Of a DNA stretch of 64,000 bases, positions 1 to 64,000 are shown piece after piece (positions within the stretch are counted from its first letter, which is position 1; each line of letters opens with the position of its first letter). The DNA is from Geobacter sp. GTDB taxonomy: Bacteria > Desulfobacterota > Desulfuromonadia > Geobacterales > DSM-12255. The position numbers were made by a program, and so were the translations under genes. Under the pieces are notes generated by a model. It was not told the origin of the DNA. It worked only from the letters and a program-made list of their open reading frames with translations, and did no database searches. The stretch covers positions 1 through 64,000 of the forward strand of contig VFJK01000061.1 in assembly GCA_009886125.1 (NCBI GenBank), written 5' to 3'.

Positions 1-708
<708 letters not shown>

Positions 709-716
709 TTGACAAC

Positions 717-742
717 AAAAGGCGGCCATGAGGTCGCCTTTT
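717..742 (+). terminator. Rho-independent terminator after dapL
   Basis: AAAGGCG...CGCCTTTT hairpin just after the stop codon. Confidence 0.7.
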
Positions 743-758
743 GCTCATAGGAAATGGG

Positions 759-1004
759 ATGAATACTTTAAAAGGTAAAGCGGTCCATGTTGATGAGCGC
801 TACCTCCATGTGGAACTGGAGGACGGCCGGATGATCTCCACGCCGATAGCCTGGTATCCCGAGCTGAAGAACGCCTCCCTGAATCAACTGACACAGTATC
901 GCTTCATTTGCCGAAAGACCGGCATTGAGTGGCCCGAGCTTGATTACCAGCTGAGCATAGCCGCCATCTTCACAGCTGAAACCAAGCTGGCAAAGGCTGC
1001 GTGA
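759..1004 (+). CDS. DUF2442 domain protein
   Basis: Short ORF; DxRYLHVELEDGRMISTPIAWYPEL is typical of DUF2442. Confidence 0.75.
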   Translation: MNTLKGKAVHVDERYLHVELEDGRMISTPIAWYPELKNASLNQLTQYRFICRKTGIEWPELDYQLSIAAIFTAETKLAKAA

Positions 1005-1037
1005 GCAGTGGCTCGGTATATATAAGGATATGAAATT

Positions 1038-1068
1038 GAAAGGGCGCCCATTACGGCGCCTTTTTTTA
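1038..1068 (+). terminator. Rho-independent terminator
   Basis: GGGCGCC-cattac-GGCGCC followed by a T-tract. Confidence 0.7.
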
Positions 1069-1151
1069 TCGTCAGAATTTATATTTGATTTGTTTTTAAA
1101 CCGTGCTATCCTTTATCTAGCTAGACTGTCTAGATATGTAAAGGGGGTGAC

Positions 1152-1433
1152 ATGAAGCCAAGCAAAGCAGCCCGATTACCCCATGACCGCGAATGGCAGC
1201 TTCAGGAAGCCAAGAACCGTTTGAGTCAGGTGGTTGACCTTGCCCTGCATGATGGCCCACAGACCATAACCCTGCGCGGCAAGCCTTCTGCAGTGGTAGT
1301 TTCTTTCGATGAATACCGGAAGCTGACCCTGCCACGCACCGGTCTATCGCAGTTTTTCCGGCAATCGCCATTGCACTCGGTTGAACTTGATTTCAGCCGC
1401 AGTAATGACCTGCCCCGCGAGGTGGAGCTTTGA
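1152..1433 (+). CDS. Phd/YefM-family antitoxin
   Basis: WQLQEAKNRLSQVVDLALHDGPQTITLRGKPSAVVVSFDEYRKL; stop overlaps the toxin start (TTGA). Confidence 0.88.
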   Translation: MKPSKAARLPHDREWQLQEAKNRLSQVVDLALHDGPQTITLRGKPSAVVVSFDEYRKLTLPRTGLSQFFRQSPLHSVELDFSRSNDLPREVEL

Positions 1434-1849
1434 AGTATCTGCTGGACACCTGCCTGATCTCCGAACTGGTGAAGAAAGAGCCGAATCCGGCAATAGTTAG
1501 CTGGCTGGATGAGCAGGACGAGCAGACGCTCTTTCTGAGTGTTCTGAACCTGGGTGAGCTGCAGAAGGGGATCAGCAAGCTCCCGGACGGTACGAAAAAG
1601 GACGAACTGCAAGCCTGGGTCGGTCTTGATCTTGTCGAGCGGTTTACCGGACGGATTCTGGAGTTAGACCTGGAGACGGCACTCTGCTGGGGGAGGCTCC
1701 AGGGAGTGGCGGAACAGGCAGGCGAGAAGTTGCCTGTAATGGATTCGCTTATCGCGGCCACTGCCTCGGCGCATGGGTTGACGGTGGTTACGCGCAATGC
1801 CAGGGATATGGAGCGATGCGGGATTAAGGTTTGTAACCCTTGGGAGTGA
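1430..1849 (+). CDS. PIN-domain toxin (VapC/FitB-like)
   Basis: MKYLLDTCLISELVKKEPN ... MDSLIAATASAHGLTVVTRNARD; TTG start coupled to the antitoxin stop. Confidence 0.9.
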   Translation: MKYLLDTCLISELVKKEPNPAIVSWLDEQDEQTLFLSVLNLGELQKGISKLPDGTKKDELQAWVGLDLVERFTGRILELDLETALCWGRLQGVAEQAGEKLPVMDSLIAATASAHGLTVVTRNARDMERCGIKVCNPWE

Positions 1850-2044
1850 GTTATCTGAACCCGGACACGGCCAAGACCGTTTGAAACTGGGATGAATAGG
1901 ATACACGCAGATGCTTTAAAACCAGGAAGCAGGCTGCAGTAGAAGTTCCGTATTATCCCAGTCTATCGGTTTAAGGTTTTATCAGCGTTCATCCCATTCA
2001 TCTGCGGTTACAAAAAAGGTTATCGGGTTTACTTCAGTGCTTAA

Positions 2045-2254
<210 letters not shown>

Positions 2255-2258
2255 CAAT

Positions 2259-2292
2259 GAAAGGGCGCCTAGGGGGTGCCCTTTTCTTTTAT
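2259..2292 (+). terminator. Hairpin terminator after the dapL tail copy
   Basis: AAAGGGCgcctaggggGTGCCCTTTTCTTTT. Confidence 0.6.
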
Positions 2293-2406
2293 GATTTCCG
2301 CTTGTTGATCAGATACAGTTAGGGTATGTTCACCACACGCTGTCCCGAATTCCACTTTAGTATCATTTTTATGTTATTTTTATGCGAGGAAGGAGTTTGA
2401 ATTAAA

Positions 2407-3621
2407 ATGCAATTAGAGCCACTGCCATTTGATCCAGATGATACATTCGAGGGAGAAGAAACTCTTGGTGCGGAATTGAGAGATAACTTGTCTACGCTGG
2501 GAGAAGATGCGACAAGTATATACCCCGATGCAATTGTCAACATCGTTCCTGAAAGTGCTTCGGTTTTCCAACTCAAACGCAAGCATGATAAAATACCGCC
2601 TCTCATAAAACTGGACCCTGATTTTCAACGTCATGCGGTCTGGACGCCAAAGCAACAAAGTGAATTGATTGAATCAATTCTTATGGGGATACCCCTTCCC
2701 CTGATTTACGTTAAAGAAGACGACAAGGGTGTCTATATCATCGTAGATGGACGCCAACGCCTGACGACTCTTTTTAGGTTCATGAGCCATGAATTTCCGC
2801 TCCAGAATCTCAACGTCTTGAAAGAGTTGAACGGCGCATTTTTCAGCGAAACTACAAAGAACGGAACTAAATTTGACAAGTACTTGACTCAGGCGCAGCA
2901 GAGCAAGATTGAAGATTGTCCGCTCACTCTGCATGTTATCAAACCTCCAACGCAGGATCGTGTCACCTTTGATTTATTTGACCGGGTCAATCGAGGCAGT
3001 ACACGGTTGAATAATCAAGAAATGAGAAATGCCATATATCAGGGTTCCGCAACAAAACTATTGAATACGCTAGTAGCTTTTGACAGTTTCAAGAAAGCGA
3101 CTGAAAACGCAATTAAGCCGGACCGTATGAAGGATAAATATCTAGTTCTCCGACTAATTGGATTTTACCTTTGGCGCAAAAAGCAGCTTTTGTCTGTAAA
3201 AGAAAAGGGTTTTCCCCTAGTTGAATACCGCAGTGATCTAGAAGATTTCCTAGGTAAAACAATGCTGTTCCTAAACGATCAAGCGGGCAGCACATTCTGC
3301 ACACAATTCCCGGCGCTGTTTGATGACACAATGAAAAAGTGCGTGACAGTATTGGGTATTGGGTGTTTTCGGTTGCCGAAAATAGGCGACGGACCGCGAC
3401 GACCAATTAGCATGGCACTATTTGAAACAGTAAGTTATTTGATAATCGAATTGATTGATCTGCCTCAAGAAACATATGAAGGAATAAAAACCAAGTTTGC
3501 GAATCTTCTCTCTGACGATAAATTCATCCTTAGTACGACATATACTGTCGACAGTAATATAAGTGTATATAAACGATTTGAACTCGTAGAAACAATTATA
3601 AAGGAGATGCGAAATGCTTAA
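2407..3621 (+). CDS. DUF262-domain protein (GmrSD N-terminal/ParB-like NTPase-nuclease fold), no C-terminal HNH/DUF1524 seen
   Basis: PDFQRHAVWTPKQQSELIESILMGIPLPLIY, DGRQRLTTLFRF, FDLFDRVNRGSTRLNNQEMRNAIYQG; AT-rich gene. Confidence 0.85.
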   Translation: MQLEPLPFDPDDTFEGEETLGAELRDNLSTLGEDATSIYPDAIVNIVPESASVFQLKRKHDKIPPLIKLDPDFQRHAVWTPKQQSELIESILMGIPLPLIYVKEDDKGVYIIVDGRQRLTTLFRFMSHEFPLQNLNVLKELNGAFFSETTKNGTKFDKYLTQAQQSKIEDCPLTLHVIKPPTQDRVTFDLFDRVNRGSTRLNNQEMRNAIYQGSATKLLNTLVAFDSFKKATENAIKPDRMKDKYLVLRLIGFYLWRKKQLLSVKEKGFPLVEYRSDLEDFLGKTMLFLNDQAGSTFCTQFPALFDDTMKKCVTVLGIGCFRLPKIGDGPRRPISMALFETVSYLIIELIDLPQETYEGIKTKFANLLSDDKFILSTTYTVDSNISVYKRFELVETIIKEMRNA

Positions 3622-4678
3622 TGCACTTCACATTCAAGGGTTCAAATGCTTCGATAAAGTCGAAATAACTTTGCGACGGATTAATATCTTCTCAGGGACT
3701 AACTCATCGGGTAAATCTTCGGCTATACAGGCATTTCTTCTGCTTTGTAATAATGCCACGAAAAATTCATCCTCTCCCCTCAATGGAATGTGGTTACGCT
3801 TAGGCACATTTGATGAGTGCCGCAATCATCGTATAAATGCACGCATATTCAGAGTTGGTGCAGTAAGCGGGAGTGAAATTTTTCAAGCGGAGTTTCGTTC
3901 AGCCAACGATGATTCAAACGATGTAGTTGTTACATTCACAGATGAATCTAGCACGATACAAACCCTAATAAGCCTTGAAGAGCGTCATGTTTATTATCTG
4001 CCTGCAAACCGAATTGGTCCTGAGGATTCATATCCAAGAAATTTTGATCGGGTGAATTTTCTTGGGAACAAGGCAGAATTTATTGTCGATTTTCTTTATA
4101 AAAACCGCAAACAAGAAGTTGCACCATCACTCATTGTCGATACAGCAAGCGTAACGCTTGAGTACCAAGTCAATTATTGGCTGGGGAAACTATTCGGCAT
4201 CAACAATACAATCCGTGACCTTGGACTCAGTAATAGCCTCTCTATGGAATTATCACTTGAGAATGGCAAGCCAGTCCGTCCCTATCATATGGGTTCCGGA
4301 GTCAGCTTCGCCATCGGCGTACTTGTCTCATGTCTAAGTGCACATCCTGACGATATCGTTGTCATTGAAAATCCGGAAATCCACCTGCACCCCAAAGCAC
4401 AATCGGAGCTGACAGAATTTCTTTGTTTCGCCGCCAATGCCGGTATTCAAGTTGTACTCGAAACGCATAGCGACCATGTGTTCAATGGTATACGAAAATC
4501 CATTGTGAAAAATGAAATCTCCCACACTGATGTAGCAGTGCATTTTTTTCAACTTGACGAAAATGCACTTTCTAAAAATACGGTCATTGACCTCAATGAG
4601 CATGGCCGCGTCATGACGCACCCTAAGGGTCTTTTTGACCAGTTTGACGATGACCTCGACCAGATTCTGGGGCTATGA
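3614..4678 (+). CDS. AAA/SMC-like ATPase, DUF3696-type (OLD/RecF-like)
   Basis: Walker A GTNSSGKSS; Walker B DIVVIENPEIHLHPKAQ; ETHSDHVFNGIR; start overlaps the upstream gene. Confidence 0.88.
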   Translation: MLNALHIQGFKCFDKVEITLRRINIFSGTNSSGKSSAIQAFLLLCNNATKNSSSPLNGMWLRLGTFDECRNHRINARIFRVGAVSGSEIFQAEFRSANDDSNDVVVTFTDESSTIQTLISLEERHVYYLPANRIGPEDSYPRNFDRVNFLGNKAEFIVDFLYKNRKQEVAPSLIVDTASVTLEYQVNYWLGKLFGINNTIRDLGLSNSLSMELSLENGKPVRPYHMGSGVSFAIGVLVSCLSAHPDDIVVIENPEIHLHPKAQSELTEFLCFAANAGIQVVLETHSDHVFNGIRKSIVKNEISHTDVAVHFFQLDENALSKNTVIDLNEHGRVMTHPKGLFDQFDDDLDQILGL

Positions 4679-4679
4679 C

Positions 4680-5516
4680 GTGCAGATACTCTTCAACGAA
4701 CTTTCATTAACCGGCCAATTCCCCACCCAAGATGCATTCGTCAGTAACGGTCTCTTCCCGTTTGTTGGTGTACTGAAGGAAATGCAGGGATTTTCAACAT
4801 TGCTGCTCAAAAAAAGTGATATGTGGAACAAAATGATCACGCCGACCAGCACTCTGCATTCTTTTCTTATCAATAATGCATTTCGAAAATCCGATGAAGT
4901 TCGTCGTTTAAAATCAGCAATTGCCGACCTCACTAAAGAGCCGTTCTGGGATACCGAAAGCAAGCAAGATCCTGACTCTACTTACCTTCTTGACGGGGAT
5001 GATATCTGGGGAAGTTCACCTGCGGAGGCCTGCGAACGAGATAAATCTGTTGTTTCCTTCATTTCATCAGTTGCTTCTTCAGATCCATTGAATATCATTC
5101 GGAATGGAATAAATGTTCCGTTATTGAATTTGACTTGTTCAGGCATACTTACGGAATATCTTTGGGCGAATGATCGAATAACTTTTGAATTATATCTGAA
5201 AGCACGTTTTTCAGGAGGCAAACTCGATTTTTCGAAGGTTGATGAGAAAATGGGGTTTTCCGGAATTCAATCTGCTGAACAATCTCTTTTTATTGATACA
5301 TTCAGAAGATTCGAAGAATTGACTTGGGATCAAATCTTTACTGACAGAGGACTTGACTATAAAGAATATGCTGGAATTATTAACAAGAGCTACCGAGATA
5401 TAAAAACGCATAAGTTTAGAGCATCAGAAAAAATACGCTGTCACGGGTATCGAGAAAAGGATTCTTTCTTTGTCATTGGCTTTGAGACCGATCATAAGTT
5501 GAGCGATAAGGGATAA
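4680..5516 (+). CDS. Uncharacterised protein, third gene of the DUF262-ATPase operon
   Basis: Open frame begins 1 nt after the ATPase stop with a GTG start; C-terminal HKFRASEKIRCHGYREKDSFFVIGFETDHKLSD; no family recognised with confidence. Confidence 0.75.
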   Translation: MQILFNELSLTGQFPTQDAFVSNGLFPFVGVLKEMQGFSTLLLKKSDMWNKMITPTSTLHSFLINNAFRKSDEVRRLKSAIADLTKEPFWDTESKQDPDSTYLLDGDDIWGSSPAEACERDKSVVSFISSVASSDPLNIIRNGINVPLLNLTCSGILTEYLWANDRITFELYLKARFSGGKLDFSKVDEKMGFSGIQSAEQSLFIDTFRRFEELTWDQIFTDRGLDYKEYAGIINKSYRDIKTHKFRASEKIRCHGYREKDSFFVIGFETDHKLSDKG

Positions 5517-5544
5517 ATATCTTGAATCCTTGTAACAATTTCAG

Positions 5545-5605
5545 GAATTCAGGGGACAGCATACTTAATTCAAAAGGCGACCAATCGGCCGCCTTTCTGT
5601 TTCTT
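5545..5605. repeat. RAYT-associated palindromic repeat, copy a
   Basis: GAATTCAGGGGACAGCATACTTAATTCAAAAGGCGACCAATCGGCCGCCTTTCTGTTTCT. Confidence 0.7.
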
Positions 5606-5679
5606 ACAGGTGATGTCCCAAGGTGAAACCTATGGGTTCAGGTCTTGAAATATAAGTTTTGCCTGCTATTCTCTCATCC

Positions 5680-5752
5680 ATGGCTCGTCCTCTGCGCATA
5701 GAACTCCCCGGTGCCGTCAATCACGTCACCTCGCGCGGCAGTAACCTGAATA
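5680..5752 (+). pseudogene. Truncated REP-associated tyrosine transposase (RAYT, Y1_Tnp) N-terminus
   Basis: MARPLRIELPGAVNHVTSRGSN is the canonical RAYT N-terminus; similarity ends after about 24 codons. Confidence 0.8.
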
Positions 5753-5810
5753 ACGACAGCCAACTCGGCCGGCAGCTTTGTGTCCGGCACCACTTCACGG
5801 GAGGTAGACG

Positions 5811-6470
5811 ATGCAGGTCATCGGTATCAACGGCAGTCCCCGCCAACAATGGAACACGGCAACTCTGGTGGCAAAGGCCCTGGAGGGGGCCGCTGCGCAA
5901 GGTGCCCAGACGGAACTTGTCCACCTGTACGACCTGGACTTCAAGGGGTGCACGAGCTGCTTCGCCTGCAAGACCAGGGGGGGGAAGAGCTACGGCTGCT
6001 GCGCCATGAAGGACAGTCTGACGCCGGTCCTGGAAAGTATCGCCACGGCCGACGGTCTGGTGATCGGCTCGCCGGTCTATTTCGGCTCGGTCACCGGCGA
6101 GACACGCAGCTTTTTAGAGCGGCTGCTGTTCCCCTATCTGACCTACACCGTCCCCTATGGCACCCTGTTTCCGCAGAAGCTGGCCACGGCCTTCATCTAC
6201 ACCATGAACGTCACCGAAGAACGGAGCAGGGAGTTCGGCTACGAGTACTTCATCAAAGCGAACGAACGCTATGCCCAAATGCTGCTCGGCAGCGCCGAGT
6301 CGCTCTGCGCTTTCGATACCTGCCAGGTGGACGACTATGGGAAAGTTGTGATCGAGAGCTTCGATCCGGTGCACAAGGCAAAGCGGCGGGCTGAGGCGCT
6401 ACCGCTGGACTGCCGGCAGGCCTTCGACCTGGGGAGACGGCTGGCCGGGGCAGAAACCGTCGCGACGTAG
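5811..6470 (+). CDS. Flavodoxin-family NADPH-dependent FMN reductase / iron-sulfur flavoprotein-like
   Basis: INGSPRQQWNTATLVAKAL, GCTSCFACKTR, GSPVYFGSVTGETRSFLERL. Confidence 0.85.
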   Translation: MQVIGINGSPRQQWNTATLVAKALEGAAAQGAQTELVHLYDLDFKGCTSCFACKTRGGKSYGCCAMKDSLTPVLESIATADGLVIGSPVYFGSVTGETRSFLERLLFPYLTYTVPYGTLFPQKLATAFIYTMNVTEERSREFGYEYFIKANERYAQMLLGSAESLCAFDTCQVDDYGKVVIESFDPVHKAKRRAEALPLDCRQAFDLGRRLAGAETVAT

Positions 6471-6472
6471 GA

Positions 6473-6533
6473 CATTCCGGGGACAGTTTACCTAATGCAA
6501 AAGGCGGTCGATTGGTCGCCTTTGTTTTTTTGT
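6473..6533. repeat. RAYT-associated palindromic repeat, copy b
   Basis: ATTCCGGGGACAGTTTACCTAATGCAAAAGGCGGTCGATTGGTCGCCTTTGTTTTTTT. Confidence 0.7.
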
Positions 6534-6624
6534 CACGGAGGGAAATGAGGGGCACTTTCCATGTTCCCCTTGCCCACATTCCGCCTCCGCGGTAACATTC
6601 TCCCATGCCACAAAAAAACTGGAA

Positions 6625-7065
6625 ATGTACCTAGTGAATACCGAGCGAAACAATAATCATGTCAAGAGTCCAGTCCTGCGCTGGGTGCTGATTATATGCG
6701 GCTGGATCTCTGTGGCCTGCGGAGTGATCGGTATCTTTCTGCCGATCGTGCCGACGGTGCCGTTCCTGCTGCTGGCCGTGGCTTGTTTTGCCAGGAGTTC
6801 CGAACGGTTCCACCGGTGGCTGATGGAGCACAATCATCTCGGCCCGCTGCTGCATGACTACCTGAAAGGGTCAGGCATCCCGCTCAGAGCGAAATTGACG
6901 GCCATCTCCATGATCTGGATCTCGTTTCCCACTTCAGCTGTTCTGTTCGCCGAGGCGCTCTGGCTGAAGATCCTGCTGCTTGCGGCGGCTGCGGTGATCA
7001 GCAGCTATCTGATTTTCCTGCCGACAGCACCGCCGAATGACCGGCAGAAGCAGCCGCGGCAGTGA
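6625..7065 (+). CDS. YbaN family (DUF454) membrane protein
   Basis: GWISVACGVIGIFLPIVPTVPFLLLAVACFARSSERFHRWL. Confidence 0.85.
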   Translation: MYLVNTERNNNHVKSPVLRWVLIICGWISVACGVIGIFLPIVPTVPFLLLAVACFARSSERFHRWLMEHNHLGPLLHDYLKGSGIPLRAKLTAISMIWISFPTSAVLFAEALWLKILLLAAAAVISSYLIFLPTAPPNDRQKQPRQ

Positions 7066-7233
7066 GGCAGGGCGAAGCGGCACAGGCAATTTCGCTTACG
7101 GGGAGAATACTGCGTATACGGGGGGATCAGAACTGAAGGGGACGTAGTTGATTAGTTGACTAACTCGGAACGTAATGGACAAATCAACAACGCCCCCTCA
7201 ACGCTCCCCGCAATATTCACAATATTCCATGAA

Positions 7234-7267
7234 GAAAAAAAGGCGAACCGCTTGGCTCGCCTTTTTT
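7234..7267. terminator. Bidirectional terminator between convergent genes
   Basis: AAAAAAAGGCGAaccgcttggcTCGCCTTTTTT. Confidence 0.75.
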
Positions 7268-7308
7268 GTGTCTGGTGCTTAGCTACAGTTGCCTCTTTCG
7301 TCAGGCAA

Positions 7309-8220
7309 TCAGGGGTTTCTGAGAAGAATGTCACCCAGAGAGGTATCGCTCCCCGTGGTTACCGTTTGCACCGGCGAGGAATAAGGGGCAAAGCCTGTTG
7401 CCTCCACATGTAACCGGTAGACACCGCCGGGGACAAATGCACTCACCGGCGCCTCCCAGCGATTGCTGGAGAAGTTGCTGAAGATGGTGCCCGAAGCTAT
7501 CGAAGCTGTTTCACCGCGCGGGACCACCGAGACAGTTGCGCTTGTCCAATCCCTGATAGTGGACACAACCGTGCCGGACAGGGAACCGAAACTGGTCAGC
7601 GCGGTCGCTGGTTGGACGATGCGGATGCCGGTGGGTTTCAGGTTGTAGTCGCCATTGCCGCGGGCAACGATGGCCGTGTTCGGGTCAAAGTCGAGGATGA
7701 TGGCGTTAATGATCCCTGGGGTTACCTGAAAACGTCCGAGCACCTTCAGCCCGGATTGCTGTGCACTGGGAGTAGTGAGCGGGATCTTGACTGTCGGGGC
7801 TGTCCTCAATGTCAGGTAGTTGACTGGCGCACTTCCCTGACCGCTCGGGTTCGGTGCCAGGATGAGGCGCACCTGATTGTAAGTCCCGGCTGCGAGAGTG
7901 ATAGTGCCGAGGATTTCCTGCTGGAAATGCAGTGTGAGAATATCTACAGAGTGCGGAGTGTCATAGGTTACGACGACCGGCAGACGGGAATCAGTGTCCA
8001 CAGCGTTTTCCAGACCAGCCGGCACGATCCGTACTTCCTTGATGGAGATGAACACATTGGCGAAGCTGTCGCTCTGCCTGTCGGTCAGAGTGACCTTGAG
8101 CGTACCGGTGTCTCCTGTTCCGCTGCCGCCGCCGCTACATCCCTGTAGCTGAAAAAACGCCAGGACGGCCAGTAAACAGGCCCCCAGCAAGCAATAAACC
8201 TTGACTGATTTTTTTAACAT
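7309..8220 (-). CDS. DUF4382 domain lipoprotein
   Basis: Lipobox LQGC; GTLKVTLTDRQSDSFANVFISIKEVRIVPAG. Confidence 0.8.
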   Translation of the reverse strand: MLKKSVKVYCLLGACLLAVLAFFQLQGCSGGGSGTGDTGTLKVTLTDRQSDSFANVFISIKEVRIVPAGLENAVDTDSRLPVVVTYDTPHSVDILTLHFQQEILGTITLAAGTYNQVRLILAPNPSGQGSAPVNYLTLRTAPTVKIPLTTPSAQQSGLKVLGRFQVTPGIINAIILDFDPNTAIVARGNGDYNLKPTGIRIVQPATALTSFGSLSGTVVSTIRDWTSATVSVVPRGETASIASGTIFSNFSSNRWEAPVSAFVPGGVYRLHVEATGFAPYSSPVQTVTTGSDTSLGDILLRNP

Positions 8221-8580
8221 ACACTCTCCTTTGGAGTTTCCAGCCTTTGCAGGCGGATTCTGTGATTTTTCATGGAAGGCCCATGATGATGCTCATATTT
8301 GCAATAAGATAATTAGCAACTATGGTGCCGGACAATATTTGCGACTGCTGCCAGTGCAACATTCTGAAAGTATTGGTGAAATGCAAAGAGGATCTGCATG
8401 GTGCGGTGGGAAACCACCATCGGTACCTGTCATTGTTGACATAACCGGAATATATGACGGTTGCTGCGCCTTACAGCTTCTGAGGAGGTTGAGCAAAACT
8501 AGGGACACTCCCCAGAGCAAAACTAGAAAACTAGGAAAACTAGGGACACTCCCCATATTTCTGATTCCCTGCGCCGTCCG

Positions 8581-9060
8581 CTACTCCTCCCCACGCGGCC
8601 GTAGCGGAATAACCTTCGCCGGCCCCTCCTTCAGAAACCGCTCATATCTCTTTGCCCAGTAACAAAAGCCGGCCACACCCACCTCCCCGATTTCGGCGAG
8701 TTCGCCGGCCCAGTCCGCGCAGAGATCGGCGAGCATGAGATCGGAGACCTCCCCTATCCAGGGCTGGTACACGACTTCCCCTTCTCCGGAATCGGTATCC
8801 GCCTTCAGCAGCAGGTATTTTTTCTCTCCGGCAATCGCGGTGAACAGCTCTTCGTCGTTGCCGGCTGTCTCCGTTACGCAGACGGCGTCTACGCCGTATT
8901 CCTCGGGAGCGAACTTCCCGCGCCATGCATCGGCAGGAATGGTGCCCGCCCCTGCAAGGGCCGTGCAGATCGCCTCAAACTCCTCTCCGGCTTCCGCCTC
9001 GACGTCTGCGTACTCGAATACCGGCCGGACCAGCCTGACCCTGAACCTCTTTTTCTCCAT
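8581..9060 (-). CDS. Hypothetical protein, 159 aa
   Basis: Long ORF with plausible start (MEKKRFRVRLVRP); no recognised domain. Confidence 0.6.
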   Translation of the reverse strand: MEKKRFRVRLVRPVFEYADVEAEAGEEFEAICTALAGAGTIPADAWRGKFAPEEYGVDAVCVTETAGNDEELFTAIAGEKKYLLLKADTDSGEGEVVYQPWIGEVSDLMLADLCADWAGELAEIGEVGVAGFCYWAKRYERFLKEGPAKVIPLRPRGEE

Positions 9061-9131
9061 CGCGTTCTCTCCTGATACCGCAGCATCTGACAGGCAGAAT
9101 TCCGTAGACGTCCATGCTTAATTCAAAAAGC

Positions 9132-9186
9132 AGAATTCCGGGGACCTTACTTAAAAGGCGGCCAATCGGCCGCCTTTGCAGTTTCA
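9132..9186. repeat. RAYT-associated palindromic repeat, copy c
   Basis: AATTCCGGGGACCTTACTTAAAAGGCGGCCAATCGGCCGCCTTTGCAGTTTC. Confidence 0.65.
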
Positions 9187-9555
9187 CGCATGATGCAAAT
9201 TCGCCGGTTGAATGAGCGCCTCGGCAGGTATACCGAGCTTGTCGTGCAGATTGCGGATCATGGTAAGCGTGAGCCCGCGCTTGTGATTGAAGACTTCCGA
9301 AACCCTGGCACGGCTCCCCATTAACGGCTCCAGGTCCTGCCGGGTGATGCCGCGGCTCTCCATCCAGTACTTGATCGCTTCTACCGGATCGGGTGACGTG
9401 ATGACATAATGGTTCTTCTCAAAGGCTTCAAGCAGCGTGGTCAGAACTTCCAGCCGATCACCTTCCGGTGTATCCGGGGCAGCATCAAACAGACGCTCGA
9501 CTTCTGCAAGGGTTGCCTGATAATCTTCTTCCGATTTTATCGGCCTTATTTCCAT
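9184..9555 (-). CDS. higA: HigA-family antitoxin (XRE HTH)
   Basis: YWMESRGITRQDLEPLMGSRARVSEVFNHKRGLTLTMIRNLHDKLGIPAEALI. Confidence 0.88.
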   Translation of the reverse strand: MEIRPIKSEEDYQATLAEVERLFDAAPDTPEGDRLEVLTTLLEAFEKNHYVITSPDPVEAIKYWMESRGITRQDLEPLMGSRARVSEVFNHKRGLTLTMIRNLHDKLGIPAEALIQPANLHHA

Positions 9556-9568
9556 GGTATTTACTCCT

Positions 9569-9862
9569 TTAAACTTGCGTCGCATCAATCCGGTCATATT
9601 CTGCATGGGTACCTACAAACCGGATGTAGGCGATGCCGAAACGGTAATTGATCGCGACAATCAAACGATAATCGTTGCCCTTGATATTGAAAACAACCCG
9701 ATTGTTGGCAACGATGCTGGCGTTACGATAAATTGCCTTGATATCAGCAGGTGATTGCCATACGGCATGCTTCGCATCCTCGTACCACGCCTGCAATGAC
9801 TGCCGTGCCTGGGGATGACCTTCCCAAAACTCCCGCAAGGTTTTCAGCGCGATTATTCTCAT
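9569..9862 (-). CDS. higB: HigB-family mRNA interferase toxin
   Basis: MRIIALKTLREFWEGHPQARQSLQAWYEDAKHAVWQSPADIKAIY...RFVGTHAEYDRID; toxin-first order with higA. Confidence 0.9.
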   Translation of the reverse strand: MRIIALKTLREFWEGHPQARQSLQAWYEDAKHAVWQSPADIKAIYRNASIVANNRVVFNIKGNDYRLIVAINYRFGIAYIRFVGTHAEYDRIDATQV

Positions 9863-9879
9863 GCTTTGAATACTACCAT

Positions 9880-9896
9880 GTTACCAAATTGGTAAC
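9880..9896. promoter_or_regulatory. Candidate HigA operator
   Basis: Perfect palindrome GTTACCAA-A-TTGGTAAC just upstream of higB. Confidence 0.65.
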
Positions 9897-9920
9897 AATA
9901 AAAATCTAATCCCAGAGAAA

Positions 9921-9977
9921 TCCGGGGGCATAATACCGACTGTTAAGGCGGCCGATCGGTCGCCTTGGCTGTTTCTG
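9921..9977. repeat. RAYT-associated palindromic repeat, copy d
   Basis: TCCGGGGGCATAATACCGACTGTTAAGGCGGCCGATCGGTCGCCTTGGCTGTTTCTG. Confidence 0.6.
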
Positions 9978-10075
9978 GGATTGGTGGAGCAGTTGCCAGT
10001 AAGGCCAGCGGCCCTTTCACGAAGTGTTCAGGTGTAAAAATAAATGGCCGATTTCATCGAAGAGATCGGCCATTT

Positions 10076-10759
10076 CTATGCATTGGCTATCAGGCCGGCT
10101 ATGGAAGTGACATAGTTATTGATGGCCCGCCGTTGTTGCTCGGGATGATCCGTGAACTTGACCCCGTAAAGGGTCTTGCTCTCCGGGGTTTCAGCAGATC
10201 GGACGATTTCCACTATCGTTTCTACTGGTGACGAATCGGGTAGAATGAACTGGCAACTGACGTGGTTACCCGGCGTCAACTGGTATTCAGATGCCAGCGA
10301 CATACCGGTACTGCTGATGTCATGGGAGAGGCAGAAAAACTCATCTTCAGAGGTCTTGCTTAATACCTCGACTTTGAGTTTGACCCGTTGGCTTTTGCTT
10401 TCCGATAGATTGATATACCTGCCCACGATCTCCATGAGTTGAACCGGGTCTACCGGTTTCAGGATCACGGCGATTGCACCGCTCTGCTCGACTTTTTCCA
10501 TATTGTTCGGGGTATTGTGACAGACGAGGATGACAGGGACTTCGCCGTTTTGAAGGAGACGAGAGCAGAGGGTGCATCCATCCGTCTCTTCGAGGACCAT
10601 GTCGGTAAGGATGAGGTCGAAATGATACTTCTCGTTCAGCCTGACGGCGTCTTCGCCGCGTGTGCAACTACAAAGCTGAAAACCTCTTCGCCGCAGGAGC
10701 TCAAGGTTCCTGTTCAGAAATAACTGAGCCGCACTTGCTAAGAGGACCTTTTTCATCAT
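10076..10759 (-). CDS. Response regulator with C-terminal PilZ-like domain
   Basis: Receiver features (DLILTDMVLEETDG; LKPVD) followed by a PilZ-like region (SHDISSTGMSLASEYQLTPGNHVSCQFILP). Confidence 0.8.
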   Translation of the reverse strand: MMKKVLLASAAQLFLNRNLELLRRRGFQLCSCTRGEDAVRLNEKYHFDLILTDMVLEETDGCTLCSRLLQNGEVPVILVCHNTPNNMEKVEQSGAIAVILKPVDPVQLMEIVGRYINLSESKSQRVKLKVEVLSKTSEDEFFCLSHDISSTGMSLASEYQLTPGNHVSCQFILPDSSPVETIVEIVRSAETPESKTLYGVKFTDHPEQQRRAINNYVTSIAGLIANA

Positions 10760-10858
10760 CTCACCCTGGTTTCTATATAGCAAACTCACCCGGATTTCTC
10801 AACCACTTAATGAGAGATGCCGGGAGGATATTCAGCAGGCCGCCTTTGCTGTTTCTCT

Positions 10859-11107
10859 CTATCTCCCCACCGAATACCACGTTCCCTTGCCGGTTCCATG
10901 TTGCTCCAGATATCCAGTTTGAACAAGCTGACGCAGGTGCAGCTTGACAGTATTGCGATTAGCGGCCAGAAGAGTTACTGCAGCGGCAATGGTGATTCTG
11001 CCGCGCTCCCTGGCGATTGCCAGTATCTTTTCTTCCAGCGGGGCCAGCTTCTCCAGTAACTGTTCGCACTCGATCTTGCCGAGCAGGATACAATCGGAAT
11101 TACCCAT
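10859..11107 (-). CDS. Small winged-HTH DNA-binding protein
   Basis: RGRITIAAAVTLLAANRNTVKLHLRQLVQTGYLEQHGTGKGTWY. Confidence 0.65.
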   Translation of the reverse strand: MGNSDCILLGKIECEQLLEKLAPLEEKILAIARERGRITIAAAVTLLAANRNTVKLHLRQLVQTGYLEQHGTGKGTWYSVGR

Positions 11108-11192
11108 AAATATACCCTTATGGTTTTCTTTACCGAACGGGAATAATACTCCTGTTCCGTCTTTTTCAGGGGCAACCTTCCAGCCTTATCGC

Positions 11193-11226
11193 AAAAAAAA
11201 CGGCCCCTGAAAGCGGGGCCGTCCGT
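11193..11226. terminator. Terminator
   Basis: ACGGCCCCTgaaagCGGGGCCGT flanked by an A-tract (terminates minus-strand transcription). Confidence 0.65.
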
Positions 11227-11246
11227 AACCGAAATAAAGAAACAGG

Positions 11247-11651
11247 CTAATGGGCGATCGACTGGCGGTACTTGTTGATCTCCCGGACCAGATCAGTCCG
11301 GTCGAAGTAGATTTCGTTGCGCCGGATCTTCCCCTCTTTATTGAACTGCAGGAAGCAGAGCGCAGAGCATTCAATGATCTTGTCACCGACCGGTATGCGT
11401 GCCTCAAGCCTGTTCATGAAACCACCCTCCAGCGGGATCGGCTCCACCTGTCTCCATATCCAGGTCGGGTTATTCCCGAGAACCTTGGTGAAGTAGATAG
11501 TCAGCTGCTCTTTACCCTGAATCCCGGCAGGACGGCCGGGATCAAGGAAAAATGCGTCATCAGCATAGAAAGCTAACAGGCGGTCGGGATTGTTGCCGGT
11601 CCAGGCTGGCAGCCACTGATCAGTAAAAGCTCGTGCTTCTTCAGTCGTCAT
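11247..11651 (-). CDS. SnoaL-like/NTF2-fold nuclear transport factor 2 family protein
   Basis: NPDRLLAFYADDAFFLDPGRPAGIQGKEQL...FNKEGKIRRNEIYFDR. Confidence 0.75.
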   Translation of the reverse strand: MTTEEARAFTDQWLPAWTGNNPDRLLAFYADDAFFLDPGRPAGIQGKEQLTIYFTKVLGNNPTWIWRQVEPIPLEGGFMNRLEARIPVGDKIIECSALCFLQFNKEGKIRRNEIYFDRTDLVREINKYRQSIAH

Positions 11652-11709
11652 AGTGGGCAGGGCTCCTCGATTGAATATGTATCCTTTCTATGCGAAGCGG
11701 TGCCTGCTG

Positions 11710-12528
11710 TCAATGCGAAATAAGGACCGGCAGGGTCATGTGATTCATCAGATGCCGGGCGACCGGCCCCAACGTGAACACTCCTCGCCGGTTCGGCGCA
11801 AAGGCTCCCATGGCTAGCAGGTCCATCTTTTGTTCACAGGCGTGATTCAACAGGACGTCGCCTATCGGAAAGCTGGCTGAGGTCAGGATCTGGTCATGAG
11901 TGGCCGCAATTCCGTGACAGGCTAGATATTCGCACAGCTTCAGGGCATCTTTTTCGGCCTGTTCGTCGTTGGTTCCCTGAGAATTGACTGTGACGACACT
12001 GACGTGCCGGGCCTTTTCCAGGATTGCCATGGCGTCGTTCACGATCCTTGACGACTCACGCCCGGCGCGCCAGGCTATCATCACCCGTTCTACTGAAACA
12101 GCAAAGCTGCCGGCGTAAGGAACCACCAGGACCGGCCGGCCTGTTCCCAAGCCGAGCCGCTCCGGGAGGTCAACCGGTGTCACACTGTTCTGCGCACTAT
12201 GGTCCGTTTGACTGACGATTACCAGATCGGAGTAATAAGCGTAGATATTGACAACTTCCGAAATCCCGACACCGACAACAGACCAGTCCACATAGAGCCA
12301 TTCAGCCGATATTCCGGCCAGCGCTGTCTTTTCCCTGAACAGTGCTTCTATCCTGGCGACTGCCTCTGCTTCTCCGGTGGCAGGACCGGAAGCGTAATAT
12401 GAGTGAGTGACGACATAAATCCCCTTAAGACGGGCTCCATGCAGACGGGCAATATTGATTGCCAGTTCGATTCGTGCCAGGCAGTTGGCCGAATTGTCCA
12501 GGTGGAGCAGGATGTCTTTGAATGCCAT
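11710..12528 (-). CDS. Universal stress protein (UspA) family, tandem-domain size
   Basis: MAFKDILLHLDNSANCLARIELAINIARLHGARLKGIYV...LLAMGAFAPNRRGVFTLGPVARHLMNHMTLPVLISH. Confidence 0.85.
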   Translation of the reverse strand: MAFKDILLHLDNSANCLARIELAINIARLHGARLKGIYVVTHSYYASGPATGEAEAVARIEALFREKTALAGISAEWLYVDWSVVGVGISEVVNIYAYYSDLVIVSQTDHSAQNSVTPVDLPERLGLGTGRPVLVVPYAGSFAVSVERVMIAWRAGRESSRIVNDAMAILEKARHVSVVTVNSQGTNDEQAEKDALKLCEYLACHGIAATHDQILTSASFPIGDVLLNHACEQKMDLLAMGAFAPNRRGVFTLGPVARHLMNHMTLPVLISH

Positions 12529-12607
12529 AACGACTCCTTGTTGTTACCATTCTCCCGGGGCGGGAATCAGACCGGATCGCCCCTGAGGTGCATCACAGTG
12601 ATCGGCG

Positions 12608-13009
12608 CTATTCAGGCGCCAGCTGGAAACGCTTTATCATCCGTTGGCGGTAATCGATGATCTCCTTGCGCAAAGAAGCCAGCTTGGACATCTTTTCGTC
12701 CAGGCTGTTAATATGTTTATCGAGCATCTCGATCAGTCGCGGGATCACCCGGTCTGTCTCTTTTGCTTCAGCATAGACGGAATCAAGCTCCTGCATCTCC
12801 TTGATGGAGAGCCCCAGCTCTTTAAGTCGCAGGATGAATTTGAGCTTGCGTACATCCACCGGCGCATAGACCCTCACCGCACCTTCCAGTCGACGCGGCG
12901 GGGACATGATCCCCATCTCCTCGTAGTAGCGCAGCGTCCGGGTCGTTACCCCGATGGTCTTGGCCAGGTTGCCGATCGAAATGAACTCTTCGTTAGTGTC
13001 GCTTTTCAT
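12608..13009 (-). CDS. MerR-family regulator, possibly LiuR-like
   Basis: ISIGNLAKTIGVTTRTLRYYEEMGIMSPPRR...VRKLKFILRLKELGLSIKEMQELD; borders the acyl-CoA cluster. Confidence 0.85.
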   Translation of the reverse strand: MKSDTNEEFISIGNLAKTIGVTTRTLRYYEEMGIMSPPRRLEGAVRVYAPVDVRKLKFILRLKELGLSIKEMQELDSVYAEAKETDRVIPRLIEMLDKHINSLDEKMSKLASLRKEIIDYRQRMIKRFQLAPE

Positions 13010-13096
13010 GGTAATAACCGCCCCGGATCTTCCATGCCGGTATTCAGGCCGGGAATCTGACTAGTGTACGTTTTTGGAATTCGGAATCTTCTGCGT

Positions 13097-13888
13097 CTAC
13101 AGCCAGCGCTTTCTGCGGCGATACTGCTTCAACTCCCGGTAGTTTTTTTTGTCAGCCCCTTCCGAAAGGCCCAGATAAAACTCTTTTACATCCTCATTAG
13201 CTTTCATCTGTTCGGCAGTGCCGCTCAGTACAATCCTGCCACCTTCCATGATATACGCATGATCGGATATGCCGAAGGCGACATTGGCGTTCTGCTCGAC
13301 AAGCAGAATGGTGGTCTTCTCTTCACTGTTTATTTTTTTGATGAGCTGGAAGATCTCCTGGACCAGCAGCGGTGCTATGCCGAGAGACGGCTCATCAAGG
13401 AGCATCAGTTTTGGGCGGGCCATCAGCGCCCTGCCAATGGCAAGCATCTGCTGTTCTCCTCCTGAAAGATAGCCAGAAAGCTGGTTTCTTCTTTCCCGCA
13501 AGCGGGGGAAATAGTCGTAGACAAGGTCTTTGTCTCTTTTGAAACCTGCCTTGTCTTTTCTGGTATGTCCGCCGACTATGATATTTTCTTCTACGGTCAT
13601 ATCATCAAAGACCCGGCGCCCTTCCATGACCTGAAAAATTCCTTTGCGGACGATCTCTTCCGGGTTCAGGTTGCTGATCCGCTCACCCATGAACTCGATT
13701 GAGCCGTCAGTCACTTCCCCGTCTTCAGACTTAAGCAGTCCGGATATCGCTTTCAGGGTTGTGCTTTTACCGGCGCCGTTCGCTCCGAGCAGGGCAACGA
13801 TCTTCCCTTCCGGGACATGCATGGTAAGGCCCTTGAGGACGAGAATGACTTTATTGTAGATCACTTCTGCGTTGCTGATCTTGAGCAT
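13097..13888 (-). CDS. livF: Branched-chain amino acid-type ABC transporter ATP-binding protein
   Basis: GANGAGKSTTLKAISGLL, LSGGEQQMLAIGRALMARPKLMLLDEPSLGIAPLL. Confidence 0.93.
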   Translation of the reverse strand: MLKISNAEVIYNKVILVLKGLTMHVPEGKIVALLGANGAGKSTTLKAISGLLKSEDGEVTDGSIEFMGERISNLNPEEIVRKGIFQVMEGRRVFDDMTVEENIIVGGHTRKDKAGFKRDKDLVYDYFPRLRERRNQLSGYLSGGEQQMLAIGRALMARPKLMLLDEPSLGIAPLLVQEIFQLIKKINSEEKTTILLVEQNANVAFGISDHAYIMEGGRIVLSGTAEQMKANEDVKEFYLGLSEGADKKNYRELKQYRRRKRWL

Positions 13889-13990
13889 TTATCTGAACCT
13901 CGGAGTTCGTCCGTATGGGGAGAGGTTGACCTCTCCCCATACATCTATTCACACCTTTAACTACTCAACAACTTAACCAATCAACCGTTT

Positions 13991-15172
13991 CTACAGCCCC
14001 AGCCACTCTTTTTTGCGCGGTGTTTCCTGATCAGCCACCTTGACCATTTTGCCACCCTTGATTACATAAATGGTGGTCTTGGTGGTGCCACGATGGTCGG
14101 TTGCTGTGTAGGTAAGCGGCGGAACCAGACCCCCGGTTTCGAAGTTTTTCATGGTTTCCATCGCCTTCTTCACTCCTTCACCAGTGAGCTGTTTGTTCTT
14201 GTCGGCGATTTTGAGGGCTTCTGCCCAGGTCAGACCATACGCCCAGCCCCGCACGTAAACTGTATCGCGTTGATCTTTGGTGGGGTGTTTCTTGTCCCAG
14301 TCCAGGATCTGTTTCATGCCGGGGACATTGGCACCGTAAGGAACATTGGTAGTCATGCCGTAAACACCTTCAGCAGCTTCACCGGCAAGTTTCGGCAGCG
14401 CTTCGGTCATGCCGTAGTTACCGAGGAAGAAAATCGTCTTGATTCCAAGTTTCTTGGCGTCTTTGAGCAGGTTGGCGCATGGGGCGACGGTCGTCTGCAC
14501 GTAGGCGTAATCAGGATTTTTCTTCTGCATGCTGAGAAGATTGGAGGTTACGTCCTGCACCGGTGCCGGGATAATCTCTTCATGTACCAGATTGATGCCA
14601 AGTTCTTTGGCGTATTGCCGACCCGCCTCGATCGGTGCTTTGCCGAAACCGTGGTTCGGATAGATGAAGGCTACCTTGGCAGCTTCTTTTCCTTTCCAGT
14701 TCTTTTTGACGTAATCGAGAAAGCCGCGGATCTGGTCGGAATAGCTGGCGCCGACGAAGAAGTTGTATGGTGTTTTGGTCGGGTCGGTCAGATGGCCCGA
14801 ATAGGACGCAGAAAAATAGGGAATCTTGTCCTTGGCAATAGTTTCTTTCAAAGCTTCGGTATCACCTGTTCCCCAACCGTTAATCATAACAACCTTGTCC
14901 GACTCGACGAACTTCTTGTACGTTGCAGTTGCTTGAGGAATTTTGTAGGCATAATCAACATTGATAAGTTCAATTTTCTTTCCGTTGATCCCGCCCTTGG
15001 CGTTGATCGAAGCGATAGCGTCCTGAACGCCGTCAGCAAATGGTTTGCCGACGTCAGCCGTGACACCGGTCAGGTCCCATAACCCGCCGACCTTGATAGT
15101 CTCCGCTGCAAATGATGCTGATGCGATTGTTAATGCTGCTGTCACTGTTACGAGAATTCTTCCGAATTTCAT
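13991..15172 (-). CDS. livK: ABC transporter substrate-binding protein (Liv type)
   Basis: Signal peptide; IKVGGLWDLTGVTADVGKPFADGVQDAIASINAKGGINGKKIEL. Confidence 0.92.
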   Translation of the reverse strand: MKFGRILVTVTAALTIASASFAAETIKVGGLWDLTGVTADVGKPFADGVQDAIASINAKGGINGKKIELINVDYAYKIPQATATYKKFVESDKVVMINGWGTGDTEALKETIAKDKIPYFSASYSGHLTDPTKTPYNFFVGASYSDQIRGFLDYVKKNWKGKEAAKVAFIYPNHGFGKAPIEAGRQYAKELGINLVHEEIIPAPVQDVTSNLLSMQKKNPDYAYVQTTVAPCANLLKDAKKLGIKTIFFLGNYGMTEALPKLAGEAAEGVYGMTTNVPYGANVPGMKQILDWDKKHPTKDQRDTVYVRGWAYGLTWAEALKIADKNKQLTGEGVKKAMETMKNFETGGLVPPLTYTATDHRGTTKTTIYVIKGGKMVKVADQETPRKKEWLGL

Positions 15173-15288
15173 AGCTACCTCCCTTTGTGTGTTTTACTGC
15201 CCGATATGATTTTTCTTCCTGGTCATGCACGACGTTAATGCCGCTGCATTCTGTCAAAAGCTTACGTTACGACTCTATGCCGTCACTG

Positions 15289-16326
15289 TCAGAACGGATA
15301 TATTTTCCAGTAATTTCTGATTCTATGCCAGCGGGCAGCCAACCCGTGTGGTTCGAAAAGGATGAAGACAACGACAAAAATACCGAAGACCAGTTCCTTC
15401 ATGGCTGCCAGCTTGGCGACAAGTAAAGGAAAAGGTCCGGCCAATGCTGACGTTGACAGTCTGAGCAATTCTGGAAGCAGGGTGATGAAAACTGCGCCAT
15501 AGATAGATCCGAGGATGCTGCCGAGTCCGCCGATAATGATCATGCCGAGATAATCGATAGCGACCGTGATCGGGAATGTTTCCGGAGAGATGATTTTTGC
15601 CTGATATGCTACCAGTGCTCCGGCAACGCCGACATAAAAAGAGCTGATTCCGAAAGAGAGGAGCTTGTACTTCAGGATGTTGACACCCATGACTTCTGCG
15701 GAAATAGCTTGATCCCGAATGGCGATAAAGGCTTTGCCGACTTTGGTGCGGAACAGGTTTTTGGCAAAAAGTACTGCCATGATCGCTATGACGAAAATAA
15801 GGAAGAACAGTCTGGCGTCAGTGTCAAAAGCAAAGCTGCCCAGTTTTGGGGGCGGGATGGAGAGTCCGGCCACTCCGCCGGTAACCGATTCCCATTTGAC
15901 GACAAGGAACTCGACAATAAAATGGGCTGCCAGGGTAGCCATTGCCAGATAAAGGCCCTTGATGCGCAGAGACGGGATCCCGACAAACATGCCGAAAAAG
16001 GCTGTCATCAGCCCGGCCAGAGGTATGCAGAGAAAGAAGGGCAGTCCGAACCTGGTTCCGAGGTAACCGCTGGAGAAGGCGCCGATAGCCATGAATGCAG
16101 CGTTACCGAGTGAGATCTGGCCGGTGAAGCCGGTCAGGATGTTCAGTCCGACGGCACCGATGACAGCTATTCCGATACGGTTGGCGATATCGAGCACGTA
16201 TCCAGGGGTATACAGCGGGACCGTGAAGAGGAGGCAGAGAAAAAGCCCGAGCATGATACGGGCACTGTTCGATTCGAAGATGGTCATATCTGCTGCATAA
16301 GATGTCTTGAAATCACCACAACGCAT
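15289..16326 (-). CDS. livM: ABC transporter permease (LivM type)
   Basis: NILTGFTGQISLGNAAFMAIGAF; multiple TM segments; IIIGGLGSILGSIYGAVFI. Confidence 0.92.
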   Translation of the reverse strand: MRCGDFKTSYAADMTIFESNSARIMLGLFLCLLFTVPLYTPGYVLDIANRIGIAVIGAVGLNILTGFTGQISLGNAAFMAIGAFSSGYLGTRFGLPFFLCIPLAGLMTAFFGMFVGIPSLRIKGLYLAMATLAAHFIVEFLVVKWESVTGGVAGLSIPPPKLGSFAFDTDARLFFLIFVIAIMAVLFAKNLFRTKVGKAFIAIRDQAISAEVMGVNILKYKLLSFGISSFYVGVAGALVAYQAKIISPETFPITVAIDYLGMIIIGGLGSILGSIYGAVFITLLPELLRLSTSALAGPFPLLVAKLAAMKELVFGIFVVVFILFEPHGLAARWHRIRNYWKIYPF

Positions 16327-16348
16327 AACGCCTCACTTTGTGAAAGGT

Positions 16349-16438
16349 TAAAATCTAACCCCCCTCAATCCCCCCTTGTCAGGGGGGAAGTTTTTAAGCC
16401 TCCCTTGATAAAGGGGCGGTTTGGAGGGGTTTTAAACC
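16349..16438. repeat. C-rich palindromic intergenic repeat, core copy 1
   Basis: AACCCCCCTCAATCCCCCCTTGTCAGGGGGG...AAGGGGCGGTTTGGAGGGGTTTTAAA. Confidence 0.75.
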
Positions 16439-17325
16439 CGTTCGATCTTCTTTTTGCCGAACAGTCCATACGGTTTGAACATCAGAATCAGGATCAGGGC
16501 GATGTAGGGCGCCACTTCCTTGGCTCCGCCGCCGACGAAGGGGTCTACATAGCCGCCTGACAGGTTTTCAAGGACACCGATAATGACTCCGCCGACGATG
16601 GCGCCCAGAATGCTGTCCAGTCCGCCCAGTATGACGACCGGCAGGACTTTAAGTCCCATGAAGCTGAGAGACATGTCGATGCCGCCGCGGATCGTGCCGA
16701 GAAGGATGCCGCCTACCGCTGAAACAATGGCTGAAATAGCCCAGGACAACGCGAACATCTTCTTGACGCTGATCCCCATCGAGAGGGAGACCTGCTGGTT
16801 CGAAGCAGTCGCCCGCATTGCCACGCCGGTTTTAGAGTATTTGAAGAACAGGGTCAGAAGAGTGACCAGAAGTGTGACACAGCCGATGGCGTAGAGATAA
16901 CCCTGGGAAACCGGGATCGGTCCGATCTGTACCGGTTCGGGCGGGAATACCTCGGGAAAGGGGATGGTGTCAGTCCCATACGCCAGTTGCACAAGCGCTT
17001 TCAGGATGCTCGAGAGCCCGAGGGTCACCATTATCACCGAGATCAGGTGCGAGCCTATGAGCGGGCGGAGAATGACCCGCTCGATAATCAGGCCGAGGAC
17101 AGCAGAAAATGCCAGAGTTATCAGGAACGATTGGAAGAACGGAATATTATGCCTGGTCATCAGGTCGAGGCAGATATAGGCGCCGACCATCAGAAACTCA
17201 CCCTGGGCCAGATTAAGGGCGCTGGTTGCCTTGTAGATGATGACAAAACCGGTGGCGACCAGCGAATAGATGCAGCCGACGACGAGTCCGTTGATCAACA
17301 GTTGCAGCAGAAAAGTCATGTCCAT
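16432..17325 (-). CDS. livH: ABC transporter permease (LivH type)
   Basis: LINGLVVGCIYSLVATGFVIIYKATSALNLAQGEFLMVGAY; GGLDSILGAIVGGVIIGVLEN. Confidence 0.93.
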   Translation of the reverse strand: MDMTFLLQLLINGLVVGCIYSLVATGFVIIYKATSALNLAQGEFLMVGAYICLDLMTRHNIPFFQSFLITLAFSAVLGLIIERVILRPLIGSHLISVIMVTLGLSSILKALVQLAYGTDTIPFPEVFPPEPVQIGPIPVSQGYLYAIGCVTLLVTLLTLFFKYSKTGVAMRATASNQQVSLSMGISVKKMFALSWAISAIVSAVGGILLGTIRGGIDMSLSFMGLKVLPVVILGGLDSILGAIVGGVIIGVLENLSGGYVDPFVGGGAKEVAPYIALILILMFKPYGLFGKKKIERV

Positions 17326-17403
17326 AACAGCATCCTCTTAAATAACCTGGATTCGGCAGTTGAAAGCCACCTGATTTCGCGCTGACGCGCTCATTCCGGC
17401 AGA

Positions 17404-19326
17404 CTAAAGGTTCCTGAAAAGTATCCTGCTTTGAATTCTGGCACTTCTCCCCTCCTGCAGGTCGATGGTCGTGTCGATCTCCAGGGTTTCTGCTCCGGAA
17501 TAAAGTGCTTCGATGACCTCACGGTATCGATCTTCCACCGTCTTCCGACGCACTTTTCCGGTTCTTGTTATCTCATCGTCATCAGCATCTAACTCTTTGT
17601 AAAGAAGAGTAAAACGCTTGATACGGGAGCTTTCAGGTAGTTCGCGGTTGATCTTTGCCAACTCTTTTTCAATGAAATCGTACACTTCCGGCTTGGACAC
17701 CAGGTCGCTATAGGTGCCGTAGGAAATTTTATTATCTCCGGCCCATTTGCCTATTATCTTCCCGTTGAGGCAGACCAGTGCAGCGAGATAGGGACGATCT
17801 GCGCCGATCAGCAGCGCTTCTCCGATAAACGGGGAAAACTTGAGCTTGCTCTCCACGGACTGGGGTGCAAGGGTAGAGCCATCGGCCAGTCTGATGATGT
17901 TTTCGAGCCGGTCGATCAGGGTCAGATGCCCATCAGCATCCAGTGAGCCGGCATCGCCGGTATGGAGCCAGCCATCCTTGAGTGCGTTGGCAGTAGCTGC
18001 TTCATCCCCGTAATATCCATTGAAAACTCCGGCGCTTTTCAGGAGAATCTCTCCTTCATCCGAAAAGCTGATCTCAGTGCCGGGGAGTGGCAGGCCGACA
18101 GTCGTTCCCTTGATATCTCCGCTTTGATGCATGAAGGCGACACCCGAAATCTCGGTCAGACCATACACCTGTCTGAGATTAACTCCCATTGCATGGAAAA
18201 ATCTGAAAGCATCAGTTCCGAGTGCAGAGCCGCCGGTTAGAGCCGCCCGTACTCTGGAAAGGCCGAGACGATCACGCAGTGCCCTCATGAGAGCGACATG
18301 GGCTAGCAGGTAGAGAGCTCTGGAGAGCAGCGATGCCGGTTTCCCCGCCAGTCTGGCTGTAGCAGCCCGCTCGCCGATCGGCATGAAGCTGTTGTACATG
18401 AACCGTTTGAAAGGGGTGCTTTCCATCATCCGGACCTGGACAGTCGAGGCTATCTTTTCCCATATCTGCGGCGGTGCGAAGATGATGTGGGGCCCGATCT
18501 CCCGCAGATCAGCCATCACCGTTTCACTGTTTTCAGGGAAGTTTACGGTGAAGCCTTTATAGAGAGCAGCCGCAACGGACATCATCAGTTCCCCGAACCA
18601 GGCAAGCGGCAGGAAAGAGACAAATTCGTCGCTGTCTTTCATTCCGGAACCGCTTGAGAGATTGGCCGCCATGCCGATGATGTTGCCGTGGGTCAGCATT
18701 GCACCGCGTGTCGCCCCGCTTGAGCCTGATGTCGTGCAGATAATCGCGATGTCGTTGCTATCTCCTCTGGAGATAAGCTGTTCGAATCTGTCAGGATCAT
18801 TTTCTTTATGCACAGTCCCCGCTGAGTACAGCTGCTCAAGCGATTGCAGCCGTTCATCCCGGTAGGATCGCATGCCGCGAGGATTGCAGTAGATGATTTT
18901 TTTCAGAATTGCCGGTGCCAGCCCGCTTTCAAGGATCTTGTCTACCTGCTCCTGGTCTTCGGCAATCACATATTTGACGTTGAACTGGAGTAAAAGGGAG
19001 CAGATTTCAGTGCCGGTAGCATCCTGATGCAGCGCCACCGGGATCCCGCCTGCCACCCCTGTACCGATCAGGGCGTACAGTGATGACGGCCGGTTATTGC
19101 TGATGATCGCTACCGTGTCACCAGCTTCGAGCCCCAGCGACAATAGGCCCAGGGAGAAGAGGCCGACTTTTTCATAGTATTCCTGCCAGGATGTCTCCTG
19201 CCAGATCCCGAGGCACTTTACCCTCAGGGCGGCTTTTCCTTTGCCGAAACGCTGGGCGTTCTTTTTGAGGAGCCTGGCAAAGGTCGCTTCATCCGGGCTC
19301 ACTGCTGTTGGCTTCCCTTTGTTCAT
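17404..19326 (-). CDS. AMP-dependent acyl-CoA synthetase/ligase
   Basis: TTSGSSGATRGAMLTHGNI, VYGLTEISG, DGWLHTGDAGSLDADGHLTLIDRLENII. Confidence 0.9.
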   Translation of the reverse strand: MNKGKPTAVSPDEATFARLLKKNAQRFGKGKAALRVKCLGIWQETSWQEYYEKVGLFSLGLLSLGLEAGDTVAIISNNRPSSLYALIGTGVAGGIPVALHQDATGTEICSLLLQFNVKYVIAEDQEQVDKILESGLAPAILKKIIYCNPRGMRSYRDERLQSLEQLYSAGTVHKENDPDRFEQLISRGDSNDIAIICTTSGSSGATRGAMLTHGNIIGMAANLSSGSGMKDSDEFVSFLPLAWFGELMMSVAAALYKGFTVNFPENSETVMADLREIGPHIIFAPPQIWEKIASTVQVRMMESTPFKRFMYNSFMPIGERAATARLAGKPASLLSRALYLLAHVALMRALRDRLGLSRVRAALTGGSALGTDAFRFFHAMGVNLRQVYGLTEISGVAFMHQSGDIKGTTVGLPLPGTEISFSDEGEILLKSAGVFNGYYGDEAATANALKDGWLHTGDAGSLDADGHLTLIDRLENIIRLADGSTLAPQSVESKLKFSPFIGEALLIGADRPYLAALVCLNGKIIGKWAGDNKISYGTYSDLVSKPEVYDFIEKELAKINRELPESSRIKRFTLLYKELDADDDEITRTGKVRRKTVEDRYREVIEALYSGAETLEIDTTIDLQEGRSARIQSRILFRNL

Positions 19327-20094
19327 CTATATGTCCTCTTCACCGAGATATGCCTTTATGACATGAGGATCCTGCTGAACCTCTTCCGGGGTGCCGCTGG
19401 CGATCTTCTTGCCGAAGTCAAGCACGCAGACTGCATTTGAAATATCCATGACAACACCCATATCATGCTCGATCATGATCACTGTGATTCCCCGTTCCCC
19501 ATTGGTCTCAACAATGAAGCGGGCCATGTCTTCGGTCTCTTCATGATTCATCCCGGCCATCGGTTCGTCCAGTAACAGGATTTTCGGCTCCAACGCAAGT
19601 GCCCGTGCCAGCTCGACCCTCTTTTGAAAACCGTACGGGAGTGTGCCGACAATTTTGTTCCTGATGCTCTGGATGGAGAGGAATTCGATTATCTCCTCGA
19701 CAAATCCGCGATTTTTGATCTCCTCGTTGCGTGCCGGGCCCAGATAGATCCCCCCCTGCAGAAGGCCTGCATGTTGATGCAGGTGACGACCTATCATCAG
19801 ATTGTCTATAACGGTCATTCCTTTGAAGAGGGCGATGTTCTGAAAAGAGCGGGCTATTCCCATCTTGGCGCGTTGGTATGGCGGTAGAGATGAAATGTCC
19901 GTATCTTCAAAAATAATTCTGCCGTTTTGCGGCGTATACACTCCGCTGATGCAGTTAAGCATAGAGGATTTCCCTGCGCCGTTCGGGCCGATAATGGCGA
20001 AAATCTCTCCTTTTCTGACCTCGAAAGAGACTCCGGACAGGGCACGTACTCCGCCGAAGTTCAACTGGATGTCGCTACAGGAAAGTTGGATCAT
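19327..20094 (-). CDS. livG: ABC transporter ATP-binding protein (LivG type)
   Basis: GPNGAGKSSMLNCISGVY, LPYGFQKRVELARALALEPKILLLDEPMAGMNHEE. Confidence 0.93.
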   Translation of the reverse strand: MIQLSCSDIQLNFGGVRALSGVSFEVRKGEIFAIIGPNGAGKSSMLNCISGVYTPQNGRIIFEDTDISSLPPYQRAKMGIARSFQNIALFKGMTVIDNLMIGRHLHQHAGLLQGGIYLGPARNEEIKNRGFVEEIIEFLSIQSIRNKIVGTLPYGFQKRVELARALALEPKILLLDEPMAGMNHEETEDMARFIVETNGERGITVIMIEHDMGVVMDISNAVCVLDFGKKIASGTPEEVQQDPHVIKAYLGEEDI

Positions 20095-20130
20095 CCCTTC
20101 ATCGCTCCTTTATCGGGTTGCTGATCTTAG

Positions 20131-20284
20131 CTAGTACCATGTGACTCTTATACTTTCGCATCAAACCCCTCTAAGTCTCCCTTTATGCCCCAGAGGGCAC
20201 TTGACAGGGGAGACTTCAGACCTTCTCCCCTGTCAAGGGAGGATCAGAGAGGGGTTGGTTTTAGATGTTGCGCAGCGCTAGAAC
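20131..20284. repeat. MITE-like element, family 1, long form with terminal inverted repeats
   Basis: CTAGTACCATGTGACTCTTAT...CCCCTCTAAGTCTCC...GAGAGGGGTTGGTTTTAGATGTTGCGCAGCGCTAGAAC; matches 37820-37951. Confidence 0.75.
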
Positions 20285-20499
20285 AGTGTTAAACAGTTTT
20301 GAATGCTTAGTCAGCCCAACGTGTTGATCTGCGTATGATTGGCAGGCGGCTAACGTAAACATTCAGAATACAGGCCTTTTCCGGTTTGCAAAATCGATGC
20401 TCAGTTGCTCTCAATAGATGAGCTAGAGCGAATATAGCGCAGGGTTTAATCACTTTACAAGCAAAAAACGCAATTACTAAAAAATTGTTTTATAAATGC

Positions 20500-20516
20500 T
20501 TGACATAAACGTAAAG
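20500..20516. promoter_or_regulatory. Candidate regulator site/promoter upstream of icmF
   Basis: TTGACATAAACGTAAAG; core (A)AACGTAAA recurs at 20673 and 25545. Confidence 0.45.
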
Positions 20517-20672
20517 AGCCATTAATCTGATATCCGCAGCATATCAAAATGATCTGATCGGTCAGTGGAATACCAGGTATCAAGGTTAACTCGATTTTAA
20601 CGGGAAAAGCGGGCACTGTCTTCTTGGCAGACCCGGTAAACATGCAGTGTAGATGTCATCATCAACCAGGTT

Positions 20673-20688
20673 TTGAACGTAAACGGAA
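20673..20688. promoter_or_regulatory. Candidate regulator site upstream of icmF
   Basis: TTGAACGTAAACGGAA. Confidence 0.45.
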
Positions 20689-20823
20689 CAACCCTCCCGA
20701 TATCTTTTCCGAGTCTCCCGGATATCAGACAATAACCAGGTATGGCTTTATGACAAACCGCAGAACAATGGTTTGATCTCATTGTTCAAGGGATCATTTC
20801 TTCTGAAAGGGGGGATCTTTTTT

Positions 20824-23800
20824 ATGCAGATGCCGGACATACAACCATTCAAGACAGCGCACAAGGTCCGTTTCGTGACCGCCACCAGCCTTTTCGACGG
20901 ACACGATGCTACCATTAATGTCATACGGCGCATTCTTCAGTCTTCGGGTGCTGAAGTAATCCACCTGGGTCACAACCGCTCGGTGGAGGAAATTGTTACC
21001 GCTGCTATTCAGGAAGATGCCCAGGGTATCGCGGTCAGCTGCTACCAGGGCGGCCACATCGAGTTTTTCAAATACATCATCGATCTCCTTCGCGAACGTG
21101 GAGAGGGCCATATCAAGGTGTTTGGCGGCGGGGGCGGGGTAATCGTGCCGGATGAGATAGCCGAGATCGAAGGATTCGGCGTCAATAAAATATTCTCTCC
21201 GGAAGACGGCAGGCGGATGGGGCTGCAGGGGATGATCAACCTTATGCTCAAGGAGTGTGATTTTTCTGTCGAGCGAAATATAACGACAGAGATCGACAGA
21301 CTTGCCAGGCAGGATGTCCGGGCAGTCAATACCCTGATCACTCTGGCGGAACAGGCAGTGCATGACCACACCAGCGGCTACACTGCGCTCAGAGAGCAGA
21401 TCAGGGGGATGGCTCAGGATGTGCCGGTGGTCGGAATAACCGGAACCGGCGGTGCAGGAAAGAGTTCCATAACTGATGAACTGGTGCTGCGATTCACCCG
21501 TGATTTTCCTGACAAGAGCGTTGCCATCCTTGCAGTAGATCCTTCCCGTCAGCGAACCGGCGGCGCTCTTCTGGGCGACCGGATCAGGATGAACTCGATC
21601 AATGCCAGCCGTATCTATATGCGTTCTCTGGCAACCCGGGAGTCACAGACCGAGCTTTCTTCGGCCATTCAGGATGCGATAGATGTGGTGAAGGCCGCCG
21701 GGTTCGACCTGATATTTATCGAGACCAGCGGCATAGGCCAGGGGAATGCCGGGGTCGTCGGCATCTGTGACGTTTCCCTCTACGTCATGACTTGCGAGTT
21801 CGGCGCTCCCACCCAGCTTGAGAAGATCGATATGCTCGACTTCGCGGATCTGGTGGCCATCAACAAGTTCGAGCGAAAAGGAGCTGAAGATGCTTTGCGG
21901 AATGTCCGCAAGCAGTATCGACGCAACCGTAACCTCTTTGAAGTCGCTGATGAGGCACTGCCGGTATTCGGTACCATCGCCTCCCAGTTCAACGACCCCG
22001 GCACCAATGTCCTTTACCGGGCCCTGATCGAGGCTACCAATGCCAAAAAGGGGAGTTCCTGGCAATCGTCTCTTCAGATCACTGAAAAAGAGAGTCTGAA
22101 GAAGTACATTATCCCGCCTGACCGTGTTCATTACCTCGGTGAGATCGTGCATGCAGTGCGCGGTTATCGCAAGCAGGTCGGTGAGCAGTCCGCTGTCGCC
22201 CGGCGTCTGTTCCAGTTAACCGGTGCCAGGGAAGTGCTGGGTGAGCCGTCGACAATCGCGGAACTGGATACACAGATCGCGGTCTTTGACTCCAGACTCC
22301 ACGAGGAGCCGAAAAAAATACTGAAGGAGTGGCCCGAACTGAAGGCATCCTACCGCCGCGATCAGCTCGTGACCAAAGTCAGGGACAAGGAGATTCGCAG
22401 CGATCTTTATACTACGACACTTTCCGGTACACGGATCCCCAAGGTCTGTATCCCCGACTTTGCCGACTGGGGTGAGATCCTCCGCTGGAGCATGCTGGAA
22501 AATGCACCGGGGCTGTTCCCCTTCACTGCCGGCGTCTTCCCGTTCAAGCGGGCCGAAGAGGACCCGAAACGACAGTTTGCCGGGGAGGGGACTCCGGAGC
22601 GGACCAACCGCCGCTTTCATTACCTCTGCAAGGATGATGATGCAAAGCGCCTTTCTACCGCCTTCGACAGTGTGACCCTCTATGGCGAGGATCCCGATTA
22701 TCCGCCGGACATCTACGGAAAGGTCGGCGAAAGCGGGGTCTCCATCTGCACCGTAAACGACATGAAGAAGCTGTTCGCCGGGTTTGATCTCTGCGCCCCG
22801 AACACCAGCGTCTCTATTACCATAAACGGCCCTGCCCCGATGATGCTGGCGTTTTTCTTCAATGCGGCGATCGATCAGCAGGTGGACGTATTCAGCCAGA
22901 AGAACGGCAGAGCGCCCTCCGCAGACGAGTATGAAGAGATCCGCACCTGTACCCTGCAGACCGTCCGCGGCACGGTCCAGGCTGACATCCTCAAGGAGGA
23001 CCAGGGTCAGAATACCTGTATCTTCTCCACAGAGTTCGCTCTGAAGATGATGGGGGATATCCAGCAGTACTTCATCGAAAAGAAGGTGCGGAACTACTAC
23101 TCGGTCTCCATCAGCGGCTACCACATCGCCGAGGCCGGAGCAAACCCGATCAGTCAGCTGGCTTTTACCCTTTCCAACGGGTTTACCTTTGTCGAGTACT
23201 ATCTTTCACGCGGCATGGACATCGATGATTTCGCTGCCAACCTCTCTTACTTCTTTTCCAACGGACTTGATCCCGAATATACGGTCATCGGCCGTGTTGC
23301 CCGCAGGATCTGGGCGGTTGCCATGCGGGAGAAATACGGCGCAAACGATCGCAGCCAGAAACTCAAGTATCATATCCAGACATCAGGCCGGTCGCTGCAT
23401 GCCCAGGAGATGGATTTCAATGATATCCGGACAACGCTCCAGGCGCTCATGGCTATCTACGACAACTGCAACTCTCTGCACACCAATGCGTATAATGAGG
23501 CGGTCACGACCCCGACCGAGGAGTCGGTCCGCCGAGCCATGGCGATCCAGATGATCATCACCAAGGAGTTCGGGCTGGCAAAAAACGAGAACTCTCTGCA
23601 GGGCTCCTTCATCATCGAGGAGTTGACGGATCTGGTGGAAGAGGCGGTCATGGCCGAGTTCGAGAGGATCGACCAGCGGGGCGGTGTACTCGGCGCCATG
23701 GAGACCCAGTACCAGCGGTCAAAGATCCAGGACGAGTCGATGCTGTACGAACACAAGAAGCACAATGGTGAGCTCCCCATCGTCGGAGTTAACACCTTCC

Positions 23801-24072
23801 TGAACCCGCGTGCGGATGAAGAGGGCTTCAATGTGCCGGGTGAGCTGGCACGGGCCACCAAAGAAGAGAAGGAGCAGCAGATCCAGAATCTGCGGGCATT
23901 CCAGGAACTGAACAGCCTCAAGGCTACTACCGCTCTTAAGCAGCTTCAGGAAACTGCCATTGCCGGCGGCAATATTTTTGCCGATCTTATGGAGACGGTC
24001 AAGGTGGCGTCATTGGGGCAGATCAGTCATGCTCTGTATGAAGTCGGCGGGAAGTACCGGCGGAATATGTGA
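20824..24072 (+). CDS. icmF: Fused isobutyryl-CoA mutase (B12-binding + MeaI-like GTPase + mutase domains)
   Basis: N-terminal B12 motif DGHDATINV; GTPase P-loop [18 protein letters not shown]-terminal mutase [26 protein letters not shown] and [26 protein letters not shown]. Confidence 0.93.
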
Positions 24073-24122
24073 TGAGGCGGGCGAAGGTTCAGCGCAGGTT
24101 GAGAGCACGAGTATCGCTTGTC

Positions 24123-24276
24123 TGCGACGGTGAAAGCCGTTTCTCTCTGCAACGCCTCTGCTTCAGTTCGCATGACTCAGGTACATTCCGGCACAGATAA
24201 TCCGTCACCTGTTTAGCTCGATTTATCCGGCGATCAGCCCCGGCTGTTTTCGTTCGATACGGCTTTCACCGTCACA
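24123..24276. repeat. TIR element, family 2, copy A
   Basis: Arms GACGGTGAAAGCCGT (24126-24140) and ACGGCTTTCACCGTC (24259-24273); interior resembles 54778-54937. Confidence 0.7.
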
Positions 24277-24339
24277 GGGGCACGGTGATCACTTCAAACT
24301 GAGAGCTGATGAAAATCAAAGCAGGAGAAGGAGATAACC

Positions 24340-25506
24340 ATGGTATCAGCAGCAGAGTCACAGCAGCGCATAGCAAAATTACAGGGGATGTTGCAGGAAA
24401 AGGGGCTGGACGGCGCCCTCTTCATCTTTCCCATCGATGTCTATTATTTTACCGGCACCCGCCAGAACGCCACGCTCTGGATTCCGACCTCCGGCGCAGC
24501 CATGCTGCTGGTGCGTAAAAGCATTGCCCGTGCCCGGGAAGAGAGTCCGCTGCCCGACATCAGACCCTTCCCGTCCAGCAAGGAGTTCGGCGGTCTGTTC
24601 CCTGAGGCCGCAGTGAAAATCGGCTTTACGTATGATGTCGCGCCGGTGCAGCAGCTCAATTTCTACGCCAAGATGCTGCCGGGGCGCGAATTTGTGGACA
24701 TTTCGCCGCTCAACCGGGAGCTCCGTTCGGTGAAGAGTCCTTTCGAGCTGGAACAGCTCCGTCACTGCGGTGAGCGGCTCTGCTCCGTCTTTGCCCAGGT
24801 GCCCGCTTTTCTTAAAGCCGGCATGCGTGAACTTGATCTGGCCGCCGAATTCGAATACCGGCTGCGCAAGGCCGGGAACGAGGGGTATGTCCGGATGCGG
24901 GCTTTCAACCAAGAGCTCTTCGGCGGATTGACCGTCTCCGCCGGCGGGGCCAGCTACGGTTTCTTCGACGGAGCCGTCACCGGCCGGGGCCTGTCCAGCG
25001 CCTCGCCCCAGGGTGCCTCGCTGGAGGTCATCCGGGAAAACGAGCCGGTATTCGTGGATTTCACCGGTGTTTTCAATGGCTACATCACCGACATGACCAG
25101 AATCTTCGTCATCGGCAGACTCGATCCGCAACTGAAAGAGGCATTTGATCTGTCGCTGGCCATCCAGGAACGGCTGCAGGCGGCTCTGAAGCCGGGCGCG
25201 ATCTGCGAAGAGCTGTTTCTCGCTTCGGCGGAAATGGCGAACGTGGCCGGGTTCGGCGACTACTACATGGGTATGCCGGGTGAAAATGCGAAATTCGTCG
25301 GCCATGGTGTGGGGCTTGAGCTGGACGAGTTCCCGGTCCTGGCTCAGGGTTTCAAAGTGCCGCTGCAGGCCGGCCAGGTTATTGCCGTCGAACCGAAATT
25401 CGTCATCCCCGGCAAAGGTGTCATAGGCATCGAAAACACGTTTGTCGTAACAGCTGGCGGTGGCGAGAAGATCACGGATATTCCTGACAGGATCACATTT
25501 GTCTGA
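24340..25506 (+). CDS. M24-family Xaa-Pro peptidase-like protein
   Basis: VFVDFTGVFNGYITDMTRIFVIG, GHGVGLELDEFPVL, AVEPKFVIPGKGVIGIENTFVV. Confidence 0.88.
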   Translation: MVSAAESQQRIAKLQGMLQEKGLDGALFIFPIDVYYFTGTRQNATLWIPTSGAAMLLVRKSIARAREESPLPDIRPFPSSKEFGGLFPEAAVKIGFTYDVAPVQQLNFYAKMLPGREFVDISPLNRELRSVKSPFELEQLRHCGERLCSVFAQVPAFLKAGMRELDLAAEFEYRLRKAGNEGYVRMRAFNQELFGGLTVSAGGASYGFFDGAVTGRGLSSASPQGASLEVIRENEPVFVDFTGVFNGYITDMTRIFVIGRLDPQLKEAFDLSLAIQERLQAALKPGAICEELFLASAEMANVAGFGDYYMGMPGENAKFVGHGVGLELDEFPVLAQGFKVPLQAGQVIAVEPKFVIPGKGVIGIENTFVVTAGGGEKITDIPDRITFV

Positions 25507-25540
25507 CGTTTCCGATTTCAGAATACGGTTATATTTTAAA

Positions 25541-25560
25541 TTGACTTGAACGTAAACGTG
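25541..25560. promoter_or_regulatory. Candidate regulator site/promoter upstream of thiolase
   Basis: TTGACTTGAACGTAAACGTG, resembling the sites upstream of icmF. Confidence 0.45.
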
Positions 25561-25598
25561 ATGTAAATTGGTCTCACATCTGACAGGAGGATTCGGGC

Positions 25599-26777
25599 AT
25601 GAGTGAAAACGTATATGTCGTCGAGGCAAAGAGAACCGCTTTTGGTTCTTTTGGCGGGATGCTGGCTGATGTTGAGGCTCCGGCACTGGCTTCTGCGGTT
25701 ATCAAAGGTCTGCTGGAGAGCAGCGCTCTTCCTGCTGATGCTGTGGATGAGGTGATCATCGGTCAGGTGCTTTCCGGCGGCTGCGGACAGGCTCCGGCCA
25801 GGCAGGCGATGCGTGGGGCGGGGATTCCGGATTCGACTCCTGCCATGACGATCAATAAAGTCTGCGGGAGCGGTCTGAAAGCAGTTATGCTTGCTTCAGA
25901 CAGCATCCGGCTTGGGAATGCGGCGATTGTCGTTGCCGGCGGGATGGAGAACATGTCGCTGGCGCCCTATATTCTCAAAAAAGCGCGGACCGGCTACCGG
26001 ATGGGGCACGGCGAGCTGCTTGACCTGATGATCTATGACGGACTGACTGATCCCTACACCGGTGTCCATATGGGGATAATCGGCGAGGCGAGTGTGGAAC
26101 GGGCCGGGCTGACCCGTCAGGAACAGGATGATTTTGCGGTCCGTTCCTATCAGCTTGCCCAGGCAGCAGTCACGAACGGCGTCTTTAGCGACGAGATCGT
26201 CCCTTTTGTGAAGAAGAGCAGGAAAGGGGAGGAGGTTCTGGCAACTGATGAAGAGCCTTTCAAGGGTGATCCTGCGAAGCTTTCGCAACTCAAGGCCGTT
26301 TTTAAAAAGGACGGCACCATCACCGCCGGCAATGCTTCTTCGATCAATGACGGAGCAGCCCTGCTCCTGCTCTGCGGAGATGAGGGGTTGAAGAGATACG
26401 GGCTGAAGCCGAAGGCACGGATCGTCGCTTCAGCAACAGCAAGCCTGCACCCGGATTATTTCCCCGAAGCGCCGATAACCGCTATTGAAAGGGTCTGCGC
26501 CCGGGCGGGACTGAAGCTGAGCGAGATCGACCTGTTCGAGATCAACGAGGCGTTTGCCTCAGTGGCGCTTCTCGCAATCAAAGGGCTCCATCTTCCCCTG
26601 GAAAAAGTCAATGTCAACGGTGGTGCCTGCGCGATCGGTCATCCGATCGGTGCCAGTGGTGCACGACTTGCTGCGACAGTTATCCGCGAACTGCATAAAC
26701 GAAAACTTCGCTATGGACTGGCCACGCTCTGCATCGGCGGGGGAGAGGCTGTGGCAGTGATATTTGAGAGAGTGTAA
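25599..26777 (+). CDS. Acetyl-CoA C-acetyltransferase (thiolase)
   Basis: NKVCGSGLKAVMLASDSI, VNVNGGACAIGHPIGASGAR, CIGGGEAVAVIFE. Confidence 0.93.
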   Translation: MSENVYVVEAKRTAFGSFGGMLADVEAPALASAVIKGLLESSALPADAVDEVIIGQVLSGGCGQAPARQAMRGAGIPDSTPAMTINKVCGSGLKAVMLASDSIRLGNAAIVVAGGMENMSLAPYILKKARTGYRMGHGELLDLMIYDGLTDPYTGVHMGIIGEASVERAGLTRQEQDDFAVRSYQLAQAAVTNGVFSDEIVPFVKKSRKGEEVLATDEEPFKGDPAKLSQLKAVFKKDGTITAGNASSINDGAALLLLCGDEGLKRYGLKPKARIVASATASLHPDYFPEAPITAIERVCARAGLKLSEIDLFEINEAFASVALLAIKGLHLPLEKVNVNGGACAIGHPIGASGARLAATVIRELHKRKLRYGLATLCIGGGEAVAVIFERV

Positions 26778-26862
26778 CCCCTCCAAGCATCCCCTTGTCA
26801 GGGGAGGCTTTAAGGCTTCCCCCCTGACAAGGGGGGATTGAGGGGGGTTGGGTTTAAATTTC
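26775..26862. repeat. C-rich palindromic intergenic repeat, core copy 2
   Basis: TAACCCCTCCAAGCATCCCCTTGTCAGGGGAGGC...GGGGGGATTGAGGGGGGTTGGGTTTAAA. Confidence 0.75.
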
Positions 26863-26874
26863 AGGAGGAATTTT

Positions 26875-27720
26875 ATGATCAAAAAAGTCGGAGTTCTCGG
26901 CGCGGGACAGATGGGGAACGGTATCGCTCATGTCTTTGCCCAGTATGGATTTTCAGTGGTGCTCTTCGACATAGCCGCAGCCCAGCTTGAAAAGGCTGTT
27001 GCCACCATTCAGCAGAATCTTGAGCGGCAGGCGAAAAAAGGGACGATACCCGAATCCCTGATTGCAGAGACGATCTCCCGGATAACGACCACTCAGAACA
27101 TGTCCGATCTGTCCGGCGTCGATTTCGCAGTCGAGGCGGTGACCGAAAACGAGTCATTGAAGCTGGAGATCTTCCGTCAGCTTGACGCGACGGTCCAGCC
27201 TTCAGCATACCTTGCTTCAAACACCTCCTCGATCCCGATCACCAAGATCGCCGCAGTGACAAAACGCCCGGATAAAGTGATCGGCATGCACTTCATGAAC
27301 CCTGTCCCCCTGATGAAACTGGTCGAGATCATCCGCGGTCATGCCACCAGCGACGAAACTTTTGCAGTCACCTCGGACCTGGTGGCAAAACTTGAAAAAG
27401 AGATGGCGGTATCCCAGGACTATCCGGGCTTCATCGTCAATCGTATCCTCATGCCGATGATCAACGAGGCTGCATTTGCTCTCTATGAAGGGATAGCGAC
27501 AGCCGAAGATATCGACAAAGGGATGAAGCTCGGCACCAACCAGCCCATGGGGCCGCTGACCCTGGCGGACTTCATAGGTCTGGACACCTGCCTCGCCATC
27601 ATGAACGTTCTTTACGACGGTTTCAAAGACCCGAAATACCGACCCTGCCCGCTGCTCGTCAAGATGGTTAATGCCGGCTATATGGGGAGAAAATCGGGGA
27701 GAGGATTTTATACATATTAA
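26875..27720 (+). CDS. hbd: 3-hydroxybutyryl-CoA dehydrogenase
   Basis: GVLGAGQMGNGIAHVFAQ, MHFMNPVPLMKLVEII, GFIVNRILMPMINEA. Confidence 0.93.
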   Translation: MIKKVGVLGAGQMGNGIAHVFAQYGFSVVLFDIAAAQLEKAVATIQQNLERQAKKGTIPESLIAETISRITTTQNMSDLSGVDFAVEAVTENESLKLEIFRQLDATVQPSAYLASNTSSIPITKIAAVTKRPDKVIGMHFMNPVPLMKLVEIIRGHATSDETFAVTSDLVAKLEKEMAVSQDYPGFIVNRILMPMINEAAFALYEGIATAEDIDKGMKLGTNQPMGPLTLADFIGLDTCLAIMNVLYDGFKDPKYRPCPLLVKMVNAGYMGRKSGRGFYTY

Positions 27721-27737
27721 TCGCGATAATGAACGTT

Positions 27738-27787
27738 TCGTAGGGGCGGATGGCGTCCGCCCTTGGGCGCATGCCATGCGCCCCTAC
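27738..27787. repeat. Intergenic hairpin repeat
   Basis: GTAGGGGCGgatggcgtccgcccttgggcgcatgccatgCGCCCCTAC. Confidence 0.6.
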
Positions 27788-27798
27788 AGGAGGATGTC

Positions 27799-28581
27799 AT
27801 GGAATACTCTAATCTGCTGGTCGAAATCACTGAAGGTGTTGCCACACTGGTTATTAACAGTCCGCGGACACTGAACGCTTTGAACAGTAAGCTGCTGACA
27901 GAGCTGGAGTGTGTGCTTTATGAGCTCAACCTGGATGAATCCGTCAAGGTCGTGATCCTGACCGGAGCCGGTGACAAGGCTTTTGTCGCCGGTGCGGACA
28001 TCAAGGAGATGTCCATGATGAGCTCCTATGAAGGACATCAGTTCGGACTGAAAGGTCAGCGGGTGATGATGCTTATCGAAAAGATGACCAAGCCGGTCAT
28101 TGCAGCGGTCAACGGCTATGCCCTCGGCGGCGGACTGGAGCTTGCCCTGGCCTGCGATTTCATCTATGCATCGGATAAGGCCAAACTGGGATTCCCGGAG
28201 GTCACTCTCGGAGTCATACCCGGTTTCGGTGGTACCCAGAACCTGGCACGGCTGATCGGCCCCAACAAAGCCAATGAACTGATCTTCAGCGGGAAAATGA
28301 TCAATGCGGAGAAGGCTGCATCATGGGGGATCGTCAACGAGGTCTTCGCACCGGAAGAGCTGCTGGCAAAGGCAAAGGAAACCGCTACCCTCATCGCCGG
28401 CGTCGGAACAGTTGCGGTTGGCTATGGAAAGAACGCGATAGCCAACGGGCTTAACATGACCAAGGAAGACGGTTTCAAATATGAAGCTGCTCTCTTTGGG
28501 GTCCTCTTCTCGACTGATGACCAGAAAGAGGGAATGGGAGCATTTGTAGAGAAGAGGAAAGCGGTGTTCACCGGTAAATAA
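27799..28581 (+). CDS. crt: Enoyl-CoA hydratase/crotonase
   Basis: AFVAGADIKEM, AAVNGYALGGGLELALACD, LGFPEVTLGVIPGFGGTQNLARLIG. Confidence 0.93.
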   Translation: MEYSNLLVEITEGVATLVINSPRTLNALNSKLLTELECVLYELNLDESVKVVILTGAGDKAFVAGADIKEMSMMSSYEGHQFGLKGQRVMMLIEKMTKPVIAAVNGYALGGGLELALACDFIYASDKAKLGFPEVTLGVIPGFGGTQNLARLIGPNKANELIFSGKMINAEKAASWGIVNEVFAPEELLAKAKETATLIAGVGTVAVGYGKNAIANGLNMTKEDGFKYEAALFGVLFSTDDQKEGMGAFVEKRKAVFTGK

Positions 28582-28606
28582 ATAGTCACATCTCAGGAGG
28601 GATTTC

Positions 28607-29746
28607 ATGGATTTCGAGCTTAGTCAGGACCATAAAGTGCTGCAGGACGCAGTTCGCGACTTCGTAAACAAAGAGATCAAGCCGATCGCGATGAAGATCG
28701 ATGAAGATCATTATATCCCTGATGAACTGGTGAAGAAGATGGGAGAGATGGGCCTTCTGGGCAGTTACTTCCCGGAAGAGTACGGCGGTGCCGGGCTCGA
28801 CATGCTCTCCTATGCCATTGTCGTCGAAGAGGTCTCCAAGGCGTGCGGCTCAAGCGGTGTGCTGATTTCCGCTCATACCTCGCTGGCCAGCGGGCCGATC
28901 TATACGTTCGGCACCGAAGCGCAGAAGAAAAAATGGCTTCCGGCACTCAACAGCGGCGAGATTATCGGCTGTTTTCTCCTGACCGAGCCTGATGCGGGGA
29001 GTGATGCCGGCGGAACCGCCACCATGTACCGGCGGGAAGGGGACGAATTCGTCATCAACGGCGGCAAGACCTTTATCACCAATGGCGGCTACCTTGGTAC
29101 CGGGGTGCTGCTCGCTTCCTATGACCGGAGCCTGAAACATAAAGGGATCTCCGCCTTTATCGTCGACCTGAAATCTCCGGGGGTCACCATACTGAAGAAT
29201 GAAAACAAAATGGGGATCCGTGGCAGCTATACGACCGCTTTTGCATTCGACAATCTGCGCGTCCCGGTTGAGAACCTTCTCGGTCAGGAGGGGAAGGGTT
29301 TCAATGTCGCCATGGACACGCTGAACGGTGGGCGTATCGGCATCGCTTCGCAGGCGCTCGGCATTGCCGAAGGGGCTTTTGAACGGGCACTTGCCTACTC
29401 GAAAGAGAGGAAGCAGTTCGGTCAGGCGATCTGCGAGTTCCAGGGTATCCAGTTCAAACTTGCCGACATGTGGACCCGGATCGAGACCAGCAAGCTTCTC
29501 ATCAACAAGGCTGCCTGGCTGAAAGACAACAAGAAGAGCTACACCATGGAGTCGGCTATGTGCAAGATGCACGCCTCCGAAACCGCGACCTTTGTCACCA
29601 AGGAGGCGATCCAGATCCACGGCGGCTACGGCTACATTGCAGACTACGAAGTGGAGCGGATGTACCGGGACGCCAAGATCACTGAAATATATGAAGGAAC
29701 CAACGAAGTGCAGAGAGTTGTTATCTCGAAACTGCTTTTATCCTGA
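28607..29746 (+). CDS. Acyl-CoA dehydrogenase (short-chain type)
   Basis: FLLTEPDAGSDAGGTATMYRREGDEFVINGGKTFITNGG, ICEFQGIQFKLADM, QIHGGYGYIADYEVERMYRDAKITEIYEGTNEVQR. Confidence 0.93.
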   Translation: MDFELSQDHKVLQDAVRDFVNKEIKPIAMKIDEDHYIPDELVKKMGEMGLLGSYFPEEYGGAGLDMLSYAIVVEEVSKACGSSGVLISAHTSLASGPIYTFGTEAQKKKWLPALNSGEIIGCFLLTEPDAGSDAGGTATMYRREGDEFVINGGKTFITNGGYLGTGVLLASYDRSLKHKGISAFIVDLKSPGVTILKNENKMGIRGSYTTAFAFDNLRVPVENLLGQEGKGFNVAMDTLNGGRIGIASQALGIAEGAFERALAYSKERKQFGQAICEFQGIQFKLADMWTRIETSKLLINKAAWLKDNKKSYTMESAMCKMHASETATFVTKEAIQIHGGYGYIADYEVERMYRDAKITEIYEGTNEVQRVVISKLLLS

Positions 29747-29755
29747 TTTGTCCCT

Positions 29756-29874
29756 TCGGTTCGATTTTGGCCTTAGAGCAAGGCGGCGAGGAGGGAGCGT
29801 GAGGCGTAGCAGCGCTACGTTGAGAATGATCCTGACGTAGCCAACGCAGCTATCAGGCCAAAGGCGAGCCGAAC
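29756..29874. repeat. Intergenic inverted-repeat element (CGTAGC hairpin family)
   Basis: TCGGTTCGATTTTGGCCT ... AGGCCAAAGGCGAGCCGAAC; internal GAGGCGTAGCAGCGCTACGT recurs inverted at 31918-31937. Confidence 0.6.
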
Positions 29875-29886
29875 TACGGAGAGTTC

Positions 29887-31896
29887 ATGGAAGTTACCCG
29901 CGAAATCTACTGGAATATCGGTCATGGTGTGGTCCTTTCCATGTACCTCCTCAGTTTTGCTGCGGTGGCGGTGCTGCTGTGGGGGTTCTGGAAGCGCCTG
30001 CCGCTGTATCGTATCGGCAGACCGCTGACCCGGACCGACCGGTATGAAGAGCGGGTCAGACGGCTGATCGACGATGTCATCGGCCAGGAGAAGGTCGCCC
30101 GGGTAAGGGACGGCGGTCTGCCGCATAACCTCTTCTTCTGGGGCTTCATGGTACTCTTTGTCGGGACACTGCTGGTCATGCTCCAGGCTGATTTCTTCAC
30201 CCCGCTTATGGGGGTGAACCTCCTCTCCGGAGAGTTCTACAAAGCGTTCTCGTTGATCCTTGACCTGGCCGGACTGGTCGTCCTGGTCATGCTTGCCGCA
30301 CTCTTTATCCGGCGATACTTCATCAAACCGGAAGGGCTTGATACAAAGGACGAAGATTTCATAATCCACACGCTCCTGTTCAGCATCATCGTCACCGGCT
30401 TCCTGATCGAAGGTGCCCGGATGGCAGCGACAGAGATCATCCAGAACCCGGCACTCGCAAATTTCTCGCCCATAGGAAAACTTGTCGCGCAGCTCTTCAT
30501 GGGCTTTGACGAGCCGTCCATCCGCAGCAGTCACAAGGTTTTCTGGTGGATCCATTTTGCGCTTGTGCTCGGGTTCTTCTGCGCCATCCCCTACACCAAA
30601 TTGCGCCATATCGTCACTACCAGTGCCAATTCTTTTTTTGCCCCGCTGGAGCCGAAAGGGAGCATCGACACCATAAACATGGAAGATGAGACAGCCGAGC
30701 AGTTCGGGGCTGCAAAGATCACTGACCTTACCTGGAAAGACATCTTTGATGCCGATGCCTGCACCACCTGCAAGCGCTGTCAGGACCGCTGTCCGGCCTA
30801 CGCGACGGAAAAGCCGCTCTCTCCTATGAAGCTGATCAAGCAGATCGGCGAGATAGCCGAGACGACCCCTGAAGCGGGACTCTGCGAAACAGTCACAGAA
30901 GAGGTCCTCTGGTCCTGCACCACCTGCCGTGCCTGCCAGGATATCTGTCCGGCGAATAATGAGCATGTCAACAAGATCCTCGAAATGCGCCGAAACCTCA
31001 CCCTTATGGAGGGGAGCTTTCCGGGTGACGAGGTCAGGACTGCGATCAGCAACATCGAAGTCAACGCCAACCCTTTCGGTCTGGCCTTTGCCGGCCGGGC
31101 AGAGTGGGCAGCCGGTCTCGATGTAGCGGTCATGGCAGAGAACAGCGATGTCGACATACTCTACTTCGTCGGCTGCTATGCCTCATTTGACCGGAGAAAC
31201 CGGCAGATCGCAGAGAGTTTCATCAAGATATGCAATGCAGCGGGAATCAAGGTCGGTATTCTCGGGAAAGAGGAGAAATGCTGCGGCGAACCGGCCCGAA
31301 AACTCGGCAATGAATACCTGTATCAGACCATGGCCCAGGAGAACATAGAACTCATCAAAGGGTACAACGTCAAAAAAATCGTCACCACCTGTCCGCACTG
31401 TTTTAACACACTGGCCAGAGACTACCGGGATCTCGGCCTTGAAATGCCGGTAGAGCATTACACCACCTATCTGGAGAGACTGCTGAAAAACGGTTCGCTT
31501 TCTCTGGAAGCCAAACCGTTTCAACTCACCTATCATGACTCCTGTTATCTTGGCCGTTACATGGATATCATCGCCGCGCCGCGGTACCTTCTTGCAAAAA
31601 GCGGCGGCCGGATCAGCGAGATGGAGCAGAGCGGCTACGACAGCTTCTGCTGTGGAGCGGGCGGCGGGCGGATCCTGGCTGAAGAGAAGATCGGCACAAA
31701 GATAAGCGAGAAAAGGGTCGCCATGGCCCTGGAGACCGGTGCGCCGACCCTCGTCTCCAATTGCCCGTTCTGTCTCACCATGTTCGAAGACGGCATCAAG
31801 ACCGGCGGGGGCGAAGGAAGGATAGTGGTCAGGGATCTTGCCGAAATCGTGGCCGAGAGGTTGGAAAACGCGACTTTTACTCAATCCCGGCGTTGA
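29887..31896 (+). CDS. Membrane-bound FeS oxidoreductase, candidate ETF:(mena)quinone oxidoreductase (EMO-type)
   Basis: N-terminal TM/cytochrome-like domain; ACTTCKRCQDRCPAY and CTTCRACQDICP clusters; two CCG domains; next to etfBA and acyl-CoA dehydrogenase. Confidence 0.87.
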   Translation: MEVTREIYWNIGHGVVLSMYLLSFAAVAVLLWGFWKRLPLYRIGRPLTRTDRYEERVRRLIDDVIGQEKVARVRDGGLPHNLFFWGFMVLFVGTLLVMLQADFFTPLMGVNLLSGEFYKAFSLILDLAGLVVLVMLAALFIRRYFIKPEGLDTKDEDFIIHTLLFSIIVTGFLIEGARMAATEIIQNPALANFSPIGKLVAQLFMGFDEPSIRSSHKVFWWIHFALVLGFFCAIPYTKLRHIVTTSANSFFAPLEPKGSIDTINMEDETAEQFGAAKITDLTWKDIFDADACTTCKRCQDRCPAYATEKPLSPMKLIKQIGEIAETTPEAGLCETVTEEVLWSCTTCRACQDICPANNEHVNKILEMRRNLTLMEGSFPGDEVRTAISNIEVNANPFGLAFAGRAEWAAGLDVAVMAENSDVDILYFVGCYASFDRRNRQIAESFIKICNAAGIKVGILGKEEKCCGEPARKLGNEYLYQTMAQENIELIKGYNVKKIVTTCPHCFNTLARDYRDLGLEMPVEHYTTYLERLLKNGSLSLEAKPFQLTYHDSCYLGRYMDIIAAPRYLLAKSGGRISEMEQSGYDSFCCGAGGGRILAEEKIGTKISEKRVAMALETGAPTLVSNCPFCLTMFEDGIKTGGGEGRIVVRDLAEIVAERLENATFTQSRR

Positions 31897-32033
31897 TCTT
31901 CGGGATTTACTTGTGCGACGTAGCGCTGCTACGCCTCCGCGTAATCCCTTGATCGCCTTGACCTTGCGAAAAATCCACGTTTTCATGGATATGTGTTGAT
32001 TAGTAATGATCGAAAGAAATTAAGGAGGTATTC

Positions 32034-32810
32034 ATGAAACTACTCGTCTGCGTCAAACAGGTACCGGACATGGAGTCGCGCTTTAAACCTGACAGCAGAG
32101 GTGTCTGGTTCAGCGAGACCGACCTTGCGTGGCGGATGAACGAATATGATGAATACGCTGTGGAAGAGGCGGTGAAGCTTCGGGAGCAGCTCGGTGAGAG
32201 TTGTGAGCTGACGGTGCTCTCCATCGGCCCTGACCGGGTCGGCGAAGTGATCAAGAAAGCCTTGGCAATGGGGGCTGACAGGGCGGTTCATGTCCAGGAT
32301 CTGGACGCTGCGGGGAAAGACCCCTGGCAGATCGCTTCGATAATTGCCGGATATGCGAAAGAGCAGAGTTACGACATCATCTTCACCGGTATGCAGTCGC
32401 AGGATCGCGGCTCTGCCCAGGTCGGCGTACTCGTTGCCGAGCTGCTCGGCTTTACCTGTGCGACCACTCTGGTAGGTTTTGCCTTTGCAGACGGAGTCAT
32501 AACTGCAAAGCGCGAACTTGAAGGGGGGCTCAAGGGGGTGGCAAAACTGCAGATCCCGGCGGTAGTGACCTGCCAACTCGGCCTAAATATCCCCCGCTAT
32601 CCGACCCTGCCGAACATCATGAAAGCCAAGAGAAAAGAGATCGCTGCCATCCCGGTCACCGAGTTGCTCAAGGAAGAACCGCTTGCCGCGACAACCAGCT
32701 TCCATCCACCTGCCAAAAAAGGGGGGGGGGTCGTACTCGAAGGTGATGTGGGTGAACTGGTCGAAAAGGTCATCGCCATACTCAAGGACAAGACCGCGGT
32801 GCTGCGGTAG
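32034..32810 (+). CDS. etfB: Electron transfer flavoprotein beta subunit
   Basis: MKLLVCVKQVPDMESRFK...FTGMQSQDRGSAQVGVLVAELLG. Confidence 0.93.
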   Translation: MKLLVCVKQVPDMESRFKPDSRGVWFSETDLAWRMNEYDEYAVEEAVKLREQLGESCELTVLSIGPDRVGEVIKKALAMGADRAVHVQDLDAAGKDPWQIASIIAGYAKEQSYDIIFTGMQSQDRGSAQVGVLVAELLGFTCATTLVGFAFADGVITAKRELEGGLKGVAKLQIPAVVTCQLGLNIPRYPTLPNIMKAKRKEIAAIPVTELLKEEPLAATTSFHPPAKKGGGVVLEGDVGELVEKVIAILKDKTAVLR

Positions 32811-32819
32811 GGGGATATC

Positions 32820-33731
32820 ATGAAAACACTGTTGATAGGCGAATACCGCGAAGGCCGGCTCCTTGAAAGTACCTATGAACTCCTTGGCTTTGCGCAGGCA
32901 CTTGGCGCCGACTCATCACTGTTCATAGTCGCACGTGAAGACCAGTTGCCTGCGTTCGCCGGGAAACTCTATCTTGCCGATGCGGCTGCCGCAGGAGAGT
33001 ACAACCCGGACCTCCACAGAGAACTGATCTTTCAGGCTGTTGAACAAGAGCAGCCCGACTACATAGTCTTTCTTCACTCATCCTATGGTTGGGACCTTGC
33101 CCCGAGGGTGGCTGCAAAATTGAAGATCGCGCAGGTTTCCGAGATCTCGGCCATAACAGCTGGCGAATTCGAAGTAGGCTGCTGCAATGCCAAGATGCGC
33201 AGGTCGGTAAAACCGGCAACAGAAAAGGCCGTCCTCACCATACAGGCCGGAGCGTTCCCGGTTCTGCAGCCTGGCGGTTCACCACAGATCCGGAAATTGA
33301 CAGCTTCACTCAGCAGCAATCTTGAGTTTGTCGGTTATGAACCGGCAGAAGCCAAGGATGTCGATCTGGCCAAAGCCGAGGTGATCGTCACGGCCGGCCG
33401 CGGCATCGGCAAGAAAGAGAACGTCCCGGTCATCCATGCGCTGGCAAAGGCGCTCGGCGGCGAACTCGGCGCCAGCCGTCCGGTCGTCGATGCCGGCTGG
33501 GTCGAGCACAGCCATCAGGTAGGGACTACCGGGCAGACAGTGAGTCCGAAGCTCTACATCGCCTGCGGGGTCAGTGGTGCGATCCAGCATCTTGCCGGTA
33601 TGAAGAAGTCGGATTTCATCATCGCCATCAACAAGGACAAAGACGCGCCGATCGGTGAGGTTGCGGATGTGCTGGTGGTGGCGGATGTGATGCAGTTCGT
33701 ACCTGCCATGACAGCCAAACTGGGCCGATGA
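32820..33731 (+). CDS. etfA: Electron transfer flavoprotein alpha subunit
   Basis: VTAGRGIGKKENVPVIHALAKALGGELGASRPVVDAGWVEHSHQVGTTGQTVSPKLYIACGVSGAIQHLAGM. Confidence 0.95.
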   Translation: MKTLLIGEYREGRLLESTYELLGFAQALGADSSLFIVAREDQLPAFAGKLYLADAAAAGEYNPDLHRELIFQAVEQEQPDYIVFLHSSYGWDLAPRVAAKLKIAQVSEISAITAGEFEVGCCNAKMRRSVKPATEKAVLTIQAGAFPVLQPGGSPQIRKLTASLSSNLEFVGYEPAEAKDVDLAKAEVIVTAGRGIGKKENVPVIHALAKALGGELGASRPVVDAGWVEHSHQVGTTGQTVSPKLYIACGVSGAIQHLAGMKKSDFIIAINKDKDAPIGEVADVLVVADVMQFVPAMTAKLGR

Positions 33732-34549
33732 GCGCACTCTCCGGCTTAAAGGTCGTCAATCTGGCGGTCAATCTTCCCGGACCGGAAGCTGCCCGTCGAC
33801 TGCAGCAGCTCGGGGCGGAGGTGGTGAAGGTCGAACCTCCTGCCGGCGATCCGATGGAGCTGTATCATGCCGGTTGGTACCGGGATATGGCTGCCGGGCA
33901 GCAGGTAGTACGGGTGGATCTGAAAAGCACTACCGGGGGTGAGAAGCTGGGGGCTCTGCTGGCAGCAGCAGACCTGCTTATCAGTGCGACCCGGCCGGCG
34001 GCCATGGAACGTCTGGGGCTCGGCTGGGATGAGCTGCACAACCGGTATCCCCGTCTCTGCCAGGTAGCGATTACCGGCTATCCCTCACCGCGGGAGAACG
34101 AAGCGGGCCACGATCTGACCTATCAGGCGTCTCTCGGGCTGATCAATCCTCCCCATATGCCGCGCACCCTGCTTGCTGATATGGCCGGTGCCGAGCAGAC
34201 CTTTTCTGCCGCTCTGGCTCTGCTGCTGGCGCGTGAACGCGGCCATGACCCCGGCTATGCCGAAGTGCCGCTTTCCGAGGCTTGCGAAGCCATGGCTCAG
34301 CCGCTCCGCTACGGCAGTACAGCTGCAGGGGCCCTGCTCGGCGGCGCCATACCCGAGTACAATATCTATCAGGCCGGTGAAGGCTGGATTGCCGTAGCAG
34401 CCCTTGAACCCCACTTCAAAAAGCGTCTGGAGAGCGGACTCGATATCACGACTCCGGAACAGTATCAGGCGGTATTCAGGACCCGGAGTGCCGCAGAGTG
34501 GCAGCAGTGGGGGCAGGAAAACGATGTGCCGCTCGTTGCCGTCAGATGA
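33728..34549 (+). CDS. Compact CaiB/BaiF family protein (class III CoA-transferase / alpha-methylacyl-CoA racemase-like)
   Basis: LSGLKVVNLAVNLPGPEAARRLQQLGAEVVKVEPPAGDP; GHDLTYQASLGL; LLADMAGAEQT; 273 aa. Confidence 0.8.
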   Translation: MSALSGLKVVNLAVNLPGPEAARRLQQLGAEVVKVEPPAGDPMELYHAGWYRDMAAGQQVVRVDLKSTTGGEKLGALLAAADLLISATRPAAMERLGLGWDELHNRYPRLCQVAITGYPSPRENEAGHDLTYQASLGLINPPHMPRTLLADMAGAEQTFSAALALLLARERGHDPGYAEVPLSEACEAMAQPLRYGSTAAGALLGGAIPEYNIYQAGEGWIAVAALEPHFKKRLESGLDITTPEQYQAVFRTRSAAEWQQWGQENDVPLVAVR

Positions 34550-34571
34550 ACACCACGAAGGAGGTGTACGC

Positions 34572-35732
34572 ATGTATATGGAGCTGACCGAAGAGCAGAA
34601 ACTTATTCAGGACACTGCCCGCGACTTTGCCAAAGCAGAGCTGGAGCCGGTGGCAGCGCAGCTTGATCAGGGCGATGACCGTGCTCCGCTGATGGCGAAT
34701 CTGAAAAAACTGGCAGAGCTCGGTTTTATGGGTCTGAACGTCAAGGAGCAGTATGGCGGCACCGAGGCAGGGGTCATCGCCTTCAGTCTGGCAATTACCG
34801 AGATCGCCCGGGCCTGCGCTTCAACAGCAGTTACTCTTTCGGTGAACAACATGGTCTGTGAGGTAATCCAGGCTATCGGCACCGAAGAGCAGAAGCAGGC
34901 GTATATCCCGAAGATCTGTTCCGGTGAGTATGCTGCCGGAGGATTCGGTCTGACTGAGCCGGGCGCCGGTTCCGACCCTTCTTCCATGACCACGCAGGCG
35001 ACCAGAGACGGCGATTTCTATGTTTTGAACGGCTCGAAGATCTTCATCACCAGCGCACCCTATGCCGGTGTATTCGTTGTCTGGGCAGTGACTGACAAGG
35101 ATGCGCCGAAAGGTAAAGGGATAAGCTGCTTTCTGATCGAAGCCGGCACGCCCGGACTGATCATCGGCAAAGAAGAGCATAAGATGGGACAGCATGCTTC
35201 AGCAACAAACGAATTGATCTTCGATAACTGCCGGGTTCCGGCAACTGCCATGATGGGAAAGCTGAACGACGGCTTCAGGATCGCCGTGGCTGAGTTGACC
35301 GGCGGGCGTATCGGGATCGGTTCTCTCGGCCTCGGGATCGGTTTGGCTGCCATGGATTTCGCCACGAGATACACCACCGAACGGACCCAGTTCGGGCAGA
35401 AGATCAGCAGCTTCCAGGCGCTCCAATGGATGATGGCGGACGGCTATACCGAGCTGGAAGCGTCCCGCCTCCTGCTGATGAACGCCGCCTGGCGCAAGGA
35501 GAACGGAAAATCGTTTGCCAAGGAGGCTTCCATGGCAAAGCTTTATGCCACCGAATCGGCCAACCGTGCCTGCTACAAGGCGATGCAGATGCTGGGGGGG
35601 TACGGCTATACCAAGGACTACCCGATCGAACGCTTTACCCGGGATGCCCGGATCACGTCGATCTATGAAGGTACCAGCGAGATCCAGCGGCTGATAATTT
35701 CGCGGGAGATTCTGCGGAGTTTTGCAGCGTAA
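34572..35732 (+). CDS. Acyl-CoA dehydrogenase
   Basis: GFGLTEPGAGSDPSSMTTQATRDGDFYVLNGSKIFITSAPY; QMLGGYGYTKDYPIERFTRDARITSIYEGTSEIQRLIISREIL. Confidence 0.93.
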   Translation: MYMELTEEQKLIQDTARDFAKAELEPVAAQLDQGDDRAPLMANLKKLAELGFMGLNVKEQYGGTEAGVIAFSLAITEIARACASTAVTLSVNNMVCEVIQAIGTEEQKQAYIPKICSGEYAAGGFGLTEPGAGSDPSSMTTQATRDGDFYVLNGSKIFITSAPYAGVFVVWAVTDKDAPKGKGISCFLIEAGTPGLIIGKEEHKMGQHASATNELIFDNCRVPATAMMGKLNDGFRIAVAELTGGRIGIGSLGLGIGLAAMDFATRYTTERTQFGQKISSFQALQWMMADGYTELEASRLLLMNAAWRKENGKSFAKEASMAKLYATESANRACYKAMQMLGGYGYTKDYPIERFTRDARITSIYEGTSEIQRLIISREILRSFAA

Positions 35733-35778
35733 TTTTTGTTTGTAGCGATTGTGAGTTGTCTGAAAGAGAGCCTTAGGG

Positions 35779-35889
35779 CTGTTTCGTCGCAATTCTTGGC
35801 GAAATGAAGCGTAAAGCAGATACTGTCTGAGCCCGGAGGGCGAGTTTGTCTGCTGTAGCGCAATGAGCTTAGAATTGCAGAAACGGCAC
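35779..35889. repeat. Intergenic inverted-repeat element
   Basis: GCTGTTTCGTCGCAATTCT ... AGAATTGCAGAAACGGC; internal GAAGCGTAAAGCAGATACTG/GTTTGTCTGCTGTAGCG. Confidence 0.6.
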
Positions 35890-35950
35890 GTCAGCTCGAA
35901 TGCAGACGGCTCTCAAGCGCTGCACAGGACTATTTTCAAGGAGGAAGCGG

Positions 35951-36919
35951 ATGAGTACAGACAAGCTTATCACCCTGCAGCAGGCGGCCGAGATTGTCAA
36001 GAACGGCTCCAAACTCACTTTTTCCGGTTTCACGATCTGGCGGCGGCCATTTGCGCTGATCTACGAACTGATCCGGCAGAAGCGGAAAAACCTGCACCTG
36101 ATCGAAGTGAACGGCGGCCCGCAGACCGAGTTCCTGGTCGGTGCCGGCTGCGTGGATATCTGGGAGTCGTGCTGGGTCGGACACGAGCTCTATGGCAAGT
36201 ACGGTGCCAACCTTTCCCGCAAGGTGGGGAACAAGGAGATCATTGTCGAGGATTACAGCCACGCCGAGATGATGTTCCGCTTTAGCGCTGCAGCATCAGG
36301 CGCTGCCTATGCCGTTACCCAGACATCACTCGGGACCGACATCCACAACCCTGAATACGATATGCTCGGGCGTGCCGGGCTCCGCGACGGCAAGCGTATC
36401 GCGAAGCATAAATATGTCTTCGCCGAAGACCCGTTCTTCGGCGCCGGAGCCCAGGTGCTGATCCCGGCAGTGAAGCTCGATGTCGCTGTTCTCTGTGTGC
36501 AGCAGGTCGGTGAAGAGGGGACGGTCAGGGTGAACGGTCAGTACTACTCCGACCCTGAGTCTGCCCGTGCCGCCGACATAACCATTGCCATTGCCGAAGA
36601 GATCGTCCCCGAGGAGTACCTCCGCCGCAATGCCGACCAGAACACCATCCCGAGCTTCGAAGTCGATTATATCCTTGAGTGCCCCTTCGGGGGGCATCCT
36701 ACCGGCATGTTCGGTCGCTATGATGTAGACGGCAATTTTCTGAAGGATTTCTACGGCCGGACCCGTACACAGGAGGGGTTTGACGATTTCGCCAAAGAGT
36801 GGATATTCGGCCATGATCATATGAGTTATCTTGAGAAGCTCGGCTGGCCGCGTATGCTGAAACTGAAGGCCAATACCGCCTTGAACTACAGTCCGCGTGA
36901 GAAGAAGGGGGGGAAATAA
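35951..36919 (+). CDS. CoA-transferase subunit A (glutaconate/3-oxoacid CoA-transferase-like)
   Basis: MSTDKLITLQQAAEIVKNGSKLTFSGFTIWRRPFALIYELIRQKRKNLHLIEVNGGPQTEFLVGAGCVD. Confidence 0.87.
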   Translation: MSTDKLITLQQAAEIVKNGSKLTFSGFTIWRRPFALIYELIRQKRKNLHLIEVNGGPQTEFLVGAGCVDIWESCWVGHELYGKYGANLSRKVGNKEIIVEDYSHAEMMFRFSAAASGAAYAVTQTSLGTDIHNPEYDMLGRAGLRDGKRIAKHKYVFAEDPFFGAGAQVLIPAVKLDVAVLCVQQVGEEGTVRVNGQYYSDPESARAADITIAIAEEIVPEEYLRRNADQNTIPSFEVDYILECPFGGHPTGMFGRYDVDGNFLKDFYGRTRTQEGFDDFAKEWIFGHDHMSYLEKLGWPRMLKLKANTALNYSPREKKGGK

Positions 36920-36920
36920 T

Positions 36921-37739
36921 ATGTCAAAGTATGCCAAACCCGAAGAGTTCGGTCTTGCCGATCTTCTCTGCTGTGCAGCCTCCCGTGAGGTGGCGGATAA
37001 TGAGATAGTCTTTGCCGGGACCGGTCTGCCGATGGTCGCTATCATGCTTGCCCAGAAGACTCATGCACCCAACCTGAAGCTGATCTTCGAGGCAGGAACC
37101 CTGGACGGGCGACCGCCGGAACTGCCGACATCAGTCGGTGATGCCCGCTGCGAGATGGGGGCATCCCGATCCTCAGGTCTGAACGATGCCTTCAGCATTG
37201 CGCAGAGGGGGCTTGTCGATCTCGGTTTCCTCGGCGGCGCTGAGGTGGATCTCTATGGTAACGTCAATACGACCTGCATCGGTGATTACCTGGAGCCGGA
37301 GCTGAGGCTGACCGGCAGCGGCGGTAACCCGGACATCAACTCGTTTGCCCGGCGCACGGTCTTCATCATGGTGCACGAAAAGCGGCGTTTCGTGGAAAAT
37401 GTCAGCTACATAACCAGTCCGGGGTGGCGGGTCAAAAAATGGCCGGGCGGTGAATTCGTCCACCGGCGCGAGCTGTACGGCGCAGCCTTTCGCGGCGGCC
37501 CGTCAGCAGTCATAAGCACTGCCGGGGTCTTCCGTTTCGACGAGCAGAGCGGCAGGATGTACCTCGATACCTGTCATCCGGGCAAGAGTCCCGAAGAGAT
37601 CAGGGGGATGTGTCAATTCGACCTGGATATTTCGCGGGTAAAAGGTGAGACCGAGCTGCCGACCCGTGAAGAGCTGCGGATCATCCATGAAGTACTTGAT
37701 CCGGACGAGATCTTTATTCCGAAGGTGAAGGCAGCGTAG
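36921..37739 (+). CDS. CoA-transferase subunit B (glutaconate-type)
   Basis: FAGTGLPMVAIMLAQKTHAPNLKLIFEAGTLDGRPPELPTSVGDARC; GFLGGAEVDLYGNVNTTCIGDY. Confidence 0.87.
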   Translation: MSKYAKPEEFGLADLLCCAASREVADNEIVFAGTGLPMVAIMLAQKTHAPNLKLIFEAGTLDGRPPELPTSVGDARCEMGASRSSGLNDAFSIAQRGLVDLGFLGGAEVDLYGNVNTTCIGDYLEPELRLTGSGGNPDINSFARRTVFIMVHEKRRFVENVSYITSPGWRVKKWPGGEFVHRRELYGAAFRGGPSAVISTAGVFRFDEQSGRMYLDTCHPGKSPEEIRGMCQFDLDISRVKGETELPTREELRIIHEVLDPDEIFIPKVKAA

Positions 37740-37758
37740 ACATCATACCTATCGAAAT

Positions 37759-37796
37759 AAAAAGGCCGCTCCCGTGAAGGAAGCGGCCTTTTTATT
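37759..37796 (+). terminator. Rho-independent terminator at end of catabolic cluster
   Basis: AAAAAGGCCGCTcccgtgaaggAAGCGGCCTTTTTATT. Confidence 0.8.
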
Positions 37797-37819
37797 ATTC
37801 CGGCAGGTTGCAGTTTGCT

Positions 37820-37951
37820 CTAGTACCATGTAACACTTATCAGTTCGCATCAAACCCCTCTAAATCTCCCCTTGACAGGGGAGACTTCAAGGCCTCCCCC
37901 CTGTCAAGGGGGGATTGAGGGGGGTTTGTTTTAGATGTTACATAGTTCTAA
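37820..37951. repeat. MITE-like element, family 1, long form
   Basis: CTAGTACCATGTAACACTTAT ... TTTTAGATGTTACATAGTTCTAAC imperfect TIRs around the C-rich/G-rich hairpin core. Confidence 0.8.
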
Positions 37952-38661
37952 CTTGCTACGGAATAGCGGTTTTTGCCGCTCCCCTTGGCCTGAAGCAGAG
38001 CCTGCTCGACCTTTTTGAGACAGTCGTTCACACTCTGTCCGGCCCGGTATTCGCAGATCCCGAGGCTTACCGTGATCCGGATACCGGGTTTGTTTACCAT
38101 GAACTCGGTCATGGCCACGGAGTTGTTTATTTTCTGGGCTACGGCCAGCGCACCGTCGATACCGGTTTCCGGGAGCAGGAAGAGAAACTCCTCACCTCCC
38201 CAGCGGGAGCAGAAATCCTCACTCCGGACACACTCCCGCAGCACACACGATAGCTCGAACAGGACATCGTCGCCGTAATTGATGCCGTGGGTGTCGTTCA
38301 CCCGCTTGAAATCATCGATATCTGCCATAATGATCGAATAGGTCCGCTGATGCCGCTGGGCGCGGCTGTGCTCCTGTTCAATCTTTTCCGAGATGTCACG
38401 ACGGTTCGCCAGTCCGGTCAGCGGGTCGATCCTGGTAGCCAGGTCCAGAGAGCGGGTCATCTCATTCAACTGGGTCTTGAGACGTCCTATATCCTGGGCA
38501 GCCAATTCGCTACTCTTCATGCTCTCTTTGGCCAGTTCGAGCAGAGATCTGAATTCAGGGAGGAGCGGGTTCCCCGCATAGGTTTCCACGGAACTGATAA
38601 ATTCGAAGCGTCGTAACCCTTCCTTGATTGCCGCAGCATCTTTCTTGCCGGTCCTGGCCAT
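37948..38661 (-). CDS. GGDEF-domain diguanylate cyclase
   Basis: DPLTGLANRRDISEKIEQEHSRAQRHQRTYSIIMADIDDFKRVNDTHG...SRWGGEEFLFLLPET. Confidence 0.9.
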   Translation of the reverse strand: MARTGKKDAAAIKEGLRRFEFISSVETYAGNPLLPEFRSLLELAKESMKSSELAAQDIGRLKTQLNEMTRSLDLATRIDPLTGLANRRDISEKIEQEHSRAQRHQRTYSIIMADIDDFKRVNDTHGINYGDDVLFELSCVLRECVRSEDFCSRWGGEEFLFLLPETGIDGALAVAQKINNSVAMTEFMVNKPGIRITVSLGICEYRAGQSVNDCLKKVEQALLQAKGSGKNRYSVAS

Positions 38662-38889
38662 GCACTCCTCCTGTTTCCTTACAGATAATCCGAATATCAG
38701 TTTAAAGGGATGATACCTCCTGAATGGGAGGTTTTCAATCAAATATCAAGCGTACAGCTTCCCGTTGCTCGTACAAACAGAATCAGTGGCAGGATTTCAG
38801 GGAGTTTCAGTTACAGGCAAGTTATTTTATGGTATTTTATCATGAGTATTTGATTTCTGCAGATCCAGACCAGCTTCAGGGAGGAGACA

Positions 38890-39108
38890 ATGACGGCACA
38901 GACCTATACGGATAAATCGGAGATGATCTGCTCCTGCGGAGAACAGCACAAAGGCCATATCTGCTTTCTCTACAATATGGGGATGCTGCTTGAGGCGCAG
39001 CATCTCTCGGATAATCCGACAGTTGCCTGCATCAAATGCGGGGCAAAGGCCAACCTGCCGCATAATCTCTGTTTCCCCGAAACAGCTGATGAAACCAGTA
39101 CGGAGTGA
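38890..39108 (+). CDS. Small Cys-rich protein, possible zinc ribbon
   Basis: MICSCGEQHKGHICFLYN...VACIKCGAKANLPHNLC; CxC and CxxC motifs. Confidence 0.6.
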   Translation: MTAQTYTDKSEMICSCGEQHKGHICFLYNMGMLLEAQHLSDNPTVACIKCGAKANLPHNLCFPETADETSTE

Positions 39109-39142
39109 AAACTGATATTTAATGCAAAGGAGGAGCGGGCGA

Positions 39143-39547
39143 ATGACTCAGGAATGCTTTACTCTGGAGATGGCGGTGCGCGACTACGAGTGCGACCTGC
39201 AGGGGGTCGTGAACAACGCGGTCTATCAGAACTATCTGGAACATGCGCGGCATGAGTACCTGAAAGAGATCGGCATCGATTTTGCCGCTCTTGCTGCAGA
39301 GGGGATCAACCTCGTGGTGACTCGGGCCGAGATCGATTACAAGGCTTCTCTGACCAGCGGTGACACGTTCGTGGTTGAAGTCCGGCCGGAGCGGATCTCC
39401 CCGGTACGGATCGGCTTCCGCCAGGATATCTACCGTCTAGCGGACCGCAAAGCGGTGGTCAAGGCGCTCGTGACCGGAACCGCGCTGAATGCCAAGGGCC
39501 GGCCGCAACTGCCGGAGGCGTTGAAGGACATTCTGGATCGTGCCTGA
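39143..39547 (+). CDS. Acyl-CoA thioesterase (4HBT/YbgC-like)
   Basis: VRDYECDLQGVVNNAVYQNYLEHARHEYLKEIGIDFAAL. Confidence 0.87.
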   Translation: MTQECFTLEMAVRDYECDLQGVVNNAVYQNYLEHARHEYLKEIGIDFAALAAEGINLVVTRAEIDYKASLTSGDTFVVEVRPERISPVRIGFRQDIYRLADRKAVVKALVTGTALNAKGRPQLPEALKDILDRA

Positions 39548-39608
39548 TGACAGGCCTCAAGAGGAGAAGTTGTGCGATAAAAATAAAATCCGCCGCATCA
39601 CGGCCGGT

Positions 39609-41426
39609 TTACATATCCTCACTGGAGTTAAACTGCTTCAATTTCCTCTGTAATTTATAGTAGTACATCCTGGAATCGGCCTGTTTGTAAGCTTCTGCGA
39701 GCTGTTCACTCCGTTCGGCGATTCCGGATCCTATCGAAATGCTCAGATTATACTCGCTGTTACCCTCATTGATGATCGCCTGATACTGACGGATCCTTTT
39801 TATCAGCTCTTTGGCGGCGACTGCATCTGTGTTCGGAAGGATGATCGCGAATTCATCCCCGCCGATCCTGGCCACCAGGTCCTCGCCCCGGAACGTTTCT
39901 TTCAGCGCCTGAGCGGTCTGCTGTATAAGTTTATCCCCTTCAGTATGCCCGAAGCTGTCATTGACGAGCTTCAGACCGTCTATGTCGGCAATCAGAATGC
40001 TGACAGGATAGTGGCGACTCTGTGCTATCCGCTCCATCTCTGCATCGAAATATGCACGGTTGTACAGCCCGGTCAAGGCATCGTGAGTGCTCAGATATCG
40101 GAGACTCTCCTCGTAGCGCTTTCTTTCATCTATGTTGCTGCAGGTGCCGGTCACTCGTAAGGCAGTGCCCTGTGCATCACGCTCCACCACCATCCCGCGA
40201 TACAGGATCCATTTCCACGCCTTCGATTTCGTCAGCATGCGGACTTCGATCTCAAAAGCCGACCGGAAGCCGTTCCTCTCCTCTTCCAGAATGCTGAAGA
40301 CCCTGGGCAGGTCTTCGGGATGGATCAGATCCCTTATAGCCGATGCAGCTGGTTCAATTTCACCTGGAGCATAACCGAGCATTTTTATATAGTACCGGCT
40401 GACTTTAACGGCACCGCTTTGTACATCCCAATCGCAGTATCCGTCATGGCTTCCTTCAATGACCAACTTGAGACGTTCTTCACTTTCGCGAAGCGCCTCT
40501 TCGGCGATTCTGCGCCGCTCTTCACGGGAGTGGTAGTTGAGAGCAAATGAAATATTCTCCGCCATCTCATTGAGGAGATCGATGATCTCCTGGTCAAAGA
40601 ATCCGGTCTGGTCCGAGTAAACCTTGAGGACACCGACTATCTGTCCTTCAAGCCTGAGAGGAAAGGCTGCAGAGGAGTTTATCCCGTTCTCCCGGGCAGC
40701 TGCACGCCAGGGAGTGGTAACCGGGTCACTGAGAAAGTCGTTGCAGATATACGGGGCGCCACTGCGGAATGCGATGCCTGTCGGCCCCTGGCCCTCTTCT
40801 CTATCGGGATCGGCACTGACGACAAGAGATCCCAGATAGTTTTCAGCTTTGCCGCAGTGAGCTACCGGTGTGAGGAGCCCTGTCTCTTTATCAACAGTGA
40901 CGATAACTGCCAGAGAAAACCTGCCGTGCTCTACAGCAATCCTGCAGATCTCGCTGAAAAGCTCTTCAGGAGTAGCAATGAACATAATGGCTTTATTGGT
41001 TTGGCTTAAGGCTGCATAGAGATTTTTAAACCGGATATGCCGCTCTTCTGCTGACTTACGCTCGGTTATATCACGGACTACTTCAACAGCTGCTACTATC
41101 TGACCGGTTTTATCCCGTATAGGCGACGCTGTGCTAGAGACAACATGCTTGTTGTTATTGATCAAGATGACTCGTTCAGCTCTATGGACCTCACCATCGG
41201 AAAAACATTCAGCCACCGGACAATCCTTACATATGGCATCTTTCTGTTCATATGAGGAATAGCAATGCAGCCCTTTACAGTCGCCGAATAAACCCTTCAT
41301 TTTCTGATTCTGGTAGACGATCCGGAACTCTCTGTCCTGAATTGTCAGACCATCACCTATCGAAGAGAGGATCTCATCGCTATCAATACTTGCAAATAAA
41401 CTGGTTTGAGACTTCTTTTGTGCCAT
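39609..41426 (-). CDS. PAS-GAF-PAS-GGDEF sensor diguanylate cyclase
   Basis: RDKTGQIVAAVEVVRDITERK; GAF-like middle; DALTGLYNRAYFDAEMERI...ARIGGDEFAIILP. Confidence 0.9.
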   Translation of the reverse strand: MAQKKSQTSLFASIDSDEILSSIGDGLTIQDREFRIVYQNQKMKGLFGDCKGLHCYSSYEQKDAICKDCPVAECFSDGEVHRAERVILINNNKHVVSSTASPIRDKTGQIVAAVEVVRDITERKSAEERHIRFKNLYAALSQTNKAIMFIATPEELFSEICRIAVEHGRFSLAVIVTVDKETGLLTPVAHCGKAENYLGSLVVSADPDREEGQGPTGIAFRSGAPYICNDFLSDPVTTPWRAAARENGINSSAAFPLRLEGQIVGVLKVYSDQTGFFDQEIIDLLNEMAENISFALNYHSREERRRIAEEALRESEERLKLVIEGSHDGYCDWDVQSGAVKVSRYYIKMLGYAPGEIEPAASAIRDLIHPEDLPRVFSILEEERNGFRSAFEIEVRMLTKSKAWKWILYRGMVVERDAQGTALRVTGTCSNIDERKRYEESLRYLSTHDALTGLYNRAYFDAEMERIAQSRHYPVSILIADIDGLKLVNDSFGHTEGDKLIQQTAQALKETFRGEDLVARIGGDEFAIILPNTDAVAAKELIKRIRQYQAIINEGNSEYNLSISIGSGIAERSEQLAEAYKQADSRMYYYKLQRKLKQFNSSEDM

Positions 41427-41771
41427 TCCCGCCGCCTTTCATTATAGCAATCGCCTTGTGATGCAATTTTTCATCCATGTTGTATCTTAATCGTAGCTAA
41501 TGAGCTTATAAAACAGGGGGTTGAGGCAATTGCATTGCGACTAGCTACAAGTGCCACGCGCCAGAACAGGAGGAGCTACGACTTGATTAATAAGGAGGAG
41601 TATCGTATAGAAGGAGAAGCTTGATACATGTATCCCGGCACTCCCTTCGATACTTATCGTATCAATGTGCGGTGCCGTGTTTCTTTTCACATTTGTTTCA
41701 ATACCGTCATCTATTTGTCGATGTTGATGTTTTAAAGTGTGAGTTGAGAACGGACCGCAATACACATTGCC

Positions 41772-41880
41772 AGTCTCCGAGTCGCATCAACCTAAAAGGG
41801 AAAAATCCTCATGGTCTGCGACCTGTGGGTGTCGCCGGAAACAGCGCTGCCCTCCTTTGAAAAGGGGATCTCGTGCTTGA
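41772..41880 (+). ncRNA. Candidate Moco/Tuco riboswitch-like RNA
   Basis: AGTCTCCGAGTCGCATCAACCTAAAAGGGAAAAATCCTCATGGTCTGCGACC...GTCGCCGGAAACAGCGCTGCCCTCCTTTGAAAAGGGG; upstream of porin + tupA; followed by a terminator. Recognised by eye, not by covariance model. Confidence 0.55.
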
Positions 41881-41906
41881 CTTACCACTGCCGGTGGTTC
41901 GTCCGC

Positions 41907-41939
41907 GCCCCTTTTCTGTCCAGAGAAGGGGCTTTTTTT
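41907..41939 (+). terminator. Intrinsic terminator (candidate riboswitch expression platform)
   Basis: GCCCCTTTTCTgtccAGAGAAGGGGCTTTTTTT in the 5' leader of the porin gene. Confidence 0.8.
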
Positions 41940-41984
41940 GGGAGTAGTTTTTCAAGCAACATCAAATAAACAGGAGGGACACAG

Positions 41985-43070
41985 ATGAATTACAAAAAAA
42001 CGGTAGCAATCGCTGCAGCTGCAGGAGCACTCACCACAATGGCACTTCCGGCTTTTGCCGAAACCAGCCTGTACGGTTCTGCCCGAGTTGCGACTTTCTG
42101 GAACACTGAACAGCCTCTTCAAGCGGTTGGGGCTGCAAAGCCGGATACCAACACGGATTTTGATCTGCGCAATCAGAATAACAGCCGCTTTGGTGTAAAA
42201 GCGTCTGAGGGGAATCTGGCCGGTAGAGTAGAACTTGGCATCGGAACCCCCGGGCTCGGAACCGGCGGTAATACGACGGTCTACACGCGTCTCGCGTATG
42301 GTACCTGCAAATTTGACCTTGGCACGCTGCTGGTCGGCCAGAATTTTACCCCGTATGATTTTGTATCGCAGCAAGTGGCTCTGGACGACACAGGGAACAC
42401 CGGCTACGGCCGCCTGTATGACGGTCGTCAGCCACAGCTCAAGATGACGCTGAACAACGGAATGTACCTTGCTGCAATCCGTCCTGGAGGTAATGCTGCA
42501 GTTTATACAGCGTCTGAGACCTTTCTGCCCAAGTTGAACGTCGGTTATGAAGGCAAAGCCGGTACCGTTGCGTATGGCGGCGGTGTTGTCGGGCAGGTTT
42601 ACAAACTCAGCTCAGCTGACAAACAGATCGTCTCGGCCATGGGCTACGTACATGGCGTGGTTCCGGCTGGTCCTGCAAGCATTGCATTCAATCTCGGCGT
42701 TGGTCAAAACCTTGGCGAAATGGGATTGGCAGAAGGTGCGACTGCCAGTGTCGCTGGAACGAACGTTCAAAACAACTTCACTGTCTCTGCCATGGTGCAG
42801 GGTACTTTCACTGCTTCTGAAATGGTAAAGATTAATGTCGGGCTCGGGTATGTGACGACGAGTGGAAAAACAGCCGTCACAAGTGCATCAACGACATCCT
42901 GGAGTAAAGACGACAACAAGATGGCAGCATTCATAAATGCTCCCATTATGCTTGCCAAAAACGTTTCTGTGACACCGGAACTCACATATATCGACCAGCT
43001 GGATGAGAAAAATGGTAACAAAGGGGCGAAGAACTACATCTACGGCGCAAAATGGCAGATGGATTTCTAG
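41985..43070 (+). CDS. Outer-membrane porin
   Basis: Signal peptide MNYKKTVAIAAAAGALTTMALPAFAETSLYGSARVATFW; terminal aromatic residue (QMDF). Confidence 0.8.
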   Translation: MNYKKTVAIAAAAGALTTMALPAFAETSLYGSARVATFWNTEQPLQAVGAAKPDTNTDFDLRNQNNSRFGVKASEGNLAGRVELGIGTPGLGTGGNTTVYTRLAYGTCKFDLGTLLVGQNFTPYDFVSQQVALDDTGNTGYGRLYDGRQPQLKMTLNNGMYLAAIRPGGNAAVYTASETFLPKLNVGYEGKAGTVAYGGGVVGQVYKLSSADKQIVSAMGYVHGVVPAGPASIAFNLGVGQNLGEMGLAEGATASVAGTNVQNNFTVSAMVQGTFTASEMVKINVGLGYVTTSGKTAVTSASTTSWSKDDNKMAAFINAPIMLAKNVSVTPELTYIDQLDEKNGNKGAKNYIYGAKWQMDF

Positions 43071-43126
43071 GGAGCGATCGCACCTGCAACAAAAAAGTAT
43101 ATCCTGATGTGTTGAAAGGAGTACGG

Positions 43127-43981
43127 ATGATAACTCGCAAGCTGTGTACCGGGCTTTCTCTCATTATCGCTATGCTTTTCCTGTTCGTCTGTACGCTCCC
43201 GGCGGGAGCCGCCTCGAAAACGGTTATTCTGGCTACCACCACCAGCACCCAGGATTCGGGGCTGCTGGACGTGCTCGTGCCGCTGTTCGAGAAGGAGAGC
43301 GGTTTTCAGGTCAAGACGATTTCGGTCGGTTCCGGCCAGGCCATGAAGATGGGAGAGAAGGGAGAGGCTGATGTTTTGCTGGTGCACTCCCCCGATGCCG
43401 AGAAAAAGTTTATGCTGGATGGTTTCGGCTCCAGTCGCCGACTGGTCATGCACAACGACTTCGTCATTGTCGGACCTGCTGCTGACCCGGCAAGGATCAA
43501 AGGGGGCAAAGCCGCTGACGCTCTGAAGCGTATCGCCCAAGCCGGTGTCATCTTTGTCTCCCGAGGCGACAACTCCGGCACCCACGCCAAGGAGAAGGGG
43601 CTCTGGAAAGGGGCCTCTGTCAATCCGGAGGGGCAGAAATGGTACCAGCAGACCGGCCTCGGCATGGGGCAGACTCTGAGCGTGGCTGCCGAGAAGAAGG
43701 GCTATACCATTACCGACCGCGCCACCTACCTGTCACTGAAAAAGGGACTAGGTCTCGTTATACTGCTGGAGGGGGACAGCAAGCAGCTCAACATCTACCA
43801 TGTCATCGAGCTCAATCAGGTCAAGTGGCCCAAAGTCAACACCAAAGGCGGCAAGGCCTTTGCCGATTTCATGTTAGCGAAGAAGACCCAGGAGATCATC
43901 GGCAGCTTTGGAACGGATACATTCGGTGCACCGCTGTTCTTCCCGGATGGCGGGAAAACACCGGAGGAGTTGGGACTTTAA
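43127..43981 (+). CDS. tupA: Tungstate ABC transporter substrate-binding protein (TupA-like)
   Basis: VILATTTSTQDSGLLDVLVPLFEKESGFQVKTISVGSGQAMKMGEKGEADVLLVHSPDAEKKF; FVSRGDNSGTHAKEKGLWK. Confidence 0.9.
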   Translation: MITRKLCTGLSLIIAMLFLFVCTLPAGAASKTVILATTTSTQDSGLLDVLVPLFEKESGFQVKTISVGSGQAMKMGEKGEADVLLVHSPDAEKKFMLDGFGSSRRLVMHNDFVIVGPAADPARIKGGKAADALKRIAQAGVIFVSRGDNSGTHAKEKGLWKGASVNPEGQKWYQQTGLGMGQTLSVAAEKKGYTITDRATYLSLKKGLGLVILLEGDSKQLNIYHVIELNQVKWPKVNTKGGKAFADFMLAKKTQEIIGSFGTDTFGAPLFFPDGGKTPEELGL

Positions 43982-44017
43982 GCTGAGGTTTTCACCATTA
44001 CTACAGATGGAAAAGAA

Positions 44018-44045
44018 AAAGCCCCTGGGAATAGGGGCTTTTTTG
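44018..44045 (+). terminator. Rho-independent terminator after tupA
   Basis: AAAGCCCCTgggaatAGGGGCTTTTTT. Confidence 0.8.
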
Positions 44046-44129
44046 TACCACATCGGTTTGTGGCGGAGTATCTGGTGGTGCCGGGGCGAAAACTCACCCC
44101 GTGGCCCCTAGGAAACAATATTTGAGGGA

Positions 44130-45203
44130 CTATCTACCTTTCACCGCGCCGGTATCGTCAATGTAAAAGGTGGTGTAAGTCCTGAAGGTTGCGGCAGATG
44201 TTATTAGCATTGAATTGAGCAAGCCCATATTCATACCGGTGCTGATGACCGTATTATCCTTGTTTCTGAGGAAATAAAACTGCGGCCCGATCTTTTCGCA
44301 CCATACCGTGAGTTGAGGGTCAGCGGAAGGGTCATAATTGTAGAGAGGTCTCGAGTCCAGAGTTCTTTTAATCACGGCATCTGAGATAGCAACCGCCCCC
44401 CGCACTACGTCACCTGCAGTCACCAGAGGTAAGGCTTGCCCAATCTGGACAGCCGTGGCACTGATGTTATTGTTTATTCTGACGAACAAGGCAGGATCGA
44501 GTGAAGTGTTAATTAGAATTACCATTTTCCTCAGATGAGCCCTGCGACCGGCATCAAAATCGGCGTATCTAAGGTCGTACCCACTCCTGGATATACCATT
44601 CTCGATGGCCATAAACGCATAGATCATCATTGCTGACTTTATCTTCTTCAAGTTTGCCTCGGTAACGGCACTAGCGCTCAATGTGTCAATCCCGGACATC
44701 GGATCGGCTGTAAGGTCCGCTTCAGTCACCCCGGCCAGGCCTGCCTCGGTCAGCAGGGAAATAATCTCTTGTCCGGTCATTCCATTTGCAAGGAGAGTCG
44801 TAGAGGGAGAGGAAATCAGTTCGCCGCTGGAATCGACCTTGCGCTTTAGCTTGCCATAAAAGGGTGCCCCGTTGTGCAGAGCAGCACCGCTGCTGTAGTT
44901 TTTCATAATTATAGTAGATCCACTTGTGAGAGTGTTATTGAAGGTGAACTTGCCATTGATGCCGGAAACGGTTGATACCTGTTCAGTAGCATCCCACACG
45001 CCATTGTTATTTAGATCTTCATAGAAAATGGCACCGCTGATGTAGGGATCAACTGCCACCCCGCTACTGCCGCCGCTGACTGGAGGTGTGGTGGGGGGAT
45101 TTTGGCTGTTTGGTGTGGGACTGCTCGAGCCGCCGCTGCATCCGATCAAAAACTGCATCAGGGCTACTGACACTATCAGAAGACGTACAGGCAAAATTTT
45201 CAT
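44130..45203 (-). CDS. Secreted lipoprotein, hypothetical
   Basis: Lipobox LIGC; Ser/Pro linker; ISGAIFYEDLNNNGVWDATEQ calcium-binding-like repeat. Confidence 0.7.
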   Translation of the reverse strand: MKILPVRLLIVSVALMQFLIGCSGGSSSPTPNSQNPPTTPPVSGGSSGVAVDPYISGAIFYEDLNNNGVWDATEQVSTVSGINGKFTFNNTLTSGSTIIMKNYSSGAALHNGAPFYGKLKRKVDSSGELISSPSTTLLANGMTGQEIISLLTEAGLAGVTEADLTADPMSGIDTLSASAVTEANLKKIKSAMMIYAFMAIENGISRSGYDLRYADFDAGRRAHLRKMVILINTSLDPALFVRINNNISATAVQIGQALPLVTAGDVVRGAVAISDAVIKRTLDSRPLYNYDPSADPQLTVWCEKIGPQFYFLRNKDNTVISTGMNMGLLNSMLITSAATFRTYTTFYIDDTGAVKGR

Positions 45204-45421
45204 GATTCCTCCTTGAGTATGGATTGCCGGAAAGTAAAATAGTCGCTCCATCAGCCTCACTGGAGTTCTCTAACCGCTGCAGTGAAATGCTATCCGCAGT
45301 CACCGGGATAATAGAAATCGTACAACTTTCTCAAGAAAGTATAACTAACGCATATTTGATACAACAAAAAAATAGGCACTCACGGTCGGAATCGTAAGTG
45401 CCTATCAGTACTGGTATTAAG

Positions 45422-45466
45422 TGGTGCCCGGGGACGGAATCGAACCGCCGACACGAGGATTTTCAA
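45422..45466 (-). repeat. Duplicated 3' portion of tRNA-Phe (att-like)
   Basis: TGGTGCCCGGGGACGGAATCGAACCGCCGACACGAGGATTTTCAA, exact 45-nt match to 47044-47088. Confidence 0.92.
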
Positions 45467-45582
45467 GGCATGTACGTCTATGTGAGACTAATAATATCAG
45501 TATGTTGGATGCATAACTTTTTGCTTTCTGCGTAGTTTCTGCGACAATCTGCGACAGAAATGTATCCAACTTTTTCTACAAT

Positions 45583-46155
45583 TCAAGAACTAATGCAGCA
45601 TGTGCAAGCTTGTTCGGATCGAGATGCATAACCTCTATTTTTTGCTTCTTGAAGCTGATACTTAATCATGCCTTCTGGAGTTGAGCTTTTGAACCACAGG
45701 TATCGAACTTTGATATACGTATATATTTGTGGCATCAAAAGAGCCAAAGCTATCACGGATACAATCATCCATAAATTGATAGCCATACCCAAAACATCTG
45801 CGCCAGTATCTTTACGCAATACAGAAGCCCTTAAATCAGGCTTATCCCAAAAGTATTTGACAAATGCTATGGTTCCAATAGGGAAACCAATTAAGAAGTA
45901 ATTCATCATGCGGTCATTGTAGTACTCAAAGTTCCCTATGTAGCTATATGACTTCTCAACATCAATTGGGATGATATCCCTATCCTCAATAGCAATATTT
46001 ACATCTACCACTAACTGCTCTGCGAACTCTAACTGATCAAGCACATTGACTAAGGTATCGTCTTGGCCATACTCATTATCGATAGCGAACTTAATTATCT
46101 CTCCATATGTCATGTAGGAGATATTTGGGTTTTTATCCGTCTTATCTAAGCTCAT
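45583..46155 (-). CDS. Hypothetical membrane protein, tRNA-Phe island cargo
   Basis: 190-aa ORF with two hydrophobic segments; AT-rich. Confidence 0.6.
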   Translation of the reverse strand: MSLDKTDKNPNISYMTYGEIIKFAIDNEYGQDDTLVNVLDQLEFAEQLVVDVNIAIEDRDIIPIDVEKSYSYIGNFEYYNDRMMNYFLIGFPIGTIAFVKYFWDKPDLRASVLRKDTGADVLGMAINLWMIVSVIALALLMPQIYTYIKVRYLWFKSSTPEGMIKYQLQEAKNRGYASRSEQACTCCISS

Positions 46156-46848
46156 TTCATCCCTCGGAATTGGTAAACGGATTAATCATCCATTGACTAT
46201 GGTTTAAATTCAGCTGGTTACAGAATGCTGTCGTTGATATCGTCGCAATACTGATGGATTTCCTCTATCTCTTACCATATATGAACACCCGAAACAACAG
46301 GGGTTACAAGGTTTTCCAAGGGTCGCTATCTTTCTGTGACGATAGCATTATCATCGTCATAGAAAATAGCGAAACAAGCTCTAAGGATCGTCTAGGATGA
46401 ATAACTTTAAAGGGTAGGACTGGATGATATGATTCAGGGAAAAGAGGGTATAGGGGTCGTTGTTCTTTTGAATTCGACTTTGAATATTTGATAACTCTAT
46501 CTGGCCTAACTTGTGAAAATGAAATCCTCTTGGGAATTTGTTCTTCTTACTTACTGCTTATCTTCTGGAACATATCACAGAGAATCTCACCTCTATCAAG
46601 AACCGAGAATGAACCAACATCGAGACATGGCGAGCGTGAAACTAAGCCTGTGGTACTGAAGCATTATCGATCTGAATCAGGTGAATATCTTTGATCTGAT
46701 TGTCAACTAAACACATATAAGAAGTTGACAATAGTTTTTATGATCCCTTGATGTTGTGGTACTTCTTTGCTGTATGTGATTTACATATAGTGCGATTGAT
46801 TATTTTGCATAAAGGGTAAGAGTCTTTCTTCTCTATCTGAAGTTACAT

Positions 46849-46962
46849 GTACCTTTCTTTCGTCTGGGTAGCTATCTCAGGGGAGCATGGCTTGGCATGC
46901 GATGATGAGGCTGGAGGGATTGCTGCGAGGAAGACCTCCAGTGTCATGTAGAGCAGAGGATT
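46849..46962 (+). pseudogene. Interrupted, inverted tRNA-Phe 5' half with its upstream flank
   Basis: GTACCTTTCTTTCGTCTGGGTAGCT (46849-46873) and GTAGAGCAGAGGATT (46948-46962) match the upstream flank and 5' half of the minus-strand tRNA-Phe, with 74 nt between the blocks instead of 6. Confidence 0.75.
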
Positions 46963-47043
46963 ATTGCGAACCACCTGCGACAATATCTGCGACACCGGGC
47001 ATGAAAAAAGCACTTACGAGTTAACGTAAGTGCCTGATTTCAC

Positions 47044-47119
47044 TGGTGCCCGGGGACGGAATCGAACCGCCGACACGAGGATTTTCAATCCTCTGCTCTA
47101 CCGACTGAGCTACCCGGGC
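47044..47119 (-). tRNA. tRNA-Phe(GAA), CCA encoded
   Basis: Reverse complement GCCCGGGTAGCTCAGTCGGTAGAGCAGAGGATTGAAAATCCTCGTGTCGGCGGTTCGATTCCGTCCCCGGGCACCA folds as a cloverleaf; anticodon GAA. Confidence 0.97.
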
Positions 47120-47186
47120 GAAAGAAAGGTACTTATACTATTTTCAGAAATATGATGTCAAACCTTTTCTTGGGAAGAGCTTTATT

Positions 47187-47750
47187 TCATGCCCTTGAGA
47201 GAAAGCGCCCGTCACGTGTATCGACCTTTACCCGGTCACCGGTTTCAAGATAAGGCGGAACCTTTATTTTGAGTCCGGTCTCGAGAATAGCCTCTTTGGT
47301 CTCAGCTGTTGCCGTGGCATTCTTGAGGACCGTAGGGGTCTCGGTAACCGTCAGCTCAACGGTCATCGGCAGGTCGACATTGATCATCCTCCCCTGGAAA
47401 AGACCGAGCTGAACCTCTGCACCGTCAAGCAGGTAAGGAGAGATCAGTGCGAAGTTGTCCCCGCCCATCTCGAACTGATCGTATGTCTCAAGGTCCATGA
47501 AAACGCCGCCGTCCCCGTCAGCATAGAGAAATTGTCCCTTGTGCCTTTCAAAGTCCGCTTCATCGACCTTGTCTCCGGAGCGGAAGGTGCGGTCCAGGAC
47601 CTGACCTGTGATGAGGTTCCGGTACTTGGTCTTGACCATGGTGTTGGCTCCACGGGCGGAAGGGGAGACGATGGTGACGTCCGTGAGCATGCAGGGGGCA
47701 CCTTCAAGTTGAATGATGAGCCCTTTTTTAAAATCTGACGTTGTAAGCAT
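47187..47750 (-). CDS. efp: Elongation factor P
   Basis: MLTTSDFKKGLIIQLEGAPCMLTDVTIVSPSARGANTMVKTKYRNLITGQVLDRTFRSGDKVDEAD. Confidence 0.95.
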   Translation of the reverse strand: MLTTSDFKKGLIIQLEGAPCMLTDVTIVSPSARGANTMVKTKYRNLITGQVLDRTFRSGDKVDEADFERHKGQFLYADGDGGVFMDLETYDQFEMGGDNFALISPYLLDGAEVQLGLFQGRMINVDLPMTVELTVTETPTVLKNATATAETKEAILETGLKIKVPPYLETGDRVKVDTRDGRFLSRA

Positions 47751-47764
47751 GTAGGTACTGCTCC

Positions 47765-48346
47765 CTATTTTATTGTTTTAACAGACTTGATCTCAATCGG
47801 CGTCACCGGTACGTTCTGGAATACCGAATTCTGCCTTTTCTGCGGCGCAGCAGCCATCCTGTCGACGACATCCATCCCCTCGAGTACTTTGCCGAAAACC
47901 GCATATCCGAATCCGCCCGGAGACTCATCCCGATGATTCAGAAAGTCATTGTTCACGATGTTGATGAAGAACTGTGATGTCGCAGAGTCGACAACCCCAG
48001 TCCTTGCCATTGCCAAAGTCCCCCGGTCGTTTTTCAGCCCGTTGCCGGCCTCGTTTTTAATAGGGGGTCTGTCTCCCGGTTTCGGCTGAAGTTCGGCAGT
48101 AAGTCCGCCCCCCTGTGCCATAAAGGCAGGGATGACCCTGTGGAAAACAGTCCCGCTGTAGAAGCCGCTTTTGGCATACTCAAGAAAATTCTTGACCGAA
48201 AGCGGAGCCTCTTTTGCCAGGAGTTCGACTTTGATATTCCCCATGCTGGTCTCGATGATGACTACCGGGTTCTTTTCTGCTGCAATCGCGGCTGAAGAAA
48301 AGAGCGCCAGGGAGAGGAGCAGGGCAAAAAGCGTACGTATGAACAT
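47765..48346 (-). CDS. Exported cyclophilin-type peptidyl-prolyl isomerase
   Basis: [54 protein letters not shown]. Confidence 0.95.
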
Positions 48347-48495
48347 GTGTGATACCTCCGAAGATTTTGTGTTTTGAAGTTTAGGCTAAAAACCGATTCC
48401 GGTCAAGTTTGACAAATGCAGGAAAAGATTGACTTTGACTTTCGTCAGGGCGAAAATTATCAACTGTTTCATAAATCAATCGTTTGGAGGGGCAG

Positions 48496-49908
48496 GTGCA
48501 GATCATAAAATTCGGGACAGACGGATGGCGCGGGGTCATTGCCCGTGAATTCACCTTTGATAATGTTTCTATCGTTGCTCAGGCGACAATGGATTATATG
48601 ATACAGACAGGAGTTGCTGGAAAAGGTCTTGTGATCGGCTACGACAGAAGATTTCTTTCCCCTGAATTTGCAGAGCGTACGGCAGAGATAGCCGTCGGTA
48701 ACGGCATCAGGGTTTTTCTGACAGATGAATACACCCCGACCCCGGCAGTCTCCTGGGCGGTACACGCAAAAAAAGCAGGGGCCGGCGTAATGATCACGGC
48801 AAGCCATAATCCTCCGGTCTATAACGGCTTCAAGTTAAAAGAGGGGTTTGGAGGGTCTGCACGCCCTTCGACAACCCAGAAGATCGAGGATCAGGTAGAA
48901 AAAAATATCGATTCCTGCAGGGAGATCCTTTCCACCCCTTTTGCAGAGGCTCTTGAGAGCGGAATGGTCGAAACCTTCGATGCCAACAGGGAATACTACG
49001 ATCAGCTCGAAAAGTATGTTGATATCAAGTGTATCCGGGAAAGCGGGATAAGGTTTGTCGTAGATCCGATGTTCGGCGCAGGGAGCGGAGCATTCCCTGC
49101 GCTCATTCAGAACTGCAGTGAGATTCACGGTGAGTGCAATCCGGCTTTCGGAGGGCAGGCGCCTGAGCCGATAGAGGAGCATCTTCAGGAGCTTTCTGAA
49201 GCGGTGAAGAGCGGGAACTGCCGAGCCGGGCTCGCTCTGGATGGTGATGCCGACCGGATAGGGGCAATTGACGAGAACGGAGAGTTCTTCTCGTCTCACA
49301 TGATCTTCACCGTCATCCTGAGGCACCTGATCGAGCGGAAAGGACTGAGCGGCGGGGTCGTAAAGACGGTCTCCACGACGCAGATGATAAACCTGCTGGC
49401 AGAGAAGTACGGGCTGAAACTTTATGAGACGCCTATCGGTTTCAAGCATATCTGCGAGCTTATGCTGGACAATGATATCCTGATGGGTGGAGAGGAGTCC
49501 GGCGGACTGGGTGTCAAGGGGCATATCCCGGAGCGTGACGGAATCCTGATGGGGCTGCTGCTGCTTGAGTCGATTGTCATGACCGGCAAGGGGCTGCGCC
49601 AGCAGCTGAACGAGACCATGGATGAGATCGGTTACTTCTACTACCGCCGACTTGATCTCCAGATAGAGCAGAGTGCCAAGGAGCAGTTGATCAAAAAGCT
49701 CCAGTCAGACGCTCCTCAAGAGATCGCCGGTAAAGTCGTAGCTGCCGAGAACTTTGCTGATGGCTTCAAGTTCATATTTGGCGACGGTTCCTGGCTTCTT
49801 ATCCGCCCGTCCGGGACTGAACCGGTTCTTCGTCTCTACAGTGAGGCAACAAGCCTGGCGGATGTGGAGCGGTTCCTTGCCGCAGGCCGGGAGCTTGCCA
49901 GAGTTTAG
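48496..49908 (+). CDS. Phosphoglucomutase/phosphomannomutase family
   Basis: IKFGTDGWRGVIAREFTF, GVMITASHNPPVYNGFKLK, ALDGDADRIGAIDENG, LIRPSGTEPVLRLYSEA. Confidence 0.93.
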   Translation: MQIIKFGTDGWRGVIAREFTFDNVSIVAQATMDYMIQTGVAGKGLVIGYDRRFLSPEFAERTAEIAVGNGIRVFLTDEYTPTPAVSWAVHAKKAGAGVMITASHNPPVYNGFKLKEGFGGSARPSTTQKIEDQVEKNIDSCREILSTPFAEALESGMVETFDANREYYDQLEKYVDIKCIRESGIRFVVDPMFGAGSGAFPALIQNCSEIHGECNPAFGGQAPEPIEEHLQELSEAVKSGNCRAGLALDGDADRIGAIDENGEFFSSHMIFTVILRHLIERKGLSGGVVKTVSTTQMINLLAEKYGLKLYETPIGFKHICELMLDNDILMGGEESGGLGVKGHIPERDGILMGLLLLESIVMTGKGLRQQLNETMDEIGYFYYRRLDLQIEQSAKEQLIKKLQSDAPQEIAGKVVAAENFADGFKFIFGDGSWLLIRPSGTEPVLRLYSEATSLADVERFLAAGRELARV

Positions 49909-49963
49909 GAGACATTTGCCTGCTTTCGTGGAAGTCCTTGGTCATAGCTGAAAAGGGGTTGAT

Positions 49964-50012
49964 GATGAAATCGATTTCAAACAGATTGACGGACTGACGG
50001 TGATAAAGCCAT
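49964..50012 (+). pseudogene. PIN-toxin 3'-end remnant 1
   Basis: GATGAAATCGATTTCAAACAGATTGACGGACTGACGGTGATAAAGCCATGA (DEIDFKQIDGLTVIKP*), similar to 51484-51534. Confidence 0.6.
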
Positions 50013-50103
50013 GAGGTTGGAGGATATTCGTAATCGGTCAACAAGTTGTTGCACAATTTGTAAATCAAATTGACAATATGTTCTTGCATGATATAGTCCC
50101 TTC

Positions 50104-51270
50104 ATGATCAAACGAACCGCTCACGATACACTCATGCGGCTGGCCAAGGGTTTTCCGGTTGTCGCCATTACCGGCCCGCGCCAGGCGGGCAAGACAACCC
50201 TCGCCAAAAGCTCCTTCCCTGATAAACCCTATCTGACCCTGGAAGACCCGGATACGCGCCTTCTTGCTGAGAGCGACCCGCGCGGCCTGCTTTCCAGTTA
50301 CCCAGATGGCCTCATTCTCGACGAAGCACAGCGAGTGCCGCAGCTTTTCTCCTATCTGCAAGGATTTGTGGACAAAGAGCTGGTGCCGGGAAAATATGTG
50401 CTGACCGGTTCGCAGCAATTCGGCCTTTTGTCCGGTATCACCCAGTCGTTGGCCGGTCGGGTAGGTTTGGTGCAGTTGTTGCCGTTTACCATGAATGAGC
50501 TTGCTTCCTCCGGCAAGCTGCCGCTGGAGATAGACCGTCTCATACTTGCCGGGATGTATCCACCGCTCTACGATCGCGAACTGGACCCGGCGGACTGGTT
50601 TCCTGCATACGTGAACACGTACATCGAACGGGACGTGCGCAAGCTCATCAATGTGCGCGAACTTTCAGCGTTTCAGCGGTTTGTCAGGATGTGCGCCGCC
50701 CGTACCGGGCAACTACTCAATCTGTCGTCCCTTGCCGCAGATTGCGGTATTACCCACAATACAGCGGCAGCCTGGATTTCAGTGCTGGAGGCAAGCTACA
50801 TCATCTTTCTGCTGCGCCCCCATTTCACCAATTTCAATAAACGGCTCGTAAAAACACCAAAGCTCTATTTCCTTGATACCGGTCTGGCCGCCTGGCTGCT
50901 TGGCATACGCGAAATGGAACAGATGGCCTACCACGCCCAACGGGGTGCCCTGTTCGAAAATCTGGTTGTGACGGAATTCCTTAAGGGGAGGTTTAACAGA
51001 GGGCAACCGGCTGATCTCTACTTTTGGCGAGACAGCAAAGGGCTGGAAGTTGACCTGCTTCTGGATAATGGCTCTAGCTTCCTGCCAGTTGAGATAAAAT
51101 CAGGCCAGACACTGGCGGCTGATTTCCTGACGTCACTGAGAAAGTGGTGCGTGTTGTCCGGAACTCCGGACCGCCCGGCAGTTTTGGTATATGGCGGAGA
51201 TAAAGAACTTGCCAACGGCAATATCTCAATTGTTCCGTGGAAAAATCTGGGGAGATTGACCTCGCAGTGA
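50104..51270 (+). CDS. AAA ATPase with DUF4143 C-terminal domain
   Basis: GFPVVAITGPRQAGKTTLAKSSFPDKPYLTLEDPDTRLLAESDPRGLL...GALFENLVVTEFLKGRFNRGQPADLYFWRDSKGLEVDLLLD. Confidence 0.92.
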   Translation: MIKRTAHDTLMRLAKGFPVVAITGPRQAGKTTLAKSSFPDKPYLTLEDPDTRLLAESDPRGLLSSYPDGLILDEAQRVPQLFSYLQGFVDKELVPGKYVLTGSQQFGLLSGITQSLAGRVGLVQLLPFTMNELASSGKLPLEIDRLILAGMYPPLYDRELDPADWFPAYVNTYIERDVRKLINVRELSAFQRFVRMCAARTGQLLNLSSLAADCGITHNTAAAWISVLEASYIIFLLRPHFTNFNKRLVKTPKLYFLDTGLAAWLLGIREMEQMAYHAQRGALFENLVVTEFLKGRFNRGQPADLYFWRDSKGLEVDLLLDNGSSFLPVEIKSGQTLAADFLTSLRKWCVLSGTPDRPAVLVYGGDKELANGNISIVPWKNLGRLTSQ

Positions 51271-51375
51271 GCAATGACAACATCACGAAAAACTCACCTT
51301 ATTCCCTTGCAGGGGGTAAGGTGAGCGACAGAAAACCTGGAAGTATTTCCCAATTTCCCGAATTTCCAGGCAAGG

Positions 51376-51534
51376 GCCTTTCTGAACGCCCTCAAAGTTT
51401 ATGCGGAGAAGAATGTCAACTTTGCCGATGCAGTCTTGGCGTTTTGGGGTATTGATAAAGGTATCACCACCACTTACACTTACGATGAAGTTGATTTTAA
51501 ACGGATTTACGGACTAACGGGGATAAAGCCGTAA
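51376..51534 (+). pseudogene. PIN-toxin 3'-end remnant 2
   Basis: AFLNALKVYAEKNVNFADAVLAFWGIDKGITTTYTYDEVDFKRIYGLTGIKP*, no N-terminal part. Confidence 0.75.
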
Positions 51535-51550
51535 AGTTGGAGTCTCAATC

Positions 51551-51826
51551 ATGACACGTAAATTATCGATTATGGAAGCACGAAAACAGCTTACGTCCCT
51601 GCCCGAAACGCTTCTGCACGACGGGCAGGTCGATGTTCTGGAAATCACTCGCCGGGGCAAGCCGGTGTTGGCTGTGATGCCGTGGGAATTGTACGAAGCG
51701 GTAGCGGAGACCCTGGAAGTGATGGGGGATAAAGAGCTGATGGTGCAGCTGCGGCAAAGCATGCTGGAGATGAATTCCGGCAAGCTCGTACCTTGGCAGG
51801 ATGCCAAACAGGAGCTTGGCCTGTGA
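51551..51826 (+). CDS. Phd/YefM-family antitoxin, orphan
   Basis: MTRKLSIMEARKQLTSLPETLLHDGQVDVLEITRRGKPVLAVMPWELYEAV. Confidence 0.85.
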   Translation: MTRKLSIMEARKQLTSLPETLLHDGQVDVLEITRRGKPVLAVMPWELYEAVAETLEVMGDKELMVQLRQSMLEMNSGKLVPWQDAKQELGL

Positions 51827-51943
51827 AGTTGCCTCCAGGATAAATGTTCCATTTGGGTGGATCACCGGTTCACGCGCGCGTGTGAACCGGTCAATAATGA
51901 GTTGCCTAACCAGTAGCTCGACAGAATAAGAAAGGGTAAAAAT

Positions 51944-54757
51944 TTGGCACACGATAAAATAATCATAAAAGGTGCCTGCGAGCACAACCTCAAGTGCATC
52001 GACCTTGAGATCCCACGCGACAGACTCGTTGTGATCACCGGGATTTCGGGTTCAGGCAAGTCGACGCTCGCGTTCGACACGATCTACGCAGAGGGGCAGC
52101 GTCGCTATGTGGAGTCTCTGTCATCCTATGCCCGCCAGTTTCTGGAGCAGATGGACAAGCCTGATGTCGAGTCCATCGAAGGGCTCTCGCCGGCGATCTC
52201 CATCGAGCAGAAGACCACCAGCAAGAATCCCCGTTCTACCGTCGGCACGGTCACCGAGATCTACGATTATCTCAGGCTCCTGTTTGCACGCATCGGCAAA
52301 CCCTTCTGCTATCAATGCGGCAAACTGATCTCCTCCCAGACAGTATCGCAGATGGTGGACCAGGTGATGGCGTTCCCTGAGGGGACGAAGTTCCAGCTTC
52401 TCTCCCCCATGATCAGAGGGCGCAAAGGGGAGTATCGGAAAGAGCTGCAGAACCTGCGCAAGGAGGGGTTTACGCGGGTCATCATCGACGGCGAAGCTCA
52501 TGAGCTGGCGGATGATTTCTCTCTGGACAAGAACAAGAAACATGATATCGACATCATCGTCGACCGGCTTATTGTGAAGCCGGGGATAGAGCGGCGTCTG
52601 GCAGACTCCTTCGAAACTGCACTGCACCATGCGGAGGGGATCGCCAAGGTCCAGATAATTGACGGCGAGACGACCCTTTTCTCTGAAGCCCTTGCCTGCA
52701 TCGACTGCTCGATCTCCTATCCCGAGATGACTCCGCGGATGTTCTCATTCAACAACCCGTATGGCGCCTGCCCCGACTGTACCGGCCTTGGTACGCGGAT
52801 GTACTTTGACGCCGATCTGGTGGTGCCGAACCCTGATCTGTCAATCCGCGAAGGGGCGATCGTCCCCTGGGAGAAGCGGCTTTCCGGATGGTACCATCTC
52901 ACGCTGGATGCTCTTGCAAAAGCCTATAAGTTCGATATCCGGACCCCGTTCAAAAATCTTTCTCCCAAAGTTCAGGATGTGATACTCCGCGGCTCGAAAG
53001 GGGAAAAGATCGAGTTCTGGTGGGATGAGGATGGCGGCAAGCGCCACACATACCATAAGGAGTTCGAAGGAGTGCTGAACAATCTGGAGCGGAGATATCT
53101 TGAGAGCGAATCAGAGAACGTTCGGGAGGATCTCGAAAAATACATGAATGTGATGCCCTGCCCTACCTGCGAAGGGGCACGGCTGAAGAAGGAGTCGCTT
53201 TTTGTCAGGGTCGGCGGGTCGAATATCACGGAGGTGACGGCGCTTGCTATCCGGGAATGTCTCGAATTCTTCAACCAGCTCCAGCTTTCCGAAAAGGAGA
53301 CCGAAATCGCCCGTCGGATTCTGAAAGAGATCAAAGAGCGGCTCGGATTCCTGGTGAACGTGGGTCTCGACTACCTTTCTCTCGACAGGACAGCCGGGAC
53401 ACTGTCCGGCGGGGAGGGGCAACGGATCCGGCTCGCGACCCAGATAGGATCTTCTCTGGTCGGCGTTCTTTATATCCTCGATGAGCCGTCGATCGGGCTC
53501 CACCAGAGGGACAATGCGCGATTGCTGATGACCCTGATGCACCTGCGCGATATTGGCAACACGGTTCTGGTCGTTGAGCATGATGAAGAGACGATCCTTG
53601 AAGCGGATCATGTTATCGACATGGGACCGGGCGCCGGTATTCACGGCGGCGAGGTCGTTGCTCAGGGGACGCCGCGGCAGATCATGGAAAACCCTGCTTC
53701 GATCACGGGCAAGTATCTTTCCGGAGAGTTGTTCATTCCGGTGCCGAATGAGAGGCGCAGGAGCAGCAAGTCTATAACCATTGTCGGTGCATCCGGGAAC
53801 AACCTGAAAAACGTGACCGTCGATATCCCTCTTGGTGTCATCACCTGCATTACCGGCGTGTCCGGTTCGGGTAAATCGACGCTGGTTATCGACACTCTGC
53901 ACAAGGTGTTGTCACAAAGGCTTTACCGGAGTCGTGAGAAGGCCGGGGCGGTACAGGACATTACCGGGCTCGAGTTCCTGGACAAGGTCATAAACATAGA
54001 CCAGTCCCCTATCGGGCGTACACCCCGCTCGAATCCGGCAACCTATACCGGCGTTTTTGCCGATATCCGCGACATATTCGCGCAGCTTCCCGAATCGAAA
54101 CTTCGTGGCTACAAGCCCGGCAGATATTCCTTCAATGTAAAGGGAGGAAGATGCGAGGCCTGTTCCGGCGACGGTATAATCAAGATCGAGATGCATTTTC
54201 TGCCCGATGTCTATGTCCAGTGCGAGATCTGCAAGGGGGCCAGGTACAACCGCGAGACTCTTGAAGTCCACTATAAAGGAAAAAGTATCGCAGATGTCCT
54301 CGACCTGACTGTTTCACAGGCACTCCAGTTCATGGAGAACATCCCTCGAATAAAGAACAAGCTCAAGACTGTTGAAGATGTGGGGCTTGGATACATCCGT
54401 CTCGGCCAGTCGGCGACCACGCTCTCTGGTGGTGAGGCACAGCGGGTCAAGCTGGCAAAAGAGCTTTCAAAAAGAGCTACCGGCCGGACCATCTATATTC
54501 TTGATGAACCGACAACCGGACTTCACTTCGCGGACATCGCCAAACTGCTGGAGGTGCTGAACAAGCTGGTGGAGGGTGGTAATACGATTGTCATCATCGA
54601 GCACAATCTTGATGTCATCAAGACTGCCGACTGGATCATAGATCTTGGCCCTGAAGGGGGAGACAAGGGGGGCGAGATCGTCGCCGCCGGTACGCCGGAG
54701 CAGGTGGCCAAGGTGACCGGGTCATATACCGGCCAGTATCTGAGGAAGCTGCTCTGA
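51944..54757 (+). CDS. uvrA: Excinuclease ABC subunit A
   Basis: [65 protein letters not shown] start. Confidence 0.97.
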
Positions 54758-54777
54758 CACGTCCGACATGGTCGGAG

Positions 54778-54937
54778 TATCCGTGACGACGAGAGCCGTC
54801 ACTCTCTCATGCCTCTGCTTTGCGATTTCCAGTTATGAACGTTTGCGGCAGGGATTAACCGACAAATAAGGGGCAAACGCATAGGCAGCGATTGGCCCCG
54901 GCATTTCGTTCGCTTACGGCTCTCGTCGTCACGGATA
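54778..54937. repeat. TIR element, family 2, copy B
   Basis: Perfect 22-bp inverted repeat TATCCGTGACGACGAGAGCCGT / ACGGCTCTCGTCGTCACGGATA; interior resembles copy A. Confidence 0.85.
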
Positions 54938-54941
54938 CGGC

Positions 54942-55382
54942 TCAGGAAAGGGTGACCAGCCAGACATAGGGCACCATTCCGTAGTTCCAGGCAAGGCAGA
55001 GCCTGCGGTAACCCGAGAACAGAAGTGCTTCGCCCTCCGACTGCAAAATGATCGGTGCGGGGAGGATCAGCCTCCCTTCCCGTTGCAGTGCATCTTCCAT
55101 TTTGTTGTAGTTTAATCGATAGCCCCGCTTTGCCTTGGCAAGATAGCGGGTGTAATCATCAAAGGTGTGGTGTGAAAGCTGTACCGGAATCCCTTCGATC
55201 TCTACGCTCCGCAGGTAAGGTACCAGTCTCCCGGCAGCAAATCCCGCTGCGATCTTCTCCCAGTTTATGCCATGCTTTTGATAGAAAGGCTGCTTGGCAG
55301 GGTGGTGAAAAAACTCCCACTCCTCAGCGGCAAGCTCCGGTTGGACCCAGTCGATGTTGAGAGATGAAGTCGAGCGCATCAA
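54942..55382 (-). CDS. Hypothetical protein
   Basis: 146-aa ORF (MMRSTSSLNIDWVQPELAAEEWEFFHHPAKQPFYQKHGINWEKI...). Confidence 0.6.
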   Translation of the reverse strand: MMRSTSSLNIDWVQPELAAEEWEFFHHPAKQPFYQKHGINWEKIAAGFAAGRLVPYLRSVEIEGIPVQLSHHTFDDYTRYLAKAKRGYRLNYNKMEDALQREGRLILPAPIILQSEGEALLFSGYRRLCLAWNYGMVPYVWLVTLS

Positions 55383-55564
55383 GGTCCCCTTTTCATGTAC
55401 AGCGGTATTCAGCTGACGGTCTGAGCGCAGAGGCGGTGAAGTGGTGATATGGCAGAACTGTTTTAGATAATAACAAGACTCGCTCCCAACTTCAATAAAT
55501 CCCGAAAATGATATCAGACTTCCTTCAACGACTTGCGATAAGCAAAAAATATGATAATATTTTC

Positions 55565-57163
55565 ATGCAATTCCGCCATCCAGTTAAGGGGTATACGGTG
55601 GACCAGAGACATATAGAATCCCTTTTGCAGCCCGATGCCTATCCTGATCCTACGGATGTCGTGACCCTTGTCCAGACGCACATCTCCTGGATATTTCTAG
55701 CCGGAGAATTTGTCTACAAGATCAAAAAACCGGTTGACTTCGGTTTTCTCAACTTTTCCACTCTCGATCGTCGCAGGTTCTACTGTCATGAAGAGATAAG
55801 GCTTAACCGTCGCCTCTGTCCAGATGTGTACCTGCGCGTGATGCCGCTGCGCGAAAGCGCCGCAGGTGCTGCCTTTCACGGGGACGGAGCGGTCATCGAC
55901 TATGCGGTAAAGATGGTACGACTGCCGGCAGAGCGGATGGCTGATCGTCTTGTATCGAAGGGTGAGCTGACTTCAGCGGATGTGACAAGGATCGCGACCA
56001 CGGTGGCGGAGTTTCATGATCAGGCTGAACGTAGCAAAGAAATTGCCGAATATGGGAAACTGGACTCAATCGAAGGGAACTGGGAAGAGAACTTTCGGCA
56101 GGTTGAGGAGTTTGCAGAAGACACTATTGCTTCTCGTGACCTTCAGCTCATCAGGAGGTGGGTCGAGGCGTTCATGGCCGAAAACGCCGCTCTGTTCAGC
56201 GCAAGGGCAACTGGAGGTTTCATCAGGGAGTGTGATGGAGATCTTCATCTGGAGAACATCTGCCTGACCGACAGGGTCTCTGTATTCGACTGTATCGAGT
56301 TCAATAATCGTTTCCGATACATCGACACCGTTGCTGACATCTCCTTTCTTCTCATGGATCTGGAGTTCCACGGTCGGCGGGATCTGTCCAGGAAATTTCT
56401 TGAAGAGTATTGTGCGGTCAGCGGAGACAGCGGAGCGCTCTCTCTGGTCGGTTTTTACAGCGTATACCGCGCCTTTGTCAGGGGGAAAGTGGAAAGTTTC
56501 AAGTTGAAAGATCACGACATCTCCGCTGAAGAGAAACGTGTTGCGAGGGCGAAAGCAAACCGATATTTTCGACTGGCCAGAGGGTATATCCTTCGGGAGA
56601 AGCTCTTGCCGTCGCTCATCATCGTCAGCGGTCTTACCGGCAGCGGCAAGAGCACTATCGCTGAAGCGCTCTCTATTGAACTGGGGTTGAACGTGCTTTC
56701 GTCCGATCGGCTGAGAAAGGAGCTTGCCGGTGTCCCGTTACAGCAGCATGATCTGGATGATTACGGCAAGGGGATCTACTCCAAGAGCAGCACTGAAACC
56801 ACCTACCGGGAAATGATCACACGGGCAGATGCCTGCCTTGCCTCAGGTGAAGGGGTCATAGTCGATGCCACTTGCAGAAGGCGGATGGACAGGGAAAACC
56901 TTCGAAGGGTAGCAGAAAGATATTCAGCCCAGTTTTTCATTATTGAGCTTGAGTCTCATGAAGAGGTTATCCGTCAGAGGCTGGCAGAGCGCCTTCACCA
57001 AGGGTCAAGTATCTCTGACGGCAGATGGGAGGTATATCTTCGCCAAAGGGAGGAGTTCGAGCCAGTGCTGGAGAATGAAAAGGAGTTGTTTGTCGTGGAT
57101 GGTTCGGCGCCGCTTTATGAAATTCTCGATACAATTCTAGCCCATATCGGGCTCCTGCACTGA
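55565..57163 (+). CDS. Bifunctional aminoglycoside phosphotransferase-like / P-loop kinase protein
   Basis: APH-like GDLHLENICLTDRVSVFDCIEFNNRFRYIDTVADISFLLMDLE; C-terminal P-loop IIVSGLTGSGKSTIAEALS. Confidence 0.87.
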   Translation: MQFRHPVKGYTVDQRHIESLLQPDAYPDPTDVVTLVQTHISWIFLAGEFVYKIKKPVDFGFLNFSTLDRRRFYCHEEIRLNRRLCPDVYLRVMPLRESAAGAAFHGDGAVIDYAVKMVRLPAERMADRLVSKGELTSADVTRIATTVAEFHDQAERSKEIAEYGKLDSIEGNWEENFRQVEEFAEDTIASRDLQLIRRWVEAFMAENAALFSARATGGFIRECDGDLHLENICLTDRVSVFDCIEFNNRFRYIDTVADISFLLMDLEFHGRRDLSRKFLEEYCAVSGDSGALSLVGFYSVYRAFVRGKVESFKLKDHDISAEEKRVARAKANRYFRLARGYILREKLLPSLIIVSGLTGSGKSTIAEALSIELGLNVLSSDRLRKELAGVPLQQHDLDDYGKGIYSKSSTETTYREMITRADACLASGEGVIVDATCRRRMDRENLRRVAERYSAQFFIIELESHEEVIRQRLAERLHQGSSISDGRWEVYLRQREEFEPVLENEKELFVVDGSAPLYEILDTILAHIGLLH

Positions 57164-57215
57164 TCGTATCGAAAATCTGTCTGGGATTAATCCCAGACAG
57201 ATGGTGTCCCGGATA

Positions 57216-57461
57216 CTATTTTTTCTTTTTGGCGACTCTCGGTGCTCTGGGGGCTTTTGTCGCTGCCAGGGCTTCAGCAGGAGGCAGAAATGAGCCTGGA
57301 GAGGCCGGCTCAAGTGTGGTAAAGTGAGAGACGGCGATTCGCCGGTTTGTGCCATCGCTGAACTGAATCATCGCCGATCTGGCGGTTACTTCAAGAACTT
57401 TACCGGAACCCCATCCCAGGCCTCCAGTGTGACTGATTATGTTTCCGACTCTTAATGCCAT
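57216..57461 (-). CDS. Small protein with Lys-rich C-terminal tail
   Basis: MALRVGNIISHTGGLGWGSGKVLEVTARSAMIQFSDGTNRRIAVSHFTTLEP...APRVAKKKK. Confidence 0.65.
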   Translation of the reverse strand: MALRVGNIISHTGGLGWGSGKVLEVTARSAMIQFSDGTNRRIAVSHFTTLEPASPGSFLPPAEALAATKAPRAPRVAKKKK

Positions 57462-57631
57462 TGATTTGCACCGCTTTCTTATCAGTTAGGGTGGGTGAGT
57501 TAATTGCAACTCGAAAAGCTTCCAGGAGTGAGAAGAAGGTAAAATAATGATTTTAAATAACTATTTAACAATACGACAATGTCGCAAGATTAGCAATGAT
57601 TATCCGGGATATCTGACAATGAAGAGATTTA

Positions 57632-57812
57632 GAGCTTATCCGTAAATAAGCATTACAGGCTCGCATCCCGTCTTCACGTCATCTTTACCCGTGCCTCAAT
57701 CACAAAATCCTCGACGTAGCCATGCTACGCCTGCGGTTTTGCTCACTCGCCCCGGTCAAATCTGCCGCAAATCCGGGCGCGATCTCTCATAACGTTATTT
57801 ACGGACAAGCTC
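57632..57812. repeat. TIR element, family 3
   Basis: GAGCTTATCCGTAAATAA ... TTATTTACGGACAAGCTC terminal inverted repeats, about 180 bp, no ORF. Confidence 0.75.
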
Positions 57813-57940
57813 TTATTATGGATTTTCAACAGCATAAGCACATTAGTTGCTTGACTTTAGCAGAACTTAACTGATATTGTATAAAAGATCCGGCTTATAG
57901 TCGGACAATTAAAACAAGAATTATCAGGAGAAGGTACACA

Positions 57941-58141
57941 ATGGTAGAAGGAACAGTAAAGTGGTTTAATGACAGCAAGGGTTTTGGTTTTCTCGAGCAG
58001 GAAAATGGCGAAGATGTATTTTGTCATTTTTCAGCCATCACAGGTGACGGATTCAAATCCCTGGCTGAAGGCGATAGAGTACAGTTTGAAGTTACCAAGG
58101 GTCCGAAAGGGCTTCAGGCCGCGAACGTGTCAAGAATCTAA
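57941..58141 (+). CDS. Cold-shock protein (CspA family)
   Basis: [48 protein letters not shown]. Confidence 0.96.
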
Positions 58142-58161
58142 CGGTCGTCTCCAGTAGACAC

Positions 58162-58195
58162 AAAAAAGCCCCGGGATACCTCGGGGCTTTTTTTC
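58162..58195 (+). terminator. Rho-independent terminator
   Basis: AAAAAAGCCCCGggatacCTCGGGGCTTTTTTT. Confidence 0.85.
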
Positions 58196-58231
58196 TTGGA
58201 GCATCGGTTTATTTCACAGGAGATTATCCGT

Positions 58232-58381
58232 ATGGCAAAACCGAATTATCAATTTCAAAAGCGGCAGAAAGAACTCGAAAAAAAGAAGAAAACTGAGGAA
58301 AAGCTGCTGCGCAAGCGGGATAAACTGACCGATCAGGTCGAAGATGGTGCTGATCAGCCCGCAACTGACGACGATCAGTAG
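58232..58381 (+). CDS. Small highly charged protein
   Basis: MAKPNYQFQKRQKELEKKKKTEEKLLRKRDKLTDQVEDGADQ. Confidence 0.65.
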   Translation: MAKPNYQFQKRQKELEKKKKTEEKLLRKRDKLTDQVEDGADQPATDDDQ

Positions 58382-58400
58382 TCATAATATAAGGAATTTC

Positions 58401-59738
58401 ATGCATTTCACCCAGTTTAATTTTCATCCACTCATTGCTGCCGGAGTTACGGCAGAAGGTTATATCACCCCGACCCCCATTCAACAACAGGCTATTCCAT
58501 CCGTTCTGGCCGGCCGCGATGTCATGGGCCTGGCGCAAACAGGCACCGGCAAGACCGCTGCATTTGCCCTGCCGATTCTTCAGCGGCTCATCGAAGGTCC
58601 TCGCGGCTTTGTACGCGCCCTTATCATCGCTCCGACCCGTGAACTTGCGGAGCAGATTCATGAGTCCATCAGCACACTTGGCCGAAAAACCCGCGTCAGG
58701 AGCATGACGATCTATGGAGGCGTCAACGTAAATCCACAGATCCAGAAGCTAAAGCAGGGGGTTGAAATAATTGTTGCCTGTCCCGGCCGACTGCTGGATC
58801 ACCTCTCACAGGGAAACATCGATCTGAGTCACGTCGAAGTGCTGGTTCTTGATGAAGCCGACCAGATGTTCGATATGGGATTCCTGCCTGATATCCGCCG
58901 GATTCTCAAGCAGGTCCCAACGGATCGCCAGACTCTTCTTTTCTCAGCGACAATGCCGACTGACATCCGGACCCTGGCCCACGATATACTACGGGATCCT
59001 GTCACGGTGCAGGTCGGCAATACTGCCCCTCCGGTCACGGTCTCCCATGCCCTTTATCCGGTTGAACAGCACCTCAAGACAGCCCTGCTGCTGGAGCTGC
59101 TGCTTCATACGGACACTGAGTCAGTGCTGATCTTCACCCGCACCAAGCACCGTGCGAAGCGCCTTGGCGAGCAGCTGGAAAAGGCAGGCTACAAGGCGGC
59201 ATCCTTGCAGGGGAATCTTTCACAGAATCGCCGCCAGGCTGCTCTCGACGGCTTCCGCGATGGTACCTTCCAGATTCTTGTTGCCACAGACATTGCAGCC
59301 AGAGGAATTGATGTCTCACAGATATCCCATGTCATCAACTATGACATCCCGGATACTGCCGAGGCATATGTTCACCGGATCGGCCGGACCGGTCGTGCTG
59401 CCAGGAGCGGCGACGCCTTTACCCTTGTTTCCGGTGAGGATGGCTTCATGGTCCGTACCATTGAAAAAACACTGGGGACGGCACTGGAACGCTGCACAAT
59501 TGACGGCTTCGATTATGCGGTCCCGGCTCCCAAAAAAGATGCAGAGTTTGCCCGTCCGCCACGCGAACCGCGTCAAATCCGCAAAACTCCCGGTGGTGCA
59601 AAGAGTAGCGGCGGCGAGAAAAGTTCTGCCAAATTCGACCCTGCTTCGACTCAGCCGAAATCGGCCGTCAATCCCCAGAAGGCCGGGTTCAGACCGCCGC
59701 AACTGAATAAAGCCCGTCCGTCACGCAGACATTCGTAA
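58401..59738 (+). CDS. DEAD-box RNA helicase (RhlE-like)
   Basis: AQTGTGKTAAFALPIL, VLDEADQMFDMGF, SATMP, HRIGRTGRAARSG. Confidence 0.95.
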   Translation: MHFTQFNFHPLIAAGVTAEGYITPTPIQQQAIPSVLAGRDVMGLAQTGTGKTAAFALPILQRLIEGPRGFVRALIIAPTRELAEQIHESISTLGRKTRVRSMTIYGGVNVNPQIQKLKQGVEIIVACPGRLLDHLSQGNIDLSHVEVLVLDEADQMFDMGFLPDIRRILKQVPTDRQTLLFSATMPTDIRTLAHDILRDPVTVQVGNTAPPVTVSHALYPVEQHLKTALLLELLLHTDTESVLIFTRTKHRAKRLGEQLEKAGYKAASLQGNLSQNRRQAALDGFRDGTFQILVATDIAARGIDVSQISHVINYDIPDTAEAYVHRIGRTGRAARSGDAFTLVSGEDGFMVRTIEKTLGTALERCTIDGFDYAVPAPKKDAEFARPPREPRQIRKTPGGAKSSGGEKSSAKFDPASTQPKSAVNPQKAGFRPPQLNKARPSRRHS

Positions 59739-59765
59739 ATTAATCTGCATATACTTCTGAAACAG

Positions 59766-59793
59766 CAAAGGCGACCGATCGGTCGCCTTTTGC
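59766..59793. terminator. Palindromic terminator between convergent genes
   Basis: GCAAAGGCGACCGATCGGTCGCCTTTTGC. Confidence 0.75.
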
Positions 59794-59811
59794 ATATTCA
59801 GTTTATTTTAC

Positions 59812-61440
59812 TCACGCATCTTCTCCGTGAACTTTATGCAGGTAGTAAGAGTAATCTCCCTGATAGACCCTCATCTCTCCATGGTCTATCTCAAAGACCC
59901 GGTCGACGAGGGACCGGAGAAAGTGCCGGTCATGACTTACCAGCACCACCGTGCCGGTGAAACTCTTTAAAGCATCAAGCAGAATCTCCCGTGACCGTAT
60001 ATCAAGATGATTGGTCGGTTCGTCAAGAACCAGGAAGTTAACCGGCCTTGCCAGGAGCGTGGCCAGAACCACTCTGCTTTTCTCCCCTCCGGAGAGGTTC
60101 TCGATCCGTTTCTCAACAGTGTCCCCTGAAAAGAGGAATGCGCCCAGCAGGTTCCTGATCACACCTATGGTTGCCAACGGCATCGCCTCCTGCAACGTCT
60201 CGAAGACCGTCTTCCCGGGAGCGAGCAGTTCCATGGCGTGCTGACTGAAGTAGCCGAGTTCCACGTTGGCTCCCAGCGAGACGACTCCGGCGGTAGGGTC
60301 GGTCTGTCCGGCCAGTACCTTGAGAAAGGTCGATTTGCCGGCGCCGTTTACCCCGACAACGGCGATCTTCTCCTCTCTCCTGATGATTCCCGAAATGCCG
60401 CTGAAAACCGGTTTTACCAGGCCGTCAGGGGTCAGCCAGCTTTTTGCCGCTCCATCCATGACCACCACATCATCGCCGCTTCGCGGAGGTTCGCTGAAAC
60501 TGAATCGGACAGTCCGTTCTTCAGGGGGGATCTCAATCCGGTCGATCTTTTCCAGCTTCTTGACCCGCGACTGGACCTGAGCTGCATGGGAGGCGCGGGC
60601 CGCAAAACGGGCTATGAACTCCTCCTCCTTGGCCAGCATATCCTGCTGACGCTTGTGGCTTGCCAGAAGCTGCTCAAGACGGATATCACGCTCCCGCTCG
60701 TAAAAGTCGTAGTTACCGCCATAGGTGGTGAGCGTCCGGTTGTTTACCTCGACGATCCGTGTAACGATACGATTCATAAAATCACGGTCATGGCTCGTCA
60801 TCAGCAGCGCACCGGTGAACTCCGCTGCCAGCCACTCTTCCAGCCAGATGATCGATTCAACGTCCAGATGATTGGTAGGCTCGTCCAGAAGCAGTACATC
60901 CGGATGCAAAGTCAGTATCCGGGCCAGACCGATCCGCATCTTCCAGCCGCCGCTGAACGATTCTACCGGATGATTGAACCGGTCAGGGCCGATGCCGAGA
61001 CCGGTCAGCACGGTCTGGGCGCGCGTATCCAGATCGTATCCGCCGCGATGCTCGAACTCTTCCATTGCAGTTCCGTAGCGCTCAAGAAGGGTCGCCATCT
61101 CGTTGTCCCCCATCGGCTCGCACATGGCGCTCTCCATGGTCTTCAGCTCTGCTGCAAGCTGCATCGTCGCTGCAGACCCGGCCATGACCTCTTCCAGCGC
61201 GGTTCTGCCGGACATATCGCCGACATCCTGGGAAAAGTAGCCGATGGTTGTCTTTTTTGCGCAGGTCATTTCGCCGGCATCCACCTCCTCTTCTCCGGTG
61301 ATGATCCGGAAGATGGTGCTCTTGCCTGCTCCGTTCGGTCCGACCAGGCCGGTTCTGGAGCCTGGAAGGATCTGGAAGCTGGCGTCGCGGAACAGCACCT
61401 GCGAACCGTGCTGTCTGGTGATATTTGAAAGATGAATCAT
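59812..61440 (-). CDS. ABC-F family ATPase
   Basis: Two ABC domains (GLVGPNGAGKSTIFRIITG; VVGVNGAGKSTFLKVLAG), two LDEPTNHLD motifs, no TM. Confidence 0.93.
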   Translation of the reverse strand: MIHLSNITRQHGSQVLFRDASFQILPGSRTGLVGPNGAGKSTIFRIITGEEEVDAGEMTCAKKTTIGYFSQDVGDMSGRTALEEVMAGSAATMQLAAELKTMESAMCEPMGDNEMATLLERYGTAMEEFEHRGGYDLDTRAQTVLTGLGIGPDRFNHPVESFSGGWKMRIGLARILTLHPDVLLLDEPTNHLDVESIIWLEEWLAAEFTGALLMTSHDRDFMNRIVTRIVEVNNRTLTTYGGNYDFYERERDIRLEQLLASHKRQQDMLAKEEEFIARFAARASHAAQVQSRVKKLEKIDRIEIPPEERTVRFSFSEPPRSGDDVVVMDGAAKSWLTPDGLVKPVFSGISGIIRREEKIAVVGVNGAGKSTFLKVLAGQTDPTAGVVSLGANVELGYFSQHAMELLAPGKTVFETLQEAMPLATIGVIRNLLGAFLFSGDTVEKRIENLSGGEKSRVVLATLLARPVNFLVLDEPTNHLDIRSREILLDALKSFTGTVVLVSHDRHFLRSLVDRVFEIDHGEMRVYQGDYSYYLHKVHGEDA

Positions 61441-61460
61441 GGTCACTCCGGGATCGTGCA

Positions 61461-61491
61461 AATAAAAAACCACAGGGCTGATCCCTGTGGT
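61461..61491 (-). terminator. Intrinsic terminator-like hairpin in the 5' leader of the ABC-F gene
   Basis: Minus strand: CCACAGGGATCAGCCCTGTGGTTTTTTATTT, about 20 nt upstream of the ATG. Confidence 0.65.
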
Positions 61492-61717
61492 CAAGTCGAG
61501 GGATTATGTAGCACTTTTTATTTCCGGGTGGCAAGCCCTATTTACTGCTGCAGACCGGATTATTATGAAGACAGGTCGGAAACGACCGGCCGGCAGCCAT
61601 TTGTCTCAAGGCACGGCAGCAGCTCCATAAGTGAAACGCATATGACTTTTTCTATAATGCTGTATTTGATTGTCAGCCGATCATCTTGAGTTAAACTGTC
61701 AACAGGAGAATAATTGT

Positions 61718-63124
61718 ATGTCTCACGGAGATGATCTCGTAATACTTGGTTCAGGATCTACCGCTTTCGCGGCGGCGCTGCGTGCCCGGTCTCTCGGTGC
61801 AAACGTCCTGATGGTCGAAAAGAGCCTGCCAGGCGGGACCTGTGTAAACTGGGGTTGTGTCCCGAGCAAGACTCTGATCCATTCGGCACTTTTTCGTCAT
61901 GAAGCTCAGCTGGGGCGTGAAAACGGACTCGGAACGGCGGTAAGCAGCATCGATTTTGCTGCTCTCACTGCTCATAAAGACCGGGTAGTACAGCATCTTC
62001 GCCAGACAAAATATCTTGATCTCCTCAGCACTGTCCCTGGTCTGACACTTCACAAAGGAACCGGCCGATTTCTTGATCGTAACACCATCCAGGTTGACGA
62101 TCGGACGATTCACAGTGACAGGATTCTTATCGCAACCGGCGGTCTACCCCACATTATCGAATTTCCGGGAATCCATGAAGTTGATTTTCTGACCAGTCGG
62201 ACTGCGCTGTTGCTGAAAAAACTCCCCGAATCGATGCTGATAATCGGCGGCGGAGTAATAGCCCTGGAGTTGGGGCAGATGTATCATCGCCTGGGGATAA
62301 AGGTCACTGTGCTTGAGCATGGGCCCAGGGTCCTGCCCGCTGTTGAGGCTGAGCCGGCAGTTGAGCTGCAGCAGATATTGATAGATGCCGGGATGGAGAT
62401 CGTTCTCAATGTGTCGATCTGCTCTGTGCAGAAGGGTGACGGTTCAACCACTGTCCATGCAGAAGTCCTCGGTGAAAGAAGGGAGTATTCTGCGGAACGG
62501 CTGCTGCTGGCGGTCGGGACGGTGCCTGCAACGGCTGACATCGGCCTGGAAGAGGCAGGGGTCGAGACGGATGCCAGAGGATTCATCCGGGTTGATGATC
62601 GAATGCGAACAACCGCGACAGGGGTATGGGCGGCCGGAGATGTCATCGGTGGGATGATGATCGCTCCGGTGGGAGCCCGGGAAGGTATAGTGGCAGTGGA
62701 TAATATGCTCAAACCCGATGGCGGCTGTACGATTGACTACCTGTCGATACCGATGGCCATCTTTACCGACCCTGAACTCGGTATGGTCGGATACCGGGAG
62801 GAGGAAGCCAGAAAGGCGGGGTTTACGGTCATCACCAGCATACTTCCGGTCAGAGAAATCCCGAAGGCTCACATCACCGGAGGCACTGCCGGTCTTATCA
62901 AGATGATAGCGGACAAGGAGAGCGGCCGTCTGCTCGGTGTCCATCTGCTGTGCCATCGCGGCGCGGAGCTGATCAATGAGGCTGCCCTGGCCATAAGGTT
63001 GCGAGCGACAATCGGTGATCTGGTCGATACCCTCCATGTCTATCCCTCTATGGGAGAAGGGCTCCGGCTCTGTGCTCAGGGGTTTTCCCTTGATGTGAGC
63101 AGGCTCTCCTGCTGTGCAGAGTAA
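61718..63124 (+). CDS. merA: Mercuric reductase-like flavoprotein disulfide oxidoreductase (no N-terminal HMA domain)
   Basis: GGTCVNWGCVPSK redox centre; C-terminal vicinal cysteines (FSLDVSRLSCCAE). Confidence 0.72.
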   Translation: MSHGDDLVILGSGSTAFAAALRARSLGANVLMVEKSLPGGTCVNWGCVPSKTLIHSALFRHEAQLGRENGLGTAVSSIDFAALTAHKDRVVQHLRQTKYLDLLSTVPGLTLHKGTGRFLDRNTIQVDDRTIHSDRILIATGGLPHIIEFPGIHEVDFLTSRTALLLKKLPESMLIIGGGVIALELGQMYHRLGIKVTVLEHGPRVLPAVEAEPAVELQQILIDAGMEIVLNVSICSVQKGDGSTTVHAEVLGERREYSAERLLLAVGTVPATADIGLEEAGVETDARGFIRVDDRMRTTATGVWAAGDVIGGMMIAPVGAREGIVAVDNMLKPDGGCTIDYLSIPMAIFTDPELGMVGYREEEARKAGFTVITSILPVREIPKAHITGGTAGLIKMIADKESGRLLGVHLLCHRGAELINEAALAIRLRATIGDLVDTLHVYPSMGEGLRLCAQGFSLDVSRLSCCAE

Positions 63125-63176
63125 AATTGTAACTGTTTCAACAAGCAGAAAGTCGACCGCATGGCCGCATTTTGAA

Positions 63177-64000
63177 TCAAGCGGTTTTCGCCGTCAAAGT
63201 GATATCCTCCCCGGTCAAAGTCAGCAGCCCTTCCTTGTAAAGCCCGCCCACCGCCTTTTTGAAGGTTTTCTTGCTCATCCCCAGACTCTTCTGGATAGCT
63301 GCCGGGGAGCTTTTGTCGTGTAGCGGCAAGCTGCCGCCATTGGCAGCCAGGACCCTGAGGATAACGTCCCTGGCATCTGATACCCCTTCTGCCCCGGCTC
63401 TGCGCAAGGTAACATCAAGCTTTCCGTCTTCGCGCAAACGCTTTACATAACCGGGAATTTCCATGCCGGTGAAGCTTCCGGCCGGCAATTCGTCCCGGTA
63501 GAGCAGAGCAGGGAAGCGATGGTTGACAATGACCTTGGCGCCAAGTTCAGTGAGTTGCCAGATCAGCAGTTCAACGCTGTCACCTTCATGCAGATCGGGG
63601 CGTTCGTGATCCAGACACTCATCGATACGGGCGTTGGCAAAAGGCCTTCCCTGTTGATCGACATCGATCTTTACCAGGTAGCTCCAGTTGATCTGCATCC
63701 GCTCGGGCTGCAGGCTGAGCGGTACGAGGAGGTCCTTTGCAAGACCCCAGTCCAGAAAGGCCCCGTGGCTCGTTATTGATTTGACCTTCAGGCAGGCAAA
63801 TTCACCGGCCTGGGCAAGAGGCGGCCGAAGCGTCGCCTGAAGCTCTCCGGGTATGACCTGATACAGAAAGACCTCAAGCTGGTCACCGGGAACGGCATTA
63901 GGTGCTTCTCTCAGAGGCAGATGCGCTGGCAGTTCGCCTGCATCAAGCCAGACGCCTTTCTTGTCAATGCGGCTGACCTGAAGGGTGTGCAGACGGCAGA
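63177..64000 (-). CDS. S1-like RNA-binding protein (CvfB/YitL-like), 5' end outside window
   Basis: Reading frame continues upstream of the ORF-track start to the window edge (VSRIDKKGVWLDAGELPAHLPLREAPNAVPGDQLEVFLYQ...SITSHGAFLDWGLAKDLLVPL); C-terminal winged-helix-like region. Confidence 0.8.
   Translation of the reverse strand, partial: CRLHTLQVSRIDKKGVWLDAGELPAHLPLREAPNAVPGDQLEVFLYQVIPGELQATLRPPLAQAGEFACLKVKSITSHGAFLDWGLAKDLLVPLSLQPERMQINWSYLVKIDVDQQGRPFANARIDECLDHERPDLHEGDSVELLIWQLTELGAKVIVNHRFPALLYRDELPAGSFTGMEIPGYVKRLREDGKLDVTLRRAGAEGVSDARDVILRVLAANGGSLPLHDKSSPAAIQKSLGMSKKTFKKAVGGLYKEGLLTLTGEDITLTAKTA

What the first reader, a model, noticed from the sequence alone, without database searches (positions are those of the whole stretch)
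2407..5516. Candidate undescribed three-gene defence operon: DUF262 protein + DUF3696-like ATPase + unknown protein
Seen directly: three co-directional, overlapping or abutting ORFs (ATPase start inside the end of gene 1; gene 3 GTG start 1 nt after the ATPase stop). They lie in visibly AT-rich DNA between GC-rich housekeeping and accessory genes. Gene 1 has the DUF262 signature (DGRQR, PDFQRxxVW) found in GmrSD/BrxU-type modification-dependent enzymes, but no DUF1524/HNH partner domain is visible. Gene 2 has intact Walker A/B and an SMC/OLD-like ETHSDH motif. Gene 3 is unassigned. Known architecture logic (sensor ATPase plus DUF262 NTPase/nuclease plus accessory/effector) and a setting among TA modules, a RAYT relic and a duplicated gene tail make a mobile anti-phage or anti-plasmid role plausible. 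The defence role is inference.
Basis: partly seen in the sequence, partly recalled or inferred. Interest (0 to 1): 0.85.

Follow-up and report, generated by a model that had tools for sequence, protein, structure and literature searches.

The report
Menshen anti-phage operon (NsnABC)
The three genes are an intact copy of Menshen, a bacterial anti-virus system already catalogued and tested against phages, here ending in a protein whose tail looks like an RNA-cutting toxin; it is a good find but not a new kind of system.

Summary
All three proteins match, full length, the PADLOC models of one known system, Menshen: NsnA 8e-101, NsnB 2.7e-95, NsnC 6.7e-86. The same architecture was described again in 2025 as "ptuXYZ". 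All seven close NsnC relatives, from several phyla, carry B and C in the same order, and A too (cut by a contig end in one). NsnA falls in one supported Menshen clade (97/92). dN/dS is 0.07-0.19 in all three genes. The unassigned third gene is resolved in part: its last ~100 residues are a MAG6450-family domain. Stand-alone versions sit beside a Panacea antitoxin gene in six of seven sampled loci. Its predicted fold resembles RelE/HigB/YoeB RNase toxins. Best mechanism: NsnA and NsnB sense infection and release an RNase toxin on NsnC. The sensing and release steps are inferred. The insertion site, the 3' end of a dapL-like gene, looks like a cargo hotspot in relatives. Verdict: new member of a known kind, with a variable effector slot that is itself known.

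The parts
2407..3621 (+). nsnA: DUF262 (GmrSD_N, ParB-like NTPase fold) protein, 404 aa, no DUF1524
   Evidence: PADLOC NsnA 8e-101 over residues 38-402; Pfam GmrSD_N 6.2e-27; Menshen clade 97/92
2746..2760 (+). DGRQR nucleotide-binding motif of NsnA (residues 114-118)
   Evidence: D114, G115, Q117 and R118 conserved in at least 14 of 15 Menshen NsnA
3614..4678 (+). nsnB: SMC/OLD-like AAA ATPase with C-terminal DUF3696, 354 aa, no TOPRIM domain found
   Evidence: PADLOC NsnB 2.7e-95 over residues 1-352; Pfam AAA_15 4e-28, DUF3696 8.3e-12
3695..3718 (+). Walker A of NsnB (GTNSSGKS, residues 28-35)
   Evidence: G28, N30, G33 and K34 conserved in at least 15 of 16 NsnB
4352..4393 (+). Walker B region of NsnB (IVVIENPEIHLHP)
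   Evidence: P254, E255, H257-P260 conserved in at least 15 of 16 NsnB
4680..5516 (+). nsnC, GTG start, 278 aa: NsnC N-terminal part plus C-terminal toxin-like domain
   Evidence: PADLOC NsnC PDLC03891 6.7e-86, residues 2-278 of 278
5235..5501 (+). MAG6450-family, RelE/HigB-like (BECR) domain of NsnC, the likely effector
   Evidence: NCBIfam NF046006 5.6e-5 in the window, 1.5e-9 in relative L037; 31% identity over 78 aa to a stand-alone 104-aa protein in L066; fold like RelE/HigB
2103..2254 (+). Duplicated 3' end of the dapL-like gene (first copy 557-708): scar of insertion at this site
2259..2285 (+). Intrinsic-terminator-like hairpin that follows the gene tail and separates it from nsnA
   Evidence: 12-pair stem followed by a T-rich stretch; consensus match only

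Best explanation
This is an intact, horizontally acquired Menshen (NsnABC) anti-phage operon whose NsnC carries a C-terminal BECR-fold (RelE/HigB/YoeB-like, MAG6450-family) toxin domain; it is what Gerdes (2025) called ptuXYZ. Most likely working: NsnA (DUF262, ParB-like NTP-binding fold) and NsnB (a dimerising SMC/OLD-like ATPase) form the sensor and gate. The N-terminal half of NsnC docks on them. On infection, nucleotide-driven rearrangement frees or activates the C-terminal domain, which cleaves RNA and stops translation, so the phage is not propagated (abortive infection). Shown: the gene set, the family memberships, motif conservation, purifying selection, and the toxin-family relatives and predicted fold of the C-terminal domain. 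Inferred: complex formation, the trigger, RNA as the target, and abortive infection as the outcome. My confidence is about 0.97 for the identity alone and about 0.5 for the mechanism alone.
For: Identity: full-length PADLOC matches for all three genes. All seven close NsnC relatives carry NsnB-NsnC in the same order with NsnA (cut by the contig end in L034), in contigs labelled Deltaproteobacteria, Desulfobacteraceae, Proteobacteria, Cytophagales, Aminicenantes and Chlorobiaceae. Eight more distant triplets all have a third gene that matches an NsnC model. NsnA lies in one Menshen clade. dN/dS 0.07-0.19. Effector: NCBIfam MAG6450; homology to stand-alone proteins that follow a SocA/Panacea antitoxin gene in six loci (pairwise E 1e-6) and to a two-gene, toxin-antitoxin-like pair in L066 (E 6e-14). 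The AF2 model of the C-terminal domain (pLDDT 77.5) matches RelE, HigB, YafQ and YoeB chains in nearly all top PDB hits, probability up to 1.00. Another Menshen NsnC (L042) ends in a DUF4160/DhiT toxin domain, which fits a swappable toxin tail. NsnA-like DUF262 genes without NsnB are followed by a HEPN RNase gene in 9 of 10 sampled loci, so this DUF262 type pairs with RNase-type effectors more than once. Literature: loss of the DUF262 gene abolishes Menshen resistance (PMC10952713).
Against: No phage assay of this copy. Foldseek E-values for the BECR match are 0.008-0.3, none below 0.001, and the window's own NCBIfam score (23.6 bits) is under the curated cut-off of 40. Catalytic residues of RelE-type RNases could not be assigned. 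No PDB relative by sequence. The N-terminal part of NsnC is modelled at pLDDT below 50, so the PIN-like fold claimed for PtuZ is not confirmed here. The review calls Menshen's partner a predicted OLD nuclease, which could make DNA the target.
Confidence: 0.72

Rival explanations
1. Menshen as a DNA-targeting, type IV-restriction-like system: NsnA (DUF262) recognises modified or foreign DNA, NsnB (OLD-like) is or loads the nuclease, and NsnC is only a structural or specificity subunit.
For: DUF262 is shared with GmrSD, BrxU and SspE; the review PMC10952713 describes Menshen's partner as a predicted OLD nuclease; NsnB is closest by sequence to OLD and PtuA among solved chains.
Against: No DUF1524/HNH in NsnA and no TOPRIM in NsnB, which ends with DUF3696. 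NsnC tails include toxin domains found alone in toxin-antitoxin-like gene pairs.
Confidence: 0.2
2. A true new system that only resembles Menshen.
For: The NsnC variant is rare: only 7 loci found in the genome-contig scan, none in plasmids or viral contigs.
Against: All three genes match single PADLOC system models end to end and fall inside the Menshen NsnA clade; ptuXYZ with the same layout is published.
Confidence: 0.03
3. A decayed or silent relic in a genomic scrapyard next to a RAYT relic and a gene-tail scar.
For: Neighbouring RAYT and dapL-like tail copies are fragments.
Against: All three ORFs are full length, their motifs are intact, and dN/dS is 0.07-0.19 against four relatives.
Confidence: 0.05

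Closest known systems
Menshen (NsnA-NsnB-NsnC; Millman et al. 2022; PADLOC-DB models PDLC03877, PDLC03878, PDLC03891)
   Same: All three genes, full length, same order; DUF262 without DUF1524; ATPase; variable third gene
   Different: Nothing at the level of architecture. This copy belongs to the NsnC sub-type with a MAG6450/BECR tail; other sub-types end in DUF4160/DhiT, weakly PLD-like or unassigned regions
ptuXYZ (Gerdes 2025, PMC11980606)
   Different: Described from sequence and modelling only, and the paper does not mention Menshen. The sequences of its 17 operons could not be compared here, so the equivalence rests on architecture and fold
GmrSD / BrxU / SspE (type IV restriction)
   Same: DUF262 with the D-G-x-Q-R motif
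   Different: No DUF1524 HNH nuclease domain; separate ATPase and NsnC subunits
Septu / retron I-A (PtuA-PtuB)
   Same: NsnB resembles PtuA in its ATPase core
   Different: No gene with an HNH/PtuB match among the three; DUF262 subunit instead
MAG6450-family stand-alone proteins next to SocA/Panacea antitoxin genes
   Same: C-terminal ~80-100 residues of NsnC are homologous
   Different: In Menshen the domain is fused to an NsnC N-terminal part and has no dedicated antitoxin gene; NsnA/NsnB would have to restrain it

Membership tests
Menshen | NsnA: DUF262 protein of the NsnA family | tested here: met
   PADLOC NsnA 8e-101, against 7e-31 for PD-T4-2_A; Menshen clade 97/92
Menshen | NsnB ATPase directly after NsnA | tested here: met
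   PADLOC NsnB 2.7e-95, full length, 8-nt overlap
Menshen | NsnC directly after NsnB | tested here: met
   PADLOC NsnC 6.7e-86, full length, 1 nt after the NsnB stop
Menshen | Protects against phages; needs NsnA | not testable with these tools
   Reported for the tested Menshen operon in a review (PMC10952713), not for this copy
ptuXYZ | DUF262 without DUF1524, followed by a PtuA-like ATPase | tested here: met
ptuXYZ | PtuZ C-terminal BECR fold | tested here: met
   Foldseek top hits RelE/HigB/YafQ/YoeB, probability up to 1.00 but E at best 0.008; supported by toxin-antitoxin context
ptuXYZ | PtuZ N-terminal PIN-like domain | tested here: inconclusive
   N-terminal region modelled at pLDDT below 50
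GmrSD / BrxU | DUF1524 (HNH) nuclease domain | tested here: not met
   Only GmrSD_N found in gene 1 and nothing comparable in genes 2-3
Septu | PtuB HNH nuclease partner | tested here: not met
   No HNH match in any of the three genes
OLD / Gabija | C-terminal TOPRIM nuclease domain on the ATPase | tested here: not met
   Gene 2 ends with DUF3696 at residue 350 of 354; no TOPRIM match
PD-T4-2 | PD-T4-2_A with its own partner gene | tested here: not met
   NsnA outscores PD-T4-2_A by about 230 bits, and genes 2-3 are NsnB and NsnC

The most novel reading that the evidence does not exclude
Menshen is not a DNA-cutting system but a gate that holds toxin-antitoxin-type toxins: NsnA-NsnB act as a phage-controlled antitoxin for interchangeable NsnC tails (here a MAG6450/BECR RNase, elsewhere DUF4160/DhiT or PLD-like domains). 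MAG6450 would then be an RNase toxin family used both by Panacea toxin-antitoxin pairs and by Menshen.
Probability: 0.45. Interest if true: 0.5.

Novelty: new member of a known kind. Interest (0 to 1): 0.25.

Why it matters
As a find it is modest: an intact Menshen operon, with its likely effector identified. It would matter more if the toxin-gate reading is true. It would join three separately named things (Menshen, ptuXYZ and the MAG6450/Panacea proteins) and give a direct test, RNA cleavage by the NsnC tail, for a system whose effector the sources read here leave open.

Tried and rejected
PHROGs gave only families of unknown function or weak, uninformative matches. Sequence search of the PDB with NsnC, alone or as a profile, found nothing meaningful. 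No NsnC in plasmids or viral contigs. NsnA relatives in phages are under 60% identical DUF262 proteins of mostly partial coverage, so no phage carrier was traced. The full-length NsnC model is poor (pLDDT 52), so only its C-terminal part was interpreted. A sigma-70 promoter scan gave no more than chance. Considered and rejected: type IV restriction (no DUF1524), Septu (no HNH), OLD/Gabija (no TOPRIM), PD-T4-2. The paper most likely to cover NsnC diversity (Li et al. [quoted passage not shown] only its title was seen in two reference lists, so I cannot say whether this NsnC sub-type is in it.

Full report
Observation. GC falls to 37-46% against 55-62% in much of the flanks. A terminator-like hairpin at 2259-2285 separates them from the upstream gene tail. 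The locus is single-copy in its genome.

Identity. The PADLOC models give NsnA 8e-101 for gene 1, NsnB 2.7e-95 for gene 2 and NsnC (PDLC03891) 6.7e-86 for gene 3, each nearly end to end. These are the components of Menshen; that the Nsn names belong to Menshen, and its origin (Millman et al. 2022), are from my own knowledge and agree with the review PMC10952713. That review says Menshen has a DUF262 gene without DUF1524, linked to a predicted OLD nuclease, and that losing the DUF262 gene abolishes resistance. The same three-gene layout was described in 2025 as ptuXYZ: DUF262 protein, PtuA-like ATPase, and a two-domain protein with a PIN-like N-terminus and a YoeB-like BECR C-terminus (PMC11980606). 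A term search found no mention of Menshen in that paper.

Conservation. A scan of 85,462 species genomes with gene 3 found seven relatives at 69-82% identity in contigs labelled Deltaproteobacteria, Desulfobacteraceae, Cytophagales, Aminicenantes, Proteobacteria and Chlorobiaceae. All seven have NsnB and NsnC in the same order and NsnA before them; in L034 NsnA is cut by the contig end. High identity across phyla points to horizontal transfer. A 396-genome sample of the window's phylum had NsnA-type matches in 36 genomes. Of 20 stretches fetched, eight are further triplets with a diverged NsnC that still matches an NsnC model. A maximum-likelihood tree puts all Menshen NsnA, the window's included, on one side of a 97/92 branch. 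dN/dS against four relatives is 0.07-0.19 for all three genes where it could be computed; the D-G-x-Q-R and Walker residues are conserved.

The third gene. Among most NsnC proteins the N-terminal part is shared (F/VN-D/E-LSL start, weak matches over ~120 aa) and the C-terminal part varies. The L042 protein ends in DUF4160 (over the Pfam cut-off), which NCBIfam scores as DhiT toxin, below its cut-off. L045 has a weak PLD-like match, below cut-off. The window's protein ends in a MAG6450-family domain (5.6e-5; 1.5e-9 in relative L037; both below the curated cut-off). Stand-alone MAG6450 proteins in seven other genomes sit beside a SocA/Panacea antitoxin gene in six cases and directly after a small gene in the seventh, L066, where the pairwise match to NsnC is E 6e-14. 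I read that small gene as antitoxin-like by eye; Pfam does not assign it. An AlphaFold2 model of residues 162-278 (pLDDT 77.5, pTM 0.70) matches RelE, HigB, YafQ and YoeB chains in nearly all top PDB hits. The full-length model gave the same answer. The E-values (0.008 and up) are not decisive alone; with the toxin-antitoxin context and the independent PtuZ modelling, I take the BECR fold as likely.

Mechanism. Best reading: NsnA and NsnB sense and gate, NsnC delivers. DUF262 binds nucleotide in SspE, BrxU and GmrSD (PMC10952713), and NsnB has an intact SMC/OLD-type ATPase core but no TOPRIM. So the only recognisable toxin-like module is the NsnC tail. NsnA-like DUF262 genes that lack NsnB are followed by a HEPN RNase gene in nine of ten sampled loci, an association noted in 2013 as RiboL-PSP HEPN 'operon with ParB' (PMC3710099). 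DUF262 proteins of this type thus pair with RNase-like effectors more than once. Trigger, complex and RNA target remain inference.

Setting. The operon lies downstream of a duplicated 3' end of a dapL-like gene (557-707 and 2103-2253). The second copy is slightly closer to the same gene of some other genera (91-94% over 103-138 nt) than to the window's own (104 of 118, 88%). In relatives the same gene end carries tail duplications too (L091, L092, L093), a tyrosine integrase right behind it (L096), a ThiF/E2-like plus dCTP-deaminase-like cluster (L090) or a VapBC-like pair with a DndB-like gene (L094). It looks like a cargo hotspot, and Menshen is one of its passengers.

Novelty. New member of a known kind. 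Whether this NsnC sub-type is already tabulated in Li et al. 2025 (gkaf357) could not be checked.

Noticed in passing
L048, L049, L050, L051, L052, L053, L054, L056, L057: NsnA-like DUF262 genes without NsnB are followed directly by a HEPN_RiboL-PSP gene in 9 of 10 sampled loci; the three HEPN proteins tested matched no PADLOC model. A ParB/RiboL-PSP-HEPN operon link was noted in 2013 (PMC3710099).
   Followed up: partly
window 1-5800 and L088-L097: The 3' end of a dapL-like gene looks like an insertion hotspot: gene-tail duplications in four genomes, a tyrosine integrase next to it in L096, and different defence-like or toxin-antitoxin cargo in several relatives.
   Followed up: partly
L059, L060, L061, L062, L064, L065: Stand-alone MAG6450-family proteins sit next to a SocA/Panacea antitoxin gene in these six loci: MAG6450 is probably a Panacea-paired toxin family.
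   Followed up: partly
L090:6852-10347: Cluster of ThiF/E1-like, Prok-E2_E-like and dCTP-deaminase-like genes at the same gene end in a relative.
   Followed up: no
window 1152-1849 and 9184-9862: A Phd/VapC-type toxin-antitoxin pair between the two gene-tail copies (Pfam PhdYeFM and PIN), and an unverified HigBA-like pair further on (read by eye).
   Followed up: partly
window 5547-5602 and 6474-6529: Two 56-nt copies, 79% identical, of a palindromic repeat flank a flavodoxin-like gene near the RAYT relic; probably a REP-like repeat.
   Followed up: no
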